Of a DNA stretch of 64,000 nucleotides, positions 1 to 64,000 are shown piece by piece. Each line of letters starts with the position of its first letter. Position 1 is the first letter of the stretch. The translations under genes were made by a program, and so were the position numbers. The DNA is from an uncultured bacterium (GTDB taxonomy: Bacteria; Bacillota; Clostridia; Lachnospirales; Lachnospiraceae): assembly GCA_947381965.1 (NCBI GenBank), contig CANCXX010000019.1, positions 1 through 64,000 on the forward strand. The letters are read 5' to 3'. The notes below the pieces were generated by a model. The model ran no database searches. It had not been told where the DNA came from and was given only the letters and a program-made list of their open reading frames with translations.

Positions 1-1284
1 GCTTATGTGGTTAAAATTCATAAAGCCTAATCGGTTAGGCCATGAATAGTAACCACTTACCTCCTTACGGACCCTTAATATATCATACTGATTTGCCCCT
101 CCGCTTAATTCCACCCACAAAATTTGTCTGGAATGGGGGGCGCTTTCCACCGCTTCCCCCTCCAAAGTGGTCAATGACAAAACCTGAACCTGGATGTTTT
201 GTCCGTCCGGCTTCATAATTTCTATCCAGTCCCCCACACAAAACTTATTTTTCTGTTCTATGCGAACATACCCTTCCTTCGAAATTTCTTCTGCCATCCC
301 AAGATAAACATACTCATTTACATAGGTATTATTGTCATATATTTGGGTACTTTCATCCGGTTTTCCAAAATAAAACCCGGTGGTAAACTGACGGTAAGTA
401 CACTTTGCAATTTCCTTCCGATACCATTCCATGTTTGAACGGTACTTATCCTCCGATTCCAGATAGTCGTCTATTGCCTTTCTGTATGTTCTCGCCACTG
501 TTGCCACATATAGCGCGGTTTTCATTCTGCCTTCTATTTTAAAACTGTCTATGCCAGCGTCTATCATTTCAGGAATATGTTCTATCATGCACAAATCTTT
601 GGAATTAAAAATATAGGTTCCTCTTTCATTTTCATAAACCGGAAGATATTCTCCCGGCCGCTTTTCCTCCACCACAGCATATTTCCATCTGCACGGATGG
701 GTGCAGGCCCCCTGATTGGCATCTCTCCCCGTAAAATAACTGCTAAGAAGGCATCTCCCTGAATAAGAAATACACATAGCTCCGTGAATAAAGCTTTCTA
801 TTTCCATCTCCTGTGGGATCTTTTCCCTGATTTCCTTTATTTCTGCCAGGGAAAGCTCCCTTGCGGAAACCACCCTTTTGGCCCCCATTTTGTGCCAGAA
901 AAGATAGGTCATATAATTGGTATTATTTGCCTGGGTGGAAATATGAATATCTATCTTTGGGCAGATCTCTTTTGCCAGCGCAAACATACCGGGATCTGCA
1001 ATAATCAGTGCGTCCGGCTCCATTTCCCCCAGTTCCCTAAAATATTCCTTTGCCCCTTCAATATCACTGTTATGCGCTAAAATATTTGCCGTTACATGTA
1101 CTTTTACGCCGTGAGAGTGGGCAAAGGCAATTCCCTGCCGCATCTCCTGTCCGGAAAAATTTTTTGCTTTGGCTCGCAGTCCAAAGGCTTCACCGCCAAT
1201 ATATACCGCATCAGCCCCAAACAGCACTGCTGTCCTTAAAACCTCCAGAGAACTGGCAGGTATCAAAAGCTCAGGTCTACGCAT
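1..1284 (-). CDS. U32 family peptidase-like protein, probable tRNA U34 hydroxylation protein TrhP (3' end at or beyond window edge)
   Basis: The frame opens with ATG at 1284 behind a GGGAGAAGGG ribosome site and is still open at base 1, so about 428 residues are visible. The N-terminus (MRRPELLIPASSLEVLRTAV) and the U32 signature near residues 158-178 (ESFIHGAMC, then SGRC, then a C-terminal CTHPCRW) are those of the U32 family. U32 proteins of this type (YrrN/YrrO in Bacillus, TrhP) are known to be needed for 5-hydroxyuridine at tRNA position 34, which TrmR then methylates. The trmR gene lies directly upstream on the same strand, so I infer that role over proteolysis. The last about 18 visible codons run through a hairpin and a copy of a dispersed repeat, so the native C-terminus may have been altered. 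Confidence 0.87.
   Translation of the reverse strand, partial: MRRPELLIPASSLEVLRTAVLFGADAVYIGGEAFGLRAKAKNFSGQEMRQGIAFAHSHGVKVHVTANILAHNSDIEGAKEYFRELGEMEPDALIIADPGMFALAKEICPKIDIHISTQANNTNYMTYLFWHKMGAKRVVSARELSLAEIKEIREKIPQEMEIESFIHGAMCISYSGRCLLSSYFTGRDANQGACTHPCRWKYAVVEEKRPGEYLPVYENERGTYIFNSKDLCMIEHIPEMIDAGIDSFKIEGRMKTALYVATVARTYRKAIDDYLESEDKYRSNMEWYRKEIAKCTYRQFTTGFYFGKPDESTQIYDNNTYVNEYVYLGMAEEISKEGYVRIEQKNKFCVGDWIEIMKPDGQNIQVQVLSLTTLEGEAVESAPHSRQILWVELSGGANQYDILRVRKEVSGYYSWPNRLGFMNFNHIS
25..52. repeat. hairpin plus one copy of the dispersed TGAATAGTAAC repeat end
   Basis: Bases 25-40 form a perfect 6-bp stem (GCCTAA, loop TCGG, TTAGGC). It is followed at 41-52 by CATGAATAGTAACC, which nearly matches the repeat end CCGTGAATAGTAAC at 11946-11959. 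The copy lies inside the open frame of the U32 gene. The other end of the element, if present, is outside the window. Confidence 0.5.
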
Positions 1285-1329
1285 TTCCCTTCTCCCTTAC
1301 ATGCAGAAATCAGTTTCTGAAACTTACTG

Positions 1330-1971
1330 TTAGATCTTCACACTTACTGTTACCCCATCTCCCACCGGAAGTATATCTGTCTGCAGCTGTCCATTATGCT
1401 TAAGCGCATAAAGATATTCCCGCATTCTGCTGTGGATTGTGCGATCCCTTCTGGTTACTGCAAAGCGCGACTCCATCACGTCCCCATCCTGAAGGACATT
1501 GTCCGTAACCAGCACCCCGCCTTCGGGCATCAGCCTTAAGACATCCGGAAGAAAGTGTATATATTGCCCCTTGGCGGCATCCATAAAAACAAAATCATAG
1601 GATCCTTCCAGTTCTTTTAAAATCTGAAACGCATCGCCTGCAAGAAGGGTAATTTCTTTTTCCCTGCCCGCTTTTCTGAAATTCTCCAGCGCAAGAGGAA
1701 TTCTTTTTTCATATTTCTCTATAGTGGTAATTTGGCAGTCCTTTGGGCCATACTCTTTCATGAGCAGCGCAGAAAACCCAATGGCTGTCCCTACCTCCAG
1801 AATCTTCCCCGGTTTTTTCATGGCAAGCAAAAGCTTTAAAAGACTTTGCACCTGCGGTCTTATCACAGGCACCCCCGTCTTTAACGAGTGCTGCTCCAAA
1901 TCATTCAGAAATGGAGTGTTGCCCGTATCAAACGAGCCGATAAACACTTTGACCCTTTCATCTGTAATCAC
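1330..1971 (-). CDS. trmR: tRNA 5-hydroxyuridine methyltransferase TrmR (O-methyltransferase family 3)
   Basis: A 213-residue class I SAM-dependent O-methyltransferase. Visible motifs are the SAM-binding motif I (ILEVGTAIGFSALLM, about residues 57-71), motif II acid (TIEKYEKR), and FVFMDAAKGQY with the metal/SAM aspartate of the O-methyltransferase 3 family. In Bacillus the equivalent YrrM (TrmR) methylates ho5U34 to mo5U34 in tRNA and is encoded next to U32 proteins, exactly as here. The start is GTG at 1971, with AAGGGTGAT about 9 nt before it. It ends 45 nt before the U32 gene and begins 16 nt after the MltG-like gene, so it is operonic. A catechol or caffeoyl-CoA methyltransferase role is the generic alternative; context favours TrmR. 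Confidence 0.85.
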   Translation of the reverse strand: MITDERVKVFIGSFDTGNTPFLNDLEQHSLKTGVPVIRPQVQSLLKLLLAMKKPGKILEVGTAIGFSALLMKEYGPKDCQITTIEKYEKRIPLALENFRKAGREKEITLLAGDAFQILKELEGSYDFVFMDAAKGQYIHFLPDVLRLMPEGGVLVTDNVLQDGDVMESRFAVTRRDRTIHSRMREYLYALKHNGQLQTDILPVGDGVTVSVKI

Positions 1972-1987
1972 AATTTATCACCCTTTG

Positions 1988-2371
1988 TCACTCTTCACTT
2001 TCCTTTTCAGGAGCAGTGGACATAATTTCCAACATTTGTTCTGCTGTCATGTCTGTGCTTAAATCATAAATACCCGGAAGTATTTTTTTATGGTGAGCAG
2101 AAAGCAATTCCTGGACAATAAACAGATTTGAATCCTCAATCAATCCCTTTTCTTCCAGCATTTCGGCAATTTCTTTTATGGACATATCCGCACCAACGCC
2201 TATTGTCATTGTTCTTCCATCTGAAACAGACACCGGCTCATCCGCAAACACCCGGTAGCCAAAGTCATACGCTGTCACCGCGCCACGAAAAACAAACACC
2301 ACAAACGCCGCAATCACCGCAACCTTAACTATTAGTTCCAGCATAGTAACTATCAAATACTTCGCATTCAT
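1988..2371 (-). CDS. short MltG/YceG-like membrane protein lacking the catalytic domain
   Basis: A 127-residue protein with one N-terminal membrane segment (about residues 8-30) followed by an extracellular part. The segment MTIGVGADMSIKEIAEMLEE, then GLIEDSNLF and LPGIYDLSTDMTAEQMLEIM, resembles the LysM-like N-terminal part of endolytic transglycosylase MltG. Full-length MltG is about 340-380 residues; the catalytic half with the active-site glutamate is absent and there is no frameshifted remainder nearby. In Bacillus the mltG homologue yrrL also neighbours yrrM, so position supports the assignment. It is probably a conserved non-catalytic relative that binds near septal peptidoglycan machinery, but its function is unknown. 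Confidence 0.7.
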   Translation of the reverse strand: MNAKYLIVTMLELIVKVAVIAAFVVFVFRGAVTAYDFGYRVFADEPVSVSDGRTMTIGVGADMSIKEIAEMLEEKGLIEDSNLFIVQELLSAHHKKILPGIYDLSTDMTAEQMLEIMSTAPEKESEE

Positions 2372-2403
2372 GAAAATACCGTCCCTTTCCCAGAGTCTGC
2401 AGG

Positions 2404-2736
2404 CTATTCAAAGTCCAGCTCTTCAGTAACAAATACATTGATTTCCTGCATCATCCTGCAAAAAGCCAGCTCCGCCTTAAGGAAATCATCTACCACTGGA
2501 TTTTCCCGGAATTTTTCATACTCTTTTTCAAAGGCTCCCATTTTATCAAAAAGTTCATTCACCTGTGTTGTGTTTTGTATCTCAAAATTCCGCTGCCGGA
2601 ACTCATTGACCCTGTCAAAAAGCTCCGGCGTCTTCTTTATTCTTTCAAGCTGTTCGAAATAGTTTTTGTAAGTTTCCGTATTTTTAATCGCTCCCACAAA
2701 TCTTTCAGCTGCTTCTTCCATTTGTTTGTCTTTCAC
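2404..2736 (-). CDS. YlbF/YmcA family regulator
   Basis: A 110-residue, largely helical, charged protein matching the YlbF/YmcA (DUF964) family: short N-terminal helix, then EAAERFVGAIKNTETYKNY and a long helical segment. The start is GTG at 2736 with AAGGAG 9 nt upstream. In Bacillus subtilis YlbF and YmcA form, with YaaT, the Y-complex that steers RNase Y activity. Here the gene follows the RNase J gene by 13 nt, so it is co-transcribed with an mRNA-decay enzyme. A role in RNA turnover is therefore reasonable but inferred. Confidence 0.8.
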   Translation of the reverse strand: MKDKQMEEAAERFVGAIKNTETYKNYFEQLERIKKTPELFDRVNEFRQRNFEIQNTTQVNELFDKMGAFEKEYEKFRENPVVDDFLKAELAFCRMMQEINVFVTEELDFE

Positions 2737-2749
2737 GATGGTAATCTCC

Positions 2750-4420
2750 TTATATTTCCATTATAATAGGCAGAATCATGGGACGTCTTTTTGTCTTTTT
2801 CCACACATACTCACCCAGAGAATCCTTAATGGCGCTTTTCAGCTTTCCCCAGTCAGCCACTCCTCTGCTCAGGCAGCCGTCCACCGCCTCATTTACAACG
2901 ACCCTGGCCTCATCCATCAGTTCGTCTGATTCCCTGACATACACAAATCCTCTTGATACAATATCCGGGCCGCTAACCAATTCATCTGTCGCCCCGTCAA
3001 GCCCAAGCACAACTATTAAAATACCATCCTCAGCAAGATGCTGCCTGTCACGTAAAACAATATTTCCCACGTCCCCTACGCCAAGTCCATCCACCAATAT
3101 ATCGCCTACCGGTACCTTGCCTGTAATCTGCGCTTTATCCTCCGTCAGCTCCAGCACATCGCCTGACTGTAGTATAAAAATATTTTCTTTGGCATACCCA
3201 AGCTCCCTTGCGACCTTAGCCTGCGCCTTCAAATGTTTATACTCACCATGAACTGGAATTGCATACTTTGGACGCACCAGGGTATAAATCAGTTTGATTT
3301 CCTCCTGACAGGCATGCCCGGAAACATGAACATCTTGAAAAATCACATCTGCGCCTTTAAGCAACAGTTCATTAATCACATTGGTAACGGCTTTTTCATT
3401 TCCAGGAATTGGATTGGAAGAAAAAATAACTGTATCTTTAGGTCCAATTGAGATTTTTTTATGGTTGTCTTCCGCCATTCGGCTTAAAGCCGCCATGCTC
3501 TCCCCCTGACTGCCGGTTGTGATTATAACTGTTTTTTCGTCCGGATAGTTTTTCAGCTGTTCAATGTCAATCAGTGTATTCTCAGGAACGCTAAGATACC
3601 CCAATGTTGTGGCTGTTTCAATTATATTTACCATACTCCGGCCTTCAACCACCACTTTTCGTTCGAATTTGTATGCAGAATTAATGATTTGTCTCACCCT
3701 GTCCACATTGGAAGCAAATGTGGCAATAATGATGCGGGTATTTTTATGCTCCTGAAAAAGAGTATCAAAGGTCTTGCCAACTGTGCGCTCTGAAGGGGTA
3801 AAACCCGGCCTTTCCGCGTTTGTGGAATCGCACATCAGTGCCAGGACGCCTTTTTTCCCAATTTCCGCAAAACGCTGCAAATCAATGGCGTCCCCAAACA
3901 CCGGCGTATAGTCAACTTTAAAATCGCCTGTATGAATCACAATTCCAGCCGGCGAATAAATGGCAAGCGCTGCCGCGTCCACAATGCTGTGATTGGTTTT
4001 AATAAATTCAATACGGAATTGTCCTAAATTAATAGATTGTCCAAACTTAACCACCTTCCGCTTTGTATTATTGGTTAAGTTATGTTCCTTCAATTTGTTT
4101 TCAATTATTCCCATGGTAAGCTTTGTAGCATAAATAGGCACATTAATATCCCGCAGCACATAGGGCAGCGCGCCAATATGGTCTTCATGTCCATGAGTGA
4201 TAACAAATCCTTTCACCTTCTCCGCATTGTTTTTTAAATAAGTTACATCTGGTATCACCAGATCTATCCCCAGCATATCATCTTCCGGAAAAGAAAGACC
4301 GCAGTCCACCACAATAATGCTGTCTTCATACTCAAAGGCAATAATGTTCATGCCAATCTGCTCAAGACCGCCAAGGGGGATAACCTTCAGTCCTGAGCTG
4401 CTTTTTTCATTTTTCTTCAA
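2750..4420 (-). CDS. rnj: ribonuclease J
   Basis: A 556-residue metallo-beta-lactamase/beta-CASP ribonuclease with 5'-3' exo- and endonuclease roles in mRNA decay and rRNA maturation. The N-terminus KVIPLGGLEQIGMN is typical; the zinc motif HGHEDH lies at residues 76-81. Other family landmarks are the GDFKVD and CDSTNAERPGFTPSE segments, TTGSQGE, and SGHACQEE with PVHGEYKHLKAQA. The start is TTG at 4420, supported by GGAGGT 8 nt upstream; no ATG fits better. The 168 nt between this gene and the upstream DUF1292 gene hold no coding region, so it may have its own promoter. It leads ylbF, the mltG-like gene, trmR and the U32 gene. Confidence 0.96.
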   Translation of the reverse strand: MKKNEKSSSGLKVIPLGGLEQIGMNIIAFEYEDSIIVVDCGLSFPEDDMLGIDLVIPDVTYLKNNAEKVKGFVITHGHEDHIGALPYVLRDINVPIYATKLTMGIIENKLKEHNLTNNTKRKVVKFGQSINLGQFRIEFIKTNHSIVDAAALAIYSPAGIVIHTGDFKVDYTPVFGDAIDLQRFAEIGKKGVLALMCDSTNAERPGFTPSERTVGKTFDTLFQEHKNTRIIIATFASNVDRVRQIINSAYKFERKVVVEGRSMVNIIETATTLGYLSVPENTLIDIEQLKNYPDEKTVIITTGSQGESMAALSRMAEDNHKKISIGPKDTVIFSSNPIPGNEKAVTNVINELLLKGADVIFQDVHVSGHACQEEIKLIYTLVRPKYAIPVHGEYKHLKAQAKVARELGYAKENIFILQSGDVLELTEDKAQITGKVPVGDILVDGLGVGDVGNIVLRDRQHLAEDGILIVVLGLDGATDELVSGPDIVSRGFVYVRESDELMDEARVVVNEAVDGCLSRGVADWGKLKSAIKDSLGEYVWKKTKRRPMILPIIMEI

Positions 4421-4588
4421 TCAGTTCTACCTCCACTTTGGCAGTATCCGCAAAGCCTCATCCGTTGCTTTCATCCGTCCGTCTCTCCGCTCCCAACCGC
4501 ATGACGAACCAAGCCTCATCTATAGTAAATGAATCAGATGATGCACCTGCCGTAACTGCATTTTTATTAACAGCTTCCACGTTCACCC

Positions 4589-4843
4589 TTATCTAAGCTC
4601 CACATCCTCAAGCAGATTTTCAAACACAGAAGCCACTGCTGCCATTTCCGTCTCCTCGCTCACAATCTCGTAAACGCTTTCCTTCTCTCCCTGTACGGAA
4701 ACCTCCTTCAGTATCAGAGCTTCCCCATCGCCCTCCGGGACGTCCGTCACCAGAAGATAAGAGCTTCCGCCCAGTTTTGTCTGTTCCAGCACATAAAAAT
4801 CCACGTTTTCTTGTGTATCCAGCGTAAATTTTACTTTCTCCAA
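4589..4843 (-). CDS. DUF1292 domain protein
   Basis: An 84-residue acidic protein (MEKVKFTLDTQENVDFYVLE, ending in ENLLEDVELR) of the DUF1292 family found next to ruvX and ireB in Firmicutes. The function of the family is not established. The start is TTG at 4843, immediately after the TAA stop of ruvX, with GGGAG 8 nt upstream, so translation is probably coupled to ruvX. No catalytic motif is visible. Confidence 0.85.
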   Translation of the reverse strand: MEKVKFTLDTQENVDFYVLEQTKLGGSSYLLVTDVPEGDGEALILKEVSVQGEKESVYEIVSEETEMAAVASVFENLLEDVELR

Positions 4844-5275
4844 TTATTTTTCTCCCTGTCCTGCGCAATCCAAAAAACCCTGCAAAATAAGCACGGCTGC
4901 AATTTTATCTACAAATTCTTTGCGGTTTTCCCGCCGTATTCCTGCTTCTATCATGGTTTTATCAGCAGCCACCGTGGTTAGTCGTTCATCCCACGTATGT
5001 ACTGGCAGCCCGGTGCGTCTCTCCAGCTTGTCCTTAAACTCCATTGTCAGCTCCGCCCTGACTCCCAGTGTATCATTCATATTTTTAGGCAGGCCCAGAA
5101 CAATTTCCCCTACCTGATATTCTTCAATCAGCTCTTCAATTCTTGCCAGAGTTCTGCGCAGTTTATTTTCTTCTTTTCTTCTGATAATTTCTATTCCCTG
5201 TGCCGTGATAAGCAATGGGTCGCTAATAGCCACCCCGACCGTCTTTGAACCGAAATCCAATCCCATGATCCGCAT
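4844..5275 (-). CDS. ruvX: RuvX/YqgF Holliday junction resolvase-like nuclease
   Basis: A 143-residue RNase H-fold protein of the RuvX/YqgF family. The N-terminal [14 protein letters not shown] carries the first catalytic aspartate, [13 protein letters not shown] is the family's conserved loop, and HTWDERLTT and [14 protein letters not shown] supply the remaining acidic residues. Family members act in 16S rRNA 5'-end maturation and have been proposed as alternative Holliday junction resolvases. It lies 9 nt downstream of ireB and abuts DUF1292, the usual firmicute arrangement. Confidence 0.95.
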
Positions 5276-5284
5276 ATCTGTCTT

Positions 5285-5545
5285 TTATCTCCAATGATTA
5301 TTTTTAATGTATTCTGTCAGCATTTCTTCTACCAGCTCGTCCCGCTCAACCTTCATGATAAGGCTTCTGGCATTTTTATAACTGGTGATATAGGTGGGAT
5401 CCCCGGACATAATATAACCAACAATCTGATTTACAGGATTGTATCCCTTCTCTGTTAATGCCGCATAAACTTCCGCAAGTATTTCTTTTACGCTTGTGGT
5501 ATCCGTCTCTACCCTGAAAAACTGTGTATTTCCCAAATCCTGCAT
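5285..5545 (-). CDS. ireB: IreB family regulatory phosphoprotein (DUF965)
   Basis: An 86-residue protein matching Ire[21 protein letters not shown], then [20 protein letters not shown] and a C-terminal [19 protein letters not shown]. In Enterococcus IreB is a target of the PASTA kinase IreK and influences cephalosporin resistance; the threonine pair TT near the N-terminus is the phosphorylated region there. I place the start at ATG 5545, with GAGGTG 7 nt before it, rather than at GTG 5554. It heads the ireB-ruvX-DUF1292 group. Confidence 0.93.
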
Positions 5546-5607
5546 AAATGTCACCTCTTAATCACAACATCCGTTCGCTTTTATCTTACTCCATTTTTTC
5601 AGAAAAT

Positions 5608-6966
5608 TCAATGTATTTGCGGACAAAACAACAAAATATCCGGTTCAAGGAAATCCGTCAGCCGGCCTGCTATTATCCGGCCTGTAAGCGGTTCTTCTGT
5701 CTTTACCGCCCCACGAATGTACTCTTTCGTATGCCCTACCTGATAGCTCACACCATTTATTATTTTTTCTTCCTCAAATAACACCTCTGTTTTCTTATGT
5801 AAATAACTTTCCCTGAATATGCCTGACATTTCCTGTCCAAGCGCCAGTAACCTGCCGCTCCTGTGGGCTTTTATATTTTCAGGAATCTGTCCTTCCATAA
5901 TTGCAGCAGGCGTTCCCTTCCTTTGGGAATACTTAAAAATGTGCATTTCATAAAACCCAACCTGCCTTAAAAAATGTATTGTTTCTTCAAATTCCTCCTC
6001 TGTTTCTCCCGGAAACCCTGCTATCACATCTGTGGTTATGGCCGGCGCATCAAAATATTTTCTTAATAAGCATACCTTTTCATAATATTCCCTGGCAGAA
6101 TATTTTCTATTCATTCGTTTCAGCACTGCATCACATCCGCTTTGCAGTGAAAGGTGAAAATGGGGGCATAAGCCGGCGCAATCCTTTAATCCCTGCACAA
6201 ACTCCTCTGTAATAATTCTGGGTTCCAAAGAGCCAAGCCGGATGCGTTCCATCACACCGCTTTGCCCAAGGGCCTGTATTAACTGCAAAAGCCTGCTGCC
6301 GGAAAAATCACTTCCCCCTTCCATACCATAGGAGCTTAGGTGAATGCCTGAAAGCACCACTTCCCGGTATCCGTTTTCCGCAAGCCCTTTCACTTCCTGT
6401 ATAACATCCTCTATTTCACGGCTTCTTACCCTCCCCCTGGCATAAGGAATAATACAGTAGGAGCAAAACTGGTTACAGCCATCCTGTACCTTCACATATG
6501 CTCTGGTGTGCTCTGCCGCATGGGTCAGATTCATAGATTCATACTCCCTGGTATGTGCAATATCTATAATTGTCTTTCCATGCAGGGTTTTTCTTTCTTT
6601 TTCCTTCTCATTTTTATCTTTCACGGCCAGATACTCTTCCAATATAGAGACAATATCCTTTTTTCTGTTGTTTCCAATGGCAAGGTCTATGCTCCCATCC
6701 TTTAGCGCCTCCTCCTGCCCTGTCTGCACATAACATCCTACTGCCACCACAATGGAATCCGGGTTCATTTTCTTTGCCCGGTGAAGCATCTGCCTGCTTT
6801 TTCTGTCTGCAATGTTAGTTACCGTACAAGTGTTTACAATATATATATCGGCTTTTCCATCAAATGGTACAATGCGATAACCTTTTTCCTGCAATATTTG
6901 TTGCATATAGTCCATTTCGTATCCATTCACTTTACACCCAAGATTATGAAATGCCACACTTTTCAT
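5608..6966 (-). CDS. mtaB: tRNA ms2t6A methylthiotransferase MtaB
   Basis: A 452-residue methylthiotransferase that adds the methylthio group to t6A37 in tRNA, making ms2t6A. It has the N-terminal MTTase domain with three cluster cysteines (GCKVNGYE, NTCTVTN, GCYVQTG), the radical SAM domain with CNQFCSYC (cysteines near 164, 168 and 171), and a C-terminal TRAM region. The HNLGCKVN start and the GRxRSR loop match MtaB more than MiaB or RimO. In-frame TTG 6978 and GTG 6975 precede ATG 6966; I favour ATG, with GGTGG just upstream. It is divergent from the HPr-like gene. Confidence 0.94.
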   Translation of the reverse strand: MKSVAFHNLGCKVNGYEMDYMQQILQEKGYRIVPFDGKADIYIVNTCTVTNIADRKSRQMLHRAKKMNPDSIVVAVGCYVQTGQEEALKDGSIDLAIGNNRKKDIVSILEEYLAVKDKNEKEKERKTLHGKTIIDIAHTREYESMNLTHAAEHTRAYVKVQDGCNQFCSYCIIPYARGRVRSREIEDVIQEVKGLAENGYREVVLSGIHLSSYGMEGGSDFSGSRLLQLIQALGQSGVMERIRLGSLEPRIITEEFVQGLKDCAGLCPHFHLSLQSGCDAVLKRMNRKYSAREYYEKVCLLRKYFDAPAITTDVIAGFPGETEEEFEETIHFLRQVGFYEMHIFKYSQRKGTPAAIMEGQIPENIKAHRSGRLLALGQEMSGIFRESYLHKKTEVLFEEEKIINGVSYQVGHTKEYIRGAVKTEEPLTGRIIAGRLTDFLEPDILLFCPQIH

Positions 6967-7069
6967 ATTCGCCACCAATTTTTTTGTTTTGTTTTATCAT
7001 TGACTTTTCACTGTTAACCCTTTACTATAATAGCATAAAGATATGAAAAGACGGAAGGAGGTCATTCCA

Positions 7070-7300
7070 GTGAAAACAGTTCAGATTTCATTAAATTCAA
7101 TTGACAAGGTAAAATCTTTTGTAAACGATATCACAAAGTTCGATTATGACTTTGATTTAGTATCCGGAAGATACGTAATAGACGCTAAATCCATTATGGG
7201 TATCTTCAGTTTAGATTTATCCAAGCCTATCGATTTGAATATCCATGCAGAAGAAAACATTAATGAGGTTCTTGACACATTAAAGCCTTACATGATTTAA
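7070..7300 (+). CDS. HPr-like protein without the phospho-histidine
   Basis: A 76-residue protein starting at GTG 7070 with a perfect AAGGAGGT site 7 nt upstream; a longer frame from 7043 would bury that site. The fold of PTS phosphocarrier HPr is recognisable: KSIMGIFSLDLSKPIDLNIH matches the HPr region around Ser46, with Ser41 here in the equivalent place. The GLHARPA motif with the catalytic His15 is missing; the matching region reads SIDKVKSFVND. It therefore cannot relay phosphate through His15 and may act as a regulator through the serine, in the manner of Crh, or through another contact. It is a monocistronic gene with its own terminator. Confidence 0.8.
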   Translation: MKTVQISLNSIDKVKSFVNDITKFDYDFDLVSGRYVIDAKSIMGIFSLDLSKPIDLNIHAEENINEVLDTLKPYMI

Positions 7301-7310
7301 GGAACATAGT

Positions 7311-7337
7311 GAGCTGGCGACAGGCCAGCTCTTTTTT
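7311..7337 (+). terminator. intrinsic terminator of the HPr-like gene
   Basis: An 8-bp stem GAGCTGGC / GCCAGCTC around a 5-nt loop is followed directly by TTTTTT. It lies 10 nt past the HPr-like stop and just before the converging thiI end at 7346. Confidence 0.9.
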
Positions 7338-7345
7338 CCTCTGTT

Positions 7346-8530
7346 TTATTCCCATTTGACAATCACTACTTCATCCATATCCAGCGCCTGCTGTACCAGC
7401 TTGTCTATTTTTTCCTCCAGATTTTGTTCATGCCGTTTAACTACATTTAAATTGGGCTTAGTCACAGGATGTTTTGCAACAAAAATTGTACAGCAATCCT
7501 CAAAAGGCAGGATTGAAGTTTCATAGGTGCCAATCCTTTCTGCAACATCCACGATTTCCATTTTGTCAAATCCAATCAGCGGACGGAACACAGGAAGGGT
7601 ACATACCTCATTTGTTACAGCAAGAGACTGAACCGTCTGGGAAGCCACCTGCCCAATGCTTTCTCCCGTAATAAGGCCAAGACAGGCGTTCTCCTTTGCA
7701 ATCCTCTCTGCAATCCGCATCATATATCTGCGCATAATAATCGTCAGCTCTTCATGAGGGCACTTTTCATATATATACAGCTGTATCTCTGTAAAATTAA
7801 TAACATGAAGATAAACCGGGCCTGCATAGCGGGCCACCTGCTTTGCCAGATCCATCACCTTCTGCTTTGCCCTGTCGCTTGTATAAGGAGGCGCATGAAA
7901 ATAAACCGCGTCTATCTTTACCCCTCTTTTGGCAATCATATATCCAGCCACCGGAGAGTCAATTCCTCCGGATAAAAGGAGCATTGCCTTGCCATTGCTT
8001 CCCACCGGCATTCCCCCCGGACCAGGTATTTCGATAGAATAAATATATATTTTTTCACGTATCTCCACATGCAGCATTACATCCGGTTGATGTACATCCA
8101 CCTTCATCTCAGGAAAAGCAGAAAGGACTCTGCTCCCCAGCTCCTTATTCAGTTCAACAGAATTTATAGGATAATTTTTTCTAGCCCTTCTTGCTTGTAT
8201 CTTAAACGTAATATGCTTGTCCTCATATACCTTATCCATATAATCTGTCACTGTATCCGCCAGCTTTTCAAATCCCTCATCCTCCACATGAATAACCGGA
8301 CAAATACCTGATACGCCAAATACAGTTCTTAAATTGTCCACTGTTTCGTCATAATCAAACTCTGACAGTGCGTGTACATAAATTCTTCCGTCTGTTCTTG
8401 ATACCTTAAATTCCCCTTCGCACCTTTTCAGCGCATATTTCACCTGCTGGGCTAAGGCTTCCTCAAACAGATATTTATTTTTTCCCTTTACGCCAATCTC
8501 CGCATATTTTATCAAAAATACAGTAAACAT
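7346..8530 (-). CDS. thiI: tRNA 4-thiouridine synthase ThiI
   Basis: A 394-residue ThiI that adenylates U8 of tRNA and replaces oxygen by sulfur to give s4U. It shows the N-terminal ferredoxin-like/THUMP region (residues about 1-165) and the PP-loop pyrophosphatase motif SGGIDSP at 187-193. The C-terminal rhodanese domain of the enterobacterial form is absent, as in other Firmicutes, where a dedicated cysteine desulfurase hands over sulfur directly. Such a desulfurase is encoded next upstream. ATG 8530 has AGAGGA upstream. Confidence 0.95.
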   Translation of the reverse strand: MFTVFLIKYAEIGVKGKNKYLFEEALAQQVKYALKRCEGEFKVSRTDGRIYVHALSEFDYDETVDNLRTVFGVSGICPVIHVEDEGFEKLADTVTDYMDKVYEDKHITFKIQARRARKNYPINSVELNKELGSRVLSAFPEMKVDVHQPDVMLHVEIREKIYIYSIEIPGPGGMPVGSNGKAMLLLSGGIDSPVAGYMIAKRGVKIDAVYFHAPPYTSDRAKQKVMDLAKQVARYAGPVYLHVINFTEIQLYIYEKCPHEELTIIMRRYMMRIAERIAKENACLGLITGESIGQVASQTVQSLAVTNEVCTLPVFRPLIGFDKMEIVDVAERIGTYETSILPFEDCCTIFVAKHPVTKPNLNVVKRHEQNLEEKIDKLVQQALDMDEVVIVKWE

Positions 8531-8581
8531 ACATCCTCTTTTCTACACGTAACGCCCCATAATTTTCTGATTAGAGATTCC

Positions 8582-8681
8582 GCATCTGTCCTGCCGCGCC
8601 ATTATCGGCAAAGACATCCTCCCTGCCAAAAGCAGGCTCCCTTAAACTCGTCAGGCACCATCCGGACAGATGCTTTTTCTT
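8582..8681 (+). ncRNA. candidate structured RNA in the nifS-thiI spacer
   Basis: A perfect 10-bp closing stem pairs GCATCTGTCC (8582-8591) with GGACAGATGC (8663-8672) across 71 nt. Inside are a 5-bp hairpin (CCTGCC, AAAA, GCAGG, near 8622-8636) and a GCC/GGC hairpin near 8599-8610, so the fold is a multibranch structure. On the plus strand the closing stem is followed by TTTTTCTTTT, which looks like the 3' end of a small RNA. On the minus strand the same segment is the 5' leader of thiI. I cannot assign it to a known RNA family, so the strand is a guess. Confidence 0.4.
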
Positions 8682-9836
8682 TTAACGTCTGGTATATTTT
8701 CTAAGCATAGGAATTATATCATACATTGTCTGCAAAGTATAGTTTATTTCCTCCATCGTGGTAAACACGGAAAAACTGAAGCGAATTGTGGAGCCAAGCA
8801 ACTCCTGTTCCACTCCCATTGCCCGTAAAGTTGCCGATGGTTGTGGTTTGCGCGCAGAGCAGGCGCTTCCTGCCGATACATAAATTTCCCGATCCTCTAA
8901 CGCGTGGAGAAGCACTTCGCTTTTGACGCCTCTTATGGAAACGCTAACCACATGGGGAGCGCCTGTTTCGTCAGGATGTCCGTTCACCACCACATTGTCA
9001 ATTTTCCGTACTCCTTCCACAAAAGCTTTTTTAAGCTGATAAAGCCTCGCCACTTCTTTATCCAGATTTCCATAAACAATTTCCACAGCCTTCGCGAGTC
9101 CGGCAGCGGCAGGAACGTTTTCTGTGCCGGAGCGAATCCCTCCCTGCTGTCCTCCGCCGAAAATAATGGGCTTAATCTTCACTTTTTCATCTATATAAAG
9201 GAAACCAATGCCTTTAGGCCCATGAATCTTATGGCCGCTGACAGACAGAAGGTCAATTTTCATTTTCTTTGGGTAAATTCTGAATTTCCCGTACCCCTGC
9301 ACGGCATCCACATGAAACAGTATTTTAGGGTTCATTCTCTTTATCAATGTTCCCGCCTGCGCAACTGGCTGCAGGGAACCCACTTCATTGTTGGTGTGCA
9401 TAATAGAAACCAGTATGGTTTCCCCTGTAATGGCTCTCTCTAAATCTTCCAGACGGATACATCCTTTTTTGTCAACTGGCAGATACGTTACCCTAAACCC
9501 CTCTTCCTCTAAATGTTTCATCGTCTGCAAAATGGCAGGATGTTCAATCTGAGTGGTAATCAAATGCCTTCCACTGCGGCAGTTTGCATGGGCACACCCC
9601 CTGAGGGCGAGATTATCCGCCTCTGTTCCTCCTGAAGTAAAAAATATTTCTTTTTCATTTACTTTTAAGTTCCTGGCAATTACGTCCTTTGCATAACGGA
9701 TATATTTCTCTGCCTGAACGCCCTTTCTATGGAGACTTGAGGAGTTTCCGTAGTCTTCACACATAATCTGGGTCATCAGGGCAGCTACCTCGTCAAAGCA
9801 TCTGGTGGTTGCCGAATTATCTAAATATACCTCCAT
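8682..9836 (-). CDS. cysteine desulfurase (NifS/IscS family), sulfur donor for ThiI
   Basis: A 384-residue class V aminotransferase-fold, PLP-dependent cysteine desulfurase. The PLP lysine is K203 in SVSGHKIHGP, the substrate cysteine is C326 in SAGSACSARK, and TSGGTEADN and HVDAVQ supply other PLP contacts. The catalytic loop is of the longer group I type. Position immediately upstream of thiI (151 nt apart, same strand) indicates that it feeds persulfide sulfur to ThiI for s4U (the NifZ role in Bacillus) rather than serving general Fe-S assembly; no iscU or sufU gene is nearby. Confidence 0.93.
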   Translation of the reverse strand: MEVYLDNSATTRCFDEVAALMTQIMCEDYGNSSSLHRKGVQAEKYIRYAKDVIARNLKVNEKEIFFTSGGTEADNLALRGCAHANCRSGRHLITTQIEHPAILQTMKHLEEEGFRVTYLPVDKKGCIRLEDLERAITGETILVSIMHTNNEVGSLQPVAQAGTLIKRMNPKILFHVDAVQGYGKFRIYPKKMKIDLLSVSGHKIHGPKGIGFLYIDEKVKIKPIIFGGGQQGGIRSGTENVPAAAGLAKAVEIVYGNLDKEVARLYQLKKAFVEGVRKIDNVVVNGHPDETGAPHVVSVSIRGVKSEVLLHALEDREIYVSAGSACSARKPQPSATLRAMGVEQELLGSTIRFSFSVFTTMEEINYTLQTMYDIIPMLRKYTRR

Positions 9837-9894
9837 AATTTCACTGGCCTTTCTGAACAGAGTATTCGTTTTTTATCCTACTATTACTATATGA

Positions 9895-10635
9895 TTATTG
9901 CTCCAAATGGTACATCAATATGGAAAGAACTGTCATCCCGGCCGTCTCTGTCCGCAAAATACGTTTTCCCAAAGTAATGGGCACTGCCCCTTCCCTTACT
10001 GCTTCCTCAATCTCATCATTGCCAAAACCGCCTTCCGGTCCGATAAATACCGCAATATCCTCCCCCGGCTTCAGGTTGTCAAAAATTTGCCTTGTTTTTT
10101 TGATATCTTCCGCCAGTTCATAAGGAATTATCCTTCTTGATGCGCATTTACTGTAATTTAAAGCCTCCCGGAAGCTCATTATCCCCTTTACCTGCGGTAT
10201 AATCCTTCTTTTACTTTGCCCGGCTGCCGCCTCTGCAATTTTCTGCCATCTTGCAGTTTTATTCTCCGCCTTCTTTTTATCCAGCTTTACCACCGCACGC
10301 TTTGACGCTACCGGTATAATCTCAAATACCCCCAGTTCCACTGCCTTTTGGATGATCAGCTCCATTTTATCTCCCTTGGGAAGGCCCTGGAAAAGAAAAA
10401 TTTTTGACGGAAGCTCCACTCCTTCCTCTTTCACAAAACGGAGCTCACAAACTATTTCCTCTTCCCTAAGCTCCTCAATTCCGCAGCGGTATTCCTTCCC
10501 ATCACTGCCATTACTGACCGAAATTTCTTCCCCTGCCTTCATTCGCAGTACATTTTTAATATGATTTACGTCACTGCCTGTAATTACAATCTGTTTCCCC
10601 TGAATCTGTTCAGGCTCAACAAAAAACTGGTGCAT
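9895..10635 (-). CDS. rsmE: 16S rRNA m3U1498 methyltransferase RsmE
   Basis: A 246-residue SPOUT methyltransferase that methylates N3 of U1498 in 16S rRNA. Visible motifs are HIKNVLRMKAGEEI near the N-terminus, FLFQGLPKGDKMELIIQKAV, and the C-terminal knot IGPEGGFGNDEIEEA with LGKRILRTETAGM. I choose ATG 10635, which has GGAG 7 nt upstream, over the ATG at 10647 that contains that site. It sits 103 nt downstream of prmA on the same strand, a pairing common in Firmicutes. Confidence 0.95.
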   Translation of the reverse strand: MHQFFVEPEQIQGKQIVITGSDVNHIKNVLRMKAGEEISVSNGSDGKEYRCGIEELREEEIVCELRFVKEEGVELPSKIFLFQGLPKGDKMELIIQKAVELGVFEIIPVASKRAVVKLDKKKAENKTARWQKIAEAAAGQSKRRIIPQVKGIMSFREALNYSKCASRRIIPYELAEDIKKTRQIFDNLKPGEDIAVFIGPEGGFGNDEIEEAVREGAVPITLGKRILRTETAGMTVLSILMYHLEQ

Positions 10636-10738
10636 ATTACTCTCCATTCCGGGGCGTTTACGAGATAGGGCGCGCCATCAGGCTTATTTGCGACGCTCCG
10701 GCACAAATAGCTGTATTATCCTCCCAAAAGCAACTGTC

Positions 10739-11752
10739 TTACATGGGCTTTCGCGCCACAATGCCAACCCACTCTCCCTGATAATTCACCTCAAGGACTT
10801 CAAGACCCGCTGCTTTTACCGCTTCTGTTACTGTCCTTTCCTTGTCATCAATAATTCCCGATGTAATGTAAATACCGCCTCTTTTTAACTGGTGTACAAT
10901 CACCGGGGTAAGAGGCACCAGCACTTCCGCCAGAATATTGGCGGTCACAATATCATAGCGCTCATATCCTGCCTGATTGCGGATGTTTTCATCTGTAATA
11001 ATGTTCCCAATGATAAGTCGGAAGGCATCCTCCGGTATACCGTTTGCCTCCTTATTCTCCCTGACCGCATCAATGGCGCATGGGTCAAGGTCAGTTCCCA
11101 CCGCCTCCTTTGCCCCAAACATAATAGAAAGAATGGCCAGAATGCCGCTGCCAGTTCCCACATCCAGGAGCATGGCTTCCGGTTTCATATACTTGCGGAG
11201 GGCTCTGATACACAGCTGGGTTGTGTCGTGCATTCCTGTCCCAAAGGCAGTGCCTGGGTCAATGTGCAGAATCATTTTGTCCTTATCCTCCGGCTTTGCT
11301 TCTTCCCAGGAGGGAATAACCAAAACATCATCTATCGTAAACTGGTGGAAATATTGCTTCCAGTTGTTAATCCAGTCAATATCCTCCGTCTCCTCCAGCA
11401 CAGTTGTACCCTCTCCGATATCCATAAACTCCTGTAGTTCCTCAAGCTGTACTTTAACATTTTCCAAAATTTCTTCTGCTGTGGTTTCCTCCCCATTTAA
11501 AACCAATGCCGGGTATCCGCTTCCATCCGCCTTACCTCCCTCTTTTTCTTCCACAAAAAAGCTTAAATAGGCAATTCCATCATCCTTAGGCCCCTCCGGA
11601 AGGATATCTACAAACATCTGCTCCTTTTCCAGTGCGGTCAGCGGAACCTTATCTTCAATCTGTGCGCCCTCAAGTCCTATGTCATATAACGTACTGATAA
11701 TAATATCTTCCGCCTCTGTGGTTGTTTTTATCCTAAATTTCATCCATTTCAT
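10739..11752 (-). CDS. prmA: ribosomal protein L11 methyltransferase PrmA
   Basis: A 337-residue SAM-dependent methyltransferase that trimethylates ribosomal protein L11. It shows the N-terminal L11-binding domain (EAEDIIISTLYDIGLEGAQI), the IDPGTAFGTGMHDTTQLC segment, motif I LLDVGTGSGILAI, and the acidic turn VGTDLDPCAIDAV, followed by TANILAEVL. It is somewhat longer than the enterobacterial form (about 293) because of an acidic insert near residues 45-110. It precedes rsmE in the same direction. The region upstream (11753-12073) holds an inverted-repeat element. Confidence 0.95.
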   Translation of the reverse strand: MKWMKFRIKTTTEAEDIIISTLYDIGLEGAQIEDKVPLTALEKEQMFVDILPEGPKDDGIAYLSFFVEEKEGGKADGSGYPALVLNGEETTAEEILENVKVQLEELQEFMDIGEGTTVLEETEDIDWINNWKQYFHQFTIDDVLVIPSWEEAKPEDKDKMILHIDPGTAFGTGMHDTTQLCIRALRKYMKPEAMLLDVGTGSGILAILSIMFGAKEAVGTDLDPCAIDAVRENKEANGIPEDAFRLIIGNIITDENIRNQAGYERYDIVTANILAEVLVPLTPVIVHQLKRGGIYITSGIIDDKERTVTEAVKAAGLEVLEVNYQGEWVGIVARKPM

Positions 11753-11813
11753 AATTATTCGCCCTTTCCCGGTATTTTAATAACCAGCAGCAATCACCCA
11801 TAAACGATAACAG

Positions 11814-11959
11814 GTTACTATTCACGGCCTGGGAGCCGCTCATAGTAACAATTCGGAGCGATATTCCAAGTTTTGCTTCGCAAAAATCGCCCCTCACTCC
11901 TGCATCATGTTCTCACGGAATGCGCAGCAAGTGCACATTCCTGACCCGTGAATAGTAAC
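11814..11959. repeat. 146-bp element with perfect 14-bp inverted ends (MITE- or REP-like)
   Basis: GTTACTATTCACGG at 11814-11827 is the exact reverse complement of CCGTGAATAGTAAC at 11946-11959. No coding frame is seen between them. Similar ACGATAACAG and ACGATAATAG flank the two ends, which might be a decayed target duplication but is weak. A near copy of one end is at 41-52. The remainder of the 320-bp gap 11753-12073 holds the nudC promoter and nothing else that I can identify. Confidence 0.65.
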
Positions 11960-11989
11960 GATAATAGTCATTTGGTAACCGCCGCAATA

Positions 11990-12018
11990 TTGACCTTGGA
12001 ACATTTACATATTATCAT
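11990..12018 (+). promoter_or_regulatory. sigma-A-type promoter of nudC
   Basis: TTGACC at 11990-11995 and TATCAT at 12013-12018 are separated by 17 nt, 56 nt before the nudC start. It begins 30 nt past the inverted-repeat element. Confidence 0.7.
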
Positions 12019-12073
12019 AGAAATTATCAGGCTGCCATAAAATTATTTTCAGACCTGTGAAAGGAGCATCAAA

Positions 12074-12931
12074 ATGATACAGGACATTACTCCACGGATT
12101 TACCACAATGCGTACAGAGACCTTGCGCCGGATTCAGACGACTTTATTCTGGTTTTTCACCAAAATACTGTTCTTGTAAAATTTAAAGAGGGACGACTCC
12201 GCTACCCCCTTCTGAAAGAGCTGGAAAGTTATCCATGTACTTATCACTATCTTTTTTCTATAGACAATTATAAATACTTTTTGGCATGTCCTTCCCGAAG
12301 CTTAAGTCAAAGCTACGGCAATGAAGCTCCCTGTATCCTGCTTTCCGGCTATACCTATGAGGATGTGCGAATTTTCAGGACTACAGGTTCCCGCCATACT
12401 GCCTTTGCAGGCATCACTGCCCACCACCTTTTTTGCTGGTACCAGGCAAACCGGTTCTGTGGACGCTGTGGACAAAAAACCCTGCCTGACCACAAGGAAC
12501 GGATGCTCTTTTGTCCCCACTGCCGCAATATGATTTACCCAAGAATTTCTCCTGCCGTTATTGTAGGCGTTTTAAATGGAGATAAAATTCTGATGAGCAA
12601 ATATGCCGGACGTTCCTATACCAATTACGCCCTTATTGCAGGATTTACAGAAATCGGTGAAAACGCGGAACAGACAGTTGCACGGGAAGTCATGGAAGAG
12701 GTTGGATTATATATAAAAAATATCCGCTACTATAAAAGCCAGCCATGGGCATTTTCTGGAAGTCTTCTGATGGGATTTTTCTGTGAGTTGGACGGTTCCG
12801 ACACTATCACTTTGGATACCAGTGAATTGTCAGAAGCCGCCTGGTTTCACAGAAACGAAATTACCCTGGAAGACGACAATGTAAGTCTTACCAGAGAAAT
12901 GATTATGCAGTTTAAAAACGGAAAGGTTTAA
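12074..12931 (+). CDS. nudC: NADH pyrophosphatase NudC (Nudix)
   Basis: A 285-residue NudC that splits NADH to NMNH and AMP and can remove NAD caps from RNA. It has a four-cysteine zinc ribbon (C129, C132, C147, C150) and a complete Nudix box starting at G190, with E196, R204-E205, E208-E209 and G211 in place. The SQPWAFSGSLLMGF motif at about 222-235 is the NudC-specific SQPWPFPxS signature with A and S substitutions. ATG 12074 has AAAGGAG upstream. It converges on glnA, with 21 nt between stops. Confidence 0.95.
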   Translation: MIQDITPRIYHNAYRDLAPDSDDFILVFHQNTVLVKFKEGRLRYPLLKELESYPCTYHYLFSIDNYKYFLACPSRSLSQSYGNEAPCILLSGYTYEDVRIFRTTGSRHTAFAGITAHHLFCWYQANRFCGRCGQKTLPDHKERMLFCPHCRNMIYPRISPAVIVGVLNGDKILMSKYAGRSYTNYALIAGFTEIGENAEQTVAREVMEEVGLYIKNIRYYKSQPWAFSGSLLMGFFCELDGSDTITLDTSELSEAAWFHRNEITLEDDNVSLTREMIMQFKNGKV

Positions 12932-12952
12932 GATATGCCAAAATAGCCTGCC

Positions 12953-14383
12953 TTATAAATCGTAATACATTTTAAATTCTGCCGGATTGGGAATCTGATC
13001 CAGCTGTTTTAATTCTTTCCGCTTACGCGCAACCCAGATATCAATCAGCCTCTGGGGGAAAACGCCCCCCTTTGTCAGGTAATCGTGATCTGCTTCCAAC
13101 GCGTCCAGCGCTTCTCCCAGAGATTTGGGCAGCCCTTTGATTTTCTTCTGCTCTTCTTCTGACAGCGTATAAAGATTAAAGTCATATGGTCCCCAGCCAT
13201 TTTCTGCCGGATCGATCTGTTTTTCAATCCCGTCCAGCCCAGCCATTAAAATGGCTGCATATGCGTAATAAGGATTCGCTGTGCCATCGGGATTCCTAAG
13301 CTCAAACCGCTTTGTCTCCGGCGACTTGGCATATGCAGGAATGCGGATAACCGCACTTCGGTTGGATGTAGCATAGCCAACCGTAACCGGTGCCTCATAT
13401 CCCGGAACCAGACGCTTAAAGGAGTTGGTGGAAGGATTGGTAAATGCGCACAATGATGCAATGTGTTTCAGCAGACCACCTATAAAATAATGGGCAGTAC
13501 GGCTTAAGCCGGAATATCCATTCTCATCATAAAACAGCGGCTTTCCATCCTTAAAAAGAAGCATATGGACATGCAGGCCGCTTCCGGCTTCCTGGAAAAT
13601 GGGTTTAGGCAGAAATGTGGCCGTTTTTCCTTCCTGTGCCGCCATGTTTTTGATAATATATTTAGTAATCATTGTATTATCTGCCATAACAGGCATATCC
13701 GCAAGCTCAACTTCAATTTCCATCTGCCCCGGTCCGCCCACCTCATGATGATGATATTTGACTTTAATTCCCCAGTCCTCCATCATCATACACATTCTGC
13801 TTCTCAGGTCATATCCCACATCCTGAGGAGCCGCTATATGATAGCCTCCTTTATATGGCACCTCATAACCGTTATTTCCCGGCGTATCCAGACTGCAGTT
13901 CCAGTCTGCCTGTCTGGTGTCAATCCGATAACCGCACTGTTGGGGAGAAACCTCATACCTGGCATTATCAAAAAGATAAAATTCAAATTCCGGTCCAATT
14001 ACCATTCTGTCCGCAACGCCGCTTTCCTTCATATATTCCACTGCGCGAAGACTTACATTTTTAGGGTACTGGTCAAAAGGTCTGTTTTCTCCTTTGCCAA
14101 TGGTACAAACATTTCCGCACATAGTAAGAGTAGGAACCTTGGCAAAAGGGTCTACATAAGCGGTATCCGGGTCAGGCAAAAATACCATGTCACTTTTTTC
14201 TATGGGAGCATATCCATAATTGGAGCCGTCAAACCCAATACCATACGTAAATGTGTTTTCTCCAAACCGTTCCACTGGAATCGTAATGTGCCGCCAGCGT
14301 CCGTCAATATCCGTCATTTTAAAGTCAATCATACGGATTTGTTTTTCCTCGCACAACTTTTTAATTTCCTTAATCTTGTCCAT
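12953..14383 (-). CDS. glnA: type I glutamine synthetase
   Basis: A 476-residue GSI that makes glutamine from glutamate, ammonia and ATP. Landmarks are the N-terminal beta-grasp (VDFKMTD-like IDFKMTDIDGRW), FDGSNYGYAPIEKSDM, VIGPEFEFYLFD, HHEVGGPGQMEIE for metal and glutamate binding, SGLHVHM for ATP, and FELRNPDGTANPYYAYAA. The start is ATG 14383, preceded by AGGAAAGGAAA; an in-frame ATG 14404 lies within that leader. A tyrosine in DFNLYTLSEEE falls near the adenylylation loop of GSI-beta enzymes, but no adenylyltransferase is in view. No glnR-type repressor gene is adjacent. Confidence 0.95.
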   Translation of the reverse strand: MDKIKEIKKLCEEKQIRMIDFKMTDIDGRWRHITIPVERFGENTFTYGIGFDGSNYGYAPIEKSDMVFLPDPDTAYVDPFAKVPTLTMCGNVCTIGKGENRPFDQYPKNVSLRAVEYMKESGVADRMVIGPEFEFYLFDNARYEVSPQQCGYRIDTRQADWNCSLDTPGNNGYEVPYKGGYHIAAPQDVGYDLRSRMCMMMEDWGIKVKYHHHEVGGPGQMEIEVELADMPVMADNTMITKYIIKNMAAQEGKTATFLPKPIFQEAGSGLHVHMLLFKDGKPLFYDENGYSGLSRTAHYFIGGLLKHIASLCAFTNPSTNSFKRLVPGYEAPVTVGYATSNRSAVIRIPAYAKSPETKRFELRNPDGTANPYYAYAAILMAGLDGIEKQIDPAENGWGPYDFNLYTLSEEEQKKIKGLPKSLGEALDALEADHDYLTKGGVFPQRLIDIWVARKRKELKQLDQIPNPAEFKMYYDL

Positions 14384-14521
14384 ACTTTTCCTTTCCTGCA
14401 GCATACGGCGTCCTTCCCTTCCTGTGGAAGCGCCGCACTGCCGCCATTTTTCTCCATCTTACATTGCAGCGTTTATTGCTGCCTGACGCCTGCCAGATGA
14501 ACTGGCTCTTTTTACCCACCT

Positions 14522-14551
14522 ATTATATCATATTCCGGGTTTTGACAGCAA
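14522..14551 (-). promoter_or_regulatory. promoter of glnA
   Basis: On the minus strand TTGCTG (14551-14546) and a perfect TATAAT (14527-14522) are spaced 18 nt, about 140 nt upstream of the glnA start. The leader of that length leaves room for regulation, but I recognise no riboswitch in it. Confidence 0.6.
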
Positions 14552-14602
14552 TCATACAATTTACTTTACATAGGAAGCCGTTTTCAATACCTGACGCAGT
14601 TT

Positions 14603-16180
14603 TTACCTGCTATGCAAAATCCTTTCATGCGCTATGCAAAGCTTTTTCATACAGACCCAGTAATTTCTGTCGCTTGCGTACCTGGCGGTTTTAATTTTTT
14701 CTTCTATGTTTTCCTGTTCCGTCAACCAATCCGACCGGACCTTTCCCAGGCGCAGACACCGCACAGCCTCCCGGATTTTTTCCTGTTCGGTTCCCATATC
14801 CCGCATATTTTCCAGTAGTTCAGCCGCCAGCCTGTCATAAACCGGATTAGAGAATTCCTGTCTGTCTAAGCTATATTCCAGTTCAAAAATCCGGTTTCCC
14901 CTATCCTCCGGCAAGTAGCACACATCCTCCGAGGTTTCCTCTATATGGAGATAATATAGCGCTGCCCTGTTTTTCCCTTCGCTTATCCGCAAAATACGTC
15001 CCAGACGCTGCAGCCGCTGCCGCTTTGCGGCTGTGCCCGATAAAATAATTCCCAAAGCCGCATCTGGCACATCTATACCCTCGTCAATTGCTTTGCAGGC
15101 TATCAAAATCCTTATTTCTCCTGTCCGAAACCGTTCCAGAGCATTTTTATTGGCCTGCTGCCCCATTCGGGAATGATACCTGCCAACTTTCCCCGGAAAC
15201 TTTTCCTGCAAAAGCCGGTACAATTCATCTGCCTGACGGATCCGCTCCCCAAAAATAAGAATTTTCTCCAAAGAAGGCAGCCGTTCTGTCAAAACAGCGG
15301 CACAGGATATTCTTGCGGAAGCTAAGCAAACCAGACTTTTTCTTTTATATGCAAGATTCATATACATAGACGCCGTCTCCGCCACCTTCCGGTCTTTATC
15401 GCCGGAGAGCCTGCGCAGCATCTCAAAGCGTTCCTTCTGATCCATCATACGCAGGGAAGGATGAACCTTTAATAACCTTACGAAAAGAAATGTCATTCTT
15501 TCCGAAAGCTCCTCATATTCCTTCCGTTCCTGTCTTTTAAAAGGCAGCCGGATATGATAAATATCATATTTGCAAACCGTATGCCCCTCCGATGCCTCCG
15601 CCATTCCGTAAGTGTAAATTTTTCTTCCCAGAACAGAGGCCAGATACCGGCCTGCCTGACCGGAAGGCAAAGTTGCCGAAAGACCCAGAGAAAAAAATTT
15701 CTCTCTATATTGGTCTATATAAGGGAGGAATTCAAATATAAGCCTGTTCTGCCCGCTTTCATAGTGATGACATTCATCTGCTATCAGCAAAATACGTTCG
15801 CCTCTTCGAAGCTCTGACAATATCTGACGGGCCAGCTCATACCTTGCTGAGTTAATCACATAAATCATATACCGACACTCCGGAGACGATCTGCAGCCTG
15901 CCCCCCGAAGTCCAATCTCCCTGTTAAGGTCCCCTGCCATCTGCTCTCCTTCTTTGCTTATGAAAAAGTCTTTCAGGGCACTTTCCCATTGCCGCATCAA
16001 GGCGCCTGTGGGCACAACGATTTTTATACGAAGCTTTGTCCCTTCTGCCAGCCGGTAAGCAGCAGTCAGTGCAAGCAGGGTTTTTCCTGAACCGGTAACA
16101 GCCTGAACCATTCCTCTGCCGCCATTTTCAAACCATTTCTCCAGACATTCTTCCTGCCACCTATAAAGCTCTTTTCCCAT
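14603..16180 (-). CDS. SF2 helicase, XPB/Rad25-like DECH-box, part of the DUF2791 ATPase locus
   Basis: A superfamily 2 helicase of 525 residues from ATG 16180, which has AAGGAG 5 nt upstream; the frame runs back to TTG 16282 but that extension lacks a clear ribosome site. Motifs: Q-like LYRWQEECLEKW, Walker A AVTGSGKT near residues 27-34, DECHH near 134-138, SLGLSATLPSG (motif III), IDEGIDVPDA (motif V) and RLGRILR (motif VI). Both RecA-like domains are complete. The DECHH box and short length resemble XPB/COG1061 helicases often found with phage-defence genes. It is transcribed divergently from the three-gene ATPase operon, 238 nt away; I infer that they work together. No nuclease or methylase domain is fused. 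Confidence 0.8.
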   Translation of the reverse strand: MGKELYRWQEECLEKWFENGGRGMVQAVTGSGKTLLALTAAYRLAEGTKLRIKIVVPTGALMRQWESALKDFFISKEGEQMAGDLNREIGLRGAGCRSSPECRYMIYVINSARYELARQILSELRRGERILLIADECHHYESGQNRLIFEFLPYIDQYREKFFSLGLSATLPSGQAGRYLASVLGRKIYTYGMAEASEGHTVCKYDIYHIRLPFKRQERKEYEELSERMTFLFVRLLKVHPSLRMMDQKERFEMLRRLSGDKDRKVAETASMYMNLAYKRKSLVCLASARISCAAVLTERLPSLEKILIFGERIRQADELYRLLQEKFPGKVGRYHSRMGQQANKNALERFRTGEIRILIACKAIDEGIDVPDAALGIILSGTAAKRQRLQRLGRILRISEGKNRAALYYLHIEETSEDVCYLPEDRGNRIFELEYSLDRQEFSNPVYDRLAAELLENMRDMGTEQEKIREAVRCLRLGKVRSDWLTEQENIEEKIKTARYASDRNYWVCMKKLCIAHERILHSR

Positions 16181-16339
16181 TCTCTCCTTCTCCAAACAAT
16201 ACTCTTTCCACTTCCCATGGCAAGGCTCTGTGGAGCCTGACATCAGCAGAAATACACCTGCAGCTCCTGCATCTTTGGACAAACAGCTGCAGATAGCAAT
16301 ATAATTTTATCATACAACACCCATTTATAAAACAAATTG

Positions 16340-16368
16340 TTGAAAACGCCTGCCTTTTCGCTTATACT
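16340..16368 (+). promoter_or_regulatory. promoter of the three-gene ATPase operon
   Basis: TTGAAA (16340-16345) and TATACT (16363-16368) are separated by exactly 17 nt and lie 51 nt before the first ATG. The sequence between here and 16180 also has to carry the helicase leader. Confidence 0.7.
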
Positions 16369-16418
16369 TTTTATAGCTTTAAAAAATTACTCATAAAAAT
16401 TCGAAAAAGGATGAAAAA

Positions 16419-17186
16419 ATGAATTACGAAAGCTTATACCAGTCCCTGCAATCCGATGAAAAATCCTTAAAAGAAGGAATTTCTTCCCTTCAAAAGCTTT
16501 ATAAATCTATTCGCCGGGAAACAGAAAACGGAGACCTCAAAAGTCTTCTTAAGGATCTAACTGCCATGTCCGAAGCCCTTTCCTCCCTTTCCGCCGCTTT
16601 AGAAAATATGAAAGCGGCCGCTGACGGTTTTGATAGCAGAAGCTATTTTGAAAGCGGCGATTTTGCAGAACAAATGTTAGATGCCTGCAAAGAAAAAGAT
16701 GTAAATGTTCGTGGAGAGTTTCCGGTTTACGAAATGTTTCCTTATAAAGTAAAACTGGACACTGAAAACCAGGATCTATATCTGGACCGCAAAAAGGTAC
16801 AGTGCATGCGCCCTTTAAGTTTTGTTGAAATTGTCCGCAGTGGCCAGGAAAAACTAAATAAAGCTCCTTTTAATGCTCTCACCTTTGTCAATGAGCTTTC
16901 CGACGCCTACGACCTTGCGCTTCTTAAGTTAGACAAAACCCCCGGCACTGATGTTTATCTCACAAGCCTGTATAAATTCCTTGCTCCCATGAGCCGCTTC
17001 CGGAAAGATTATGACCAGCAAAACTTTGCTTTTGACCTTGCAAGGCTCTATAACTCTGACACAGAAGAAACTAAAACCGGAAGAAAGTTTCAGTTCGGTC
17101 CAAGCCGGAATAATATGAAGGCAATCCGTATTCTGGATAGGGATGGACATGAGCAGTTTCTTGCAACTATCTGTTTTTATGAATAA
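16419..17186 (+). CDS. unknown protein with N-terminal coiled coil, first gene of the DUF2791 ATPase operon
   Basis: A 255-residue soluble protein that I do not recognise. Residues about 1-75 are strongly helical and heptad-like (LYQSLQSDEKSLKEGISSL, then LKDLTAMSEALSSLSAALEN). A globular part follows, with short beta-like segments (EFPVYEMFPYKVKLD, DLYLDRKKVQCMRP) and a C-terminal region ending in ATICFYE. No enzyme motif, signal peptide or membrane segment is seen. AAGGATG precedes the ATG and the next gene starts 14 nt after its stop. By position it could be the adaptor or sensor that bridges the two ATPases, comparable in place to TerB-like or other small partners in related loci, but this is inference. 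Confidence 0.75.
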   Translation: MNYESLYQSLQSDEKSLKEGISSLQKLYKSIRRETENGDLKSLLKDLTAMSEALSSLSAALENMKAAADGFDSRSYFESGDFAEQMLDACKEKDVNVRGEFPVYEMFPYKVKLDTENQDLYLDRKKVQCMRPLSFVEIVRSGQEKLNKAPFNALTFVNELSDAYDLALLKLDKTPGTDVYLTSLYKFLAPMSRFRKDYDQQNFAFDLARLYNSDTEETKTGRKFQFGPSRNNMKAIRILDRDGHEQFLATICFYE

Positions 17187-17200
17187 GAAAGGAAACCAAA

Positions 17201-18400
17201 ATGTCCGAATTTGTTGAAACGCCGGCTGTCCCGGATACCTCAAGCCATCTGTCCGCTGAACAGCTATCCTGCGGCATCCGGTTCCTTACCGACTTCTGGA
17301 AAGAAAAATACCTCCGGGAATATATTAAAGACGGAGGAAGTAAAATCAAATTTGTAACCGGACGCACAGGCAGTGGCAAAACCCATTTTCTGCAGGTAAT
17401 CTCCTCTATCGCTCAGAAGGAAAATTATAATACTGTCCATTTTTCTGCCAGAGATATCTGGATGCACGATTTTAAAGAAATTTATGTGGAGATTTTTCAT
17501 CAGTGTGATATATTAAAATGTCTGGAAGCCGTCAGCCGTCATCTCATACAGGAAATGGGATTTGACTATAAGGATATTCCTGAGGGCATGAAATTTATTG
17601 ATTACCTTTCCCAGAATGGATATGGGGATGCTCTGACCAAACGTGAAATCCGTTCTCTGCTCCGGAAAATATTTCTGGATAATCCCCTCCTTGACAACAA
17701 CTTTGCTTTAGCCTGCAGTATGCTAACCGGCAGTATTCTGGGCTATCCGGTTCTGGAAGAGCAAAATCAGGAACTGCTTTTATCCTGGCTGGAAGGGGAT
17801 CGTTCCATTAAGCTGTCCCAGCTCCGCGCTCTTGATTTTTATCCCAGCCGTATCACCAAGTATAACGCCCGCCATATGCTTCGTTCTCTTGCAGAGCTTA
17901 TCCGTATGGGGGGATATTCCGGTCTTTTTATCACCATTGACAATCTGGAAATACTGATCAGCCGTTCCAGTCTTGATCCGGTACATTATACAAAAATGAA
18001 ACGTGAAGACACTTATGAAAGTATCCGTCAGCTGATTGATGACATAGACAGCATGAAAAACATTATGTTTGTATATGCCTTTGATCGGGAATTAATTGAC
18101 AATGAGAACGCTGGCTTAAAATCCTATCAGGCCCTTTGGATGCGCATACAAAATGAAATTGTCGGAGAACGGTTTAACCGTTTTACAGATGTGGTTGACT
18201 TAGACCGTCTTGCAGCTCAGGAATATTCCCCTGAGGTGATTATTTCTATATCCCAAAGCATTGCCAGCCTGCAGAACATACCTGTTTCTCCTTTAGATAC
18301 ACAGACGGCACAGGAAATTGCAGCCCAGGCCCGTACAGGAGCCATTGGCATTCCCCGGCTGATTCAAATTGCTATACAGGAGGTAAAATCCCATGTATGA
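17201..18400 (+). CDS. BREX-type ATP-binding protein (DUF2791-like), paralogue 1, degenerate Walker B
   Basis: A 399-residue P-loop NTPase. Walker A is GRTGSGKT at residues 54-61. The Walker B strand near 241-249 reads LFITIDNLE: the aspartate is kept but the following glutamate expected for hydrolysis is asparagine. Later helices (MKREDTYESIRQLIDDIDSM, FVYAFDRELIDN, GERFNRFTDVVDLD) fit the BrxC/BrxD-like DUF2791 layout in which a loop after Walker B precedes a sensor region. Its N-terminus differs from paralogue 2. It overlaps the next gene by 8 nt, which suggests coupled translation and equal amounts, so a hetero-oligomer is likely. Confidence 0.75.
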   Translation: MSEFVETPAVPDTSSHLSAEQLSCGIRFLTDFWKEKYLREYIKDGGSKIKFVTGRTGSGKTHFLQVISSIAQKENYNTVHFSARDIWMHDFKEIYVEIFHQCDILKCLEAVSRHLIQEMGFDYKDIPEGMKFIDYLSQNGYGDALTKREIRSLLRKIFLDNPLLDNNFALACSMLTGSILGYPVLEEQNQELLLSWLEGDRSIKLSQLRALDFYPSRITKYNARHMLRSLAELIRMGGYSGLFITIDNLEILISRSSLDPVHYTKMKREDTYESIRQLIDDIDSMKNIMFVYAFDRELIDNENAGLKSYQALWMRIQNEIVGERFNRFTDVVDLDRLAAQEYSPEVIISISQSIASLQNIPVSPLDTQTAQEIAAQARTGAIGIPRLIQIAIQEVKSHV

Positions 18401-19589
18401 TATTGAAGCCAGACACATCATTGAAGCCTTGCGTTCAGGCATACCTTCCCGTGCCGTAGGTCAGTATTTTTCCGAGGCACGTCCTAAAATTATGAAAGAA
18501 ATATCCGACCGTCTGGATATGGTATGCGAACAGGGAAAATCCAGTGGAATGATTATCAGCGGTAAATATGGGGAAGGCAAAACCCATCTGCTAAACACTG
18601 TTTTTAACCTTGCCCATTCCAATAATATGGTTGTCTCCTATATATCCTTAAGCAAAGAGACACCCATGGATAAGCTGTATCTGGTTTATCAGAAGCTTAT
18701 TCAGAATACATATCTGCCAAAACGCCAGCAGCCAGGTTTTATGCACGAACTGGAAAAGATATCTGCCAATAGCCCTGTTGCCAGCGAAATGCTGATGTAT
18801 GCTTTAAAGCATTTGGAGACAGATAAACTATATTACTTATTCCGCTGTTACCTGAATACAGAAGATCCCGATGAAAAATTTCTTCTGCAGGCGGACTTGG
18901 AGGGGGATTTTATCGCAAATGTACCTCTTAAAAAGATTTACCGCCGTATTTTTGACCAGCCTGTAAAATACAATACGAACTTTACCAAAACCAGACACTG
19001 CAGCGATTACCTTTCATTTATGAGCCACCTGTTTACCCAGATGGGATATCATGGATGGGCCATTTTGATTGACGAAACGGAGCTGATGGGGCGTTTAAGC
19101 AAAAAAGCCCGGCTGAATGCCTACCGCAATATGGCGGACTTTCTTTTGCCGGAAAAATGTCCGGAAGCTTCCTTTTGCATCTTTGCCTTAAGCGCCTCCT
19201 ATACAGAGGATGTGATTGAGGCCAAACATGAATATGAAAACCTGGAGGCCATTTATCCTGGGGAGCCTGAGCCTGCCAGAACCGTCTTAAATCTTCTTGC
19301 CAAAGCGCCCCAGCTTCTCCCCCTTACAAAAGAGGAAATTAATGAAGTGCTGGGCAAAATACAGGATTTTCACGGAAAGGCTTATGAGTGGACACCAAAC
19401 TTATCCATCGCCTCCCTTGCGGATTCCACCCAGTCAGGAGGGTATTTGTTACGCACCAAAATCCGTGCGGCAATTGAATTTTTGGATCAGCTCTACCAGT
19501 ATGGGAAGTCCGGTAAAACCACCATCAATGAGCTTGGGGAAGAAACCTTTACGGAAGATGTCCCCTCTATTGAAGACTTTGACGTATGA
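18393..19589 (+). CDS. BREX-type ATP-binding protein BrxD-like (DUF2791), paralogue 2
   Basis: A 398-residue DUF2791 protein. The N-terminus ARHIIEALRSGIPSRAVGQY is the classic family start; Walker A GKYGEGKTH is at 57-65 and Walker B WAILIDETELMG near 219-230, with a proper DE pair. The C-terminal part contains FCIFALSASYTEDV and a conserved arginine-rich segment RTKIRAAIEFLDQLYQYG. BrxD proteins are known from type 2 BREX (Pgl) loci and related defence islands, where the biochemical role is not settled. No other BREX core gene (PglX methylase, PglZ, BrxA, BrxB) is in this window. GGAGG precedes ATG 18393 inside the previous gene. Confidence 0.85.
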   Translation: MYDIEARHIIEALRSGIPSRAVGQYFSEARPKIMKEISDRLDMVCEQGKSSGMIISGKYGEGKTHLLNTVFNLAHSNNMVVSYISLSKETPMDKLYLVYQKLIQNTYLPKRQQPGFMHELEKISANSPVASEMLMYALKHLETDKLYYLFRCYLNTEDPDEKFLLQADLEGDFIANVPLKKIYRRIFDQPVKYNTNFTKTRHCSDYLSFMSHLFTQMGYHGWAILIDETELMGRLSKKARLNAYRNMADFLLPEKCPEASFCIFALSASYTEDVIEAKHEYENLEAIYPGEPEPARTVLNLLAKAPQLLPLTKEEINEVLGKIQDFHGKAYEWTPNLSIASLADSTQSGGYLLRTKIRAAIEFLDQLYQYGKSGKTTINELGEETFTEDVPSIEDFDV

Positions 19590-19590
19590 A

Positions 19591-19617
19591 AAAGGAGAGC
19601 CAAAAACTCTCCTTTTT
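19591..19617. terminator. intrinsic terminator between the ATPase operon and the MATE gene
   Basis: AAAGGAGAG and CTCTCCTTT pair around CCAAAAA and are followed by TTTT on the plus strand; the A-rich upstream side gives a usable U-run for the converging MATE gene as well. Confidence 0.85.
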
Positions 19618-19625
19618 TATACTTA

Positions 19626-20996
19626 TTAAATTGCTCTCCCTTTCCACTTCCCACGTTTATAAAAGAAAAATGTAATAATTGCGCCAATCAGCCATGAAAC
19701 CAGCAAAGAAATAAAGATACACTCCTGTCTTCCTCCCGGAAATTCCGGTGATCTTGTCAGAAATGCTATCCCATAGGCAATGGGCACCCGGATACATATC
19801 GTTGTTGCAATTGAAATCCACATAGGAGTCATCGTGTCCCCTGCGCCCCGCATTACCCCGGAAAGGCTCTGGGTAACTGCCATGGCAATATAACCTACAG
19901 CAAGAATTCCCATCATTTCCCGGCTTAAGTCTACCAGCTCCGGTGTTTTTGTAAAAATTCCCATCAGTGACTTTCCAAATATCAGTATTAAAGAAGTGAG
20001 CACCGCAGATATTCCCATTGCAATCGCTGTTCCCTGCTTTGCTCCCTTCTCAACCCGCTCATACATTTTGGCCCCTACATTCTGTCCGGCATAGGTGGTC
20101 ATTGCCGTTCCAAAAGAAAAGTTAGGCATCATGGCGAAACCATCCACGCGCATTACAATTACATTTGCTGCAATAAACATTTCCCCAAAGCTGTTGGTCA
20201 GGGACTGGACCACAATCATTGCCATAGAGAGAATTGCCTGGGTAATTCCTGATGGAAGACCCAATTCAATAATCTTTACGGTATGTTTTTTCTGAAGCTT
20301 TAAATAACGCGGGTTTAAATCAAAAAGTGTACTCATCTTTTTTAAACGTATCAGACAAAGCAGCGCTGAAATCGCCTGGGCAATAACTGTTGCCAGAGCC
20401 ACACCGTTAACGCCCATATCCATTTTTGCAACAAACAGTAAATCCAGCACAATATTCACAAATGTGGACACCAGAAGATAGACCAGGGCCGACATAGAAT
20501 CTCCAAGCCCCCTCAATATACCGCTTAAAATATTGTAATATGCAAGTCCCCCGGAACCAATAAATAAAATAAGCAGATAAGAATGACACCAGCCAATAAT
20601 CGATTTCGGCGTATCCAAAAGCTCCAGCAGCGGTCTTGCCACTAAAGATGCCGCCACCATTACAAACAATGTCGCAATTCCTGTAAGCGTAACGCAGTTT
20701 CCAATCGTAACAGACAACTCTTCCCTCTGTTTTGCGCCAAAATACTGGGATACCATAATACCGGCGCCCACACTGATTCCCACAAATAATACAATAAGAA
20801 GGTTCAAAATCGGTCCCGCACTGCCAACTGCTGCCAGAGCATTATCTCCCACATAATTCCCCACAACCACACTATCCACCGTGTTGTACAGCTGCTGGGC
20901 AATATTTCCAACCAGCATTGGAACTGTAAATAATACAATTTTTTTCCAAGGTGAACCATCTGTCATATCCACCGGTGCAAATAATTTTTTCAGCAT
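19626..20996 (-). CDS. MATE family multidrug/cation antiporter
   Basis: A 456-residue protein with twelve hydrophobic segments. The start region SPWKKIVLFTVPMLVGNIAQ, QLYNTVDSVVVGNYVG and the repeated half beginning LKKMSTLFDLNPRY-IIELGLPSGITQ are those of the MATE (NorM/DinF-like) family, which export cationic drugs using Na+ or H+ gradients. SGVMRGAGDTMTPMW is the family's second-half signature. The ATG at 20996, with AGGA 5 nt upstream, is preferred over TTG 21011 and ATG 21002. It is divergent from the Xre-methyltransferase gene, which might regulate it, though no operator is evident. Confidence 0.92.
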   Translation of the reverse strand: MLKKLFAPVDMTDGSPWKKIVLFTVPMLVGNIAQQLYNTVDSVVVGNYVGDNALAAVGSAGPILNLLIVLFVGISVGAGIMVSQYFGAKQREELSVTIGNCVTLTGIATLFVMVAASLVARPLLELLDTPKSIIGWCHSYLLILFIGSGGLAYYNILSGILRGLGDSMSALVYLLVSTFVNIVLDLLFVAKMDMGVNGVALATVIAQAISALLCLIRLKKMSTLFDLNPRYLKLQKKHTVKIIELGLPSGITQAILSMAMIVVQSLTNSFGEMFIAANVIVMRVDGFAMMPNFSFGTAMTTYAGQNVGAKMYERVEKGAKQGTAIAMGISAVLTSLILIFGKSLMGIFTKTPELVDLSREMMGILAVGYIAMAVTQSLSGVMRGAGDTMTPMWISIATTICIRVPIAYGIAFLTRSPEFPGGRQECIFISLLVSWLIGAIITFFFYKRGKWKGRAI

Positions 20997-21134
20997 TTCC
21001 ATCCTAAGCAAGCCCCCTGTGATTATTTTTGTCCATTATACACCCTTTTCCTTTTTCTGTCATCAGCCGCAATTCAACCATCCGTTGAATTGCACCCTCT
21101 GTTTCTCTTCCTGCGTTATTGCAGTACCAGTCAG

Positions 21135-21162
21135 ATTATATTAACATATAGAAAACAGTTAA
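21135..21162 (-). promoter_or_regulatory. promoter of the MATE gene
   Basis: On the minus strand TTAACT (21162-21157) and a perfect TATAAT (21140-21135) are 16 nt apart, 139 nt before the MATE start. Confidence 0.5.
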
Positions 21163-21228
21163 TTTACTGGCTTATTCTATTTATAACACAATACTGTATC
21201 TAACCTGTAGAAAAAAGAGGAATTGAAA

Positions 21229-22053
21229 ATGAACAACGTGAAAACAGGAGAAGTAATAAGTAAACGGCGCAAAGAGCTTGGACTGACCCAAAATCAACTG
21301 GCTGGCTTTCTGAATATCTCTTTCCAGGCAGTATCAAAGTGGGAGAACGGCACAGCCTACCCGGATATCGCATTGCTCCCCAAACTGGCAGCGGCGCTTA
21401 ATACAACTGTCGATGCACTGCTTGGTTATAGCAGCGTAATAACAGATTACGACAATCGATACTGCACAAAAGAATATTACTGGGGCCTTGTTCCTAATCA
21501 CATTTGTTATGATATAATGAAAATTCTCCCCCCCATAAAGTCTTACCGCGTACTGGATATCGGCTGTGGAGAAGGAAAGGATGCGGTTTTTCTTGCCAAA
21601 TGCGGTTATACGGTAACAGCCTTTGATATTTCAGAAGCCGGCATTGAAAAAGCAAAGGAGCTTGCCAGTCAAAATAAAGTTAACGTTAATTTTTTTAAAG
21701 CAGATATTTTCGATTATCGGCCTGACACTGTATTTGATATTATATTCAGCAGCGGTGTATTCCATTTTATCCCGCCTGGCGAGAGAAAAGAATTCTGCCA
21801 AAGCCTTAAAGAGCATACTGCTGACGATGGTATCAACGCGCTGAATGTTTTTGTTAAAAAACCTTTTATTTCCCGTGCCCCTGACAGTACACAGACTGAA
21901 GATAAGAGACATCCCTGGCGCTCTGGCGAGCTCTTTGGATACTATCATGACTGGCTGTTCCATCTTTGTTCTGAAAATGTATTTGACTGTAACAGCGGCG
22001 GAATCCCTCACAAGCACTGTATGGATACCCTTATTGCACAAAACTATAAATGA
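21229..22053 (+). CDS. Xre-type regulator fused to a TehB-like SAM methyltransferase
   Basis: A 274-residue two-domain protein. Residues about 7-65 form a Cro/CI helix-turn-helix (ISKRRKELGLTQNQLAGFL, SFQAVSKWENGTAYPDI). From about 85 onward lies a class I methyltransferase with motif I VLDIGCGEGKDAVFLA, the acidic turn FDISEAGIEKA, and FKADIFDY; it resembles the TehB/tellurite-resistance and UbiE-like group. ATG 21229 (AGAGGAA upstream) is preferred over TTG 21223. The substrate is unknown; the architecture suggests a regulator that senses or modifies a small molecule, possibly a toxic compound also handled by the divergent MATE pump. Confidence 0.87.
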   Translation: MNNVKTGEVISKRRKELGLTQNQLAGFLNISFQAVSKWENGTAYPDIALLPKLAAALNTTVDALLGYSSVITDYDNRYCTKEYYWGLVPNHICYDIMKILPPIKSYRVLDIGCGEGKDAVFLAKCGYTVTAFDISEAGIEKAKELASQNKVNVNFFKADIFDYRPDTVFDIIFSSGVFHFIPPGERKEFCQSLKEHTADDGINALNVFVKKPFISRAPDSTQTEDKRHPWRSGELFGYYHDWLFHLCSENVFDCNSGGIPHKHCMDTLIAQNYK

Positions 22054-22065
22054 TACAGATTTACC

Positions 22066-22106
22066 ACAAGGAGAAGACGGCCTTTTAATCCCCGTCTTCT
22101 CCTTGT
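22066..22106. terminator. 15-bp hairpin between converging genes
   Basis: ACAAGGAGAAGACGG and its exact complement CCGTCTTCTCCTTGT enclose an 11-nt loop. There is no long U-run, but position between two stops (22053 plus strand, 22154 minus strand) suggests a bidirectional terminator. Confidence 0.65.
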
Positions 22107-22153
22107 ATGTCAGCGACTGTCTGCTAACCAAGCGCTTCCCGTCTGCTTACTTT

Positions 22154-25100
22154 TTACTGCAGAAGGTTCAAGACCATATCTGACAGCTGGTTTGCCTGGG
22201 CAAGAATTGTCTGGGACGCCTGCATCATAAAATTATTTTTAGCCTGTTCCATCATCTCGAAAGCCATATCCGCATCCCGGATAACAGATTCACTTGCCTG
22301 TGTGTTTTCAATAACATTATTGTTATTATTAACCGTATGTTCCAGCCGGTTCTGTGTGGTGCCATAGAGACTGCGTCTGGAACTTAACATGCTTATTGCA
22401 TTTTTAATGCGTCCAAGGGCTTTATCTGCATACTTTGGTTTACTTAAGGTAAGTGAATTAATTGCAAGAGAGCATGAACTAACACGTGTACGGGGCATTT
22501 CCACCACATCCCTTGTTTCCGTTCCCACCAAAATAAGCATTGGGTCACGGGACTTTCTCCCTGCTTCCTCCAAAAATATGACCCCCCTTGCGTTTCCGCC
22601 AATATCCGTTATGGTATGTGTGCCAACTGCCTTATGAGCAATTTTCAGCGCTCCATTTTCTATAGATGCCTTAAGCGGCGCCTTATTCTTATTATCATCT
22701 CCGTTTGCAAACATATAATTGAGTGTGTCAATAAACTCTTTCCCCGTATAATTGGTATCTTCAGGAAATGTATATTTATAAGGCACGCCGTCTGCAAGAA
22801 AGGTAAGCACATTCTGTCCTTCTTTAAATCCAACGCCTTTTGAAATATCCTTGGTTCCAACTATATAAGTTTCCTTGGGTTTTCCTGTTGTCTTATAAAA
22901 AACAAAACTTGCCGCACTTCCCCGTATACCATCCAGAACATATTGCCCCTTAGCCGGCGCTTTATCCGCTTTTCTGTTTACAACAATCTGCAACGCCGTG
23001 TCGTCATTTGATCCGACCACCCCTGTCGAAAGTCCGCCAACTGAAACCTTTATATCAAAATCTTCAAGCCCTTCCGCTACGAACTTTTCCTGAATTTTTT
23101 TCTCCAGAACCGCCGCAAACTCATCCCCGTTATACACGCCCTCCGGAATCGTCACATTCATATGATTTACATAACTACTAAAATCTGCACTTCCGCTTAT
23201 ATACTCAAAGTCAAAGGTAAACACATCATTTGCCCCGGAAAATATCTCAATAGGTTCCGCTCTCAGATCCTTACGTCCAATAATGTACGCAGCTTCAAAA
23301 TCCTTATCGGTATAAGACCCTTCTTTTATATAGCTTTGAGGCGATGCCGCTGTCTTTTTACATAATATAACTTCTTTATAAAAGCTTCCTGAGGCGCTCA
23401 GCGTATTGCTGTCCGCCAAAAGCTTAAGACTACCGTTATTGGTAATTTCAACAGTAACCACTCCATCTAAAGCAGAACCCTTAATTGCATTTTCCACAGC
23501 AGTTTTTAGTGCATCTCTGGTATTATAGGACCCTTGGGCTATATTTAAATCAACATCTCCATTTCCCATATTTAAAGTCAGTTTATCATTTGTGCCATCT
23601 ATATTTATATTTTCAGAAATCGCATAGTAAGTTGTAAGAGACGCTTGTCTTGCCGTTTGATACCAATGCTCGGCAGGCGTTGTTTTCGTTCCCAATATCG
23701 CTGCCCATGCAGAATCGCTGTTATTGACCGATGTAATCTCCAGCTGCCAGGTACCATCAGATACACTTGAAGGAGGCGTTGATGTAAATGTCAGCTTTCC
23801 TGTACCGCTATCATAAGATGCTTTTATACACTGAAGGCAAACTTCTCCGCTGTCTGCAAACTGGCGGTTTATTTCTGTCACCAGACCTGCCATATTATAA
23901 TTACCTGTTTTTAATGTAATACTCTTATTTCCCTGTCGGGTATAAAACCATATTTTATTGCTGTTTTCATTAATTTTAATTGTAGATGACTGCATTTGGG
24001 AGGGAATTGTGGCCGTTGCCACCGCATCTATTTTGTCAACCTTTGTGGACCCCTGGGGCCTCTCTATACTTCCATATTTATATGTATAATATCCGTTATT
24101 TATTGTTGTTGTTGTGCCTGTAAACAGTTTTTTGTATGTATCATTTTTATTTGCCGCATCAAAATCAATTTTCTGTATATCTCTTGTCAATGCACTGATC
24201 GCCAGTCCGCTTCCATAAGATATAAACTTGATTTTATCCTTCATACCCAAAAAACCAACGCTGTTTTGTATAAAATCATTTAATTTCGTAATCAACGCAT
24301 TGCGGTCTGTATATGTTCCTCCAAGATTATCAATCGTATATGTTTTATTATCAATCTGAAATGATAATGAAGCGCTGCCTGAAAGGGTGATAGGTCCATT
24401 TAAAATTGCCCTTCCCACAAGCTGGGCATTTTGACCGTTTATATCATTAGGAAGATATCTTGTGGTCAGAAACAAAGCATCATATGCGCTGGCATAGACC
24501 GAACCGGCAGTTATATCAAATTCCAGCCGGCTCCCGCTGCCGCCTAATGTACTTTCTAATTTTAAGTATCTGGAATTGGTAATTGATGCCTTTGCCTCAT
24601 GGTCAAGTCCCTCGTCCTTCAGACGGTCATTGATTTCACGGGCAAGTTCGCTCAAGGAATATTCTTTATTTGTCAGCTTGATCTCTGCGAAATCAGCTGC
24701 ACCATTTAATTTAAAGCGCAAAATATTGTTTGTATCATTTATCTCAATTTTACTTGTATAATAATCATAATAAGAACTTCCGGTAACAGTCGCACAGGTA
24801 CCGCCGCTGGAACTGCCATAGTTTACATTATCATAAAACACAGAAGAATAGACAGGTTTTGATGTTTCCAGTTTAAACATATTACCTTTAAGACCTGTAA
24901 TGTTTATTGAAGCATCTCCCCCTTTAATCTGAATACAGGAATCCCCATATTCCGTAGCTGTAACACCAGCCGTACCAGAAGTTTGGGCAAGACTGTCATT
25001 AATTATATCAATCATCTGGGCGCGGGTGTATTCTCCTGGGGGAATCCTCAGTGAAATAAAATTAGACTTATTTAATTTTTCAACATAAAATCCAAGCTCA

Positions 25101-25939
25101 TCATTTTTCCCATATGTGATAATTAAAGGTTCTTTCAAATCAAACACAGTGGTTCCCAAAAGATTAACGGGAGCATTGCCGCTGTGAAAGTCATAAAACA
25201 GATAAGAAAGAGAACCATCTACCGAAGAAATTTCTGCCGGCATCCCATCCGCCCGTTCATAATTCAGTTTACAGTAGCCTTTATCTGTAAGTTCAAATTC
25301 AAATCCCGGATTTGGGGGAGACATTCTACCCAGCGCATCATCAATTTCATCCATCAATTCCTGTGTGGTATATACACCCGCCGGAACGGTAAGTGTATAC
25401 TCGTCAGGGTAATAACTGCTGGGAAGATGTATTTTTAATTCATTTTCCAGAGAAGAAACTGTGTGCAGCTGATTGTCATCCCATCTCTTATTTCCTGCAA
25501 TCTGGTAAAAAGAATCTTCATGCGCTTCAAATACTGGCTGCCCATTATACTGTGTATCACGACTGATACGGTCAATTTCTGTGCGCAGTTGATCAAATTC
25601 AGCATTCAGTGCGGTGCGCTCACTTTCCGTACAGGTGCCGTTCAGTGATTTAACTGTCAGTTCGTTCATGCGCTGTAATATGTCATGGACCTCATTCATA
25701 GCCCCATCTGCAACCTGGGCATAGCCAATGCCGTCCTGGGCATTAAGCGTTCCCTGTCTTAGGCCTCGGATCTGACGACGCATTTTTTCTGAAATTGCTA
25801 ATCCTGCCGCGTCATCCGCCGCCCTGTTGACTCGGTACCCGGAAGATAATTTTTCTGTTGTCTTTTTGGTTTTCCTGTCATTAATCTGAAATTGTCTGCA
25901 AGCGCCAATTGCAAGCATATTACTGTGAACAGATATCAT
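22154..25939 (-). CDS. giant flagellin with a modular central insert
   Basis: A 1261-residue flagellin, against roughly 270-500 for ordinary ones. The N-terminal D0/D1 block is canonical (KLSSGYRVNRAADDAAGLAI, then LNAQDGIGYAQVADGAMNEV), as is the C-terminal block (TQASESVIRDADMAFEMM, ending ANQLSDMVLNLLQ). About 950 residues between them replace the usual hypervariable domain and consist of about eight related modules (see the repeat entry). The start is ATG 25939 with GAGG 9 nt upstream; the frame continues upstream to 26002 without a ribosome site. No HExxH metallopeptidase motif is seen, so it is not a flagellinolysin. No other flagellar gene is in the window. It would form a filament with a very thick surface layer if assembled. 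Confidence 0.9.
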   Translation of the reverse strand: MISVHSNMLAIGACRQFQINDRKTKKTTEKLSSGYRVNRAADDAAGLAISEKMRRQIRGLRQGTLNAQDGIGYAQVADGAMNEVHDILQRMNELTVKSLNGTCTESERTALNAEFDQLRTEIDRISRDTQYNGQPVFEAHEDSFYQIAGNKRWDDNQLHTVSSLENELKIHLPSSYYPDEYTLTVPAGVYTTQELMDEIDDALGRMSPPNPGFEFELTDKGYCKLNYERADGMPAEISSVDGSLSYLFYDFHSGNAPVNLLGTTVFDLKEPLIITYGKNDELGFYVEKLNKSNFISLRIPPGEYTRAQMIDIINDSLAQTSGTAGVTATEYGDSCIQIKGGDASINITGLKGNMFKLETSKPVYSSVFYDNVNYGSSSGGTCATVTGSSYYDYYTSKIEINDTNNILRFKLNGAADFAEIKLTNKEYSLSELAREINDRLKDEGLDHEAKASITNSRYLKLESTLGGSGSRLEFDITAGSVYASAYDALFLTTRYLPNDINGQNAQLVGRAILNGPITLSGSASLSFQIDNKTYTIDNLGGTYTDRNALITKLNDFIQNSVGFLGMKDKIKFISYGSGLAISALTRDIQKIDFDAANKNDTYKKLFTGTTTTINNGYYTYKYGSIERPQGSTKVDKIDAVATATIPSQMQSSTIKINENSNKIWFYTRQGNKSITLKTGNYNMAGLVTEINRQFADSGEVCLQCIKASYDSGTGKLTFTSTPPSSVSDGTWQLEITSVNNSDSAWAAILGTKTTPAEHWYQTARQASLTTYYAISENINIDGTNDKLTLNMGNGDVDLNIAQGSYNTRDALKTAVENAIKGSALDGVVTVEITNNGSLKLLADSNTLSASGSFYKEVILCKKTAASPQSYIKEGSYTDKDFEAAYIIGRKDLRAEPIEIFSGANDVFTFDFEYISGSADFSSYVNHMNVTIPEGVYNGDEFAAVLEKKIQEKFVAEGLEDFDIKVSVGGLSTGVVGSNDDTALQIVVNRKADKAPAKGQYVLDGIRGSAASFVFYKTTGKPKETYIVGTKDISKGVGFKEGQNVLTFLADGVPYKYTFPEDTNYTGKEFIDTLNYMFANGDDNKNKAPLKASIENGALKIAHKAVGTHTITDIGGNARGVIFLEEAGRKSRDPMLILVGTETRDVVEMPRTRVSSCSLAINSLTLSKPKYADKALGRIKNAISMLSSRRSLYGTTQNRLEHTVNNNNNVIENTQASESVIRDADMAFEMMEQAKNNFMMQASQTILAQANQLSDMVLNLLQ
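22710..25400 (-). repeat. eight degenerate modules of about 120-135 residues in the flagellin insert
   Basis: Each module contains a strand-turn-helix unit of the pattern hydrophobic strand, G-x-Y-[TNS], two or three residues, then a helix ending near I-x-x-x-[LFA]. Examples in protein order are LTVPAGVYTTQELMDEIDDA, LRIPPGEYTRAQMIDIINDS, IKLTNKEYSLSELAREINDR, DNLGGTYTDRNALITKLNDF, LKTGNYNMAGLVTEINRQFA, LNIAQGSYNTRDALKTAVEN, VTIPEGVYNGDEFAAVLEKK and FPEDTNYTGKEFIDTLNYMF. Their DNA centres fall near 25370, 25020, 24660, 24305, 23895, 23520, 23120 and 22740, a spacing of 350-410 nt. They look like flagellin IN-type modules. Confidence 0.75.
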
Positions 25940-26036
25940 ATATTTATCCTCAACTGTATAAATATTTTGACTGCAAGTTATGCCAAATGTCCGTTTTTTC
26001 ATTCTTTAATATGGCAAAATTTGCTATCTTTTCGTA

Positions 26037-26066
26037 ATGATATCTTAAACAGGATGCCAAAGTCAA
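26037..26066 (-). promoter_or_regulatory. promoter of the giant flagellin gene
   Basis: On the minus strand TTGACT (26066-26061) and TATCAT (26042-26037) are 18 nt apart, 98 nt before the start. This is a sigma-A pattern; I see no convincing sigma-D (TAAA, GCCGATAT) pair. Confidence 0.55.
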
Positions 26067-26162
26067 TTACTTATAGTGCTTTCAAATATTACCTATAATT
26101 CAAAACACTTTTGTTCTTAATACCAAATTCACTTTTTAGAGTGCGTTTGAAAATGCTCGAAA

Positions 26163-27107
26163 TTACAACTCATTGCTTCTCCGTAAATTAGAATCAAACA
26201 GACGGTTAAAACCCAGCCATCCTGCTTCTGAAGAATTTTCAAGTATTTCTGAAAACGTCTGAAGCTTTGCGTCCGTATTGTCGGCCAGATAAAGCGCCAT
26301 TGCTTCTATGATGGCTGGCTTTTTGGGTGAACCAAACTCATATTCCCCATGATGGGCAAGGATACAGTGTTTTAATTCATTGGCAAGAAGAACAGGGAAT
26401 CCTTCTATTTTGCTGATTTTTTGTGCAACCATTTCTGTGCCGATAACAATATGTCCTAAAAACTGCCCCTCTTCCGTATAATCATTTTGCGGAAAAAGGG
26501 AAATTTCCCTGACCTTTCCAATATCGTGGCACATAGCCGCAGCAGTAAGCAGGTCTTTATCCAGTAAAGGGTATACGCTACAATAATATTGGCACATCTT
26601 CACTATGCTTAAGGTATGCTGCAAAAGGCCTCCCACAAACCCATGATGAATTGTTTTTGCTGCAGAGGATTGTTTAAACAGTTTAATAAAATCCTCATCC
26701 TCCACAAAAAATGCCTGCAAAAGCTGTTTCAGATACTTATTCTGCACCTTTCCTATTAAACTCAGCAGCTCCCCATACATATCCTCAATTGCAAACTTAC
26801 TTACCGGAAGATAATCTGCAGGATTAAATTCCCCTTCCCGGCATTTTCTAATCCTCTTCACATTTACCTGCAGCGCCCCCTGAAAGCTGGTAACATCCCC
26901 GTAAACCTCTATGTAGTCCAATGTGTCAAACTCTGCAATCCCTGCATTGTTGGGATCCCATATTTTAGCATCCAGGGTACCTGTTTTATCCTGCAAAATT
27001 ACATTGTCGTATGCCTTTCCGTTTTTTGTAACCGCAGACTGTTTATGTTTGCAAAGATAAATATCAAATACTCTGTCTCCCTCTTTGTAATCCTTAATAT
27101 ATTTCAT
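26163..27107 (-). CDS. yhaM: YhaM-type 3'-5' exoribonuclease (OB fold plus HD domain)
   Basis: A 314-residue protein with an N-terminal OB-fold nucleic-acid-binding region (FDIYLCKHKQSAVTKNGKAY, then LQDKTGTLDAKIWD) and a C-terminal HD domain (HHGFVGGLLQHTLSI, AAAMCHDIGKVREI, ILAHHGEYEFGSPKKP). This layout and length match YhaM/CBF1, a metal-dependent 3'-5' exoribonuclease of Firmicutes. It lies 36 nt downstream of the HtrA-like gene and is probably co-transcribed from that gene's promoter. Confidence 0.92.
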   Translation of the reverse strand: MKYIKDYKEGDRVFDIYLCKHKQSAVTKNGKAYDNVILQDKTGTLDAKIWDPNNAGIAEFDTLDYIEVYGDVTSFQGALQVNVKRIRKCREGEFNPADYLPVSKFAIEDMYGELLSLIGKVQNKYLKQLLQAFFVEDEDFIKLFKQSSAAKTIHHGFVGGLLQHTLSIVKMCQYYCSVYPLLDKDLLTAAAMCHDIGKVREISLFPQNDYTEEGQFLGHIVIGTEMVAQKISKIEGFPVLLANELKHCILAHHGEYEFGSPKKPAIIEAMALYLADNTDAKLQTFSEILENSSEAGWLGFNRLFDSNLRRSNEL

Positions 27108-27143
27108 TTTGTCTCACCTGTCTCCTTTCCCTATTTATATAGC

Positions 27144-28508
27144 TTACTCCAGAATTCCTAATGTAATGCTTACATCCATCTGTACATACTCATCTTGCCC
27201 CTGCCGCATTAAAGTGACTTCCACTACCTCTTCCGGCTCCTTGTCTTTTAACATATTTACCAGGTCCCCATAAGTGTAAATTTCTTTGCCTTCCATTCCT
27301 GTCAGAACATCCCCGCTTTGAATACCTGCAAGCATTGCAGGAGAATCCATCTCTATCTCTGTAATATATGCCCCAAAAGGTACGCCCAGATTTTCATTTG
27401 CTTCCAGCGTAACGTCCATTCCATGGGTTCCAAGATACGCCTGATCCTTTCCGTTACTCATTCTCTCAATCACTTTCCTAAGCTCCGTAATTCCCAGGGC
27501 GGATATCATATTTTTCATATCATCACTGTTATGTGTGTTATCAATGATGCCAAGCACCTGCCCCTTAACATTCACCAACACGCCTGACGCATATCTGCTC
27601 CCATAAATATCCGTACCCAAAACCCGATAGTAAGAATCCGTCATACCAAGCAGACTGCTGGAAGTGACAATACCATAACAGACAGAATTTGGACTGCCTA
27701 CAGGACTTCCCACCGCAATTACCGGTCTTCCCACAATTGCCCTGCTGCCGGAGCTTGCAGTAAAATCTGCCGGAGCAAGTGTCTCTGCGGTTTCTTTTTT
27801 CAGCTTTTCCAAAGGTACAGAGATGATTGCAAGCCCTGTATTAATGTCCTTTTTCCTAAGTCCCGCCTTTACCTGTTCCCCATTATAAAATGTTACCATA
27901 ATACTTTCCGCTGCAATCACTTTTTCATATTTAACCAGAATCAGTATTTCCTTTTCCAGCTTTGCAACAATAACGCCGGATGTCTGATCCTTGCTTTCAT
28001 AAGGGTCATTAAACCAGTCCAGACCGGAAACAGAGCCAGTTACCGTAACCAGGGACTTTTCCACATTTTCAGCCACATTCGCCATCAGGCTATACATGGC
28101 GGAATAATCATCCATATCAAGTTCCACGCTGTCAAGCAGCTGGGCAATCTGTTCATCATCCAGCTTCACCTCCTTAGGAGGCTCCATTTCGGCTTCCGCC
28201 TCCGCCATTTCTGTGTCATCGGCAAACATATCCTTTGGGAGAATTTCTTCTGTTTCCGCCGGGAACTCAATAGGCGCCGGCTCTTCCTCCGGGTAAAGCC
28301 AGTTGCTGATAACCGGCTCCAAAATCAGAAAGGTCAGACAGGCAACCAAAGAAAAAAGCACCGCCATTGCCGCTGTAACAAGAGTTCTTCTAAGAAGTTT
28401 TTTCTTATTGACAGGGCGCTGTTTAATTTTTTCCGTTATAAAATCAGAATCCTGCTTCCGGATTTTATTTTCCGGTCCCATTTCCTTTTTTTGTTCTGTA
28501 TCATACAT
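27144..28508 (-). CDS. HtrA-like membrane-anchored PDZ protein with a lost catalytic triad
   Basis: A 454-residue protein with a cytoplasmic basic N-terminus, one membrane segment (TLVTAAMAVLFSLVACLTFL), an acidic linker, a trypsin-like domain and a C-terminal PDZ domain (FGAYITEIEMDSPAMLAGIQ, SGDVLTGMEGKEIYTYGDLV). Aligned by eye to HtrA/DegP, the NNHVV histidine region reads VKYEKVI, the TDLAVLK aspartate region reads NTGLAII, and GNSGGPLLN reads RYASGVLVN, so histidine, aspartate and serine all appear replaced. It is therefore probably a non-proteolytic binding protein. I prefer ATG 28508 over ATG 28580, because the promoter places the transcript start within a few bases of 28580. It precedes yhaM. 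Confidence 0.82.
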   Translation of the reverse strand: MYDTEQKKEMGPENKIRKQDSDFITEKIKQRPVNKKKLLRRTLVTAAMAVLFSLVACLTFLILEPVISNWLYPEEEPAPIEFPAETEEILPKDMFADDTEMAEAEAEMEPPKEVKLDDEQIAQLLDSVELDMDDYSAMYSLMANVAENVEKSLVTVTGSVSGLDWFNDPYESKDQTSGVIVAKLEKEILILVKYEKVIAAESIMVTFYNGEQVKAGLRKKDINTGLAIISVPLEKLKKETAETLAPADFTASSGSRAIVGRPVIAVGSPVGSPNSVCYGIVTSSSLLGMTDSYYRVLGTDIYGSRYASGVLVNVKGQVLGIIDNTHNSDDMKNMISALGITELRKVIERMSNGKDQAYLGTHGMDVTLEANENLGVPFGAYITEIEMDSPAMLAGIQSGDVLTGMEGKEIYTYGDLVNMLKDKEPEEVVEVTLMRQGQDEYVQMDVSITLGILE

Positions 28509-28588
28509 AAAAAATACCAGTCTTTCACATATCTGCTTTTTAAATATACGCCAATTTTGCTGCATGGAAATGCAGAACATTCCTTATC

Positions 28589-28617
28589 AGTATAGCCCTT
28601 TTTGATAACAATGTAAA
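28589..28617 (-). promoter_or_regulatory. promoter of the HtrA-like gene and yhaM
   Basis: On the minus strand TTTACA (28617-28612) and TATACT (28594-28589) are 17 nt apart. Transcription should begin near 28582, which argues for the downstream start codon of the HtrA-like gene. Confidence 0.7.
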
Positions 28618-28647
28618 TTTGATTTCCGTGCTTTTATACCCTTTACA

Positions 28648-28680
28648 TAAAAAAAACATTGAAAACGCTAATTTCCAATG
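28648..28680 (-). terminator. terminator of tRNA-Pro
   Basis: On the minus strand CATTGGAAA pairs with TTTTCAATG (one bulge) around TTAGCG and is followed by a run of eight T, 6 nt past the tRNA 3' end. Confidence 0.8.
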
Positions 28681-28686
28681 CTTTAA

Positions 28687-28760
<74 letters not shown>

Positions 28761-28858
28761 TAACCTTATGACAATGTTCATCATACAATTTTTACAGCCA
28801 AATGTCAATGTTTGGAACATAATATTTTTTATTTTCTTATATCTTCAAGCACGCTCTA

Positions 28859-28925
28859 ACAGGCTGGTCCGTAAAATATAAATTCTTTTAACTATAACCT
28901 TTTACTGTATTTCAGACCAGCCTGT
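28859..28925. repeat. 11-bp inverted repeat downstream of the antiporter operon
   Basis: ACAGGCTGGTC (28859-28869) and GACCAGCCTGT (28915-28925) can pair across a 45-nt AT-rich loop, 14 nt after the last antiporter gene. No U-run follows on either strand, so it may be a 3'-end stabilising stem rather than a terminator. Nothing else is seen between 28763 and 28938. Confidence 0.5.
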
Positions 28926-28938
28926 AAAAACAATACAT

Positions 28939-31062
28939 TTAATGCTGTAATAAAAGATAAATCACCGTAATCAAAAGCCCGATGCAGAACAGTAAAAGCG
29001 CAAAGGACATACTTCTGCCTATAATTGCGCTGTCTTCTGACCATTCCTCGTGAATCAGGGCATATTTGTGTTCATAGTCCACATTTTTAGGCCGCTTTTT
29101 CCATATTGTGGCATTGGCCGCCCTCTCAAGTCCATTGACAAAGCACCCCAGGGCATGGGTAACAGCCGTTCCTTCCTCCAGCTCACAGGGCAGTTTACTG
29201 TCCTTATAAACCGTCTTCCGCAGAGCCACAACAATGAAATCAACCAGACTGTCCAAAATCCGGCAAAAAACGCCGGATACAAATGGAAGCGCGCCAAGCA
29301 AAATGGGACGGTAAATATAGTCTTCCAAATCCAAATATTTATACCATCTGTTCACATACACCCTGCCTTCCGGTGTTTTTTTCATAAGCCACAGCCTGAC
29401 AACTATCAGATAAACCAATGCGCCTATAAAAAGAGAAATGGCGGCGCCCTTCAAATTTGTCAGGTTAAACCATAAAACCCTCTCTCCGCCTCCCTGTGCC
29501 TGCATAAATCCCTGCCCCAAATCTGCCAGGGGACTCATAATAAGATTGGGGAACATTCCCATTACCGGAAGCAGCACTGCACTTAAAGTAAGAGCAGTCC
29601 CACTTACCTTATTCATATATCTTCCCTTTAATCTGTCAAACCCATCCTGTACGGCTCTGTCGTGATTTTTTTCCAGGAACAATGCCACATAAAGCTTTGT
29701 CATATAAGCCACCGTAAGGCCGCCGCTTATAAGAAAAGCCCATTCAATTCCCTTCATCGCTGATACGCCAAAAATGCCAGAAGCGGCGCCTGTCTTTATA
29801 AGTTCAAGATACTCCACAATACTTTCATGAATAAGGGTTTTGCTGATATATCCATTAAAGAGGGGAACCCCGCCAATTCCAAAGGCGCCCATCAGAAATA
29901 TAAAATGAAGAAGCGGCTTTTTCCTGCCAAATCCTCTGATATCATTTAAATCAAGCTTATGCACATTCATAAACACCACACCTGCAGCCATAAACAGTAC
30001 CAGCTTAATCAGAGAATGGTTCACCATATGAAGAAGGCTTCCCCTAACCGCAAGCGCATTTTCCCCTCCCAAAAGTCCAAGCAGCCCCACTCCCACCAGA
30101 ATAAATCCTATCTGGGAAACAGAGGAACAGGCAAGGGTCCTCTTTAAGTCCACGGAAAACAGTGCCAGCACTGCTCCCGTTACCATCGTAAATACACCAA
30201 TTGTCAATATCAGGCTGCCCCAAAGACCATTGCCCTTAAATAGATAACCGGAAAGAACCAGTATTCCAAACATTCCCCCTTTCGTGAGAATCCCTGACAA
30301 AAGAGCCGATGCCGGCGCCGGCGCCACAGGATGCGCTTTGGGAAGCCAGATATGCAACGGAAAAGCCCCTGCCTTTGCTCCAAAACCAAAAAACATACAA
30401 ATCCCGGCAGCCCACAACCGTTTTTTGGCAGCTGCCTGGGGCAGGCTGGTGTATGCGGCAGGGTTGCCGGATACACCGGCAAGCGCCTTAAATTCCAATG
30501 TTCCCGTCACACTGTACAAAAGGAAAATTCCCATAAGCATTACAAGACCACCGATAACCGCCACCGCCAGATATGTGCCCGCCGCCCTTAATGACTCCTT
30601 CCGTTCATCCTGGGCAACCCACACATAAGAGGTAAATGACATTAGTTCAAAGAAAATAAAAGTTGTATAAAAGTCAGCAGACAAAAATACCCCTTCCACC
30701 GCTCCCAAGGTCAAAAGCAAAAACAGATAATACCTGTTTCTGTTCCGGTAATGAGAAAAATATTCTTTGGAGAACAAAGTACTCATAAACCACATAAACG
30801 CCGCTATCAATCCATAAAGTGACCGGAAGCCATCCAGCGCAAAAGACAATCCCATCCCGCACACTTCCGGGATTTTTACCACCATGGAATAATCTCCCTT
30901 AGTTATCACATAAATCAAAAGAAAAAGAAAGAGCAGACATTCGATTCCTGTTGCCACATCCGCCAGTAAATCCCGTATATTCTTATTTTTCCTGCCCGAC
31001 AGATAGCAGGCAATGGCAGATACCATAGGAAAAAGCACGCCGCCACAAAGCAATAATCCCAT
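28939..31062 (-). CDS. large NuoL/HyfB-like proton-pumping subunit (antiporter subunit 4)
   Basis: A 707-residue membrane protein of the complex I ND2/ND4/ND5 family. The core has about 14 membrane segments, with the discontinuous-helix signature FPLHIWLPKAHPVAPAPASA and LSGILTKGGMFGILV carrying the conserved lysine. The C-terminal about 200 residues extend past the usual NuoM length, with a cytosolic stretch (VYVNRWYKYLDLEDYIYRPI) and a final membrane helix, as in NuoL- or HyfB-type subunits. It is the last gene of the operon, 12 nt after the preceding one, with AGGAGG before ATG 31062. Confidence 0.87.
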   Translation of the reverse strand: MGLLLCGGVLFPMVSAIACYLSGRKNKNIRDLLADVATGIECLLFLFLLIYVITKGDYSMVVKIPEVCGMGLSFALDGFRSLYGLIAAFMWFMSTLFSKEYFSHYRNRNRYYLFLLLTLGAVEGVFLSADFYTTFIFFELMSFTSYVWVAQDERKESLRAAGTYLAVAVIGGLVMLMGIFLLYSVTGTLEFKALAGVSGNPAAYTSLPQAAAKKRLWAAGICMFFGFGAKAGAFPLHIWLPKAHPVAPAPASALLSGILTKGGMFGILVLSGYLFKGNGLWGSLILTIGVFTMVTGAVLALFSVDLKRTLACSSVSQIGFILVGVGLLGLLGGENALAVRGSLLHMVNHSLIKLVLFMAAGVVFMNVHKLDLNDIRGFGRKKPLLHFIFLMGAFGIGGVPLFNGYISKTLIHESIVEYLELIKTGAASGIFGVSAMKGIEWAFLISGGLTVAYMTKLYVALFLEKNHDRAVQDGFDRLKGRYMNKVSGTALTLSAVLLPVMGMFPNLIMSPLADLGQGFMQAQGGGERVLWFNLTNLKGAAISLFIGALVYLIVVRLWLMKKTPEGRVYVNRWYKYLDLEDYIYRPILLGALPFVSGVFCRILDSLVDFIVVALRKTVYKDSKLPCELEEGTAVTHALGCFVNGLERAANATIWKKRPKNVDYEHKYALIHEEWSEDSAIIGRSMSFALLLFCIGLLITVIYLLLQH

Positions 31063-31074
31063 AATCTTTTCCTC

Positions 31075-32538
31075 CTAATACACACCTGCGGCCACATCTG
31101 AAAAAAACTTTACGGCGGGCCCGGAATAAAGACCAAACGACAAAATAAAAACAGTAAACACAAATAACGGAACCAGCATTTTCCAATTAGGGTCCCTGAC
31201 CCCATCCGGTATTCTCTTATCAAACCCCTCTCCCGGAAAAAAGGCGCGCACCACGATTGTCAGCATATAAATGGCTGTCAGAAGCGCCGACACCAAAAGG
31301 CATACAATTCCAAAATAAGCAATTTCATTACCGCTTTCCACTGCTGCCGATGCCAGATTCCATTTACTTACAAACCCGGCAAGCCCCGGCACACCCATAA
31401 GCGCAAATGAGGAAACGGTAAATACACCGAAAACGCAAGGCATCTGATAGCCCATTCCATCAAGCTCATGAACATAGTGCTTATCCGCCTGGTGCATAAT
31501 TGCACCTGCACAGAAAAAGGAACTGATTTTCATTATCGCATGAAAAACCAGATGACAAACCGCTCCTGTCATCCCAAGGGGCGTCATAATCGTTACTCCA
31601 AACAATATATAGGACAAATTACTGATAGTGGAATAGGCAAGCCTTCTTTTTATATGTGTTTCCTTTACCGCACGGCTGCACCCGTAAACTATGGTAAACA
31701 TTACAATCAGCATTACCGTATTTTGTGCCCAGGTTCCCTTTAAAAAATCAGTTCCAAAACTGTAATAAGTCAAACGTATAATGGCAAAGGCGCCAGATTT
31801 TACAACTGCAACTGCATGGAGAAGGGCTGTTACCGGCGTAGGCGCAACTCCTGCGTCAGGAAGCCAGGAATTAAAGGGGCAGATGGCTGCTTTTACTCCA
31901 AACCCCATAAAGGCAATCACATAAATTAATAAAAGCACATTAGTTCTCTCTCCAATCCTCACCACGTCAAGTACACCGCCCAAAACAAACTCGGTAGTGT
32001 TTCCATATATAATCACAAATATTAAACCAATAAAAGCAAACGCAGCGCCGCCAAGCGAATAATAAAGATACTTCCGGCTTGCAAGTATTGCTTCTCTTGT
32101 AAGAGTGTGCATCACAAGAGGAACCGTAACCAGTGTCAGCAGTTCATAAAAAAAATACATGGTAAGCAGATTTGCCGCAAAAGAAATTCCCAGGGTTATT
32201 CCGTAAGTCATAGTGTAAAACATAAAAAACATTCTTTCATGCTCTTCTTTTGTCATATATTCAAAAGCATATAAAGTGGCAAATGGCCATAATGCAGAAA
32301 CCAGCCCGCCAAATACCATGCTCATTCCATCTACTTTAAAGCTGATGGACAGATTTCCTGTAAAGTTGGCCAGAGTAAAAATGCTTTCTGACCTGTGCAT
32401 CAGCAGATACCAGACTAAAATACTGTTTATTACTACTGCTGCTTCCAGAAAAATTTCCATAAAGTTCCGCTTTTTAAAGGGAACCAGAAACACAAACGCC
32501 CCCGCAATTACGGGAATTAAAATAACCAGCAATATCAT
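31075..32538 (-). CDS. NuoM/MrpD-like proton-pumping subunit (antiporter subunit 3)
   Basis: A 487-residue polytopic protein of the ND4/MrpD family. The key helix reads FGVKAAICPFNSWLPDAGVA: the histidine normally found before WLP is asparagine and the AH pair is AG, so its proton path may differ from its two neighbours. LLHAVAVVKSGAFAIIRL retains the pump lysine. It starts at ATG 32538 behind GGGGGAGG and follows subunit 2 by 16 nt. Confidence 0.87.
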   Translation of the reverse strand: MILLVILIPVIAGAFVFLVPFKKRNFMEIFLEAAVVINSILVWYLLMHRSESIFTLANFTGNLSISFKVDGMSMVFGGLVSALWPFATLYAFEYMTKEEHERMFFMFYTMTYGITLGISFAANLLTMYFFYELLTLVTVPLVMHTLTREAILASRKYLYYSLGGAAFAFIGLIFVIIYGNTTEFVLGGVLDVVRIGERTNVLLLIYVIAFMGFGVKAAICPFNSWLPDAGVAPTPVTALLHAVAVVKSGAFAIIRLTYYSFGTDFLKGTWAQNTVMLIVMFTIVYGCSRAVKETHIKRRLAYSTISNLSYILFGVTIMTPLGMTGAVCHLVFHAIMKISSFFCAGAIMHQADKHYVHELDGMGYQMPCVFGVFTVSSFALMGVPGLAGFVSKWNLASAAVESGNEIAYFGIVCLLVSALLTAIYMLTIVVRAFFPGEGFDKRIPDGVRDPNWKMLVPLFVFTVFILSFGLYSGPAVKFFSDVAAGVY

Positions 32539-32554
32539 AACTGCCTCCCCCTTC

Positions 32555-34027
32555 CTAAATAATCTTTTTTATGATATCCGCCAGAAATCCGGTTACCAGA
32601 TTTGGGAACAGGCCCATCAGCAGGCACAGCATGGTCAGAATCAACACTGGCACCGTCATAAAAAGAGAAGGTTCCTTTTTCTTAAGTGTCCCATAATCAT
32701 AATCTTCTCCCGGAAAGAATCCGGCAATCGTAACAGGCAGCAGATACCCTGCCGTAAGAAGGGCGCTTACCAGCAGAATCGCCGGCCCTGCCCAGTAAAA
32801 CCAACTAATACCGGAGTTTAAGGCGCCCACCGCCAAATACCATTTGCTGATAAATCCCCCTGTAGGCGGAATACCGATAAGCCCCAGGGACACAATGGTA
32901 TAGCACCAAATAAGAACAGGCATTTCCTTTCCAATTCCCTTTAGTTCCCCTACTTTCGTCTTCCCTGTCATATAAATGACAGCACCCACGCAGAGGAATA
33001 ATGCGGCTTTAATAAATCCATGACAGAGTACATGAAGCAGCCCGCCGTTCAAAGAACCGGCGTCCATCACTGCAAGGCCAAACAAAATATAGGACAGCTG
33101 GCTTACCGTAGAATAGGCCAGACGTTTTTTCAGTAATGGTTCCCGGTAGGCAAGCACAGAACCCAGAAAGACTGTTGTCAGTGTCAATATCATCCATACC
33201 GTCTGTACCCATGTTCCTCTTAAAAACGATGCTCCAAATATAAAATAAACAATTCTTACTACCGCAAGCACCCCTGCCTTTACAATTACTGCTGAAAGCA
33301 CTGCCGAAGCAGGTGCAGGGGCCACTGGATGAGCTGCAGGCAGCCACGCGTGCATGGGGAACATTCCTGCCTTTACTCCAAAACCAATCAACATTACAAA
33401 AGCAATCACCAGAAAAATTTCCTGGTGGGCCGCTGCCGCTTCCGCGCTGAATACACCTCCGGGGCTAAAGGTCAGCGTATTTCCGTATCTTTCAATAAAA
33501 TAAATGCCAAACAGCGCCATATAAGCCCCGCACAGAGAATAAAACAAGTACTTAAGTCCTGCCATTACAGCCTCCCTGCTGCCATTATGAAGCACTAAAG
33601 GCAGAGAAGTCAGAGTCAGCATTTCAAAGAATAAATAAAATGTTATCAAATTGCCTGCAAAGCAAAGAGCATTTAACACGCCAAAAACAATCAGTAAATA
33701 TCCGTAATAACGCTTTTCTTTTTTTTCATGTTTCATATATTCAAAAGAAAAGAACCCGGCACAAAGAAAAACAATTACTGTCACCGATGAAAAAATCACA
33801 CTAATCTCGTCCACCTTAAATAAAACCGGAAGCCTGTCTGTCAGATTAAACAAAGTCAGCATCCCTCCCTGCGACATGCAAAGAGCCATAACTACCAATA
33901 CCGCTGATACCAGCAAGGCACCTCCGGTTACTGTCAGAAGAATTTTTCTGTTTTTTATTTCTCTGCACAAAAGAAGGCATAAACCTGCAAAAACAGGAAA
34001 ACAAATTGATATTATCATATAATACAT
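32555..34027 (-). CDS. NuoM/MrpD-like proton-pumping subunit (antiporter subunit 2)
   Basis: A 490-residue polytopic protein of the ND4/MrpD family with a full signature (FGVKAGMFPMHAWLPAAHPV, then APASAVLSAVIVKAG). ATG 34027, with AAGGGGG 7 nt upstream, is the likely start; the open frame back to 34069 would overlap the previous gene. Its sequence is closer to the 707-residue subunit than to subunit 1, judged by the shared HPVAPAPASA segment. Confidence 0.87.
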   Translation of the reverse strand: MYYMIISICFPVFAGLCLLLCREIKNRKILLTVTGGALLVSAVLVVMALCMSQGGMLTLFNLTDRLPVLFKVDEISVIFSSVTVIVFLCAGFFSFEYMKHEKKEKRYYGYLLIVFGVLNALCFAGNLITFYLFFEMLTLTSLPLVLHNGSREAVMAGLKYLFYSLCGAYMALFGIYFIERYGNTLTFSPGGVFSAEAAAAHQEIFLVIAFVMLIGFGVKAGMFPMHAWLPAAHPVAPAPASAVLSAVIVKAGVLAVVRIVYFIFGASFLRGTWVQTVWMILTLTTVFLGSVLAYREPLLKKRLAYSTVSQLSYILFGLAVMDAGSLNGGLLHVLCHGFIKAALFLCVGAVIYMTGKTKVGELKGIGKEMPVLIWCYTIVSLGLIGIPPTGGFISKWYLAVGALNSGISWFYWAGPAILLVSALLTAGYLLPVTIAGFFPGEDYDYGTLKKKEPSLFMTVPVLILTMLCLLMGLFPNLVTGFLADIIKKII

Positions 34028-34040
34028 ATAAAATACCCCC

Positions 34041-35540
34041 TTAAGAGAACATGCCAAGGCCCTGGCCAATTAAATCAACCACAGGCTGGGAACTCACTCC
34101 CAGAAACACATTCAAAACAATAAAGAAAACCAGCGTCAACGCATACATCTTCATATTATTAAAGGAAATACTTTCACTTCCAGCTGTGGTATTCTCCACT
34201 GGTGTGTAAATACGGATAACCGTTTTCATAAAATAAATTGCATTTAAAATGGTACTGATGCCAAGGACAATCAACGCAGGCAGCATTTTCCCCTCATTCT
34301 GCACTGCCGCCTGTGCAAACAAAAGCTTACTGATAAACCCTGAAAATAAAGGAACGCCTACCATTGACAGGGAGCCAACCGTAAACGCCACTCCTGCCCA
34401 TTTATTTCTAAATGCCGCACCGGTTAAATCAATAAATTTTCTGCTGCCCCCTGACACATCTGTAAGGCCAATCGCAGATATAAATAACAAAGACTTGGTT
34501 GCCGCATGGGATAAAATATGGAATACGCTTGCCCCCATTCCGGCCTCCGTACCCATTCCAATCCCCATATAAATATAGCCAATCTGCGCCACTGATGAAA
34601 AGGAAATCATTCTTCTTACATCATTTTCCTTTATTGCGCTTAAGGAGCCAAAAATCATTCCCATCAGCCCAAATATAAACAGCACATTGATAATTTTGCT
34701 TTCATTAAATACCTGAACGCCAATTACCCTGTAGATAATTTTAATCAGCAGGAATATGTATCCTTTGGATACCAGACTGGACAAAATAGCTGCTGAAGAC
34801 ACAGTAGAATACCCATAGGCATCTGTCAGCCATCCATGAAAAGGAAACAGCGCGCTTTTAATTGCAAGTCCCACACTCATAAGCGCAATGGTAACAAGCA
34901 AAGGGATTCTGTACTCCCCTGACTGTACAATCGCTGTTACCTGTTCTCTAATATTATTCATCAGAAGATGCCCTGTCAGATCATACAGCATGCAGATTCC
35001 CATCAGCAAAAGACCCGACCCCAATAGACTCATAATCATATACCTGGCGGAAGCTTTGATTGTTCTGCCGTTTTGTCTGATCATAATGAGCCCGCAGGCA
35101 GCAATGGTATTAATCTCCACAAACACATAGGCGGTAAACAAGTCATTGGTATACACAAGGGCCAGAAGCGAGGAAAGCAAAAGGTCAGAGAGCACATAAT
35201 ACAGAAAGGTTTTTCCCTCTTCCACCTCCTCCGACAGCTTCTTTCTGCCCCCTTCCAGAGACAGCAGCATTATTACACAGAAAAACAAAGCCATAAATGC
35301 TTCTAAAACCCCGGCCCGGATTTCATTTCCCCAGGGAGCCGGAAATCTTCCCATTACATAAACATAGGCTCCTCCATGGGCAATGGTATAGCCCAAAGTA
35401 CAAAGACTTAAATAGGATACCACAAGGATCAATAAAATATTTACCAGCCTTGCCGCCCTCTTTCTAAGGCCTGAGCTTATAATTCCGGCAAACAGACACA
35501 GCAAAATGGAAACTGCCGGAAAATTCTGTACCAAGTCCAT
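34041..35540 (-). CDS. NuoM/MrpD-like proton-pumping subunit (antiporter subunit 1)
   Basis: A 499-residue polytopic protein of the same family. The signature segment is IKSALFPFHGWLTDAYGYST with SSLVSKGYIFLLIK, the form typical of MrpD/MbhH-like subunits. TMKE and NDVRRMISFSSVAQIGYI are the other conserved blocks. It starts at ATG 35540, 1 nt-scale distance from the stop of the MrpC-like gene, with GGAGGGG upstream. Confidence 0.87.
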   Translation of the reverse strand: MDLVQNFPAVSILLCLFAGIISSGLRKRAARLVNILLILVVSYLSLCTLGYTIAHGGAYVYVMGRFPAPWGNEIRAGVLEAFMALFFCVIMLLSLEGGRKKLSEEVEEGKTFLYYVLSDLLLSSLLALVYTNDLFTAYVFVEINTIAACGLIMIRQNGRTIKASARYMIMSLLGSGLLLMGICMLYDLTGHLLMNNIREQVTAIVQSGEYRIPLLVTIALMSVGLAIKSALFPFHGWLTDAYGYSTVSSAAILSSLVSKGYIFLLIKIIYRVIGVQVFNESKIINVLFIFGLMGMIFGSLSAIKENDVRRMISFSSVAQIGYIYMGIGMGTEAGMGASVFHILSHAATKSLLFISAIGLTDVSGGSRKFIDLTGAAFRNKWAGVAFTVGSLSMVGVPLFSGFISKLLFAQAAVQNEGKMLPALIVLGISTILNAIYFMKTVIRIYTPVENTTAGSESISFNNMKMYALTLVFFIVLNVFLGVSSQPVVDLIGQGLGMFS

Positions 35541-35915
35541 TTACAGCCCCTCCTTTAACAGCCGGATATTGATTTCATCCAAATCCAGCGTATGATAGCG
35601 CTGATACAGACGAATTGTAATAGAAAGCATCAGAGCGCTTACTGATACGGATACCACAATTCCTGTAAGCACTAAGCCGCTTGGAATGGGATTGATATAT
35701 GCCTCCATACTCTGAACTCCGTCCACAACAATAGGCGCCACACGTCCTTCAATATATCCTTTTTCTGCCAGAAACAAATAAACCGCAGTATCCATAATAT
35801 TAAGGCCAATAATTTTTTTGATCAGGTTACTTTGCAGCAGCAGATTTCCAAAGCCAATCCCAAACAAAATCATTGCCACCGCCTCCCCATAATTTGAAAA
35901 AAGATTTGCTCCCAT
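35541..35915 (-). CDS. MrpC/NuoK-like subunit
   Basis: A 124-residue protein with three membrane segments of the MrpC/NuoK/MbhG family: FGIGFGNLLLQSNLIKKIIG, IMDTAVYLFLAEKGY and LTGIVVSVSVSALMLSITIR. NuoK homologues contain conserved membrane glutamates. I choose ATG 35915 (GGAGGGGAGG upstream) over the frame back to 35954. It follows the fused B-type gene by 1 nt. Confidence 0.88.
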   Translation of the reverse strand: MGANLFSNYGEAVAMILFGIGFGNLLLQSNLIKKIIGLNIMDTAVYLFLAEKGYIEGRVAPIVVDGVQSMEAYINPIPSGLVLTGIVVSVSVSALMLSITIRLYQRYHTLDLDEINIRLLKEGL

Positions 35916-35916
35916 T

Positions 35917-36879
35917 CTACAGACCTCCCCTCCGGAACAAAGCATAAAACGCATACATTGTACAGGCCACCTCCAGCCCTACGCAAATATCAATAGGCAG
36001 AATAATACCGCCGCTTAGAATATGCCCCGGCTGTCCTAGGGGTATATGGTTCTCAATACCATTTGCGCCCAAAATATAAAAGTATGAACCGATAATTCCA
36101 TACATACACAGAGCCGTAATTTTAGCAGCTTTATAGATATGTTCATTAAAAAACTTCTGGGTTTTCTTAAATCCATAAGCGCTGACATATAAAATAAATC
36201 CTGCACCTAAAATTGCGCCGCCGGAAAAACCTCCTCCCGGCGATAAATGTCCGTTTAAAATCACATAAATTCCGAAAATAAAAATAATAGGGCAAAGAGT
36301 AAAAGCAGTGCCTTGCAGAATAATGTCATTTTTAGGCTCAAACCGCCTGTCATTTTTCACCTCCTGCTTTTTTAAGATGGCATCATCCACCATAAGCAAA
36401 ATCATCACACAGCAGGTTGCAATAAACAGAACATTTGTTTCTCCAAACGTATCGAAAGCTCTATAGGTTAAAATCATACCGGAAACAATATTCAGCGCTC
36501 CTGTTTCCTGCAGTCCTTTTTCAATATATCTTTGGGAAACTACATTATTATCCGGGTTTGAATAATTTCCTGTCCTTGGAAGATAAGAAACCGTATACAG
36601 CAAAAGCCCCGTCAGAATAATGCAAAACAAAACAGCAGCGGCGGCATAAACCTTTCGAAAAGCCCTAAGCCCTTTGTTGTTTTCCACATCATATACTTTG
36701 TCCCTGATCATTTCCCTTTCTGTCATACGTTCCACAATTGTGGCATCCGGTATTTCCTTCTCCTTTTGAGGCTGCATTTCCACTTCCCCAAGGTAAGGAT
36801 CTTTTGCTCCGGAAAGCCATCTGAAAAAATGAAACGCTTTTGTCTTTTCATATTCTTCCTGAGGTTTTAATTTACTCAT
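35917..36879 (-). CDS. fused MbhE- and MrpB/MbhF-like antiporter subunit
   Basis: A 320-residue protein. Residues about 1-75 are hydrophilic and unlike known subunits (KTKAFHFFRWLSGAKDPYLG). A first membrane block (about 80-175) contains GMILTYRAFDTFGETNVLF, the MbhE/MrpA C-terminal signature. The second block (about 195-320) contains GHLSPGGGFSGGAILGAGFI and PGHILSGGIILPIDICVGLE, the MrpB/MbhF signature. In many Mrp and Mbh operons these are separate proteins, so this is a fusion. ATG 36879 overlaps the previous stop by 8 nt. Confidence 0.85.
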   Translation of the reverse strand: MSKLKPQEEYEKTKAFHFFRWLSGAKDPYLGEVEMQPQKEKEIPDATIVERMTEREMIRDKVYDVENNKGLRAFRKVYAAAAVLFCIILTGLLLYTVSYLPRTGNYSNPDNNVVSQRYIEKGLQETGALNIVSGMILTYRAFDTFGETNVLFIATCCVMILLMVDDAILKKQEVKNDRRFEPKNDIILQGTAFTLCPIIFIFGIYVILNGHLSPGGGFSGGAILGAGFILYVSAYGFKKTQKFFNEHIYKAAKITALCMYGIIGSYFYILGANGIENHIPLGQPGHILSGGIILPIDICVGLEVACTMYAFYALFRRGGL

Positions 36880-37204
36880 GAAGCCCTTCCTCCTTCTGCT
36901 CTTCACCGGATATCCGTACAATTTCTTCCGGCGAAGCTACTCTGGCATTCTCTTCTTTTTCCTTCTCAATTTGAATGGCATGGATTTTCTTTAAGGTTGA
37001 AAAAAACAAAATACTTGTAACCCCTGCTCCCACCGCCGCTTCAGTTATCGCTAAGTCCGGGGACTGCAGGCAGACCCAGATAACAGACATTACCAACGAA
37101 TAGGACATATAAATCAGTATTGAGTTCAGCAGATTTTTCGAAAAACTCACTGATATAGCACAGACAATCAAAAATGTCATAAGAATCACCTGAAAAAGAG
37201 TCAT
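36872..37204 (-). CDS. MbhD-like subunit (DUF4040)
   Basis: A 110-residue protein with three membrane segments and the DUF4040 signature LQSPDLAITEAAVGAGVTSI, equivalent to MbhD of membrane-bound hydrogenases and to part of the MrpA C-terminus. A charged tail (KEKEENARVASPEE) follows. It overlaps the MrpG gene by 4 nt and the fused subunit by 8 nt, consistent with tight co-translation. Confidence 0.87.
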   Translation of the reverse strand: MTLFQVILMTFLIVCAISVSFSKNLLNSILIYMSYSLVMSVIWVCLQSPDLAITEAAVGAGVTSILFFSTLKKIHAIQIEKEKEENARVASPEEIVRISGEEQKEEGLHE

Positions 37205-37575
37205 TCCCTGCCGCCTCCCATCTCTTCTTCCTTATTATGTTCCGGCAAATCGGAAATCACCTCACAGTGCTTGTCCAGTTTTTCATTGGTTGTAACCTCC
37301 AGCCTGGCTACCAAATGGGATGAAACCGGTGAAGCAAGCCATAAAAAAATAACAATCAACATCATTTTTAAAGTAGTGAAATTTAATCCTGATAAAATCA
37401 TCAGTCCAACCAGCGAAAAGCTGATACCGAGCGTATCCCCCATGGCCGCTGCGTGCATTCTGTTCAGCACATATTTCAAATGAAAGATACCATATAATTC
37501 AATTAAAAAAATCAACAGGCCACAGAGCAAAAGCGCCGCTCCTGCCGCAAGTCTAATCCATTGCAGAATTTCCAT
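37201..37575 (-). CDS. mnhG: MrpG/MnhG-like antiporter subunit
   Basis: A 124-residue protein with three membrane segments of the MrpG family (LYGIFHLKYVLNRMHAAAMG, DTLGISFSLVGLMIL, then IFLWLASPVSSHLVARL). ATG 37575 has AAGGAG 6 nt upstream and lies inside the end of mnhF. Confidence 0.88.
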   Translation of the reverse strand: MEILQWIRLAAGAALLLCGLLIFLIELYGIFHLKYVLNRMHAAAMGDTLGISFSLVGLMILSGLNFTTLKMMLIVIFLWLASPVSSHLVARLEVTTNEKLDKHCEVISDLPEHNKEEEMGGGRE

Positions 37576-37933
37576 TATTTACTCCTTTTTTATCCACCAA
37601 TCTTTCGCTTTCTTCTTCCTTGGGCTGCTTTGCCTCCGCATAAACCCCCATATATACCTTAGTAATAATCGTTACTGCCAGAAAGCTTACCATAGCGTAA
37701 ATCAGACAGACATCAATCAAAAAACCCTCCTCCAGTAAAAGGGAAAGAACTGCTATAATTACCATTACCATAGTTCCCATCATATTTATGGCCACAATAC
37801 GGTCCGCAATGCGCGGACCTTTGACCGCATAAAGCAGGCAGGCAAACAGCATAACCGCAAGAATAACCAAAACAGCTATGTACATGCCGCATGCCGCCGT
37901 TAAAGGGGCGGACAGACTTTCATTTCCCTGCAT
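37553..37933 (-). CDS. mnhF: MrpF/MnhF-like antiporter subunit
   Basis: A 126-residue protein with three membrane segments and the MrpF signature AVKGPRIADRIVAINMMGTM followed by FLIDVCLIYAMVSFLAV. Two ATGs, 37939 and 37933, lie after GGAG; the second has better spacing. It overlaps the end of mnhE by 14 nt. The C-terminal tail is charged. Confidence 0.87.
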   Translation of the reverse strand: MQGNESLSAPLTAACGMYIAVLVILAVMLFACLLYAVKGPRIADRIVAINMMGTMVMVIIAVLSLLLEEGFLIDVCLIYAMVSFLAVTIITKVYMGVYAEAKQPKEEESERLVDKKGVNNGNSAMD

Positions 37934-38399
37934 ATTCATCAGCTCCTTCCATTTTCCTAAGAAGTGACACAAATATAGAATCATTTATTCCTTCTGCCAG
38001 ACTTTTGTCCAGACAATGCACCACATACTCATTCTCATTTAAGGACACCGTAATTGTTCCTGGTGTTAATGTAATGGAATTTGCCAGAAGAACTCTTGCA
38101 GGGGTTGTCCTTAAATCTGTTTTAAAATGCACTACCGCAGGTTCAAGCTCATATTTAGATGACATTATCATTTTAATCACTTCAAAATTCGCTTTAATTA
38201 TTTCCTTTACCAGCACAATCAGATAATGCAGAATCTGAAATATTCTCTTAAAAAGCAGCAAATCTGTTCTTGGGCTATAATTTAAGAATTTACAGATAAA
38301 CCAGTAAATCCCCCCTGCAATTACAGCGCCAAAAGCCGCTATTTCTAGTGTAAACTGGCCGTTAAAAATAACCCATACCAGAAAAAATACAAAATACAT
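37920..38399 (-). CDS. mnhE: MrpE/MnhE-like antiporter subunit
   Basis: A 159-residue MrpE protein: an N-terminal membrane hairpin, ANFEVIKMIMSSKYELEPAV, then VLLANSITLTPGTITVSLNE, which is the family signature. ATG 38399 is preceded by GGAGG 6 nt away; the frame extends to 38423. It is the first gene of the antiporter operon, 41 nt after thioredoxin. Confidence 0.89.
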   Translation of the reverse strand: MYFVFFLVWVIFNGQFTLEIAAFGAVIAGGIYWFICKFLNYSPRTDLLLFKRIFQILHYLIVLVKEIIKANFEVIKMIMSSKYELEPAVVHFKTDLRTTPARVLLANSITLTPGTITVSLNENEYVVHCLDKSLAEGINDSIFVSLLRKMEGADEYAGK

Positions 38400-38427
38400 T
38401 TCTTTCCTCCGCTTTTCTTCCACATGA

Positions 38428-38458
38428 AAGCAGGTGAGGCTTATGCCAGCACCTGCTT
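38428..38458 (-). promoter_or_regulatory. hairpin over the thioredoxin stop codon
   Basis: AAGCAGGTG and CACCTGCTT form a 9-bp stem with a 13-nt loop holding the TAA stop of thioredoxin, just before mnhE. No T-run follows, so it may lower read-through or stabilise the upstream mRNA. Confidence 0.45.
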
Positions 38459-38761
38459 AATGTTTTCCTCCAATTCACTTTTTGAAACAGCCCCTATCAC
38501 AGTTTTTACCGCCTTACCATCCTTAAAAAATATAAAGGTGGGTATGGACATCACTCTAAATTCACTTGCCAGCTTAGGGTTTTCGTCCGTATTGCATTTA
38601 CCTACTTTGCACTTTCCGTTATAGCTTTCTGCTAACTGTGCCACCACTGGCGCCATCATCTTGCATGGTCCGCACCAGTCGGCATAAAAATCCACCATAA
38701 CCGGCATACTGCTGTTTTTAACCTCCGCTTCAAAATTGCTGTCTGTAATTTTCAGTTCCAT
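38441..38761 (-). CDS. trxA: thioredoxin
   Basis: A 106-residue thioredoxin with the redox motif WCGPC (C30 and C33), MSIPTFIFFKDGK with the cis-proline, and the usual VDFYADWC strand. It is a general cytoplasmic disulfide reductant. AAGGAG precedes ATG 38761. It lies directly upstream of mnhE on the same strand; no thioredoxin reductase gene is in the window. Confidence 0.95.
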   Translation of the reverse strand: MELKITDSNFEAEVKNSSMPVMVDFYADWCGPCKMMAPVVAQLAESYNGKCKVGKCNTDENPKLASEFRVMSIPTFIFFKDGKAVKTVIGAVSKSELEENIKQVLA

Positions 38762-38837
38762 AATAAATCTCCTTTCTTTTACTTATTTAATCCACATTTT
38801 ATGTTATTGTCATACTATTCCTGTATTATAGTATTGG

Positions 38838-39476
38838 TTATCTTCTAATAATATATTTATAAATAGGATTTCCTTTTGAAGAAAATTTTTCTTCATATTC
38901 TGTCATAATGTTGCCTTCTGCCATTTCTTTATCATTATGGAGGTCAAAAGTAACCTTAACTGCCTCCCACCCTGCAGGCGAGAGTTCCTCCAAAGCAAAG
39001 TCAAACAATCCCTTGTTATCTGTCTTAAATTCAAGAACACCTTCCTTTTTAAGGAATTTGTCATATCTTTTTAAAAACTCCCTGGAAGGCAGACGCCTTT
39101 TGGCATGACGCTCCTTTGGCCATGGGTCAGAAAAATTCAGGTAAATTCCGTCAACTTCTCCCTCTCCGAAAACCTTTTCCACATTCTCCGCGTCCATCCG
39201 TATAAATAATAAATTGGAAAGAGGCTTTTCGTCCATCCGTTGCAGCGCCCGCAAAAGAACGCTGGAGTACTTTTCTATTCCTATGTAATTAATACCCGGA
39301 TTTATGCCTGCCATCTCATACAGAAATTTCCCTTTTCCCATCCCGATTTCTACATATAAGGGGTGGTTATTGCCAAAGCTTTCTCTCCATCTTCCTTTTA
39401 AGCCTTCCGGCTCTAAAATCACCAGAGGATTGTGCTCTACCGCTTCCCTTGCACCTTTAATATTTTTAAGCCTCAT
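38838..39476 (-). CDS. trmB: tRNA (guanine46-N7)-methyltransferase TrmB
   Basis: A 212-residue SAM-dependent TrmB that methylates G46 in the tRNA variable loop. Landmarks are MRLKNIKGAREAVEHNP, motif I VEIGMGKGKFLYEMA, IGIEKYSSVLLRALQRM, and the catalytic NFSDPWPKERHAKRRL. ATG 39476 fits the family start; GTG 39485 is an in-frame alternative. Confidence 0.95.
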   Translation of the reverse strand: MRLKNIKGAREAVEHNPLVILEPEGLKGRWRESFGNNHPLYVEIGMGKGKFLYEMAGINPGINYIGIEKYSSVLLRALQRMDEKPLSNLLFIRMDAENVEKVFGEGEVDGIYLNFSDPWPKERHAKRRLPSREFLKRYDKFLKKEGVLEFKTDNKGLFDFALEELSPAGWEAVKVTFDLHNDKEMAEGNIMTEYEEKFSSKGNPIYKYIIRR

Positions 39477-39612
39477 CCCTTTCACCCTTCATTTTCCGGT
39501 ATTTTCCCAAAAGATGTTTATTTCCTTTTCAAATTCTCTTCGTATTTTACACCTTTTTATTCCTAATGAAAAGTAAAAATTTCATCAAAATTTTCAACGA
39601 AATATCTTGTCA

Positions 39613-39640
39613 TGGACATTTTCAAAATGTAAACTATAAT
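39613..39640 (+). promoter_or_regulatory. promoter of the D,D-carboxypeptidase gene
   Basis: TGGACA (39613-39618) and a perfect TATAAT (39635-39640) are 16 nt apart, about 108 nt before the start codon. Confidence 0.55.
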
Positions 39641-39747
39641 AAGCAGCAAAAAATATACCATTTTCTCAAATCCATTAAAAAAATACACGTATAATAATTA
39701 ACCCGTCATCTGGAAATAATTATTAAAAATACGAATAAGGAGCCTCT

Positions 39748-41241
39748 ATGAATCGTTTAAAAATCATGCGGATAAGGCACAGAATACTATCTGCATTTTT
39801 ATGTATATTTATCCTGACCCACACCTGCATCTATACTTATGCCGCACCGGACGAAGAAAGTGATTACAAAACTTTGGCGGAAGAACGCAAATCCCTTCCC
39901 ATACAAAGCAATCAGACGGAAAACTGGCCTGCCGGACCGGAAATAGGGGCGGAGTCTGCCATTTTACTGGAGGCCAACACAGGTGTAATTCTTTATGCCA
40001 AAAATATGAACGAAAAACTTTATCCCGCCAGCACCACCAAACTTATGACCTGCCTGCTGGCAGCGGAAAATTCCCAGATAAATGAAATGGTTACTTTTTC
40101 CCATGATGCGGTTTTCAGTATTGAAAAGGGAAGCTCCAACATTGGAATTGATGAGCGTCAGTCTATGCCTATGGAAGAGTGTCTTTACGGTATTTTGGTT
40201 GCATCCGCAAATGAAGTGGCAAATGCCGTGGCTGAACACATCGCCGGAAACATGGACGATTTTGCAGATATGATGAACGAAAAGGCGGCTGCGCTTGGCT
40301 GCAAAAATACCCATTTTGTCAATGCCCACGGACTTCATACCCCGGAACATTATACCTCTGCCTACGATCTGGCTCTGATAGCCCAGGCCTTTTTCCAGAA
40401 CGAATTGCTTTCCAAAATCGGGAATACATCCTACCACCATTTTGAAGCCACCCAGACCCAGCCCGACGACTTTATTGAAAGAAATAAACACCGACTTATC
40501 ACCGGGGAAATTCCATATGAAGGAATCAAAGGCGGAAAAACCGGCTACACCTCTCAGGCAAGACAGACCCTTGTAACCTGTGCGGAACAAAACGGCATGA
40601 AATTAATCTGCGTAATTATGAAGGAGGAATCCCCTGAACAGTTTTACGATACTGTAAAATTGTTTGATTATGGCTTTGCCAACTTTTCTGCAGTAAATGT
40701 AGCGGAACACGAAACCAATTATTCCATTCAAAACTCCAACTTTTTTAATACTTCCAGCGATGTTTTCGGCAATTCCAATCCAATCCTTGCCCTAAACAAA
40801 AACAGTTATCTGATAATGCCCAAAGTCGCTGATTTTAAAGAGCTGGAGTCCCGAATCTCCTATGATACGGAAAAGGAAAATGAAGTTGCCGTTATCAAAT
40901 ATTACTATCATAATGTTTATATCGGTACCGCCACTGTAGACTTAATAAAGCAAATACCCGACTCCTATCACTTTATGGGAACTGACAGTAACGCCCAGAT
41001 AAAGGATGGGGAAAAAAATAATGTGATAATCATCAATATTAAAAAAGTTCTTATCATTGTGCTGGCCATAGCAGGTATACTGATTGCTGTTCTTGTTGTC
41101 CATTCTCTTTTACACAACTACAATTTTGTCAACAATAACAGCAGTCGGATAACCGCAAAAAGACGGAGAAAATTGCGCAGAAGAAACCGGAAGGATGAAC
41201 CTTACTTTTCTTCCTCCCGGTTTAATGATTTCGATCTTTGA
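39748..41241 (+). CDS. D-alanyl-D-alanine carboxypeptidase (DacA/PBP5-like), C-terminally membrane anchored
   Basis: A 497-residue S11-family D,D-carboxypeptidase that trims the terminal D-alanine of peptidoglycan stem peptides. A signal peptide (about residues 10-32) is followed by the catalytic domain: serine-lysine motif S95-T-T-K98, S153-A-N155 and K264-T-G266. A beta-rich domain follows and then a C-terminal membrane helix (VLIIVLAIAGILIAVLVVHS) with a basic cytosolic tail (KRRRKLRRRNRK); PBP5 relatives more often have an amphipathic anchor. AAGGAG precedes ATG 39748. Its last 20 nt overlap the converging exonuclease gene. Confidence 0.93.
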   Translation: MNRLKIMRIRHRILSAFLCIFILTHTCIYTYAAPDEESDYKTLAEERKSLPIQSNQTENWPAGPEIGAESAILLEANTGVILYAKNMNEKLYPASTTKLMTCLLAAENSQINEMVTFSHDAVFSIEKGSSNIGIDERQSMPMEECLYGILVASANEVANAVAEHIAGNMDDFADMMNEKAAALGCKNTHFVNAHGLHTPEHYTSAYDLALIAQAFFQNELLSKIGNTSYHHFEATQTQPDDFIERNKHRLITGEIPYEGIKGGKTGYTSQARQTLVTCAEQNGMKLICVIMKEESPEQFYDTVKLFDYGFANFSAVNVAEHETNYSIQNSNFFNTSSDVFGNSNPILALNKNSYLIMPKVADFKELESRISYDTEKENEVAVIKYYYHNVYIGTATVDLIKQIPDSYHFMGTDSNAQIKDGEKNNVIIINIKKVLIIVLAIAGILIAVLVVHSLLHNYNFVNNNSSRITAKRRRKLRRRNRKDEPYFSSSRFNDFDL

Positions 41242-42190
41242 CTTTGGTGCCTGACTTCTGTGCTTTATGATGTTCTCTGGCCCCATCCCTTTTCTGGATA
41301 ATTTTCTGACACTCTTCTTCTGAAATAAATTTAGAGGTTTTTACCACATAAATATTGTTGTTTTCCGAATGACGGATTCTGATTTTGGATTTCATATATC
41401 CATGGATGGGGCAAAAGGAAACGCTATAATAATGTTTCCCGTTAGGAGAAAACCAGCGGATTTTTTTCCGAAGATTTTTATGACACAGATAACATTTTGT
41501 GCTGATAACTTCTTTATCATCCAGTGCCTTTTGTTTATCAGAAAACTCCCTGGAAATATATTTCATATAATCATGAAACATAACATGCACTTCCTCCTGT
41601 CTGCTCCTTGGAAGTACATAAGTATCAATGGAATAATTCACCAGAATATCCTCCGAAAGACCGGAAAGCACCTTTGCCGTATAATACGCATCACTGTACG
41701 CCCTGTGAAAAGGCACATCCTTTTCAATCTTCAGATAATCAATAGCATATTCCAGACTTCTTCTCAATTTGCTGTCTTCATAGGCAATGCTGAACAACTT
41801 TTGGACATCCAGAAATCTAATCGGTACATCACTTAACGGCTCCATATTATAATAATTCATATTTCTCTGAAGCTCATACAAGTCCAGCGGCCCCCAGGTG
41901 CAATAAACATAATCATCCCCGCACCAGGAAAAAAATTCTCTGATAACCTCCATAAAGGGCTTCCCCTTTTCCAGGTCCTTCATACGCAGATGTATTAAAC
42001 TACTGGTAATTCTGTGCATCTGCTGATATACGGCAGGCTTTACAAGCTGATTGTACTCATCAATCATTTCCCTGTCGCTGTTTAATTTGACCGCACCAAT
42101 ATCAATAATCTCAAATGGTATTACCTTTACCTCCGGTTCCCTTCCTGTATTGCTCTGATTCCACTCAAAATCCAGTACAATATAGTTCAT
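41222..42190 (-). CDS. DEDDh 3'-5' exonuclease with C-terminal cysteine-containing domain
   Basis: A 322-residue protein. Residues 1-185 form an RNase T/DnaQ-like exonuclease: YIVLDFEWNQ holds the DxE pair, CTWGPLDLYEL the third aspartate, and FHRAYSDAYYTAKVL the HxxxxD ending, so all DEDDh residues are present. It resembles KapD/Eri-1-type enzymes. The C-terminal part (about 235-290) has CYLCHKNLRKKI and a later C-x-I-H, a possible zinc-binding unit. Its substrate is unknown; small structured RNA or DNA ends are likely. GAGGAG precedes ATG 42190. Confidence 0.87.
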   Translation of the reverse strand: MNYIVLDFEWNQSNTGREPEVKVIPFEIIDIGAVKLNSDREMIDEYNQLVKPAVYQQMHRITSSLIHLRMKDLEKGKPFMEVIREFFSWCGDDYVYCTWGPLDLYELQRNMNYYNMEPLSDVPIRFLDVQKLFSIAYEDSKLRRSLEYAIDYLKIEKDVPFHRAYSDAYYTAKVLSGLSEDILVNYSIDTYVLPRSRQEEVHVMFHDYMKYISREFSDKQKALDDKEVISTKCYLCHKNLRKKIRWFSPNGKHYYSVSFCPIHGYMKSKIRIRHSENNNIYVVKTSKFISEEECQKIIQKRDGAREHHKAQKSGTKVKDRNH

Positions 42191-42362
42191 TATTCACGCT
42201 CCTCATTTCAACATTGTTTAAAAATCAGCACGTTTTATATATAATAACATATTTCCCAAAATTCTACTATATATAAAAAAATAAATTATTTGCTTACATT
42301 TAAAAGAAATGATACCATATTATTCATGTGAATTTATTAATTTTATAAAGATGGAGGAGAAT

Positions 42363-44105
42363 ATGGAAAAAGGAAAGTGGAAAAAATTTATTTCTTATTA
42401 TCAGCCTTACAAAAAAATATTTGCAGCCGATATGTTTTTTGCCTGCATGGGCGCTGCTGTTACGCTGGTCATTCCCCTGATTATCCGGTATATTACCAGC
42501 GATGTCATTTACAGGACAGCATCTGATTCTTTAAAAACAATTATGATGCTGACCGGAATTATGGTTGTTCTGATTATTCTTGAATGCTACTGTAATTATT
42601 TTATTGCCTACTATGGACATGTAATGGGCGCAAAAATGGAATATAATATGCGGAATGAAATTTTTTCCCATTACCAGAAACTATCCTTCAGTTTTTTTGA
42701 CAACCAAAAAGTGGGACAGCTTATGAGCCGTGTTACCAATGACCTGTTTGAAATCAGCGAGCTGTTTCACCATGGCCCTGAAGATATTGTAATTTCCATT
42801 ATTAAACTGATTGGTTCTTTTTCCATCCTCCTTTCCATCAACTGGAGGCTGGCCCTGGTTGCTTTTGCGGTGGTTCCCATTATGCTCTCATATGCCTTTT
42901 ACTTTAATATCCGTATGAAGCGGGCTTTTGTGAAAAACAGGGCAAGAATTGCCGATATCAATGCGCAGATTGAAGACAACCTTTCCGGCATCCGGGTTGT
43001 CAAATCCTTTGCCAACGAAGAAATGGAAATGGATAAGTTCAAAATTGGAAATGACCGTTTTGTGGAAAGTAAAAAGGAAAGCTACCGCTATATGGGATTA
43101 TATCATTCAGGTCTAGGGGCTTTCACCACCTTTATTAGCGTAATCGTTATTGCAGTGGGAGCCGTCTTTATCACCGCAAACCTGATTTCCATTACGGACC
43201 TGATTACCTTTCTGCTTTACATTAATAATTTTACGGAACCCATTAAAAAACTGATTAACTTTACAGAGCAGTTCCAAAATGGAGCTTCCGGCTACACAAG
43301 ATTTTTGGAAATCCTAAGCATCAATCCTGACATTACAGACAGACCTGACGCTAAAGAGCTGACAGACGCTAAAGGTGATATTACCTTTGACAATGTATCC
43401 TTTCACTATGAAGAACATTCTGAAACGGTTCTTTCCAATTTAAACCTTCACGTAAAAGAGGGGGAATATATCGCACTGGTGGGAACCTCCGGCGTTGGAA
43501 AGTCCACCCTCTGCAGCCTGATACCACGGTTTTATGACGTGTCTGGCGGACGCATTTTAATAGACGGCACAGATATCCGTGATTATACCTTAAAGAGCCT
43601 TAGAAATAATATCGGTATTGTCCAACAGGACGTATACCTCTTTACAGGAAGCGTTATGGACAATATCCGCTATGGACGCCCGAATGCTTCCGATGCGGAA
43701 ATTGTGGCTGCCGCCCAAAACGCCAATGCCCATGAATTTATTATGAATTTGCCTGAAGGCTACGAAACAAATATCGGTCAAAGAGGCATAAAGCTGTCCG
43801 GCGGGCAAAAACAAAGACTGTCCATTGCAAGAGTGTTCCTGAAAAACCCGCCGATTTTAATCTTTGATGAGGCAACCTCTGCCCTTGACAATGAAAGCGA
43901 AAAGGTTGTACAGGAGTCCCTGGAAAAACTGGCAAGGAACCGTACCACCTTTGTAATTGCCCACAGGCTTTCCACCATCCGCAACGCGGAAAAAATACTG
44001 GTGCTTTCCGAAAACGGCATTGCAGAAAGCGGAAATCATGAAGAACTGCTCTCAAAGGGCGGAATCTATGCGGAGCTTTACAATATGCAGTTTAAACCAA
44101 GATAA
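42363..44105 (+). CDS. ABC exporter half-transporter (multidrug/lipid type)
   Basis: A 580-residue ABC exporter with fused domains: six membrane segments in about residues 20-320 and a nucleotide-binding domain with Walker A GTSGVGKST (near 375-383), Q-loop GIVQQDVYLF, signature LSGGQKQR, Walker B ILIFDEATSALD and AHRLSTI. It resembles MsbA/LmrA-like exporters. I choose ATG 42363, preceded by GGAGGAGA, over the frame opening at 42309. It is a single gene, so a homodimer is likely. The end lies 8 nt from the converging HlyD-like gene. Confidence 0.92.
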   Translation: MEKGKWKKFISYYQPYKKIFAADMFFACMGAAVTLVIPLIIRYITSDVIYRTASDSLKTIMMLTGIMVVLIILECYCNYFIAYYGHVMGAKMEYNMRNEIFSHYQKLSFSFFDNQKVGQLMSRVTNDLFEISELFHHGPEDIVISIIKLIGSFSILLSINWRLALVAFAVVPIMLSYAFYFNIRMKRAFVKNRARIADINAQIEDNLSGIRVVKSFANEEMEMDKFKIGNDRFVESKKESYRYMGLYHSGLGAFTTFISVIVIAVGAVFITANLISITDLITFLLYINNFTEPIKKLINFTEQFQNGASGYTRFLEILSINPDITDRPDAKELTDAKGDITFDNVSFHYEEHSETVLSNLNLHVKEGEYIALVGTSGVGKSTLCSLIPRFYDVSGGRILIDGTDIRDYTLKSLRNNIGIVQQDVYLFTGSVMDNIRYGRPNASDAEIVAAAQNANAHEFIMNLPEGYETNIGQRGIKLSGGQKQRLSIARVFLKNPPILIFDEATSALDNESEKVVQESLEKLARNRTTFVIAHRLSTIRNAEKILVLSENGIAESGNHEELLSKGGIYAELYNMQFKPR

Positions 44106-44113
44106 AACAAAAA

Positions 44114-45421
44114 CTATTCCACCCATCTGACTACATCACCTTTGCCGAATTCCTTATCGGCGGAGGTGATGATTTTACTTTCCCCGTCAAGAACCGGCGA
44201 CTCTAATGCCGCCCAACTGTCGTTCTGATCAAGCACTCTGACTGTCGCCTCTTCTACATAGTATTCCATTCCCAAAATCCCCTCCCGCTCCCTCAAAACG
44301 TAAACAAACTCCCTGTTATCCAAAGTATGGACTGCCGAAGGTGAAATACAGCAGGTATACTTTTCGCCCCGTTCCGAGCGGGTAAGCCTCCCCGAAAGTC
44401 CCGGTACTCCCATATTCTCCGGTAAACGGATGAAAGTTTCAAAACAACCTGGCATTGACTGGCTTTCCGAAAAATAATCTATGGTTGTCTCCAATTCCTT
44501 CTTACTACCCTCCAAGGAGATAGATACTTCATCCCCAAACCCTATATACTTTTTCTGTTCTTTATCAATTATTACCTTAAACTGACAGGGGATGCTGTCA
44601 TCCGTCATTAAAATGGCGGCTGAATCCGGCACCCGGCTGCCGGCCTCCACAAAAATATCTGTAATCATGCCTGGGGCCGGCGCTGTCACATTCCCCTGTC
44701 TGTTTAACACCTCCTGATAAACAGACAAGTCCGATTTAAGGCTTGCCATCTCTGTCTGTGTGACGGACAAGGTGGCATCAGAAGCTTCCGGAAACCGAAT
44801 ATCCTCAATACTCCTCTCAATCTCCTTTATGGCGCTGTCACGGTCCCGCATTGCATCCGCTTCTCCATAAGCGGCGCTTTGCAGCTCATCTAAAATAGCC
44901 TGTCTTTCCTCTTCGCTTAAATTTTCTTCGTCCAGCTCTTCCATTCTTCGGGCATACACATCCGCTGCCCTCCCAATATCTGTATTTTTCTGTCTGGCTG
45001 TTGTATTATAGTCTTCCCTGGCCCTTGCTTCCTCAATTTCCTTCTTCTGTTTTTCCAGCTCCTGGTTTTCCAGAATTGCATTTACCTGTAGTTGAAGTTT
45101 ACTGATTTCTGTCTGTTTCTTCTTTATAATGTCTCCAAGGTCGTCCAGATTAATTCTGAAAAGCACATCTCCTGCCTCCACTCTATCGCCTACATGAACC
45201 AAAAGCTCCTCCACTCTAAGGCCCCCCAGGGCAGTAACAGCCTGTTTTCCCCCTTCCACCACGATTCCTTCTGCTTCCACAATATGTTCAATATATTTCT
45301 CTTCCAGCTCTGTAGTATCCACAATCGGAAGCTTTGTAGTGTAAAAGCTCTTGGATATTACAGTACAAAGCCACATAAACCCTAAGAAAATAACAAATCC
45401 TGCAACAATTTTTTTCTGCAT
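44114..45421 (-). CDS. HlyD/RND-like membrane fusion protein
   Basis: A 435-residue protein with one N-terminal membrane segment (IVAGFVIFLGFMWLCTVIS), a lipoyl-like half (VTALGGLRVEELLVHVGDRV-EAGDVLFRI), a long coiled coil (about residues 110-250), the second lipoyl half (GNVTAPAPGMITDIFVEAGS) and a beta-barrel domain. Such proteins normally pair with an ABC exporter to move a product outward. Here it is the last gene after two sugar-importer permeases, which is unusual; the half-transporter converging on it could be its partner but is on the other strand. ATG 45421 is the first plausible start; the ribosome site is weak. Confidence 0.82.
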   Translation of the reverse strand: MQKKIVAGFVIFLGFMWLCTVISKSFYTTKLPIVDTTELEEKYIEHIVEAEGIVVEGGKQAVTALGGLRVEELLVHVGDRVEAGDVLFRINLDDLGDIIKKKQTEISKLQLQVNAILENQELEKQKKEIEEARAREDYNTTARQKNTDIGRAADVYARRMEELDEENLSEEERQAILDELQSAAYGEADAMRDRDSAIKEIERSIEDIRFPEASDATLSVTQTEMASLKSDLSVYQEVLNRQGNVTAPAPGMITDIFVEAGSRVPDSAAILMTDDSIPCQFKVIIDKEQKKYIGFGDEVSISLEGSKKELETTIDYFSESQSMPGCFETFIRLPENMGVPGLSGRLTRSERGEKYTCCISPSAVHTLDNREFVYVLREREGILGMEYYVEEATVRVLDQNDSWAALESPVLDGESKIITSADKEFGKGDVVRWVE

Positions 45422-45450
45422 TTTAATCTCTGTAATAGCTCCTTCCCTTC

Positions 45451-46314
45451 TTATTCTTTTAAACCGGAATAAATAATCCCCTGCTCCAGATATTCCTGCC
45501 CCATTACAAACACAAAGGCCGCAGGTATTAAAGTAATAAATGACGCACAAAATGCGTATCCTGCCTGTACCCAGGTAATTTCCGGCAAATACAAAGATAA
45601 TGGCCAAAGCGCTTTGTCATCCAGAAAAGCCATCGGCTGCTCCATCATGTTCCAATATTCCAAAAATCCCAGCACCATAGCGGATAAAATGCCGCTTTTT
45701 CCAATAGGAAGCCCCAGTCGGAAAAATATTTTCCACTCCGCTGCTCCATCCACCCTTGCCGCCTCAAAAAGCTGGCTGGGAATCCCCCGGAATCCGCCAT
45801 AAGTTAAAAAAATGGGAAATGTGGAAAATATAGCCGGCACGATAACTGCCTGTTGGGTATTCAACATAGAAAGCCTGTTAAGCGCCAGATAACTTGAAAG
45901 CATTGTTACCTGAAAAGGCAAAAGCATCAACACCACATAAAGCGCAAAGAGTAGTTTCCCTGTCCGAATCCGGTATACCGCAAAAGCCCAGGCAGCAGGA
46001 ACTCCTACAAGAAGCTGCCCTCCCAAAATACATATTACCATTTTCATGGAGTTCCAAAATAAAATAAAAAACTGGGGAGTCAGAAACAGCAGCTTTCCAT
46101 AATTATCAAAAGAAGGGAAGTCCGGCACCAGTCTCCAGCTGATAAAATCCCTCCCCTCCATAAAAACGGGAGCTAAATACTCTTTTAATTCGTATCTATC
46201 CATCACGGATCCGGTAATTAATATTACAACCGGCAGCGCCACCAATATGCCCGGAAGTATAAGCGCTGCAATAATAAATGTCTTTTGCATATCTGTCAAA
46301 AATTTGGATCTCAT
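45451..46314 (-). CDS. carbohydrate ABC transporter permease, MalG type
   Basis: A 287-residue permease with six membrane segments and the EAA loop EAARVDGAAEWKIFFRLGLP that contacts the ATPase. The C-terminal FVMGQEYLEQGIIYSGL-KE matches MalG/AraQ-type subunits. ATG 46314 has AGGAAGG upstream; the open frame to 46428 overlaps the upstream permease gene. No ATPase gene is present, as is usual when a shared MsmX-like ATPase energises several importers. Confidence 0.9.
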   Translation of the reverse strand: MRSKFLTDMQKTFIIAALILPGILVALPVVILITGSVMDRYELKEYLAPVFMEGRDFISWRLVPDFPSFDNYGKLLFLTPQFFILFWNSMKMVICILGGQLLVGVPAAWAFAVYRIRTGKLLFALYVVLMLLPFQVTMLSSYLALNRLSMLNTQQAVIVPAIFSTFPIFLTYGGFRGIPSQLFEAARVDGAAEWKIFFRLGLPIGKSGILSAMVLGFLEYWNMMEQPMAFLDDKALWPLSLYLPEITWVQAGYAFCASFITLIPAAFVFVMGQEYLEQGIIYSGLKE

Positions 46315-46330
46315 AAACCTTCCTGTCTCT

Positions 46331-47194
46331 TTATATTTCTCTGTCCCACATTTTCTGCAGCACCAATATGGCCACAAGCAGAAAAGCCCCTGTACATACC
46401 GCCGCTGCTGCCATTTTATCAAACTCAAGATTTACAAACCAATTGTTAAACGTATGCTGAAGCAGATAAATACTCTTATGAGGATAGGCCCCCGCCACCA
46501 GATAAGCTTCCCTGTAAATCTTAAAAGAGTTTAAGAAGGACAATATTACAATTGTGTAAAGTGTTCCCTTTAAATTAGGGAGAATAATGTATATAATCCG
46601 TCGCATGCTCCCGGCGCCATCCACCTTGGCGGCTTCAATCTGCCCCTCCGGGATTGCCAGTATTCCTGCAAGCCAAAGAACCACCGTGTATCCGGTATTT
46701 TTCCAGATATAACTAAACACCAGAACCCAGAAAGCCGTTTCCGTACCCAGATAATCCGTATGTACCTCCCCCCACAGCCCTGACCACTCTCCCACTTTTG
46801 AAAGAAATAAATTCAAAAATCCCTGCCTGTAAAAAAACATTTTCCATACCATCACAATCGTTGCCGTCGGCATTGCAAGGGGGAAAAGATAAATGGATTT
46901 TATCAGGCCGGCGCTCTTTAGCCTGCTTAAGGGAAAGGCAATCAAAAAACCAATCAGCACCAGAAGCGGAATACATACAAGTGTAAACCTTATAGTATTT
47001 GAAACCGCAATTAAAAAGGCCTGATTTTCAAAAATTGTTTTGTAGTTTTGAAGGCCTGCATAATCTCCTGTAACTGCTGTGGTAAAAGACCGTTTAAACA
47101 CATCCAGAAAGGGAGCGATCACAAACACAATTACACCTGCAAGGCTGGGGGCCATAAACATCAAAAAATCCCTTCTGTCTTTTTTCTTCTTCAA
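46331..47194 (-). CDS. carbohydrate ABC transporter permease, MalF/UgpA type
   Basis: A 287-residue permease with six membrane segments (FLMFMAPSLAGVIVFVIAPF at the start) and EAA loop EAAKVDGAGSMRRIIYIILP. It starts at TTG 47194, 7 nt after GGGAGG. It forms a heterodimer with the MalG-type permease encoded next and takes substrate from the solute-binding lipoprotein upstream. Confidence 0.9.
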   Translation of the reverse strand: MKKKKDRRDFLMFMAPSLAGVIVFVIAPFLDVFKRSFTTAVTGDYAGLQNYKTIFENQAFLIAVSNTIRFTLVCIPLLVLIGFLIAFPLSRLKSAGLIKSIYLFPLAMPTATIVMVWKMFFYRQGFLNLFLSKVGEWSGLWGEVHTDYLGTETAFWVLVFSYIWKNTGYTVVLWLAGILAIPEGQIEAAKVDGAGSMRRIIYIILPNLKGTLYTIVILSFLNSFKIYREAYLVAGAYPHKSIYLLQHTFNNWFVNLEFDKMAAAAVCTGAFLLVAILVLQKMWDREI

Positions 47195-47211
47195 ACAATA
47201 CCTCCCTAAAC

Positions 47212-47241
47212 CTAAAGCGCCATATATTTATGACGCTTTAG
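47212..47241 (-). promoter_or_regulatory. hairpin between the solute-binding protein and permease genes
   Basis: CTAAAGCGTCA pairs with TGGCGCTTTAG (one wobble pair) around an 8-nt loop, in the 56-nt gap. Such stems commonly let the binding protein be made in excess over the permeases; no T-run is present. Confidence 0.6.
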
Positions 47242-47250
47242 AACACTACT

Positions 47251-49659
47251 TTATTCTGACATATAAATAGATACTCTCTGCTCTATCGCATCTGCTGCCT
47301 CATCAATGGTCTGTTTCCCCTGTATAAAACTTATGCCTTCATTATATACCGCTTCCTCCAGTACCTGATCAGGCACATAAGGTACCCTTACCTGCTTCAT
47401 CCATTCTTCAGTTCTGCTCTTTTGCTCATCAGTAAACCAGTATATGTCAAAAGATACTCCCTCACCATCCGGAGTGCCCGTAGCCATAGAACTATACACT
47501 CCGTCTTCACTGATGTATCTTTCATCTATCGTAAAGAGCGCTTCCAGGCTATCCTGCGTTACACCAAACCCGTTAAACAAAGACGACTGGTTACTCTTTC
47601 CAAACAGAGTCCTTATCATTTTCTTTGCCGCATCCATCTGTGTGGACGCTGCATTAATTCCCACCAGTGTTTTGGGAATAAATACATCCTTGCTGTGTCC
47701 GTTTAATGGCTTAAACATATGATCTTCGAATCCCTTTACCCTGCCAATTGAAAATTGTCCGGTTATGTCACTTCTGAAATAGGCAGACCCAAACTGCACA
47801 GGAATCCCTTCCCCAATTATGCTATACCATCCCACATCACCCAGAAAATCAGAATCTTCCAGCTTCACACCATAATACGCCAGAACATTTTCACTTTTGG
47901 TCCGGTATCTGTCAGTATATTCGTCCTTCAGACCATCCATCTGCGCATCATAAATTCTTTTTGTCTGCTCCAGGAAATCTTTGATTATCTCCTTATTAAT
48001 TTCACCGGATTCCGTTTTCCATTCTGGCGCTGATACCATAGTAAACAGACGCATAATTCCTTTTTCCGAGCAAATCTGCATAATATCCATTCCTGGATTT
48101 TCTTCTCTGATTTTCTCTGTCAAATCTGCTATATCTTCCAAATCCTCTACGCCGGAAATATATGCTTCTTTTCCACTTATAAGCGGTAGTCTTATTTCAC
48201 AGGGAAGCATATAAACCTTGCCGTCTGTGCGGAATGCCTCCACAATATTATCAAAAGGTCTGTTTTCCGCCTCCATCTCATTAATACATTCTGTTAAATC
48301 CAAAAGCATTCCCTTTTCCACATAGGACTTGGCAGGCATACTATCCAAAACCAGCACATCCGGCCCCTGCCCGGCCATAATCTGAGTGTTCAATTTTTTT
48401 AACGCATCATCTCTTGTTATGGAATTTCCATCTTCCATTCCAACCTCGTATTCCACATAAACCTCAGGATTATCCGACTGATAAATCGTAATTGCCTGCC
48501 GGATCATATCATTGTCCTTTAAACTGTAAAGCTTTAGCCTCTGGTTTGGTACAGTTGGAATATTGGGATCGTAAGTAAAGCGGACCATTTTGTTGCCGCT
48601 GAACAAGGCAAGAAATTCATTGTCAGGGAGCATGGTCATTCCCATAAAAATGTACGCTGGATTACCAAAGCAGGAAAGAGTTCCATCTATCACCTGTTCA
48701 ACAGCGCCTCCGCCAATCACATGGCGATGCAGCCCCTTATCCCCTGCCAAATATAGTACGCCTTCTTCTCCAGGAAAAAAGAACATGGTATAACAGTCCG
48801 CTGTACTGTAACTTCTGTTTTTATAATTCTCATTTACAAAACCGACTAACACCTCATCTTCCACATATTCCTTCTTTTCTATATCATACAGCAATATTTC
48901 ATCCTGATTCTCGCCGTCCATCACCATCACATTGCCCACAAATTCAATGTGCTGTGGCCTGCCATTATTAACAGTAAGAAACTTTTCACTGCTTCCGTCT
49001 TCTTTTACTTCATATATATTTCTCCCCAGGGTTGTTACAAAAGCTCTTCCCGAATCTGAGAACCCTATATTGCAAATCCAGACATCTTCTTCCGCAACCG
49101 GAATCTGAAAAGGAATCTGTGTGCCGTCCGGCCTTACAATAAGCCCTTCCATATCCATTTTACCATCATCCGTCTCATTCTCTTCTCCGGTTTCTTCCCC
49201 CTTACTGCCATCCTCATAAATTACTCCAAAGCTGCCATCTGTTCCACAGGAAATGGAGGCGATATAAGACTCCTTCTTCACAGCAATTTCCGTAAGCCAT
49301 TCCATCTCTTCCTGTTGCCAGGTTACTCCATTATCCTTTGATACGATCTTTCCGTTATAGCGATCCGGTATTACCAGCGTGCCATCCTGCAGCCTGGTAA
49401 TTCTAAAAGAACTTGCGCAATATTCGGACATATCCACAGCGCTTTCCACATACCTTCCCATAGCTGTGTTTTCCTCTGAACTTTTCTGTCCCTCCGAATC
49501 GACAGGCTCCTGTCCCTCCTTCTTTCCTCCGACACTGTTTTCCCCTTCATTTTTCTGCACGCTTTGCGTGTTATTGTCCGCCAGTTTAGGTCCGCATCCT
49601 GAAAGTGACAGTATCAGTAAAGAAGCTGCACATAAGGCCGCAGTAAACTTTTTTTTCAT
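47251..49659 (-). CDS. solute-binding lipoprotein with an N-terminal propeller-like domain
   Basis: An 802-residue secreted lipoprotein: signal peptide with lipobox LSGC (Cys22), then an acidic linker to about residue 65. Residues about 80-370 are beta-rich and look like a BNR/WD-type propeller, with a clear Asp-box SKDNGVTW at 107-114. Residues about 373-802 form a family 1 extracellular solute-binding protein (MAGQGPDVLVLDSMPAKSYV, DGKVYMLPCEIRLP, GINAASTQMDAAKKM). Ordinary family 1 binding proteins are about 420-450 residues, so this is a fusion. The two permeases follow. It probably captures an oligosaccharide; specificity cannot be read from sequence. Confidence 0.85.
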   Translation of the reverse strand: MKKKFTAALCAASLLILSLSGCGPKLADNNTQSVQKNEGENSVGGKKEGQEPVDSEGQKSSEENTAMGRYVESAVDMSEYCASSFRITRLQDGTLVIPDRYNGKIVSKDNGVTWQQEEMEWLTEIAVKKESYIASISCGTDGSFGVIYEDGSKGEETGEENETDDGKMDMEGLIVRPDGTQIPFQIPVAEEDVWICNIGFSDSGRAFVTTLGRNIYEVKEDGSSEKFLTVNNGRPQHIEFVGNVMVMDGENQDEILLYDIEKKEYVEDEVLVGFVNENYKNRSYSTADCYTMFFFPGEEGVLYLAGDKGLHRHVIGGGAVEQVIDGTLSCFGNPAYIFMGMTMLPDNEFLALFSGNKMVRFTYDPNIPTVPNQRLKLYSLKDNDMIRQAITIYQSDNPEVYVEYEVGMEDGNSITRDDALKKLNTQIMAGQGPDVLVLDSMPAKSYVEKGMLLDLTECINEMEAENRPFDNIVEAFRTDGKVYMLPCEIRLPLISGKEAYISGVEDLEDIADLTEKIREENPGMDIMQICSEKGIMRLFTMVSAPEWKTESGEINKEIIKDFLEQTKRIYDAQMDGLKDEYTDRYRTKSENVLAYYGVKLEDSDFLGDVGWYSIIGEGIPVQFGSAYFRSDITGQFSIGRVKGFEDHMFKPLNGHSKDVFIPKTLVGINAASTQMDAAKKMIRTLFGKSNQSSLFNGFGVTQDSLEALFTIDERYISEDGVYSSMATGTPDGEGVSFDIYWFTDEQKSRTEEWMKQVRVPYVPDQVLEEAVYNEGISFIQGKQTIDEAADAIEQRVSIYMSE

Positions 49660-49721
49660 AACCTTACTCCTCCTGTTTCAAATTTTCTCTAAATATAAAC
49701 TTTTTTCATCCAAAAGCATCT

Positions 49722-50288
49722 TTATACAAAATTATATATAACCACACCATCAGCTACAAACTCCTTATCCGGGGTTATATAGTGCCCCGATAATATAATG
49801 TTCTCCTGTTCCTTTAAATCGGAAAAAGAAGCTTCTGTTTTTGTAACATCTGAATCGCCGTTAATGCCATTGTTCTTTACCGTATGTAGTTCAAACTTTG
49901 TATTTTCGGAAAAATTAACCGTAATCAGTACCTCATCTTCACTGCCTTCTGCTGGCAAGATGGCCAAATTTCCGTCCTCCTCTTTTGTAAAAACTTTGCT
50001 GATTACAACACTTGCGTCCCCTATGCTCTTAACCGTTCCTTCCAGTTTTTCTATAGTTTCCTTTACAGCATTTCCATTTTCTGATTCAGCATCCTCCTTC
50101 TTATCCGTCCCTTCTTCTTTTAAGGAGTCCTCTTCTTCCCTTTCGTTTTCTCCTTCGGGTGCCTGCTCTTTTCCTAAATCTGTTTTCTCAACATCCACCA
50201 CCGTCACAGGCTCCTCTGTCTTCTCTCCACACCCTGTCACTGCTATAAGAGATATGGCACATAGAATAATTACAGCTTTGATTTTCAT
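49722..50288 (-). CDS. small lipoprotein of unknown function
   Basis: A 188-residue protein with a signal peptide and lipobox VTGC (Cys20). Residues 30-75 are an acidic, glutamate-rich linker. A compact beta-rich domain follows (KLEGTVKSIGDASVVISKVF, VLITVNFSENTKFELH, ILSGHYITPDKEFVADGVVI), of OB- or SH3-like appearance. I do not recognise the family. GGGAGG precedes ATG 50288. It is upstream of the solute-binding gene on the same strand and divergent from the two-component system, and may be a signal or target of that system. Confidence 0.75.
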   Translation of the reverse strand: MKIKAVIILCAISLIAVTGCGEKTEEPVTVVDVEKTDLGKEQAPEGENEREEEDSLKEEGTDKKEDAESENGNAVKETIEKLEGTVKSIGDASVVISKVFTKEEDGNLAILPAEGSEDEVLITVNFSENTKFELHTVKNNGINGDSDVTKTEASFSDLKEQENIILSGHYITPDKEFVADGVVIYNFV

Positions 50289-50455
50289 AACTTTTTCCTC
50301 CCTGTTAATTTTGAAACATCATAACAGAGAAATCTCTAAGTTTTCTCTAAAAAAGAACAGTCGCAATAAATTTTCATATTAATCTTAACATATTAGAGGA
50401 TTTTTAGACAAATTCATGTTACAATGGTCTATAATGCCAGAAAAGGAACAAAACT

Positions 50456-51139
50456 ATGAGAATTTTACTTGCTGAAGATGATGAACAGCTTAACCAGACC
50501 CTTACTATACAATTGGAGTTGGAAGGCTTTACCGTTGACTCCTGCTATGACGGGGAAGAAGCCTTTTACTATGGTGAACAAAATATACATGATATTATCC
50601 TGTTGGACAGGATGCTTCCCAACATGGACGGCACAGAAGTTCTTACTGCCCTTCGTAAAAAAGGTATAATGACACCTGTTATTTTTCTTACTGCCCTTGG
50701 AACCCTTTCAGATAAAGTAACGGGCCTTGACCTGGGCGCTGATGATTATCTGGTTAAACCATTTGCAATAGAAGAGCTTCTTGCCCGGATTCGCTGTATT
50801 ACCAGACGCCCCTCCGGTATTAACAATGATGATATTCTCCCAATATCCGATATCACATGGCATATCCGGGAATGCCGCCTTGTGGGGCCTGAAGGAAAAT
50901 GTACCCTTTCCAAACGGGAAGCCGCTTTATTGGAAACTTTTCTCCGTCGTAAAAACCAGACCTTATCCAGAAGCCTTCTCCTTCTTAAAGTCTGGGGACC
51001 TGACAGCGATGTGGAAGACGGTAATCTGGATAATTATATCCATTTTTTAAGAAGACGCATAAAAGGTGTCGGAAGCCGCCTGCAGATAAAAACCATCCGT
51101 GGCATTGGCTACCGCCTGTATGACGTGCAGGATTCATAA
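50456..51139 (+). CDS. OmpR/PhoB-family response regulator
   Basis: A 227-residue response regulator. The receiver has the acidic pair at D8-D9, phospho-acceptor D51 in ILLDRMLPNMDG, threonine in VIFLTALG and lysine in YLVKPF. The C-terminal winged helix contains CTLSKREAALLETFLRRKNQ and the terminal TIRGIGYRLYD. AAAGGA precedes ATG 50456. The cognate kinase follows 52 nt later. The genes regulated are unknown; the divergent lipoprotein and sugar-transport cluster are the nearest candidates. Confidence 0.93.
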   Translation: MRILLAEDDEQLNQTLTIQLELEGFTVDSCYDGEEAFYYGEQNIHDIILLDRMLPNMDGTEVLTALRKKGIMTPVIFLTALGTLSDKVTGLDLGADDYLVKPFAIEELLARIRCITRRPSGINNDDILPISDITWHIRECRLVGPEGKCTLSKREAALLETFLRRKNQTLSRSLLLLKVWGPDSDVEDGNLDNYIHFLRRRIKGVGSRLQIKTIRGIGYRLYDVQDS

Positions 51140-51191
51140 TAAACTTCTTATGAATGCAAAGATATAAAATAAAAGTTTTCGGAGAACCACT

Positions 51192-52514
51192 ATGTATAAA
51201 AAAATACATTTGCAGCTTACCCTTTTATGTGCCGGAATCACAGTCGCCATTATGATTGTTATGTCTCTGTGTTATCTCTATATATCGGAAAAGAATTTGT
51301 ACGAAAACCAATATCAGTCCTTTAAAAATGATATTAATACCATAACCTCCAATTTAGAGGAGCAATATGTGGTTTCCATGGAATGGCTTTCTAAAATGGA
51401 AGCGCAGGGAAATTACACTTTTTTCGCCCTTGACAACAATATTCCTTTTTTATATAACAACATTTCCAATGCTGCAGACGCCTCCCGGAAAACACTTATG
51501 CAGGAAAGCCTTGATGCCTATCAAAATATGTTTTCCCTGCAGGCGCTTGCAGAAAAAGTTCCTTTCTCCCCTTATGTTTCCTACCATACAGAATATCTTT
51601 TTTCTTCCCCGTCAACAGGAGAAGATTACTACAGCTCTGTTATCAATATCAAAAAAAATTCCTCCCTGCTGCAAATAATTGTACTTTCCTCTTTAGAGCT
51701 ATTGGAAAAACAGATATTTAGTCAGAGAATCCGCTTTCTGGCAATAGATTTGGCAGCAATTTTCCTGCTTTTCCTTTTTTCTTTTATTTTTACAGGAAAA
51801 TTGTTAAAGCCTATTTGGGAAAACCAGCAAAAGCAAAACCAGTTTATCGCTTCCGCCTCCCATGAACTCCGCACTCCCCTGTCTGTCATACTCTCTTCTG
51901 TGGAGTGCTGCCACAACAGAGACTTTGACCAGCAGGAAAAATTTATAAAAATCATCAGACAGGAGAGCTTACGCATGTCCTCCTTAATCAATGATATGCT
52001 CACCCTAACCAGCTCTGACAATCATCGCTTTTCCATCCGTAAAAGAGAGACGGAATTGGATACTCTGTTAATGAATGTTTATGAATCCTTTGAACCTCTT
52101 GCTAAAGAAAAATCTCTCTTCCTTTCCATGGAACTTCCGGAAAATATCCTGCCTCTGTGCTGTTGTGACCCTGACCGCGTCATCCAGGCAGTATCCATAC
52201 TCCTGCACAATGCCATCAGCTACACCCCTGAAAAGGGTAAAATTAATTTATCTCTGTCTTATAAAAAGGGGGCCTTTGAAAAGGGAAGTTTTGTAATTTC
52301 AGTAAAAGATAATGGGATTGGAATTTCTGAGAAAGATAAAGAAAAAATCTTTGACCGTTTTTACCGGGCAGAAAAATCCCGAAGCGCTAAAGGGCACTTC
52401 GGGCTGGGATTATCCATTGCATCTGAAATTGTAAACGCCCACCGGGGCAGCCTTTTGGTTAAAGACGCTCCTGGGGGAGGCTCCATATTTGTAATTACTC
52501 TTCCTGACCAGTAA
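51192..52514 (+). CDS. sensor histidine kinase
   Basis: A 440-residue kinase. Membrane segments at about residues 8-28 and 175-198 enclose an extracytoplasmic sensor region of about 145 residues (TSNLEEQYVVSMEWLSKME at its start). The HisKA motif is SASHELRTPLSVILSS, the N box HNAISYTPEKG, G1 DNGIGISEKD and G2 GHFGLGLSIASEIV. CGGAG precedes ATG 51192. Its last 20 nt overlap the converging acetyltransferase gene. Confidence 0.93.
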   Translation: MYKKIHLQLTLLCAGITVAIMIVMSLCYLYISEKNLYENQYQSFKNDINTITSNLEEQYVVSMEWLSKMEAQGNYTFFALDNNIPFLYNNISNAADASRKTLMQESLDAYQNMFSLQALAEKVPFSPYVSYHTEYLFSSPSTGEDYYSSVINIKKNSSLLQIIVLSSLELLEKQIFSQRIRFLAIDLAAIFLLFLFSFIFTGKLLKPIWENQQKQNQFIASASHELRTPLSVILSSVECCHNRDFDQQEKFIKIIRQESLRMSSLINDMLTLTSSDNHRFSIRKRETELDTLLMNVYESFEPLAKEKSLFLSMELPENILPLCCCDPDRVIQAVSILLHNAISYTPEKGKINLSLSYKKGAFEKGSFVISVKDNGIGISEKDKEKIFDRFYRAEKSRSAKGHFGLGLSIASEIVNAHRGSLLVKDAPGGGSIFVITLPDQ

Positions 52515-52980
52515 GTCGCCCCAAAAAGTCCTGATAGACGCCGGGACTGGAATCCGGTATAACCATAGCGTCCACACACTTTTCATAAAAGCTGACCGGT
52601 CCTACATCTCCAATAACTGCATAACCGTACCCTTCCTCCCTCATTGCCCATAAGCTGGCAAGCAAAAGCTGTTTTCCAATTCCTTTTCCCTGCTCCTGTT
52701 CCAGAACCTTTGTAGGGCCAAAAAAATCCGGGGCTGTGGCGTCATAACAGGCATAGCCAATAATTTTATCGCCTCTGGTGGCAATAAAACAAGATATGGG
52801 TGTGTGTGAAAAACTCACATCACATTCTCCAGCCGCATATATTCCCGAATGCTGCTTTACCCATTCCACCACCTGAAACTTATCCGGCGCCATTGCTCTT
52901 TTTATCTCATAATTCTCCTTTTTCATCTGCTCTTTATCTATAGGCGGCAGACGATACAGCTTAACTAACATATCAGGCAT
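52495..52980 (-). CDS. GNAT family N-acetyltransferase
   Basis: A 161-residue acetyltransferase with acetyl-CoA motif A EQEQGKGIGKQLLLASLWAM and the later GYGYAVIGDVGPVSFYEKC. It uses acetyl-CoA; the acceptor is unknown. AAAGGAG precedes ATG 52980. The 3' end overlaps the histidine kinase gene by 20 nt on the other strand. Confidence 0.87.
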   Translation of the reverse strand: MPDMLVKLYRLPPIDKEQMKKENYEIKRAMAPDKFQVVEWVKQHSGIYAAGECDVSFSHTPISCFIATRGDKIIGYACYDATAPDFFGPTKVLEQEQGKGIGKQLLLASLWAMREEGYGYAVIGDVGPVSFYEKCVDAMVIPDSSPGVYQDFLGRLTGQEE

Positions 52981-53004
52981 ATTTTCTTTCTCCTTTGGTT
53001 ACAA

Positions 53005-53805
53005 TTATTTATCTTTTTTATTTTCTTCTTTATATTTTTTAACATTTTCCTTGATTTCTTTCATATCATCTTTAAATTGGCTAATCCCTTCCTTGATTTC
53101 CTTCATCCCTTCCTGCACCCCTTCTTTCATCATATTTTTATATTCTTCTTGTTCTCTTTTGCTGTCTTCCTTAATTTCCTTCATCTCTTCTCTATACTCT
53201 TTCCTTAGATCTTTAAAGCTATTTATAGTCTCCTCCCGGCATTTTTTACTTTTTATTAATTCAGGGATTCTGAATAGCCAAATAAGAAAGATAACAAAAA
53301 GAAGAATTAATAATTTTTTCCCCCATGTATTCCACCATGTTTTTCTGTAAAAAGTATCATTATCTTCAAAAATGCTTCCTCTTGTATAAATTCTGTCCGG
53401 ATCCTTCAATATCAGTCTGTTTCCTTTCACATAAAAATACTCATCTAGTTTATCCCAGGAGCTTCCTTCAGGTATTCTATGACACTCACCGTTATCTTCA
53501 AAGCTTACCCAAAGTTCTTTCCTAAAGCCTTTGGCAGGCATGCTATACGACCCTTCATATGTTTTTTTCCCAACATGAAGATATGCAACTGTATATGTAT
53601 ATGCCAAAAACTCGACATCATATTTCTCACTATAATTGGTAACATCTACCGTTTTATCGGTTAATTCAATTCTGACGCTTGAATCATTTTTACTGATGTA
53701 TGTTTCATTCACTACGTCCTTATGATATTTTCCAAATACGTTATAACAAAAAACCAATATTGCCCCTACTGCAATTCCTGCTATTATTCTTTTGATTGTC
53801 TCCAT
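53005..53805 (-). CDS. two-TM protein with a long C-terminal coiled coil, unknown function
   Basis: A 266-residue protein. A first membrane segment (about 7-24) is followed by an extracytoplasmic beta-rich domain of about 135 residues with two conserved-looking tryptophans (LWVSFEDNG, YRKTWWNTW), a second membrane segment (KLLILLFVIFLIWLFRI, about 165-181), and a cytoplasmic helical tail in which MKEIKE recurs three times. The N-terminal part has the look of DUF3592-type domains, but I cannot assign it. It overlaps nothing and lies 24 nt upstream of the acetyltransferase start on the same strand. Confidence 0.72.
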   Translation of the reverse strand: METIKRIIAGIAVGAILVFCYNVFGKYHKDVVNETYISKNDSSVRIELTDKTVDVTNYSEKYDVEFLAYTYTVAYLHVGKKTYEGSYSMPAKGFRKELWVSFEDNGECHRIPEGSSWDKLDEYFYVKGNRLILKDPDRIYTRGSIFEDNDTFYRKTWWNTWGKKLLILLFVIFLIWLFRIPELIKSKKCREETINSFKDLRKEYREEMKEIKEDSKREQEEYKNMMKEGVQEGMKEIKEGISQFKDDMKEIKENVKKYKEENKKDK

Positions 53806-53920
53806 AATTTCATCTTTTCCTTTTGTTCCTGCGCCACCATCCTTTAAAAGAATAACACAATATTTCTGTAGCAGTCAATCTATGGAAATAAAGTCCCGAA
53901 GTAAACTTTTCATGCAAAAC

Positions 53921-56900
53921 TTATTTGTATAGCACGTAATCCTTTATATCTTTAAAAAAACCTGCCATTTCCAGCGCTTCTTTGGCCCAGTCAGGATACT
54001 CTTTCACCGGAATCCTTTTTAAAGAAGGAAAAATTTTACCTCTTTTGTATTCCTCTGCAAAAGCCTTAAGGCTCTCTTCCAGCCGCTCTGGTTCAAAAAC
54101 GCGCAATACCTTTCCCTGTTTTTCCATTACCGCAACGGGAACGCCGCCAAAACATGCCACAGCAGTTCCCGGAACATTCATAAAATTCCTTTCCTTTTTA
54201 TGGGGCAGTATTTTTCCCCAGCATTGCGCCGGGTCTGCCGCATTTATCCAAACCAGTTTCTTTTCCGGGCTGCCAAGCCTTCCCACCACTGATACATAGT
54301 CTTTGCCTCTGATAAACTGCGCGCCGGAAAGCCCCTCTATGAAATACCCTCTCCGGGCCTGTCCCGTATACTCCCATATACGAAGAATCGATAAGGCTTC
54401 CTGCCATGGAATCCCACAGGCAAACGCCGTTTCCCTGCAAAGAATCAAATACTGTTTAAAACAGTTTTCCAGCCTTTCTTCTATGGATAATTCCTTTACC
54501 GGCCTTACCACGTCCCACCTTCCTGCATGGAGCGCCTTAACCTTCATATTCACACGCTGTCTTGTGGTGGCTTTCTTTGTTTTTTCCTTATTGAGCCATT
54601 GACGGACAGGAAGAAAGCTGTCCGCATATACCAGTCCTTTTTCCAGTAGGGATAGCAGTGTATCGTAAGGGGATTCCCCCATAAGCAGTCCATTTAGTGA
54701 CTGCATAAAACTTGCTCCACGTTTTAAAAGGGCCTCATATATAATTTGCTCTTTTTCGGTAAGTTCTTCTGTCTGGATTTTCCAGTCAGTTTCCCAGTCA
54801 ATTCTATCCTGGTAATCAAACCGGACCCCGCCTTTTCCTTCCATATGCCAGAATAATTCCCCTTCTGCAAGAAAGGCATCCAGCATATTTTCCCGGTAAC
54901 GGTTCACCCGTCCGGGCAAAAACACTCCTTCCCAAAAAGAGGCAGGAAAAACCGTTCCGGCAAACTGCTTTAATATATTTTGCAGCGTTTCCTCCGGTGG
55001 AGCTCCCGATTCGACGCTAGAATAAAGCATCGCTGCATAATTTTCTCCGGGACAGGTGCTTATTTCTTCCCGGCGGTGTTTCATAGTTCTTATTCTTGCA
55101 CGGCGGTATAATTCTGCGTGATAATATCTGTCTTCCTGCTTTACTGCTTCCTTTCGGCTGCACAATTCATCCAGAATCTTCTCTGCTGTCAAAAGACTCC
55201 ATCCATAACGCTCCGCCGTCTGTAACGCGGTTGCCCCTCCTCTGTAGCGCAGCATACGCCTTACAACATGAAGCTGTTCTTTTCTGCCCTCATTTTCTCC
55301 CTGCTTCTGCTGTTCTTCACTTTCCATTAAAGCTGCCAAATACTCTTCCCTTTGTTCGGCCGCAATCCATAATCCCTGTTCCAGATAACTAACTCTTCCC
55401 TCTTTTGCAAGGATTTCAAGCCATTCTATTGGTACATCCAAATCTCCTGCCGCCAGGTCCCCTTCCATCATTAAAAGGGAATGCAGCTGATTCTCATTTT
55501 CAGGAAGCCGGTTTCTTTCCTGCACCTGCTTAAGCTCCTGACTGCCCGGTTGTATAATTTCTTTTTCCTGCTTTAACGCTTCTTCCACCGCTCCATAAAT
55601 TCCACGGGGCGTAGGGGAATAGTCATACATAACCGCTGCTTCCTGTCCCCACTGCAAAGGAAGAGACATGGGAGAGGGCACATCAGAATATACCTCTCTG
55701 ACCTTAATCACACCGGAGGCTATATCATATAAAAGTTTCCTGACACCTTCCGCGTCCCAAAGCTCCTGCATACATTCCCGTCTTGTTTCACGTATCAGAG
55801 GATGCTCTTTTTCCCTAACCACCTGCTCCAACATTTCAGCGCTTCTTAGCCTCTGCATCCAAAGAGGAAATCGTCCGTTTTTTCTGACTCCCATCATTAA
55901 CGCACGACCGCTGTTATAGCGGAACGCCATATTAAAAACGGAAGTGGCAGGCAACAGGATTTCCAGCTGTCTGATACAGGTATCCGGGTTTACCATATAA
56001 AGCGCTTTTTCAGGAAGAGGCCTGTTTCCATAAGAATACAGCAAAAATCCCTCTTCCTCATCCACACTTCCAATCTCTATATCAAGCTGCTCCCTTACTG
56101 CCTGGGCCACAAGAAGGGACAGGGGCCCATTGATCCTTTTTCCAAAAACGGAATGCACCATTAACTGGCTGTTTCCTGAAGAATCCTTAAAATATTCAGC
56201 AATAATCGTCTTATCATCCGGCAATCCTCCCACCGCCTTAATCTGCCGCTCCAGATAACCGGAAGATAATTTCACTGCTGCTTCATCAAGCCCAAGCCCT
56301 GCCAATGCCTCTGAAAGGGTTTTATCCTCATATGCTTTCTGCAGACTGTGAAAAATTTTCCCAAATTCTTCTCCTGTTCTTTTATCCCTTCCCTTTATCT
56401 CCCCTTTCCAAAAGGGAAGTCTGGCTCCCTCCGTAGCTGTCTGGGATACAACCACCGTATCCCGGCTGATATTCAAAATTCTCCACGCAAAGGAACCTAA
56501 TATAAAACGGTCCCCCTTCCGGGATTCATATACAAATTCTTCATCTACTTCCCCAAGCTTTACTCCGTCTTCCGTCTTTACAGAATACAAACCTTTATCA
56601 GGAATCGTACCGCCGGCGGAAATGGCCAGCATTCTGCCATATCCGTCCCCCTCCACTTTCTCATTTATCCTGTCATATAAAATACGCGGACGTGCCGGAA
56701 TATCCCTGCTATGCTCATAATCCCCTGCCAGCATACCAAGAACCTGTTTTACATCCTCTCTCGTCACATTGCGGAAGGGCCAGGCCCTTGGCAGAACTTC
56801 CATAACTTCATCTATTTGGTAACTTCGGAAGGCTGCCATGGATACCAGATGCTGGGCAAGCACATCCAGACACTCCACAGGCGGGTTTGAATGTTCTATC

Positions 56901-58060
56901 TGCCCTTTTCTCACAAGCTCCGCCATTATGCCGCAGGATACACACTCTGCCGCCGTTCTTGGGAAAAGATACATAACGCTGGTCCTTCCCGGATTATGCC
57001 CGGCACGTCCCAGCCTTTGCATTGTGCCTGAAATTGTCCGGGGACAGCCAACCTGTAGCACCTGGTCAATCTCCCCCACATCAATGCCCAATTCCATAGA
57101 GGACGTGGCGCAAAGAAGCCTAAGGCTCCCTTCCCGCAAGGCCTGTTCTGTTTCATCTCTTTGCTCTCTGGAAAGACTTCCATGATGGACCCTGGCAAAG
57201 CCTTCTCCTCCCAGGACATTTACATAATATGCAAGCTTTTCAGCATATCTCCTTCCTTCCACAAAAGCAATTACGCTGCGCCCTCTCTGACAGTACCGGA
57301 ATACAAGGGCGCCAAGCTCCTCCCATACAGGATCCTTTCTTCTTCCTTTGGTATTGTCAGCATAGGGACTAAGTATTTCAAGCCGCACCTGTTTTTGTAT
57401 TACAGGTGCGGCAATTTTTACTTCTTCCGGGGCCAGATACCCGGCCGCTGTCTTTAACGGTTCAATGGTTGCGGATAGCCCAATTCTCTGTAATGGTTTT
57501 TTGCACAAAAAATCAAGCCGTGCCAGAGAAAGCATTAAATGCGCTCCCCTTTTTGTATCAATCAGAACATGAAGTTCATCTAATATTACAGCTTTTGCCG
57601 TTGCAAGAATGTTTTGTCCTGTTTTACTGGTAAGCATCAGATACAAGGATTCCGGTGTAATAATCAGAATATGGGGGGGATTCTTTATCATCCTCTGCCG
57701 CTCTCTTGCAGGCGTATCCCCTGTCCGGATTCCTGTTATAATTTCTTCTTCTGCCCCAATTCCCAATAGAGGACGTTTTAAATTTTCACGGATATCTGCT
57801 GCCAAGGACTTTAAAGGTGATACATAAATCAGCTGTAATTCCCTTTTTAATTTTCCCTCCCGTGCCTGTCGTTTCATCCGGTCAAGAAAAATAAGGAAAG
57901 CAGACAATGTTTTTCCGGTACCCGTAGGCGCTGATACAAGCACATGATGTCCTCCGGCTATCAGCGGCCAGGCTTCCTTTTGTACCGGAGTCGGCTCTCC
58001 TAATGTACCTTGAAACCAATCTTCCGTCTCCTTATCAAAAAGCTTTAATACATTCTCCAT
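53921..58060 (-). CDS. Lhr-like ATP-dependent DNA helicase
   Basis: A 1379-residue SF2 helicase of the Lhr family. The RecA core has Q motif GEPTPVQKEAWPLI, Walker A APTGTGKT (44-51), DELH in KAVILDELHVL, QRIGLSATIEP, CATSSMELGIDVGEID and QRLGRAGHNPG. A winged-helix and Lhr-type C-terminal extension follow (about residues 440-1379), including a large domain of the Lhr/Smr-associated kind. Lhr proteins are 3'-5' DNA helicases linked to DNA damage repair. GGGGAG precedes ATG 58060. It does not appear to belong to the defence-like locus 40 kb away. Confidence 0.92.
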   Translation of the reverse strand: MENVLKLFDKETEDWFQGTLGEPTPVQKEAWPLIAGGHHVLVSAPTGTGKTLSAFLIFLDRMKRQAREGKLKRELQLIYVSPLKSLAADIRENLKRPLLGIGAEEEIITGIRTGDTPARERQRMIKNPPHILIITPESLYLMLTSKTGQNILATAKAVILDELHVLIDTKRGAHLMLSLARLDFLCKKPLQRIGLSATIEPLKTAAGYLAPEEVKIAAPVIQKQVRLEILSPYADNTKGRRKDPVWEELGALVFRYCQRGRSVIAFVEGRRYAEKLAYYVNVLGGEGFARVHHGSLSREQRDETEQALREGSLRLLCATSSMELGIDVGEIDQVLQVGCPRTISGTMQRLGRAGHNPGRTSVMYLFPRTAAECVSCGIMAELVRKGQIEHSNPPVECLDVLAQHLVSMAAFRSYQIDEVMEVLPRAWPFRNVTREDVKQVLGMLAGDYEHSRDIPARPRILYDRINEKVEGDGYGRMLAISAGGTIPDKGLYSVKTEDGVKLGEVDEEFVYESRKGDRFILGSFAWRILNISRDTVVVSQTATEGARLPFWKGEIKGRDKRTGEEFGKIFHSLQKAYEDKTLSEALAGLGLDEAAVKLSSGYLERQIKAVGGLPDDKTIIAEYFKDSSGNSQLMVHSVFGKRINGPLSLLVAQAVREQLDIEIGSVDEEEGFLLYSYGNRPLPEKALYMVNPDTCIRQLEILLPATSVFNMAFRYNSGRALMMGVRKNGRFPLWMQRLRSAEMLEQVVREKEHPLIRETRRECMQELWDAEGVRKLLYDIASGVIKVREVYSDVPSPMSLPLQWGQEAAVMYDYSPTPRGIYGAVEEALKQEKEIIQPGSQELKQVQERNRLPENENQLHSLLMMEGDLAAGDLDVPIEWLEILAKEGRVSYLEQGLWIAAEQREEYLAALMESEEQQKQGENEGRKEQLHVVRRMLRYRGGATALQTAERYGWSLLTAEKILDELCSRKEAVKQEDRYYHAELYRRARIRTMKHRREEISTCPGENYAAMLYSSVESGAPPEETLQNILKQFAGTVFPASFWEGVFLPGRVNRYRENMLDAFLAEGELFWHMEGKGGVRFDYQDRIDWETDWKIQTEELTEKEQIIYEALLKRGASFMQSLNGLLMGESPYDTLLSLLEKGLVYADSFLPVRQWLNKEKTKKATTRQRVNMKVKALHAGRWDVVRPVKELSIEERLENCFKQYLILCRETAFACGIPWQEALSILRIWEYTGQARRGYFIEGLSGAQFIRGKDYVSVVGRLGSPEKKLVWINAADPAQCWGKILPHKKERNFMNVPGTAVACFGGVPVAVMEKQGKVLRVFEPERLEESLKAFAEEYKRGKIFPSLKRIPVKEYPDWAKEALEMAGFFKDIKDYVLYK

Positions 58061-58165
58061 GTTCCTTATCTCCCCTTAAATCACCGCATTTTTATCCTCC
58101 ATATTCCAAGCGCCAGAACCGAAAGTTTGTCTGTTATGACTGGACGAAATGCTGTAATCATGCTG

Positions 58166-59044
58166 CTACGCGTGTGACATCTGGGGAAAAAACAGCTTCT
58201 CTTTTTTGATGCTTTCCAATTCCTTTCCCCTGTAAAACATGCGGTAATCCTCTCCTCCATCATAAACATAAGCTTCAAACATACCTGCATCCCCTGCGCA
58301 GGGGGTAAAGCCAAGCTTCAGACAACAGTATTCCATATTAATGCGGCCGATTATTTCTTCCAGCGAAAGATGCTCTTTACATATAACACTCTGCAGCATC
58401 AGGGTGTCGTCCCACATCTCTATAACAGCAAAACAATCAATGTCATCTGCATAGTACAGATCTGACAAATCCCATGTATAAAACATCTGCAGCCCATATT
58501 TATTTATCTGTTCCAAAGACGAATTTACGGCGCTGTTTCGTACTGCATCAATATAATTCAGTTTTATCTGCGCATCCTTTTTGTCCACCGGTCGAAAAAG
58601 AGCCCCGTTTCTCAATTTAGGGATATAATCTGTTTTTAGAACATACTGGTGCTGCCACCCCTCTTCAAAACCCAATTTCCGGTAAAAGTCCAGAGCGCTG
58701 ATGTCTCCAAATAAATATATCCCGTCACATCTGCTTTCAAATTCTTTTATTATCTGCTCAACCAATTTTCTGGCAAGCCCCTTATTTCTATATGCTTCAT
58801 CTGTCATCACCGTTCCAATCTGTATATAATTCCTCCGAATGCCGTTTTGCATAAAACACATCCTGTTAGCTGAAGCGTTTGACAATATTTTCCCGTCTTC
58901 CATAAATGAATATGGGATATAGTCACCTTCAAAACATCCGTTGACCACCCAGTCCTCAAAATTAAATCCAAATGTTTTTTGGGTCAAAGTATTTAATGCG
59001 TGTCGTAAAAAAACATCCTCCATATAATTGCAAATTAATTTCAT
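58166..59044 (-). CDS. GNAT family acetyltransferase
   Basis: A 292-residue protein with an N-terminal GNAT domain (IQIGTVMTDEAYRNKGLARK, then ALDFYRKLGFEEGWQH) and a C-terminal domain of about 120 residues with a GNAT-like pseudo-repeat (EYCCLKLGFTPCAGDAGMFE). The length suggests a tandem-GNAT protein. The substrate is unknown. GAGGAAAGG precedes ATG 59044. The 105-nt gap 58061-58165 holds nothing recognisable. Confidence 0.85.
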   Translation of the reverse strand: MKLICNYMEDVFLRHALNTLTQKTFGFNFEDWVVNGCFEGDYIPYSFMEDGKILSNASANRMCFMQNGIRRNYIQIGTVMTDEAYRNKGLARKLVEQIIKEFESRCDGIYLFGDISALDFYRKLGFEEGWQHQYVLKTDYIPKLRNGALFRPVDKKDAQIKLNYIDAVRNSAVNSSLEQINKYGLQMFYTWDLSDLYYADDIDCFAVIEMWDDTLMLQSVICKEHLSLEEIIGRINMEYCCLKLGFTPCAGDAGMFEAYVYDGGEDYRMFYRGKELESIKKEKLFFPQMSHA

Positions 59045-59064
59045 TTAACCTTTCCTCTGCTTCT

Positions 59065-61416
59065 TTAATCCCGGTTAATTGTATCCACTACCGTCATTCT
59101 CCTAATCTGTTTTGCCGGACCCAATACAGACAGACCTATGGAACATAACATAATGGCAATAATTATAAGCAACTCCCACCCTGGAACGCGCCATCCGTCC
59201 CCCCACCTGGAAGTCACAAGATACTGGAACAAAAGTCTGTTAAGAGGCAATCCAACACCACAACCAATGATAAGTCCAAAAACCGTATATGTCATTGTCT
59301 CACCAAATACCATCCGTATTAATTGTTGGATACTCATCCCAATCGCACGCATTGCACCATATTCTCTCATCCGCGCCGACACACTCATAGCAATGTTGTT
59401 AATCATATTAAAAAATCCAATCAAAGCTATCACAGCCAGAAATCCATACAAAAAAACTGACATGGAATAACTTGCCCCTTTTACCTCCTGGTTTTTAATC
59501 CGTTTATCAGAAAATGAAATATCTGTCTCACATGCCTGTTCCATCCTTCTGCGTATATCCTGTACCTGCAAGTCCGTTACATCTCCGCATAGCTGTACAT
59601 CAAGCACTGAATAATTTTCTTCTCCTGTCAGTCCCTTAAACAATTCCTCTGAACATATTATCATATCCGTTGTACCGCCCAAATTATTGTATGGAACATT
59701 TTTCACAACTCCGGTTACAGAAACCTTCTGTTTTTTTCCATTTACTAATAATGTGATATCGCTTCCGGCAGCCAGCGTATTCCCTTCCCTGTACACAGAA
59801 AGCGCACCTTTCCCGTCTATTGCATCCTGAAGACTTCCCTCTATCATAGAACCCTTTTCCCATTGAAACTGTTGTTCGTCATAGGAAATTACAATTATCT
59901 TCCTTCCCTCTGACGACTGTTCAAGCTCTGCATAGCTCCGGCCAAATACACGTTTTACTCCCGGATATTCTTTTAATTCATCTGTAAGCTCTGAAGGGAT
60001 CTGATTTAAATTGTCTTTTCTATATATATAAATATCAGGAGCAGACGGGCGAAGAGGTGTAACCGCATGGTGCATAAAATCAATTGCTGTGCTAAATGCA
60101 AGAAACAGAATGATACTAAACGCAAAGGAACCTGTAATCAGGAAAAGATTTTTCTTACTGCCCAAAGCCCGGTGGACTCCCAGTGCGGTATCGATCTTAA
60201 AAAATCGGGTATTTGCTGTTTTTTTCACTGCCTGCACCGTTCCTGCGTTTCCGGAAACTGCTGTCAGCGGCGATACCCTGGATGCCCGTTTTGCAGGGGA
60301 TCCTGCTGACAAAAAAACTGTAATAAATCCTACAAATGCCCCAGCTGCTATCCCCGGAAAACTGATTCCAAATACCGGAAGCCCTTCAAAAAGTCCAGGG
60401 CTCAAATACCGCAACATTCCACATAGTAACCATACCACAATAATACCCGCCAGTAAACCAAATGGTATCGCAGCCTTACACCAACAAAGCGCTTCCCTTT
60501 GCACAAACCGGATAACCTGCTTTCTGGTTGCTCCAAGACAGCGCATCATTCCAAAAAATTCTGTCCGTCGTGCAATATTGCTATTCATGCTTGCCGTAAT
60601 CATAAAAATTCCCGCTATCATTACTAATACAGCCAGAACTGCTGCCACAAGGTAAAACTTTTTCATATAAGAATCCCTGCTCTGAAACATCAGCATGAGA
60701 ACCTTTGCATTCTGCCGTACCTGATCCGGCAAAAGGCCAAGCTGTCCGCTTATCTCGCCAATTGCCTTCTGGATATTACAAAATTGCCGAAACTCTACAT
60801 AATAAAGCATTTCCTGGGATGCCCCGGTTTCTTTAGAATACAGCTCCAAAAATCCATCCACGTTGAGAAAAACGCAGAAAGCATCCAGTTCAGCTGTAAG
60901 CGCCGTATTCTTTGCAATTCCTGTAATGCGATACCGCATCGTATCCCCTTGAGGAAGGGTCATGTCAATGCTGTCCCCAATCTGCACTCCCAGCCGGGCT
61001 TTTATATTCTCATTGACCACAATCTCTTTTGCAGTTTCCGGAAACGTCCCTTCCATAATTTTCGCATCAGGGACCATCTCCTGAAATTCTTTATCAAATC
61101 CTCCGACTCCGGTTTCAATCCCTTTCATCTGGTATCCGTCTTTTAAATAATAATTCAACGTCCCATACCGTGCAATATTTTTCACCTCCGGCCGGGCGCT
61201 TAAAAGAGCCCCCTTCTCTTCATCTATTATAAATGCCGCCTGCCAGCTTCCATCTGTTTTCTTTGCCTGCATCAGCTGGGAACGCATCTCCATATCCGCC
61301 ATTCCAAAGATTACCGTCACAAGAAATACTGCAAGCACGATGCAAAGTCTGGTCATCCGATTCTGTTTCCTGTGCTGTTTTGCTGAAATTTTGATTAGTT
61401 CGAGATAATGTTTCAT
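59065..61416 (-). CDS. ABC transporter permease, FtsX/MacB type
   Basis: A 783-residue permease. An N-terminal membrane helix is followed by a MacB-like extracytoplasmic domain, a FtsX unit of three helices (about 250-375), a further helix and extracytoplasmic domain, and a second FtsX unit (about 660-775, with MREYGAMRAIGMSIQQLIRM). Such permeases act with MacB/LolD-type ATPases in antimicrobial peptide resistance or lipoprotein and cell-envelope processes. It starts 1 nt after the ATPase stop, so translation is coupled. Confidence 0.92.
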   Translation of the reverse strand: MKHYLELIKISAKQHRKQNRMTRLCIVLAVFLVTVIFGMADMEMRSQLMQAKKTDGSWQAAFIIDEEKGALLSARPEVKNIARYGTLNYYLKDGYQMKGIETGVGGFDKEFQEMVPDAKIMEGTFPETAKEIVVNENIKARLGVQIGDSIDMTLPQGDTMRYRITGIAKNTALTAELDAFCVFLNVDGFLELYSKETGASQEMLYYVEFRQFCNIQKAIGEISGQLGLLPDQVRQNAKVLMLMFQSRDSYMKKFYLVAAVLAVLVMIAGIFMITASMNSNIARRTEFFGMMRCLGATRKQVIRFVQREALCWCKAAIPFGLLAGIIVVWLLCGMLRYLSPGLFEGLPVFGISFPGIAAGAFVGFITVFLSAGSPAKRASRVSPLTAVSGNAGTVQAVKKTANTRFFKIDTALGVHRALGSKKNLFLITGSFAFSIILFLAFSTAIDFMHHAVTPLRPSAPDIYIYRKDNLNQIPSELTDELKEYPGVKRVFGRSYAELEQSSEGRKIIVISYDEQQFQWEKGSMIEGSLQDAIDGKGALSVYREGNTLAAGSDITLLVNGKKQKVSVTGVVKNVPYNNLGGTTDMIICSEELFKGLTGEENYSVLDVQLCGDVTDLQVQDIRRRMEQACETDISFSDKRIKNQEVKGASYSMSVFLYGFLAVIALIGFFNMINNIAMSVSARMREYGAMRAIGMSIQQLIRMVFGETMTYTVFGLIIGCGVGLPLNRLLFQYLVTSRWGDGWRVPGWELLIIIAIMLCSIGLSVLGPAKQIRRMTVVDTINRD

Positions 61417-61417
61417 T

Positions 61418-62095
61418 CTACTGCACCCCCAGTTCCTTCAGATTTCCATCTGTAACCCTGAACACCCGGTCTGCCGATGCGGTAAGATTCATATTATGTG
61501 TAATCATCAAAACGGTCTGCTGGTAGTGCCGGGACGCCCTGCACAAAAGATCCATAACATCCTGACTGCTCTTTGAGTCAAGATTTCCTGTTGGTTCGTC
61601 AGCAAGTACAAGGGCCGGGTGGGTAATAAGCGCCCGGCCAATCGCCACCCTCTGCTGTTGTCCGCCGGATAATTGTCCTGGCAAATGCTTCCGCCTGCCG
61701 GTAAGTCCAAGTACCTCCAGCATCTCATCTACCTGTTTCTGATCCGGCTTTTTATAATCCAGAAGAAGCGGGAAAATCATATTCTGCTCTACATCAAGCT
61801 CCGGAATTAGGTGAAAGGACTGAAAGATAAATCCAATATTCTGCCTACGGAAAATTGTTCTTTCATTTTCTCCCATCGCATACAGGTCCCTTCCATTTAT
61901 AAATACTTTTCCTTCATTTGCATCATCAAGCCCGCCAATACAATTTAGAAGCGTACTTTTTCCGGAACCGGATGCCCCTACAACAACGCCAAATTCTCCC
62001 CTTTGCATGGAAAAGGACACCCCTTTTAATGCTTCCACCAGGGCTTCTCCTAATCCATAAACCTTTACCAGATTTTCCACCTTTAATATTTCCAT
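61418..62095 (-). CDS. ABC transporter ATP-binding protein, MacB/LolD type
   Basis: A 225-residue ATPase: Walker A GASGSGKST at 40-48, Q-loop IFQSFHLIPELDVEQN, signature LSGGQQQRVAIG, Walker B LVLADEPTGNLDSKSSQDVM and the H-loop MITHNMNL. The QSFHLIPxLxVxxN segment is typical of MacB/LolD partners of FtsX permeases. It lies upstream of its permease and 74 nt downstream of the histidine kinase gene. Confidence 0.95.
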   Translation of the reverse strand: MEILKVENLVKVYGLGEALVEALKGVSFSMQRGEFGVVVGASGSGKSTLLNCIGGLDDANEGKVFINGRDLYAMGENERTIFRRQNIGFIFQSFHLIPELDVEQNMIFPLLLDYKKPDQKQVDEMLEVLGLTGRRKHLPGQLSGGQQQRVAIGRALITHPALVLADEPTGNLDSKSSQDVMDLLCRASRHYQQTVLMITHNMNLTASADRVFRVTDGNLKELGVQ

Positions 62096-62169
62096 TTCTT
62101 ATGCCTGCCTTTCTTTTTTATTACAAAGAAATCATAGCACCTGTATCTTACATTCCGGTGAATGAAAGC

Positions 62170-63399
62170 TTACAAATCCGTAAGGAAAGTCATCCGAAAT
62201 ATACTTCCTTCCCCAGGACTGCTTTCTACGGACAGATTTCCTCCCTGACCTTCAACAATTATTTTTGCCAGAGAAAGTCCCAGCCCTGCCCCCTGTCTGT
62301 CACCAGATGTTCTGCTTCGGTAAAATTGTTTGAAAATGTGATGGATATCTTCCTCCGCAATTCCACACCCGTTATCCTCCACTGTGAGACGGAAAACTGC
62401 CGGCGTCCCTTCCCAGGATACCTGAATAACACCCCCTTCTTTTGTATGGTCCAAAGCGTTCTTCACAAGATTTCCCACTGCCTCCGTTGTCCACTCCTGA
62501 TCACAGAACATTTTTTCATCCCTCTGTCCTGTCAACAGAATTTTTTTGTCTTCACTCTCTGCACGCTCCAGCAGATCCTCCACCGCCTGTTCTACAACTT
62601 CTAATACCGGACATTTCCGTTTTTCAAAAATAATATTCCCTGTATTAAGCCGCGCCATTTTAAGTAAAGACTGGACAAGCTGATTCATCCGGCCTAAAGA
62701 CTGCACCGATTTCCGGGAAAAGCTTCTCACTGTCTCTTCATTTCCCGGTTCTTCCATAATAATTTCCATATACATGCTAAGCGCTGCCAAAGGCGTTTTT
62801 AGCTGGTGGGAGATATTGGATATCATATCTCTTAAAAATATTTTTGCTTTATACTCCATCTCGCTTTTGGCCTGCAGAGAATATGCAAGCTGTTCAATGC
62901 CTCCAAACAGCTGATAAACTGCGCCTGTCTCTCCTTGTGGCAAATGAACCTCAAATTGATTTTCAGCATATTTTGTGATCACCTTTCCTGCATTTTCATA
63001 AAACTTCTCTCTGTTTTGAAGAAAAATGGCTGCTCCGGTCAGTATAACTGCTGCAAATATTACCCCTGCTGACAACAATAGTAAAAAAAATGGAACCGAC
63101 ATCTGTTCCATAAGCAATAATAAATAACTCTGTGTATGTTCTGTATGCCCAATTATTTTAAGCAGCTCTCCCCCTTCTTCCGTCACCTCCGTATGGCTTA
63201 GGGCAGATGCCACTAATGCAGGCGCAATATCCTGTTCCAGCAAATAAGAAGCTGCTGCAAGCTCACGTTTTACCATCATCCTCCGAATATCCCATGCCTG
63301 AAAAATACTGCAGACTCCCAACATACAGATTTGTATCGCAAGTGTCCCTGCAAGAAACAAATAAAACCTCCGTGTCTGTTTTTCATATAGAAACTTCAA
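62170..63399 (-). CDS. sensor histidine kinase of the FtsX transporter locus
   Basis: A 409-residue kinase with membrane segments near residues 12-32 and 108-130, a short extracytoplasmic loop of about 75 residues, HisKA motif NISHQLKTPLAALSMY, N box KNALDHTKEGG, G1 DNGCGIAEED and G2 GAGLGLSLAKIIV. The small sensor loop and the genomic pairing with an ABC transporter recall BceS/VanS-type systems. It starts at TTG 63399; GAAGGAG lies in the end of the response regulator gene. Confidence 0.92.
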   Translation of the reverse strand: MKFLYEKQTRRFYLFLAGTLAIQICMLGVCSIFQAWDIRRMMVKRELAAASYLLEQDIAPALVASALSHTEVTEEGGELLKIIGHTEHTQSYLLLLMEQMSVPFFLLLLSAGVIFAAVILTGAAIFLQNREKFYENAGKVITKYAENQFEVHLPQGETGAVYQLFGGIEQLAYSLQAKSEMEYKAKIFLRDMISNISHQLKTPLAALSMYMEIIMEEPGNEETVRSFSRKSVQSLGRMNQLVQSLLKMARLNTGNIIFEKRKCPVLEVVEQAVEDLLERAESEDKKILLTGQRDEKMFCDQEWTTEAVGNLVKNALDHTKEGGVIQVSWEGTPAVFRLTVEDNGCGIAEEDIHHIFKQFYRSRTSGDRQGAGLGLSLAKIIVEGQGGNLSVESSPGEGSIFRMTFLTDL

Positions 63400-63405
63400 T
63401 CCAAC

Positions 63406-64000
63406 TCACTCCTTCCACTGATAACCAAACCCGCGAATTGTTTTCAGGTGTTCTGGTTTCGACGGATTTTTCTCCAATTTTTCACGGAGACGGTGTATAT
63501 ATACAGACAGAGTATTATCATCCACAAAACTCCCGCTCCCATCCCACAACCTGTCCAAAATCGTATTGCGTGTGAGAACTCTTCCGCTGTTTTTCAAAAA
63601 CAGGCATAAAAGTCTGTACTCTGCCCCGGTAAACTCCAAAGGCTCTCCCCCAAGAGATACTTTGCCTTCCACAAGATTTATCAGCAAATCTCCTGACTGC
63701 AAAATATCCCCGGTAATTTCACGGTTACTTCGGCGTAACAGGGCCCGGATGCGGGAACACAACTCTCCCAGCTTAAAGGGTTTTGTAATATAGTCATCTC
63801 CCCCACAATCTAATCCCCGAATCACACTGGTTTCCTCATCGGATGCCGTCAGGAATATAATTGGAATCTGATTACCGGAACCCCGGAGCTTCTCACACAA
63901 TGTAATTCCATTTCCATCCGGCAATGTTACATCAAAAAGAAAGAGGTCAAAACCAGTATTTTCTATAACCAGCTTTTCGGCCTCCTTTATAGTTCTTGCA
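63406..64000 (-). CDS. OmpR-family response regulator (5' end beyond the window)
   Basis: At least 198 residues are visible and the frame is open at the window end. The phospho-acceptor aspartate is in LFLFDVTLPDGNG, the threonine in IIFLTASD and the lysine in YITKPF; the winged-helix ends TIRGFGYQWKE. Its stop is 6 nt before the kinase start. It presumably controls the ABC transporter downstream. Confidence 0.92.
   Translation of the reverse strand, partial: ARTIKEAEKLVIENTGFDLFLFDVTLPDGNGITLCEKLRGSGNQIPIIFLTASDEETSVIRGLDCGGDDYITKPFKLGELCSRIRALLRRSNREITGDILQSGDLLINLVEGKVSLGGEPLEFTGAEYRLLCLFLKNSGRVLTRNTILDRLWDGSGSFVDDNTLSVYIHRLREKLEKNPSKPEHLKTIRGFGYQWKE

Follow-up and report, generated by a model that had tools for sequence, protein, structure and literature searches.

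Do a helicase, a coiled-coil protein and two ATPases encoded side by side in a Lachnospiraceae genome form a system of their own, and what might such a system do? The genes lie in a stretch of 64,000 nucleotides (termed the window) from a genome of 4.3 Mb, and an earlier note on this DNA had proposed that they constitute a minimal defence or DNA surveillance unit separate from BREX. As judged from sequence, the locus is a real, mobile four-gene cassette, the core of which is an unnamed, portable ATPase trio with a putative function.

Architecture of the cassette and its four proteins

The cassette consists of four ORFs, called at 14603-16282 (-), 16419-17186 (+), 17201-18400 (+), and 18393-19589 (+). 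Since homologues of the helicase start ∼35 residues inside its TTG ORF, the helicase gene is better read as 14603-16180, and the features are as follows:

14603..16180, minus strand: HEL, SF2 DECH-box helicase of 525 aa, start corrected by homologues
16181..16418, no strand: divergent intergenic region between HEL and CC, with sigma-70-like sites
16419..17186, plus strand: CC, 255 aa, helical/coiled-coil N-terminal third, without a named family
17201..18400, plus strand: AT1, PF10923 ATPase, P-loop present, Walker B of the D-N type
18393..19589, plus strand: AT2, PF10923 ATPase, P-loop and D-E Walker B
19585..19621, plus strand: terminator hairpin, beginning at the AT2 stop codon

The reading frames of AT1 and AT2 share 8 bases. 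The terminator that the earlier note had placed at the end of the operon was recovered at 19585-19621 (-17.8 kcal/mol, z -7.75, 0/200 shuffles equally good), though a simple terminator scan did not list this hairpin; its A/T arms make it able to work in both directions. Candidate sigma-70-like sites at 16276-16305 and 16340-16368 (+) are consensus matches only, with 17 such matches observed across the region versus 10.3 expected. The cassette is neighbored by glnA, nudix, MATE, and MT ORFs, names that were read from translations, and no cas genes were seen around it on reading the surrounding ORFs.

HEL matches the Pfam profiles ResIII and Helicase_C. Its motif II is DECH in 48/48 aligned sequences, and motifs I, III, and VI can be made out in the commonest aligned strings, which together with the ORFs bears out an SF2 DECH helicase divergent from a coiled-coil and two-ATPase operon. 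Among the best 25 of its 54 PADLOC matches, PbeA ranks first (213.4 bits), the match beginning only at PbeA position 247, and the nearest solved structures are archaeal RAD25/XPB chains (E 7e-43). No nuclease domain was recognised in HEL. CC deserves its description as an unrecognised protein: it has no match above cut-off in Pfam, TerB included, and no family in NCBIfam, PADLOC, or PHROGs, so that defence callers built on these collections would miss it. Residues ∼6 to 100 of CC gave weak and generic matches to coiled coils among solved structures.

Both ATPases match PF10923 (BrxC/BrxD-type) at 105.5 and 92.6 bits, for a cut-off of 22.2, and their Walker motifs, altered at Walker B in AT1, also place them in this family, which is the BREX-type family (DUF2791) to which they had been attributed. 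They are the only PF10923 genes in the window's genome. AT2 has a DUF6079 match of 10.9 bits, below cut-off, and a weak DnaI match among solved structures (E 0.015). The two proteins had been called unequal, and the alignments demonstrate an asymmetry in their catalytic residues that extends well beyond the window. The AT1 Walker B is D-D or D-N in 62/62 close relatives; across the AT1s of 72 distant loci (described below), its second residue is N (25), D (25), E (4), or another residue (18). A lenient P-loop pattern is found in 61 of these 72 AT1s (with R for K in 3 of the 61; R was seen in L198-L200) and the P-loop is gone in 11, including 6/6 CRISPR-linked and 5/6 SNF2-linked AT1s. Distant AT2s have Walker A in 70/70 cases, by a pattern that also takes R as K, and a D-E Walker B in all 69 readable ones. 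Active AAA+ proteins, DnaA for example, can also have D-D at Walker B, and an AT1 with D-D therefore need not be inactive.

Conservation, mobility and decay among close relatives

A search of public genomes with AT2 yielded 75 related loci, 56 of which have room for the cassette (AT2 match preceded by 4.6 kb or more of the locus). HEL (-), CC (+), AT1 (+), and AT2 (+) are complete, ordered, and unbroken in 46 of these 56. In the other ten, one or two cassette genes are broken (L028, L064, L075), the cassette is cut off by a contig end (L080), it is decayed or partial (L050, L060, L079, L081, L083), or no helicase is present in a 7.8-kb contig (L063). In one further relative, L094, all four genes run in one direction, in the order CC-AT1-AT2-HEL. 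Clustering of genes over 78 distinct loci, a recount without three duplicate loci, placed the four cassette genes in 69, 64, 62, and 58 loci and the neighbour next in frequency in 12.

The cassette has a patchy distribution, can move, and has decayed in some genomes. CC is present in 5/200 genomes of the family, the window's own counted, and a full-length open AT2 in 3/37 genomes of the genus, where AT2 is also broken in G612, truncated in G614, and reduced to a 32-residue fragment in G583. Weaker AT2 matches occur in G612, G615, G616, and G618; those of G612 and G618 were tested and both group with SngB. The window's glnA, MATE, nudix, and MT genes were found at >50% identity in 0/56 loci, within the reach of each locus, so that the cassette lies in variable places. 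Toward glnA, DNA similarity to genus members ends at 14395-14423; toward MATE, it resumes at 19627 or beyond. In G599 and G595, glnA and MATE matches are separated by 107 and 74 bp, respectively; because the glnA genes of these two genomes share just 64% and 63% identity with that of the window, this empty-site comparison holds at the gene level rather than the base level. No AT2 match was obtained in 50,697 phage records and no relative was confirmed in the viral contigs scanned with profile A2; 72,556 plasmid records gave only two AT2 matches, both distant (Desulfomonile and Aulosira). The two outcomes that would have spoken against the earlier note, a lack of joint conservation and a fixed core chromosomal site, were both looked for and neither was found.

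A fixed-order trio with exchangeable partners in distant bacteria

On the Desulfomonile and Aulosira plasmids, genes for a 279-aa protein, a pair of PF10923-type ATPases, and a BrxHI/SngC-type helicase stand in a row. A 22-row tree places AT2 together with the second ATPase of these plasmids (support 98/95) and sets the SngB rows apart in a supported clade of their own, the placement of AT1 being less certain than that of AT2. Aligned as single sequences with hhalign, CC and the two 279-aa proteins gave E values of 2e-5 (probability 77) and 1e-4 (probability 58), a likeness that lends modest support to their kinship. We regard the 279-aa proteins as distant relatives of CC because the broader profiles A5 and A7 match and the gene order is fixed.

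The broader profiles recovered homologues of CC in 18/398 genomes of the phylum and in 42/154, 29/113, 5/20, and 5/63 genomes of four classes; a narrower CC profile detected them in 5/391 genomes of the window's class. Loci were taken from 33 of 46 places in the class with 42/154 genomes and from 22 of 32 in that with 29/113, and L158 (G661, a 45-residue match) was omitted from all tallies. Among 73 distant loci, in which the near-identical L185-L187 are counted three times, 72 have AT1 after CC and 70 have AT1-AT2 there; L199 and L234, which run up to a contig end nearby, lack AT2 and L229 has neither AT1 nor AT2, and all three were left outside the AT2 tree described below.

Partner genes were sought within 1.5 kb of the 73 distant trios, representatives of each class being checked by profile and other genes assigned by similarity to these representatives. 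We found BrxL in 16 cases, an SF1 helicase in 13, a BrxHI-like helicase in 8, a PbeA-like helicase in 8, CRISPR-cas genes in 7, SNF2 in 6, an HTH protein in 3, and in one locus U437, an unknown protein encoded beside an Hsp70; 11 trios have no recognised partner within this distance. Representatives scored 304 bits for BrxL, 165 bits for HSP70, 166 and 214 bits for SNF2, and, in L151, 1905 bits for DUF6079; the SF1 partner combines AAA_11/AAA_12 with a topoisomerase-type zinc ribbon. L152 and L190 were counted as lacking a partner yet look BrxL-linked by eye, the cut gene of L152 having no Pfam or PADLOC match. RecQ-like partners also occur among the trio loci, and L192 has an SbcC-like neighbour.

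The trio-linked cas genes were identified with PADLOC and include Cas10d (1156 bits), Cas3b (625), Cas6 (347), and Cas8a (212), along with Cas7 and Cas1. By PADLOC names, the systems are of type I-D (L146), I-B (L149), and I-A-like (L150), and repeat arrays are present in L146 and L216. The trio adjoins cas1 in L146, L149, L215, and L216; in L150 and L148 it lies next to effector or cas6 genes.

Partner matches numbered 63 in the 201 kb lying no more than 1.5 kb from the trio versus 13 in 536 kb at 1.5 to 9 kb, corresponding to 3.13 per 10 kb against 0.00 to 0.50 per 10 kb in four outer bins, a control that is not blind since the partner references are themselves genes beside the trio. A quick tree of AT2 (76 rows), for which the program issued a warning about long branches meeting, gathers the 13 rows labelled PbeA-like in one group with 99% SH-aLRT, the window being among them and L063 carrying this label by hand though it has no helicase. 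On this tree, a minimum of 9 changes is required for the six motor classes (least possible, 5) and of 14 for all nine partner labels (least possible, 8), with L152 and L190 labelled BrxL by hand. At the level of gene content, these data demonstrate a module that exchanges partners. The four genes are conserved as one unit among the close relatives, in keeping with the earlier note. What the note had missed is that the core is an older trio of fixed order, CC-AT1-AT2, with the helicase as an exchangeable partner, and that AT1 and AT2 diverge in their catalytic residues.

Known systems, rival explanations and proposed function

We compared the cassette with known systems having similar parts. 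In BREX type 2, a PF10923 ORC/Cdc6 ATPase, BrxD, likewise stands beside an SF2 helicase, BrxHI, and a helicase-loading role has been proposed for BrxD (excerpt of PMC12839542). In contrast to this dyad, the cassette has two unequal ATPases plus CC, its helicase is of another SF2 branch, and PglX, PglZ, and a methylase are absent from its four proteins. The BREX identity was rejected and the separation from BREX upheld on three counts: no PglZ was among the matches listed for the four proteins, so that a PglZ/BrxC core was not recovered at this locus, none is a DNA methyltransferase (PglX/BrxX), and the ATPases score 67.2 and 53.6 bits against the BrxD equivalog NF033438, far under its cut-off of 350. 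The closest measured parallel to the unequal ATPases is BrxC-BrxB of BREX type 1, in which an active ORC/Cdc6 AAA+ protein has an inactivated relative (excerpts of PMC13326643 and PMC12839542); inactivated BrxB binds and stimulates active BrxC and bridges it to PglZ (excerpt of PMC13326643). BrxC differs in being a large DUF6079 protein, and BrxB in bridging to PglZ, not to a helicase.

Shango (SngA-SngB-SngC) is, like the cassette, a small set of ATPase, helicase, and accessory protein, with anti-phage activity (excerpt of PMC10250203). Unlike Shango, the cassette has two ATPases instead of one, and its CC lacks the TerB domains of SngA (TerB_N, TerB, and TerB_C in a plasmid Shango). This identity was also rejected: the ATPases, with PADLOC SngB scores of 66.3 and 49.3 bits, fall outside the SngB clade, and SngC is absent from the best 25 of the 54 PADLOC matches of HEL. 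The PbeABCD system shares with the cassette the PbeA helicase core, the closest PADLOC relative of HEL. That system combines PbeA, which carries a PLD domain at its N terminus, with an ABC ATPase, a DndE cognate, and a small protein (excerpts of PMC6459918 and PMC10853773); only the helicase core was found here, the PLD domain, the ABC ATPase, and the DndE cognate being absent, and CC, AT1, and AT2 had no match to the PADLOC Pbe models at E up to 1, which led us to reject this identity as well. The cas genes expected of a type I CRISPR-Cas accessory were not seen in the ORFs around the window's cassette, such a setting being encountered only in the seven distant trio relatives. No description of the trio was recognised in the literature searched, other papers, preprints, and supplements lying outside its scope; passages of a 2026 BREX survey (PMC12839542) contain no mention of it, and a word search of the 2025 CRISPR classification (PMC12669027) found neither the trio nor the words BREX, AAA, ORC, and BrxL. 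The trio has thus not been named so far in the literature and databases searched.

We propose, with a probability of roughly 60%, that the cassette is one form of a modular anti-invader machine, in which the trio would load or license exchangeable DNA motors. A defence role is probable given the company of the trio (CRISPR, BrxL, BREX-like genes, and PbeA-like helicase), its patchiness, and its decay. It is weakened by the trios without visible partner and by the Lachnospiraceae copies, for which no defence-island setting was found among 100 neighbour proteins sampled from 25 of 41 usable loci (164 listed). The lack of AT2 matches in phage records and their scarcity in plasmid records also tell against the proposal. 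The sampled neighbours are mostly ordinary genes; among the best 25 of their 69 PADLOC families, one member each was found for a type III methylase, a reverse transcriptase, and a GajB-like family, and mad3 matched four neighbours, the one examined being an ABC transporter.

The ordinary neighbours would suit a role in genome maintenance, in which the trio loads motors on host DNA that is damaged or stalled and HEL, being XPB-like, acts in accessory repair. The nearest solved relatives of HEL are indeed XPB/RAD25 repair helicases, the SF1, SNF2, and RecQ-like partners are compatible with repair, and so is the SbcC-like neighbour in L192. We nevertheless consider this reading unlikely, as the cassette is patchy and decaying and repair alone would hardly account for trios in or beside type I cas genes (7 loci) or next to BrxL (16). 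That the cassette is a degenerate BREX or Shango, a remnant keeping the BrxD/SngB and helicase part, might be suggested by the shared Pfam family of the ATPases, by the BREX-like set adjoining the Aulosira trio, and by trios having a BrxHI-like helicase plus a third PF10923 ATPase. This seems improbable, and the sequence comparisons have already largely refuted it, for the trio is conserved as such across wide distances, AT2 and SngB lie in separate supported clades, no BREX or Shango counterpart of CC was found, and the BrxD equivalog scores are far under the cut-off.

The trio could also be a general sensor of nucleic acids or stress whose output is set by the partner, its CRISPR link reflecting spacer acquisition and not interference. 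Adjacency to cas1 in four loci, the Hsp70 near one trio, and the several trios without visible partner agree with this, but L150 and L148 adjoin effector or cas6 genes instead and the partner is a motor in most loci, which makes such a sensor very improbable. Least probable of all is that the AAA+ pair belongs to a mobile element's own machinery, as transposition ATPases choosing insertion sites: ORC-type ATPases do serve transposases (excerpt of PMC10853773) and the cassette changes place between genomes, yet it is a conserved unit without transposase or integrase, and DDE transposases make up just 2/100 of the sampled neighbours.

Under the preferred reading of a modular anti-invader machine, AT2 would be a working ORC/Cdc6-type ATPase that hydrolyses ATP, AT1 a related subunit with catalytic residues lost, and CC the protein that holds or links them. 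The three would form a complex in which AT1 and AT2 assemble asymmetrically on DNA, and ATP turnover by AT2 would load or license a DNA motor on invading DNA. CC and AT1 would regulate and recruit, and the choice of partner and substrate might come from them, comparable to the regulation of active BrxC by inactivated BrxB. The window's motor would be the XPB/PbeA-like SF2 helicase, which, having no recognised nuclease, would obstruct invading DNA or unwind it without cleaving it.

More tentatively, at a little under even odds, we suggest that this three-subunit loading or licensing engine of CC, a pseudo-ATPase, and an active ATPase is a general-purpose plug-in common to innate and adaptive immunity in bacteria, coupled in different cases to SF1, SF2, and SNF2 helicases, BrxL, and Cascade-Cas3. 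The trio provides a natural series for following the loss of an ATPase site in one subunit while that of the other stays intact, and its CRISPR-linked forms point to a type I accessory that, by word search, goes unmentioned in the CRISPR classification (PMC12669027). Several bacterial immune systems may have the trio in common as a component; were it such a shared engine, PF10923 ATPases such as BrxD and SngB would gain a testable role, and one mechanism would lie beneath several systems now studied apart.

Composite and enlarged trio loci

In five composite loci (L194, L195, L197, L204, and L205), the trio of the coiled-coil protein (CC) and two PF10923 ATPases was found together with a helicase resembling BrxHI of BREX type 2 and an additional PF10923-type ATPase, which was supported by a profile match of 402 bits in L194 and assigned from the gene lists of the loci in the other four. 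In L192 (1440-11789), the genes that border the trio encode a large SNF2 protein and an ATPase resembling SbcC/SMC, and two additional genes separate the helicase from CC in L092 (3277-5310), where the cassette is otherwise ordinary.

Small membrane protein at CRISPR-linked trios

A small membrane protein adjoins the trio in three CRISPR-linked loci:

L146, 4890-5249, DUF4282 by Pfam (73.8 bits)
L150, 8780-9148, resembles the L146 protein by eye
L215, 9270-9674, resembles the L146 protein by eye

Cassette surroundings and Shango-type genes

In the window, prmA, rsmE, and nifS lie to the helicase side of the cassette; in the related locus L014, these three genes (17621-21166) are found to its ATPase side. 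Beyond the cassette, two window ORFs were read by eye from their translations:

21223-22053 (+), fusion of an HTH regulator and a SAM methyltransferase-like domain
22154-26002 (-), flagellin-like, 1282 aa, well above the usual flagellin length, with a long and variable middle part

ATPases resembling SngB, the Shango ATPase, are present in two members of the window's genus, G612 (locus L110) and G618 (locus L111), and a single genus therefore has both Shango-type genes and the cassette.
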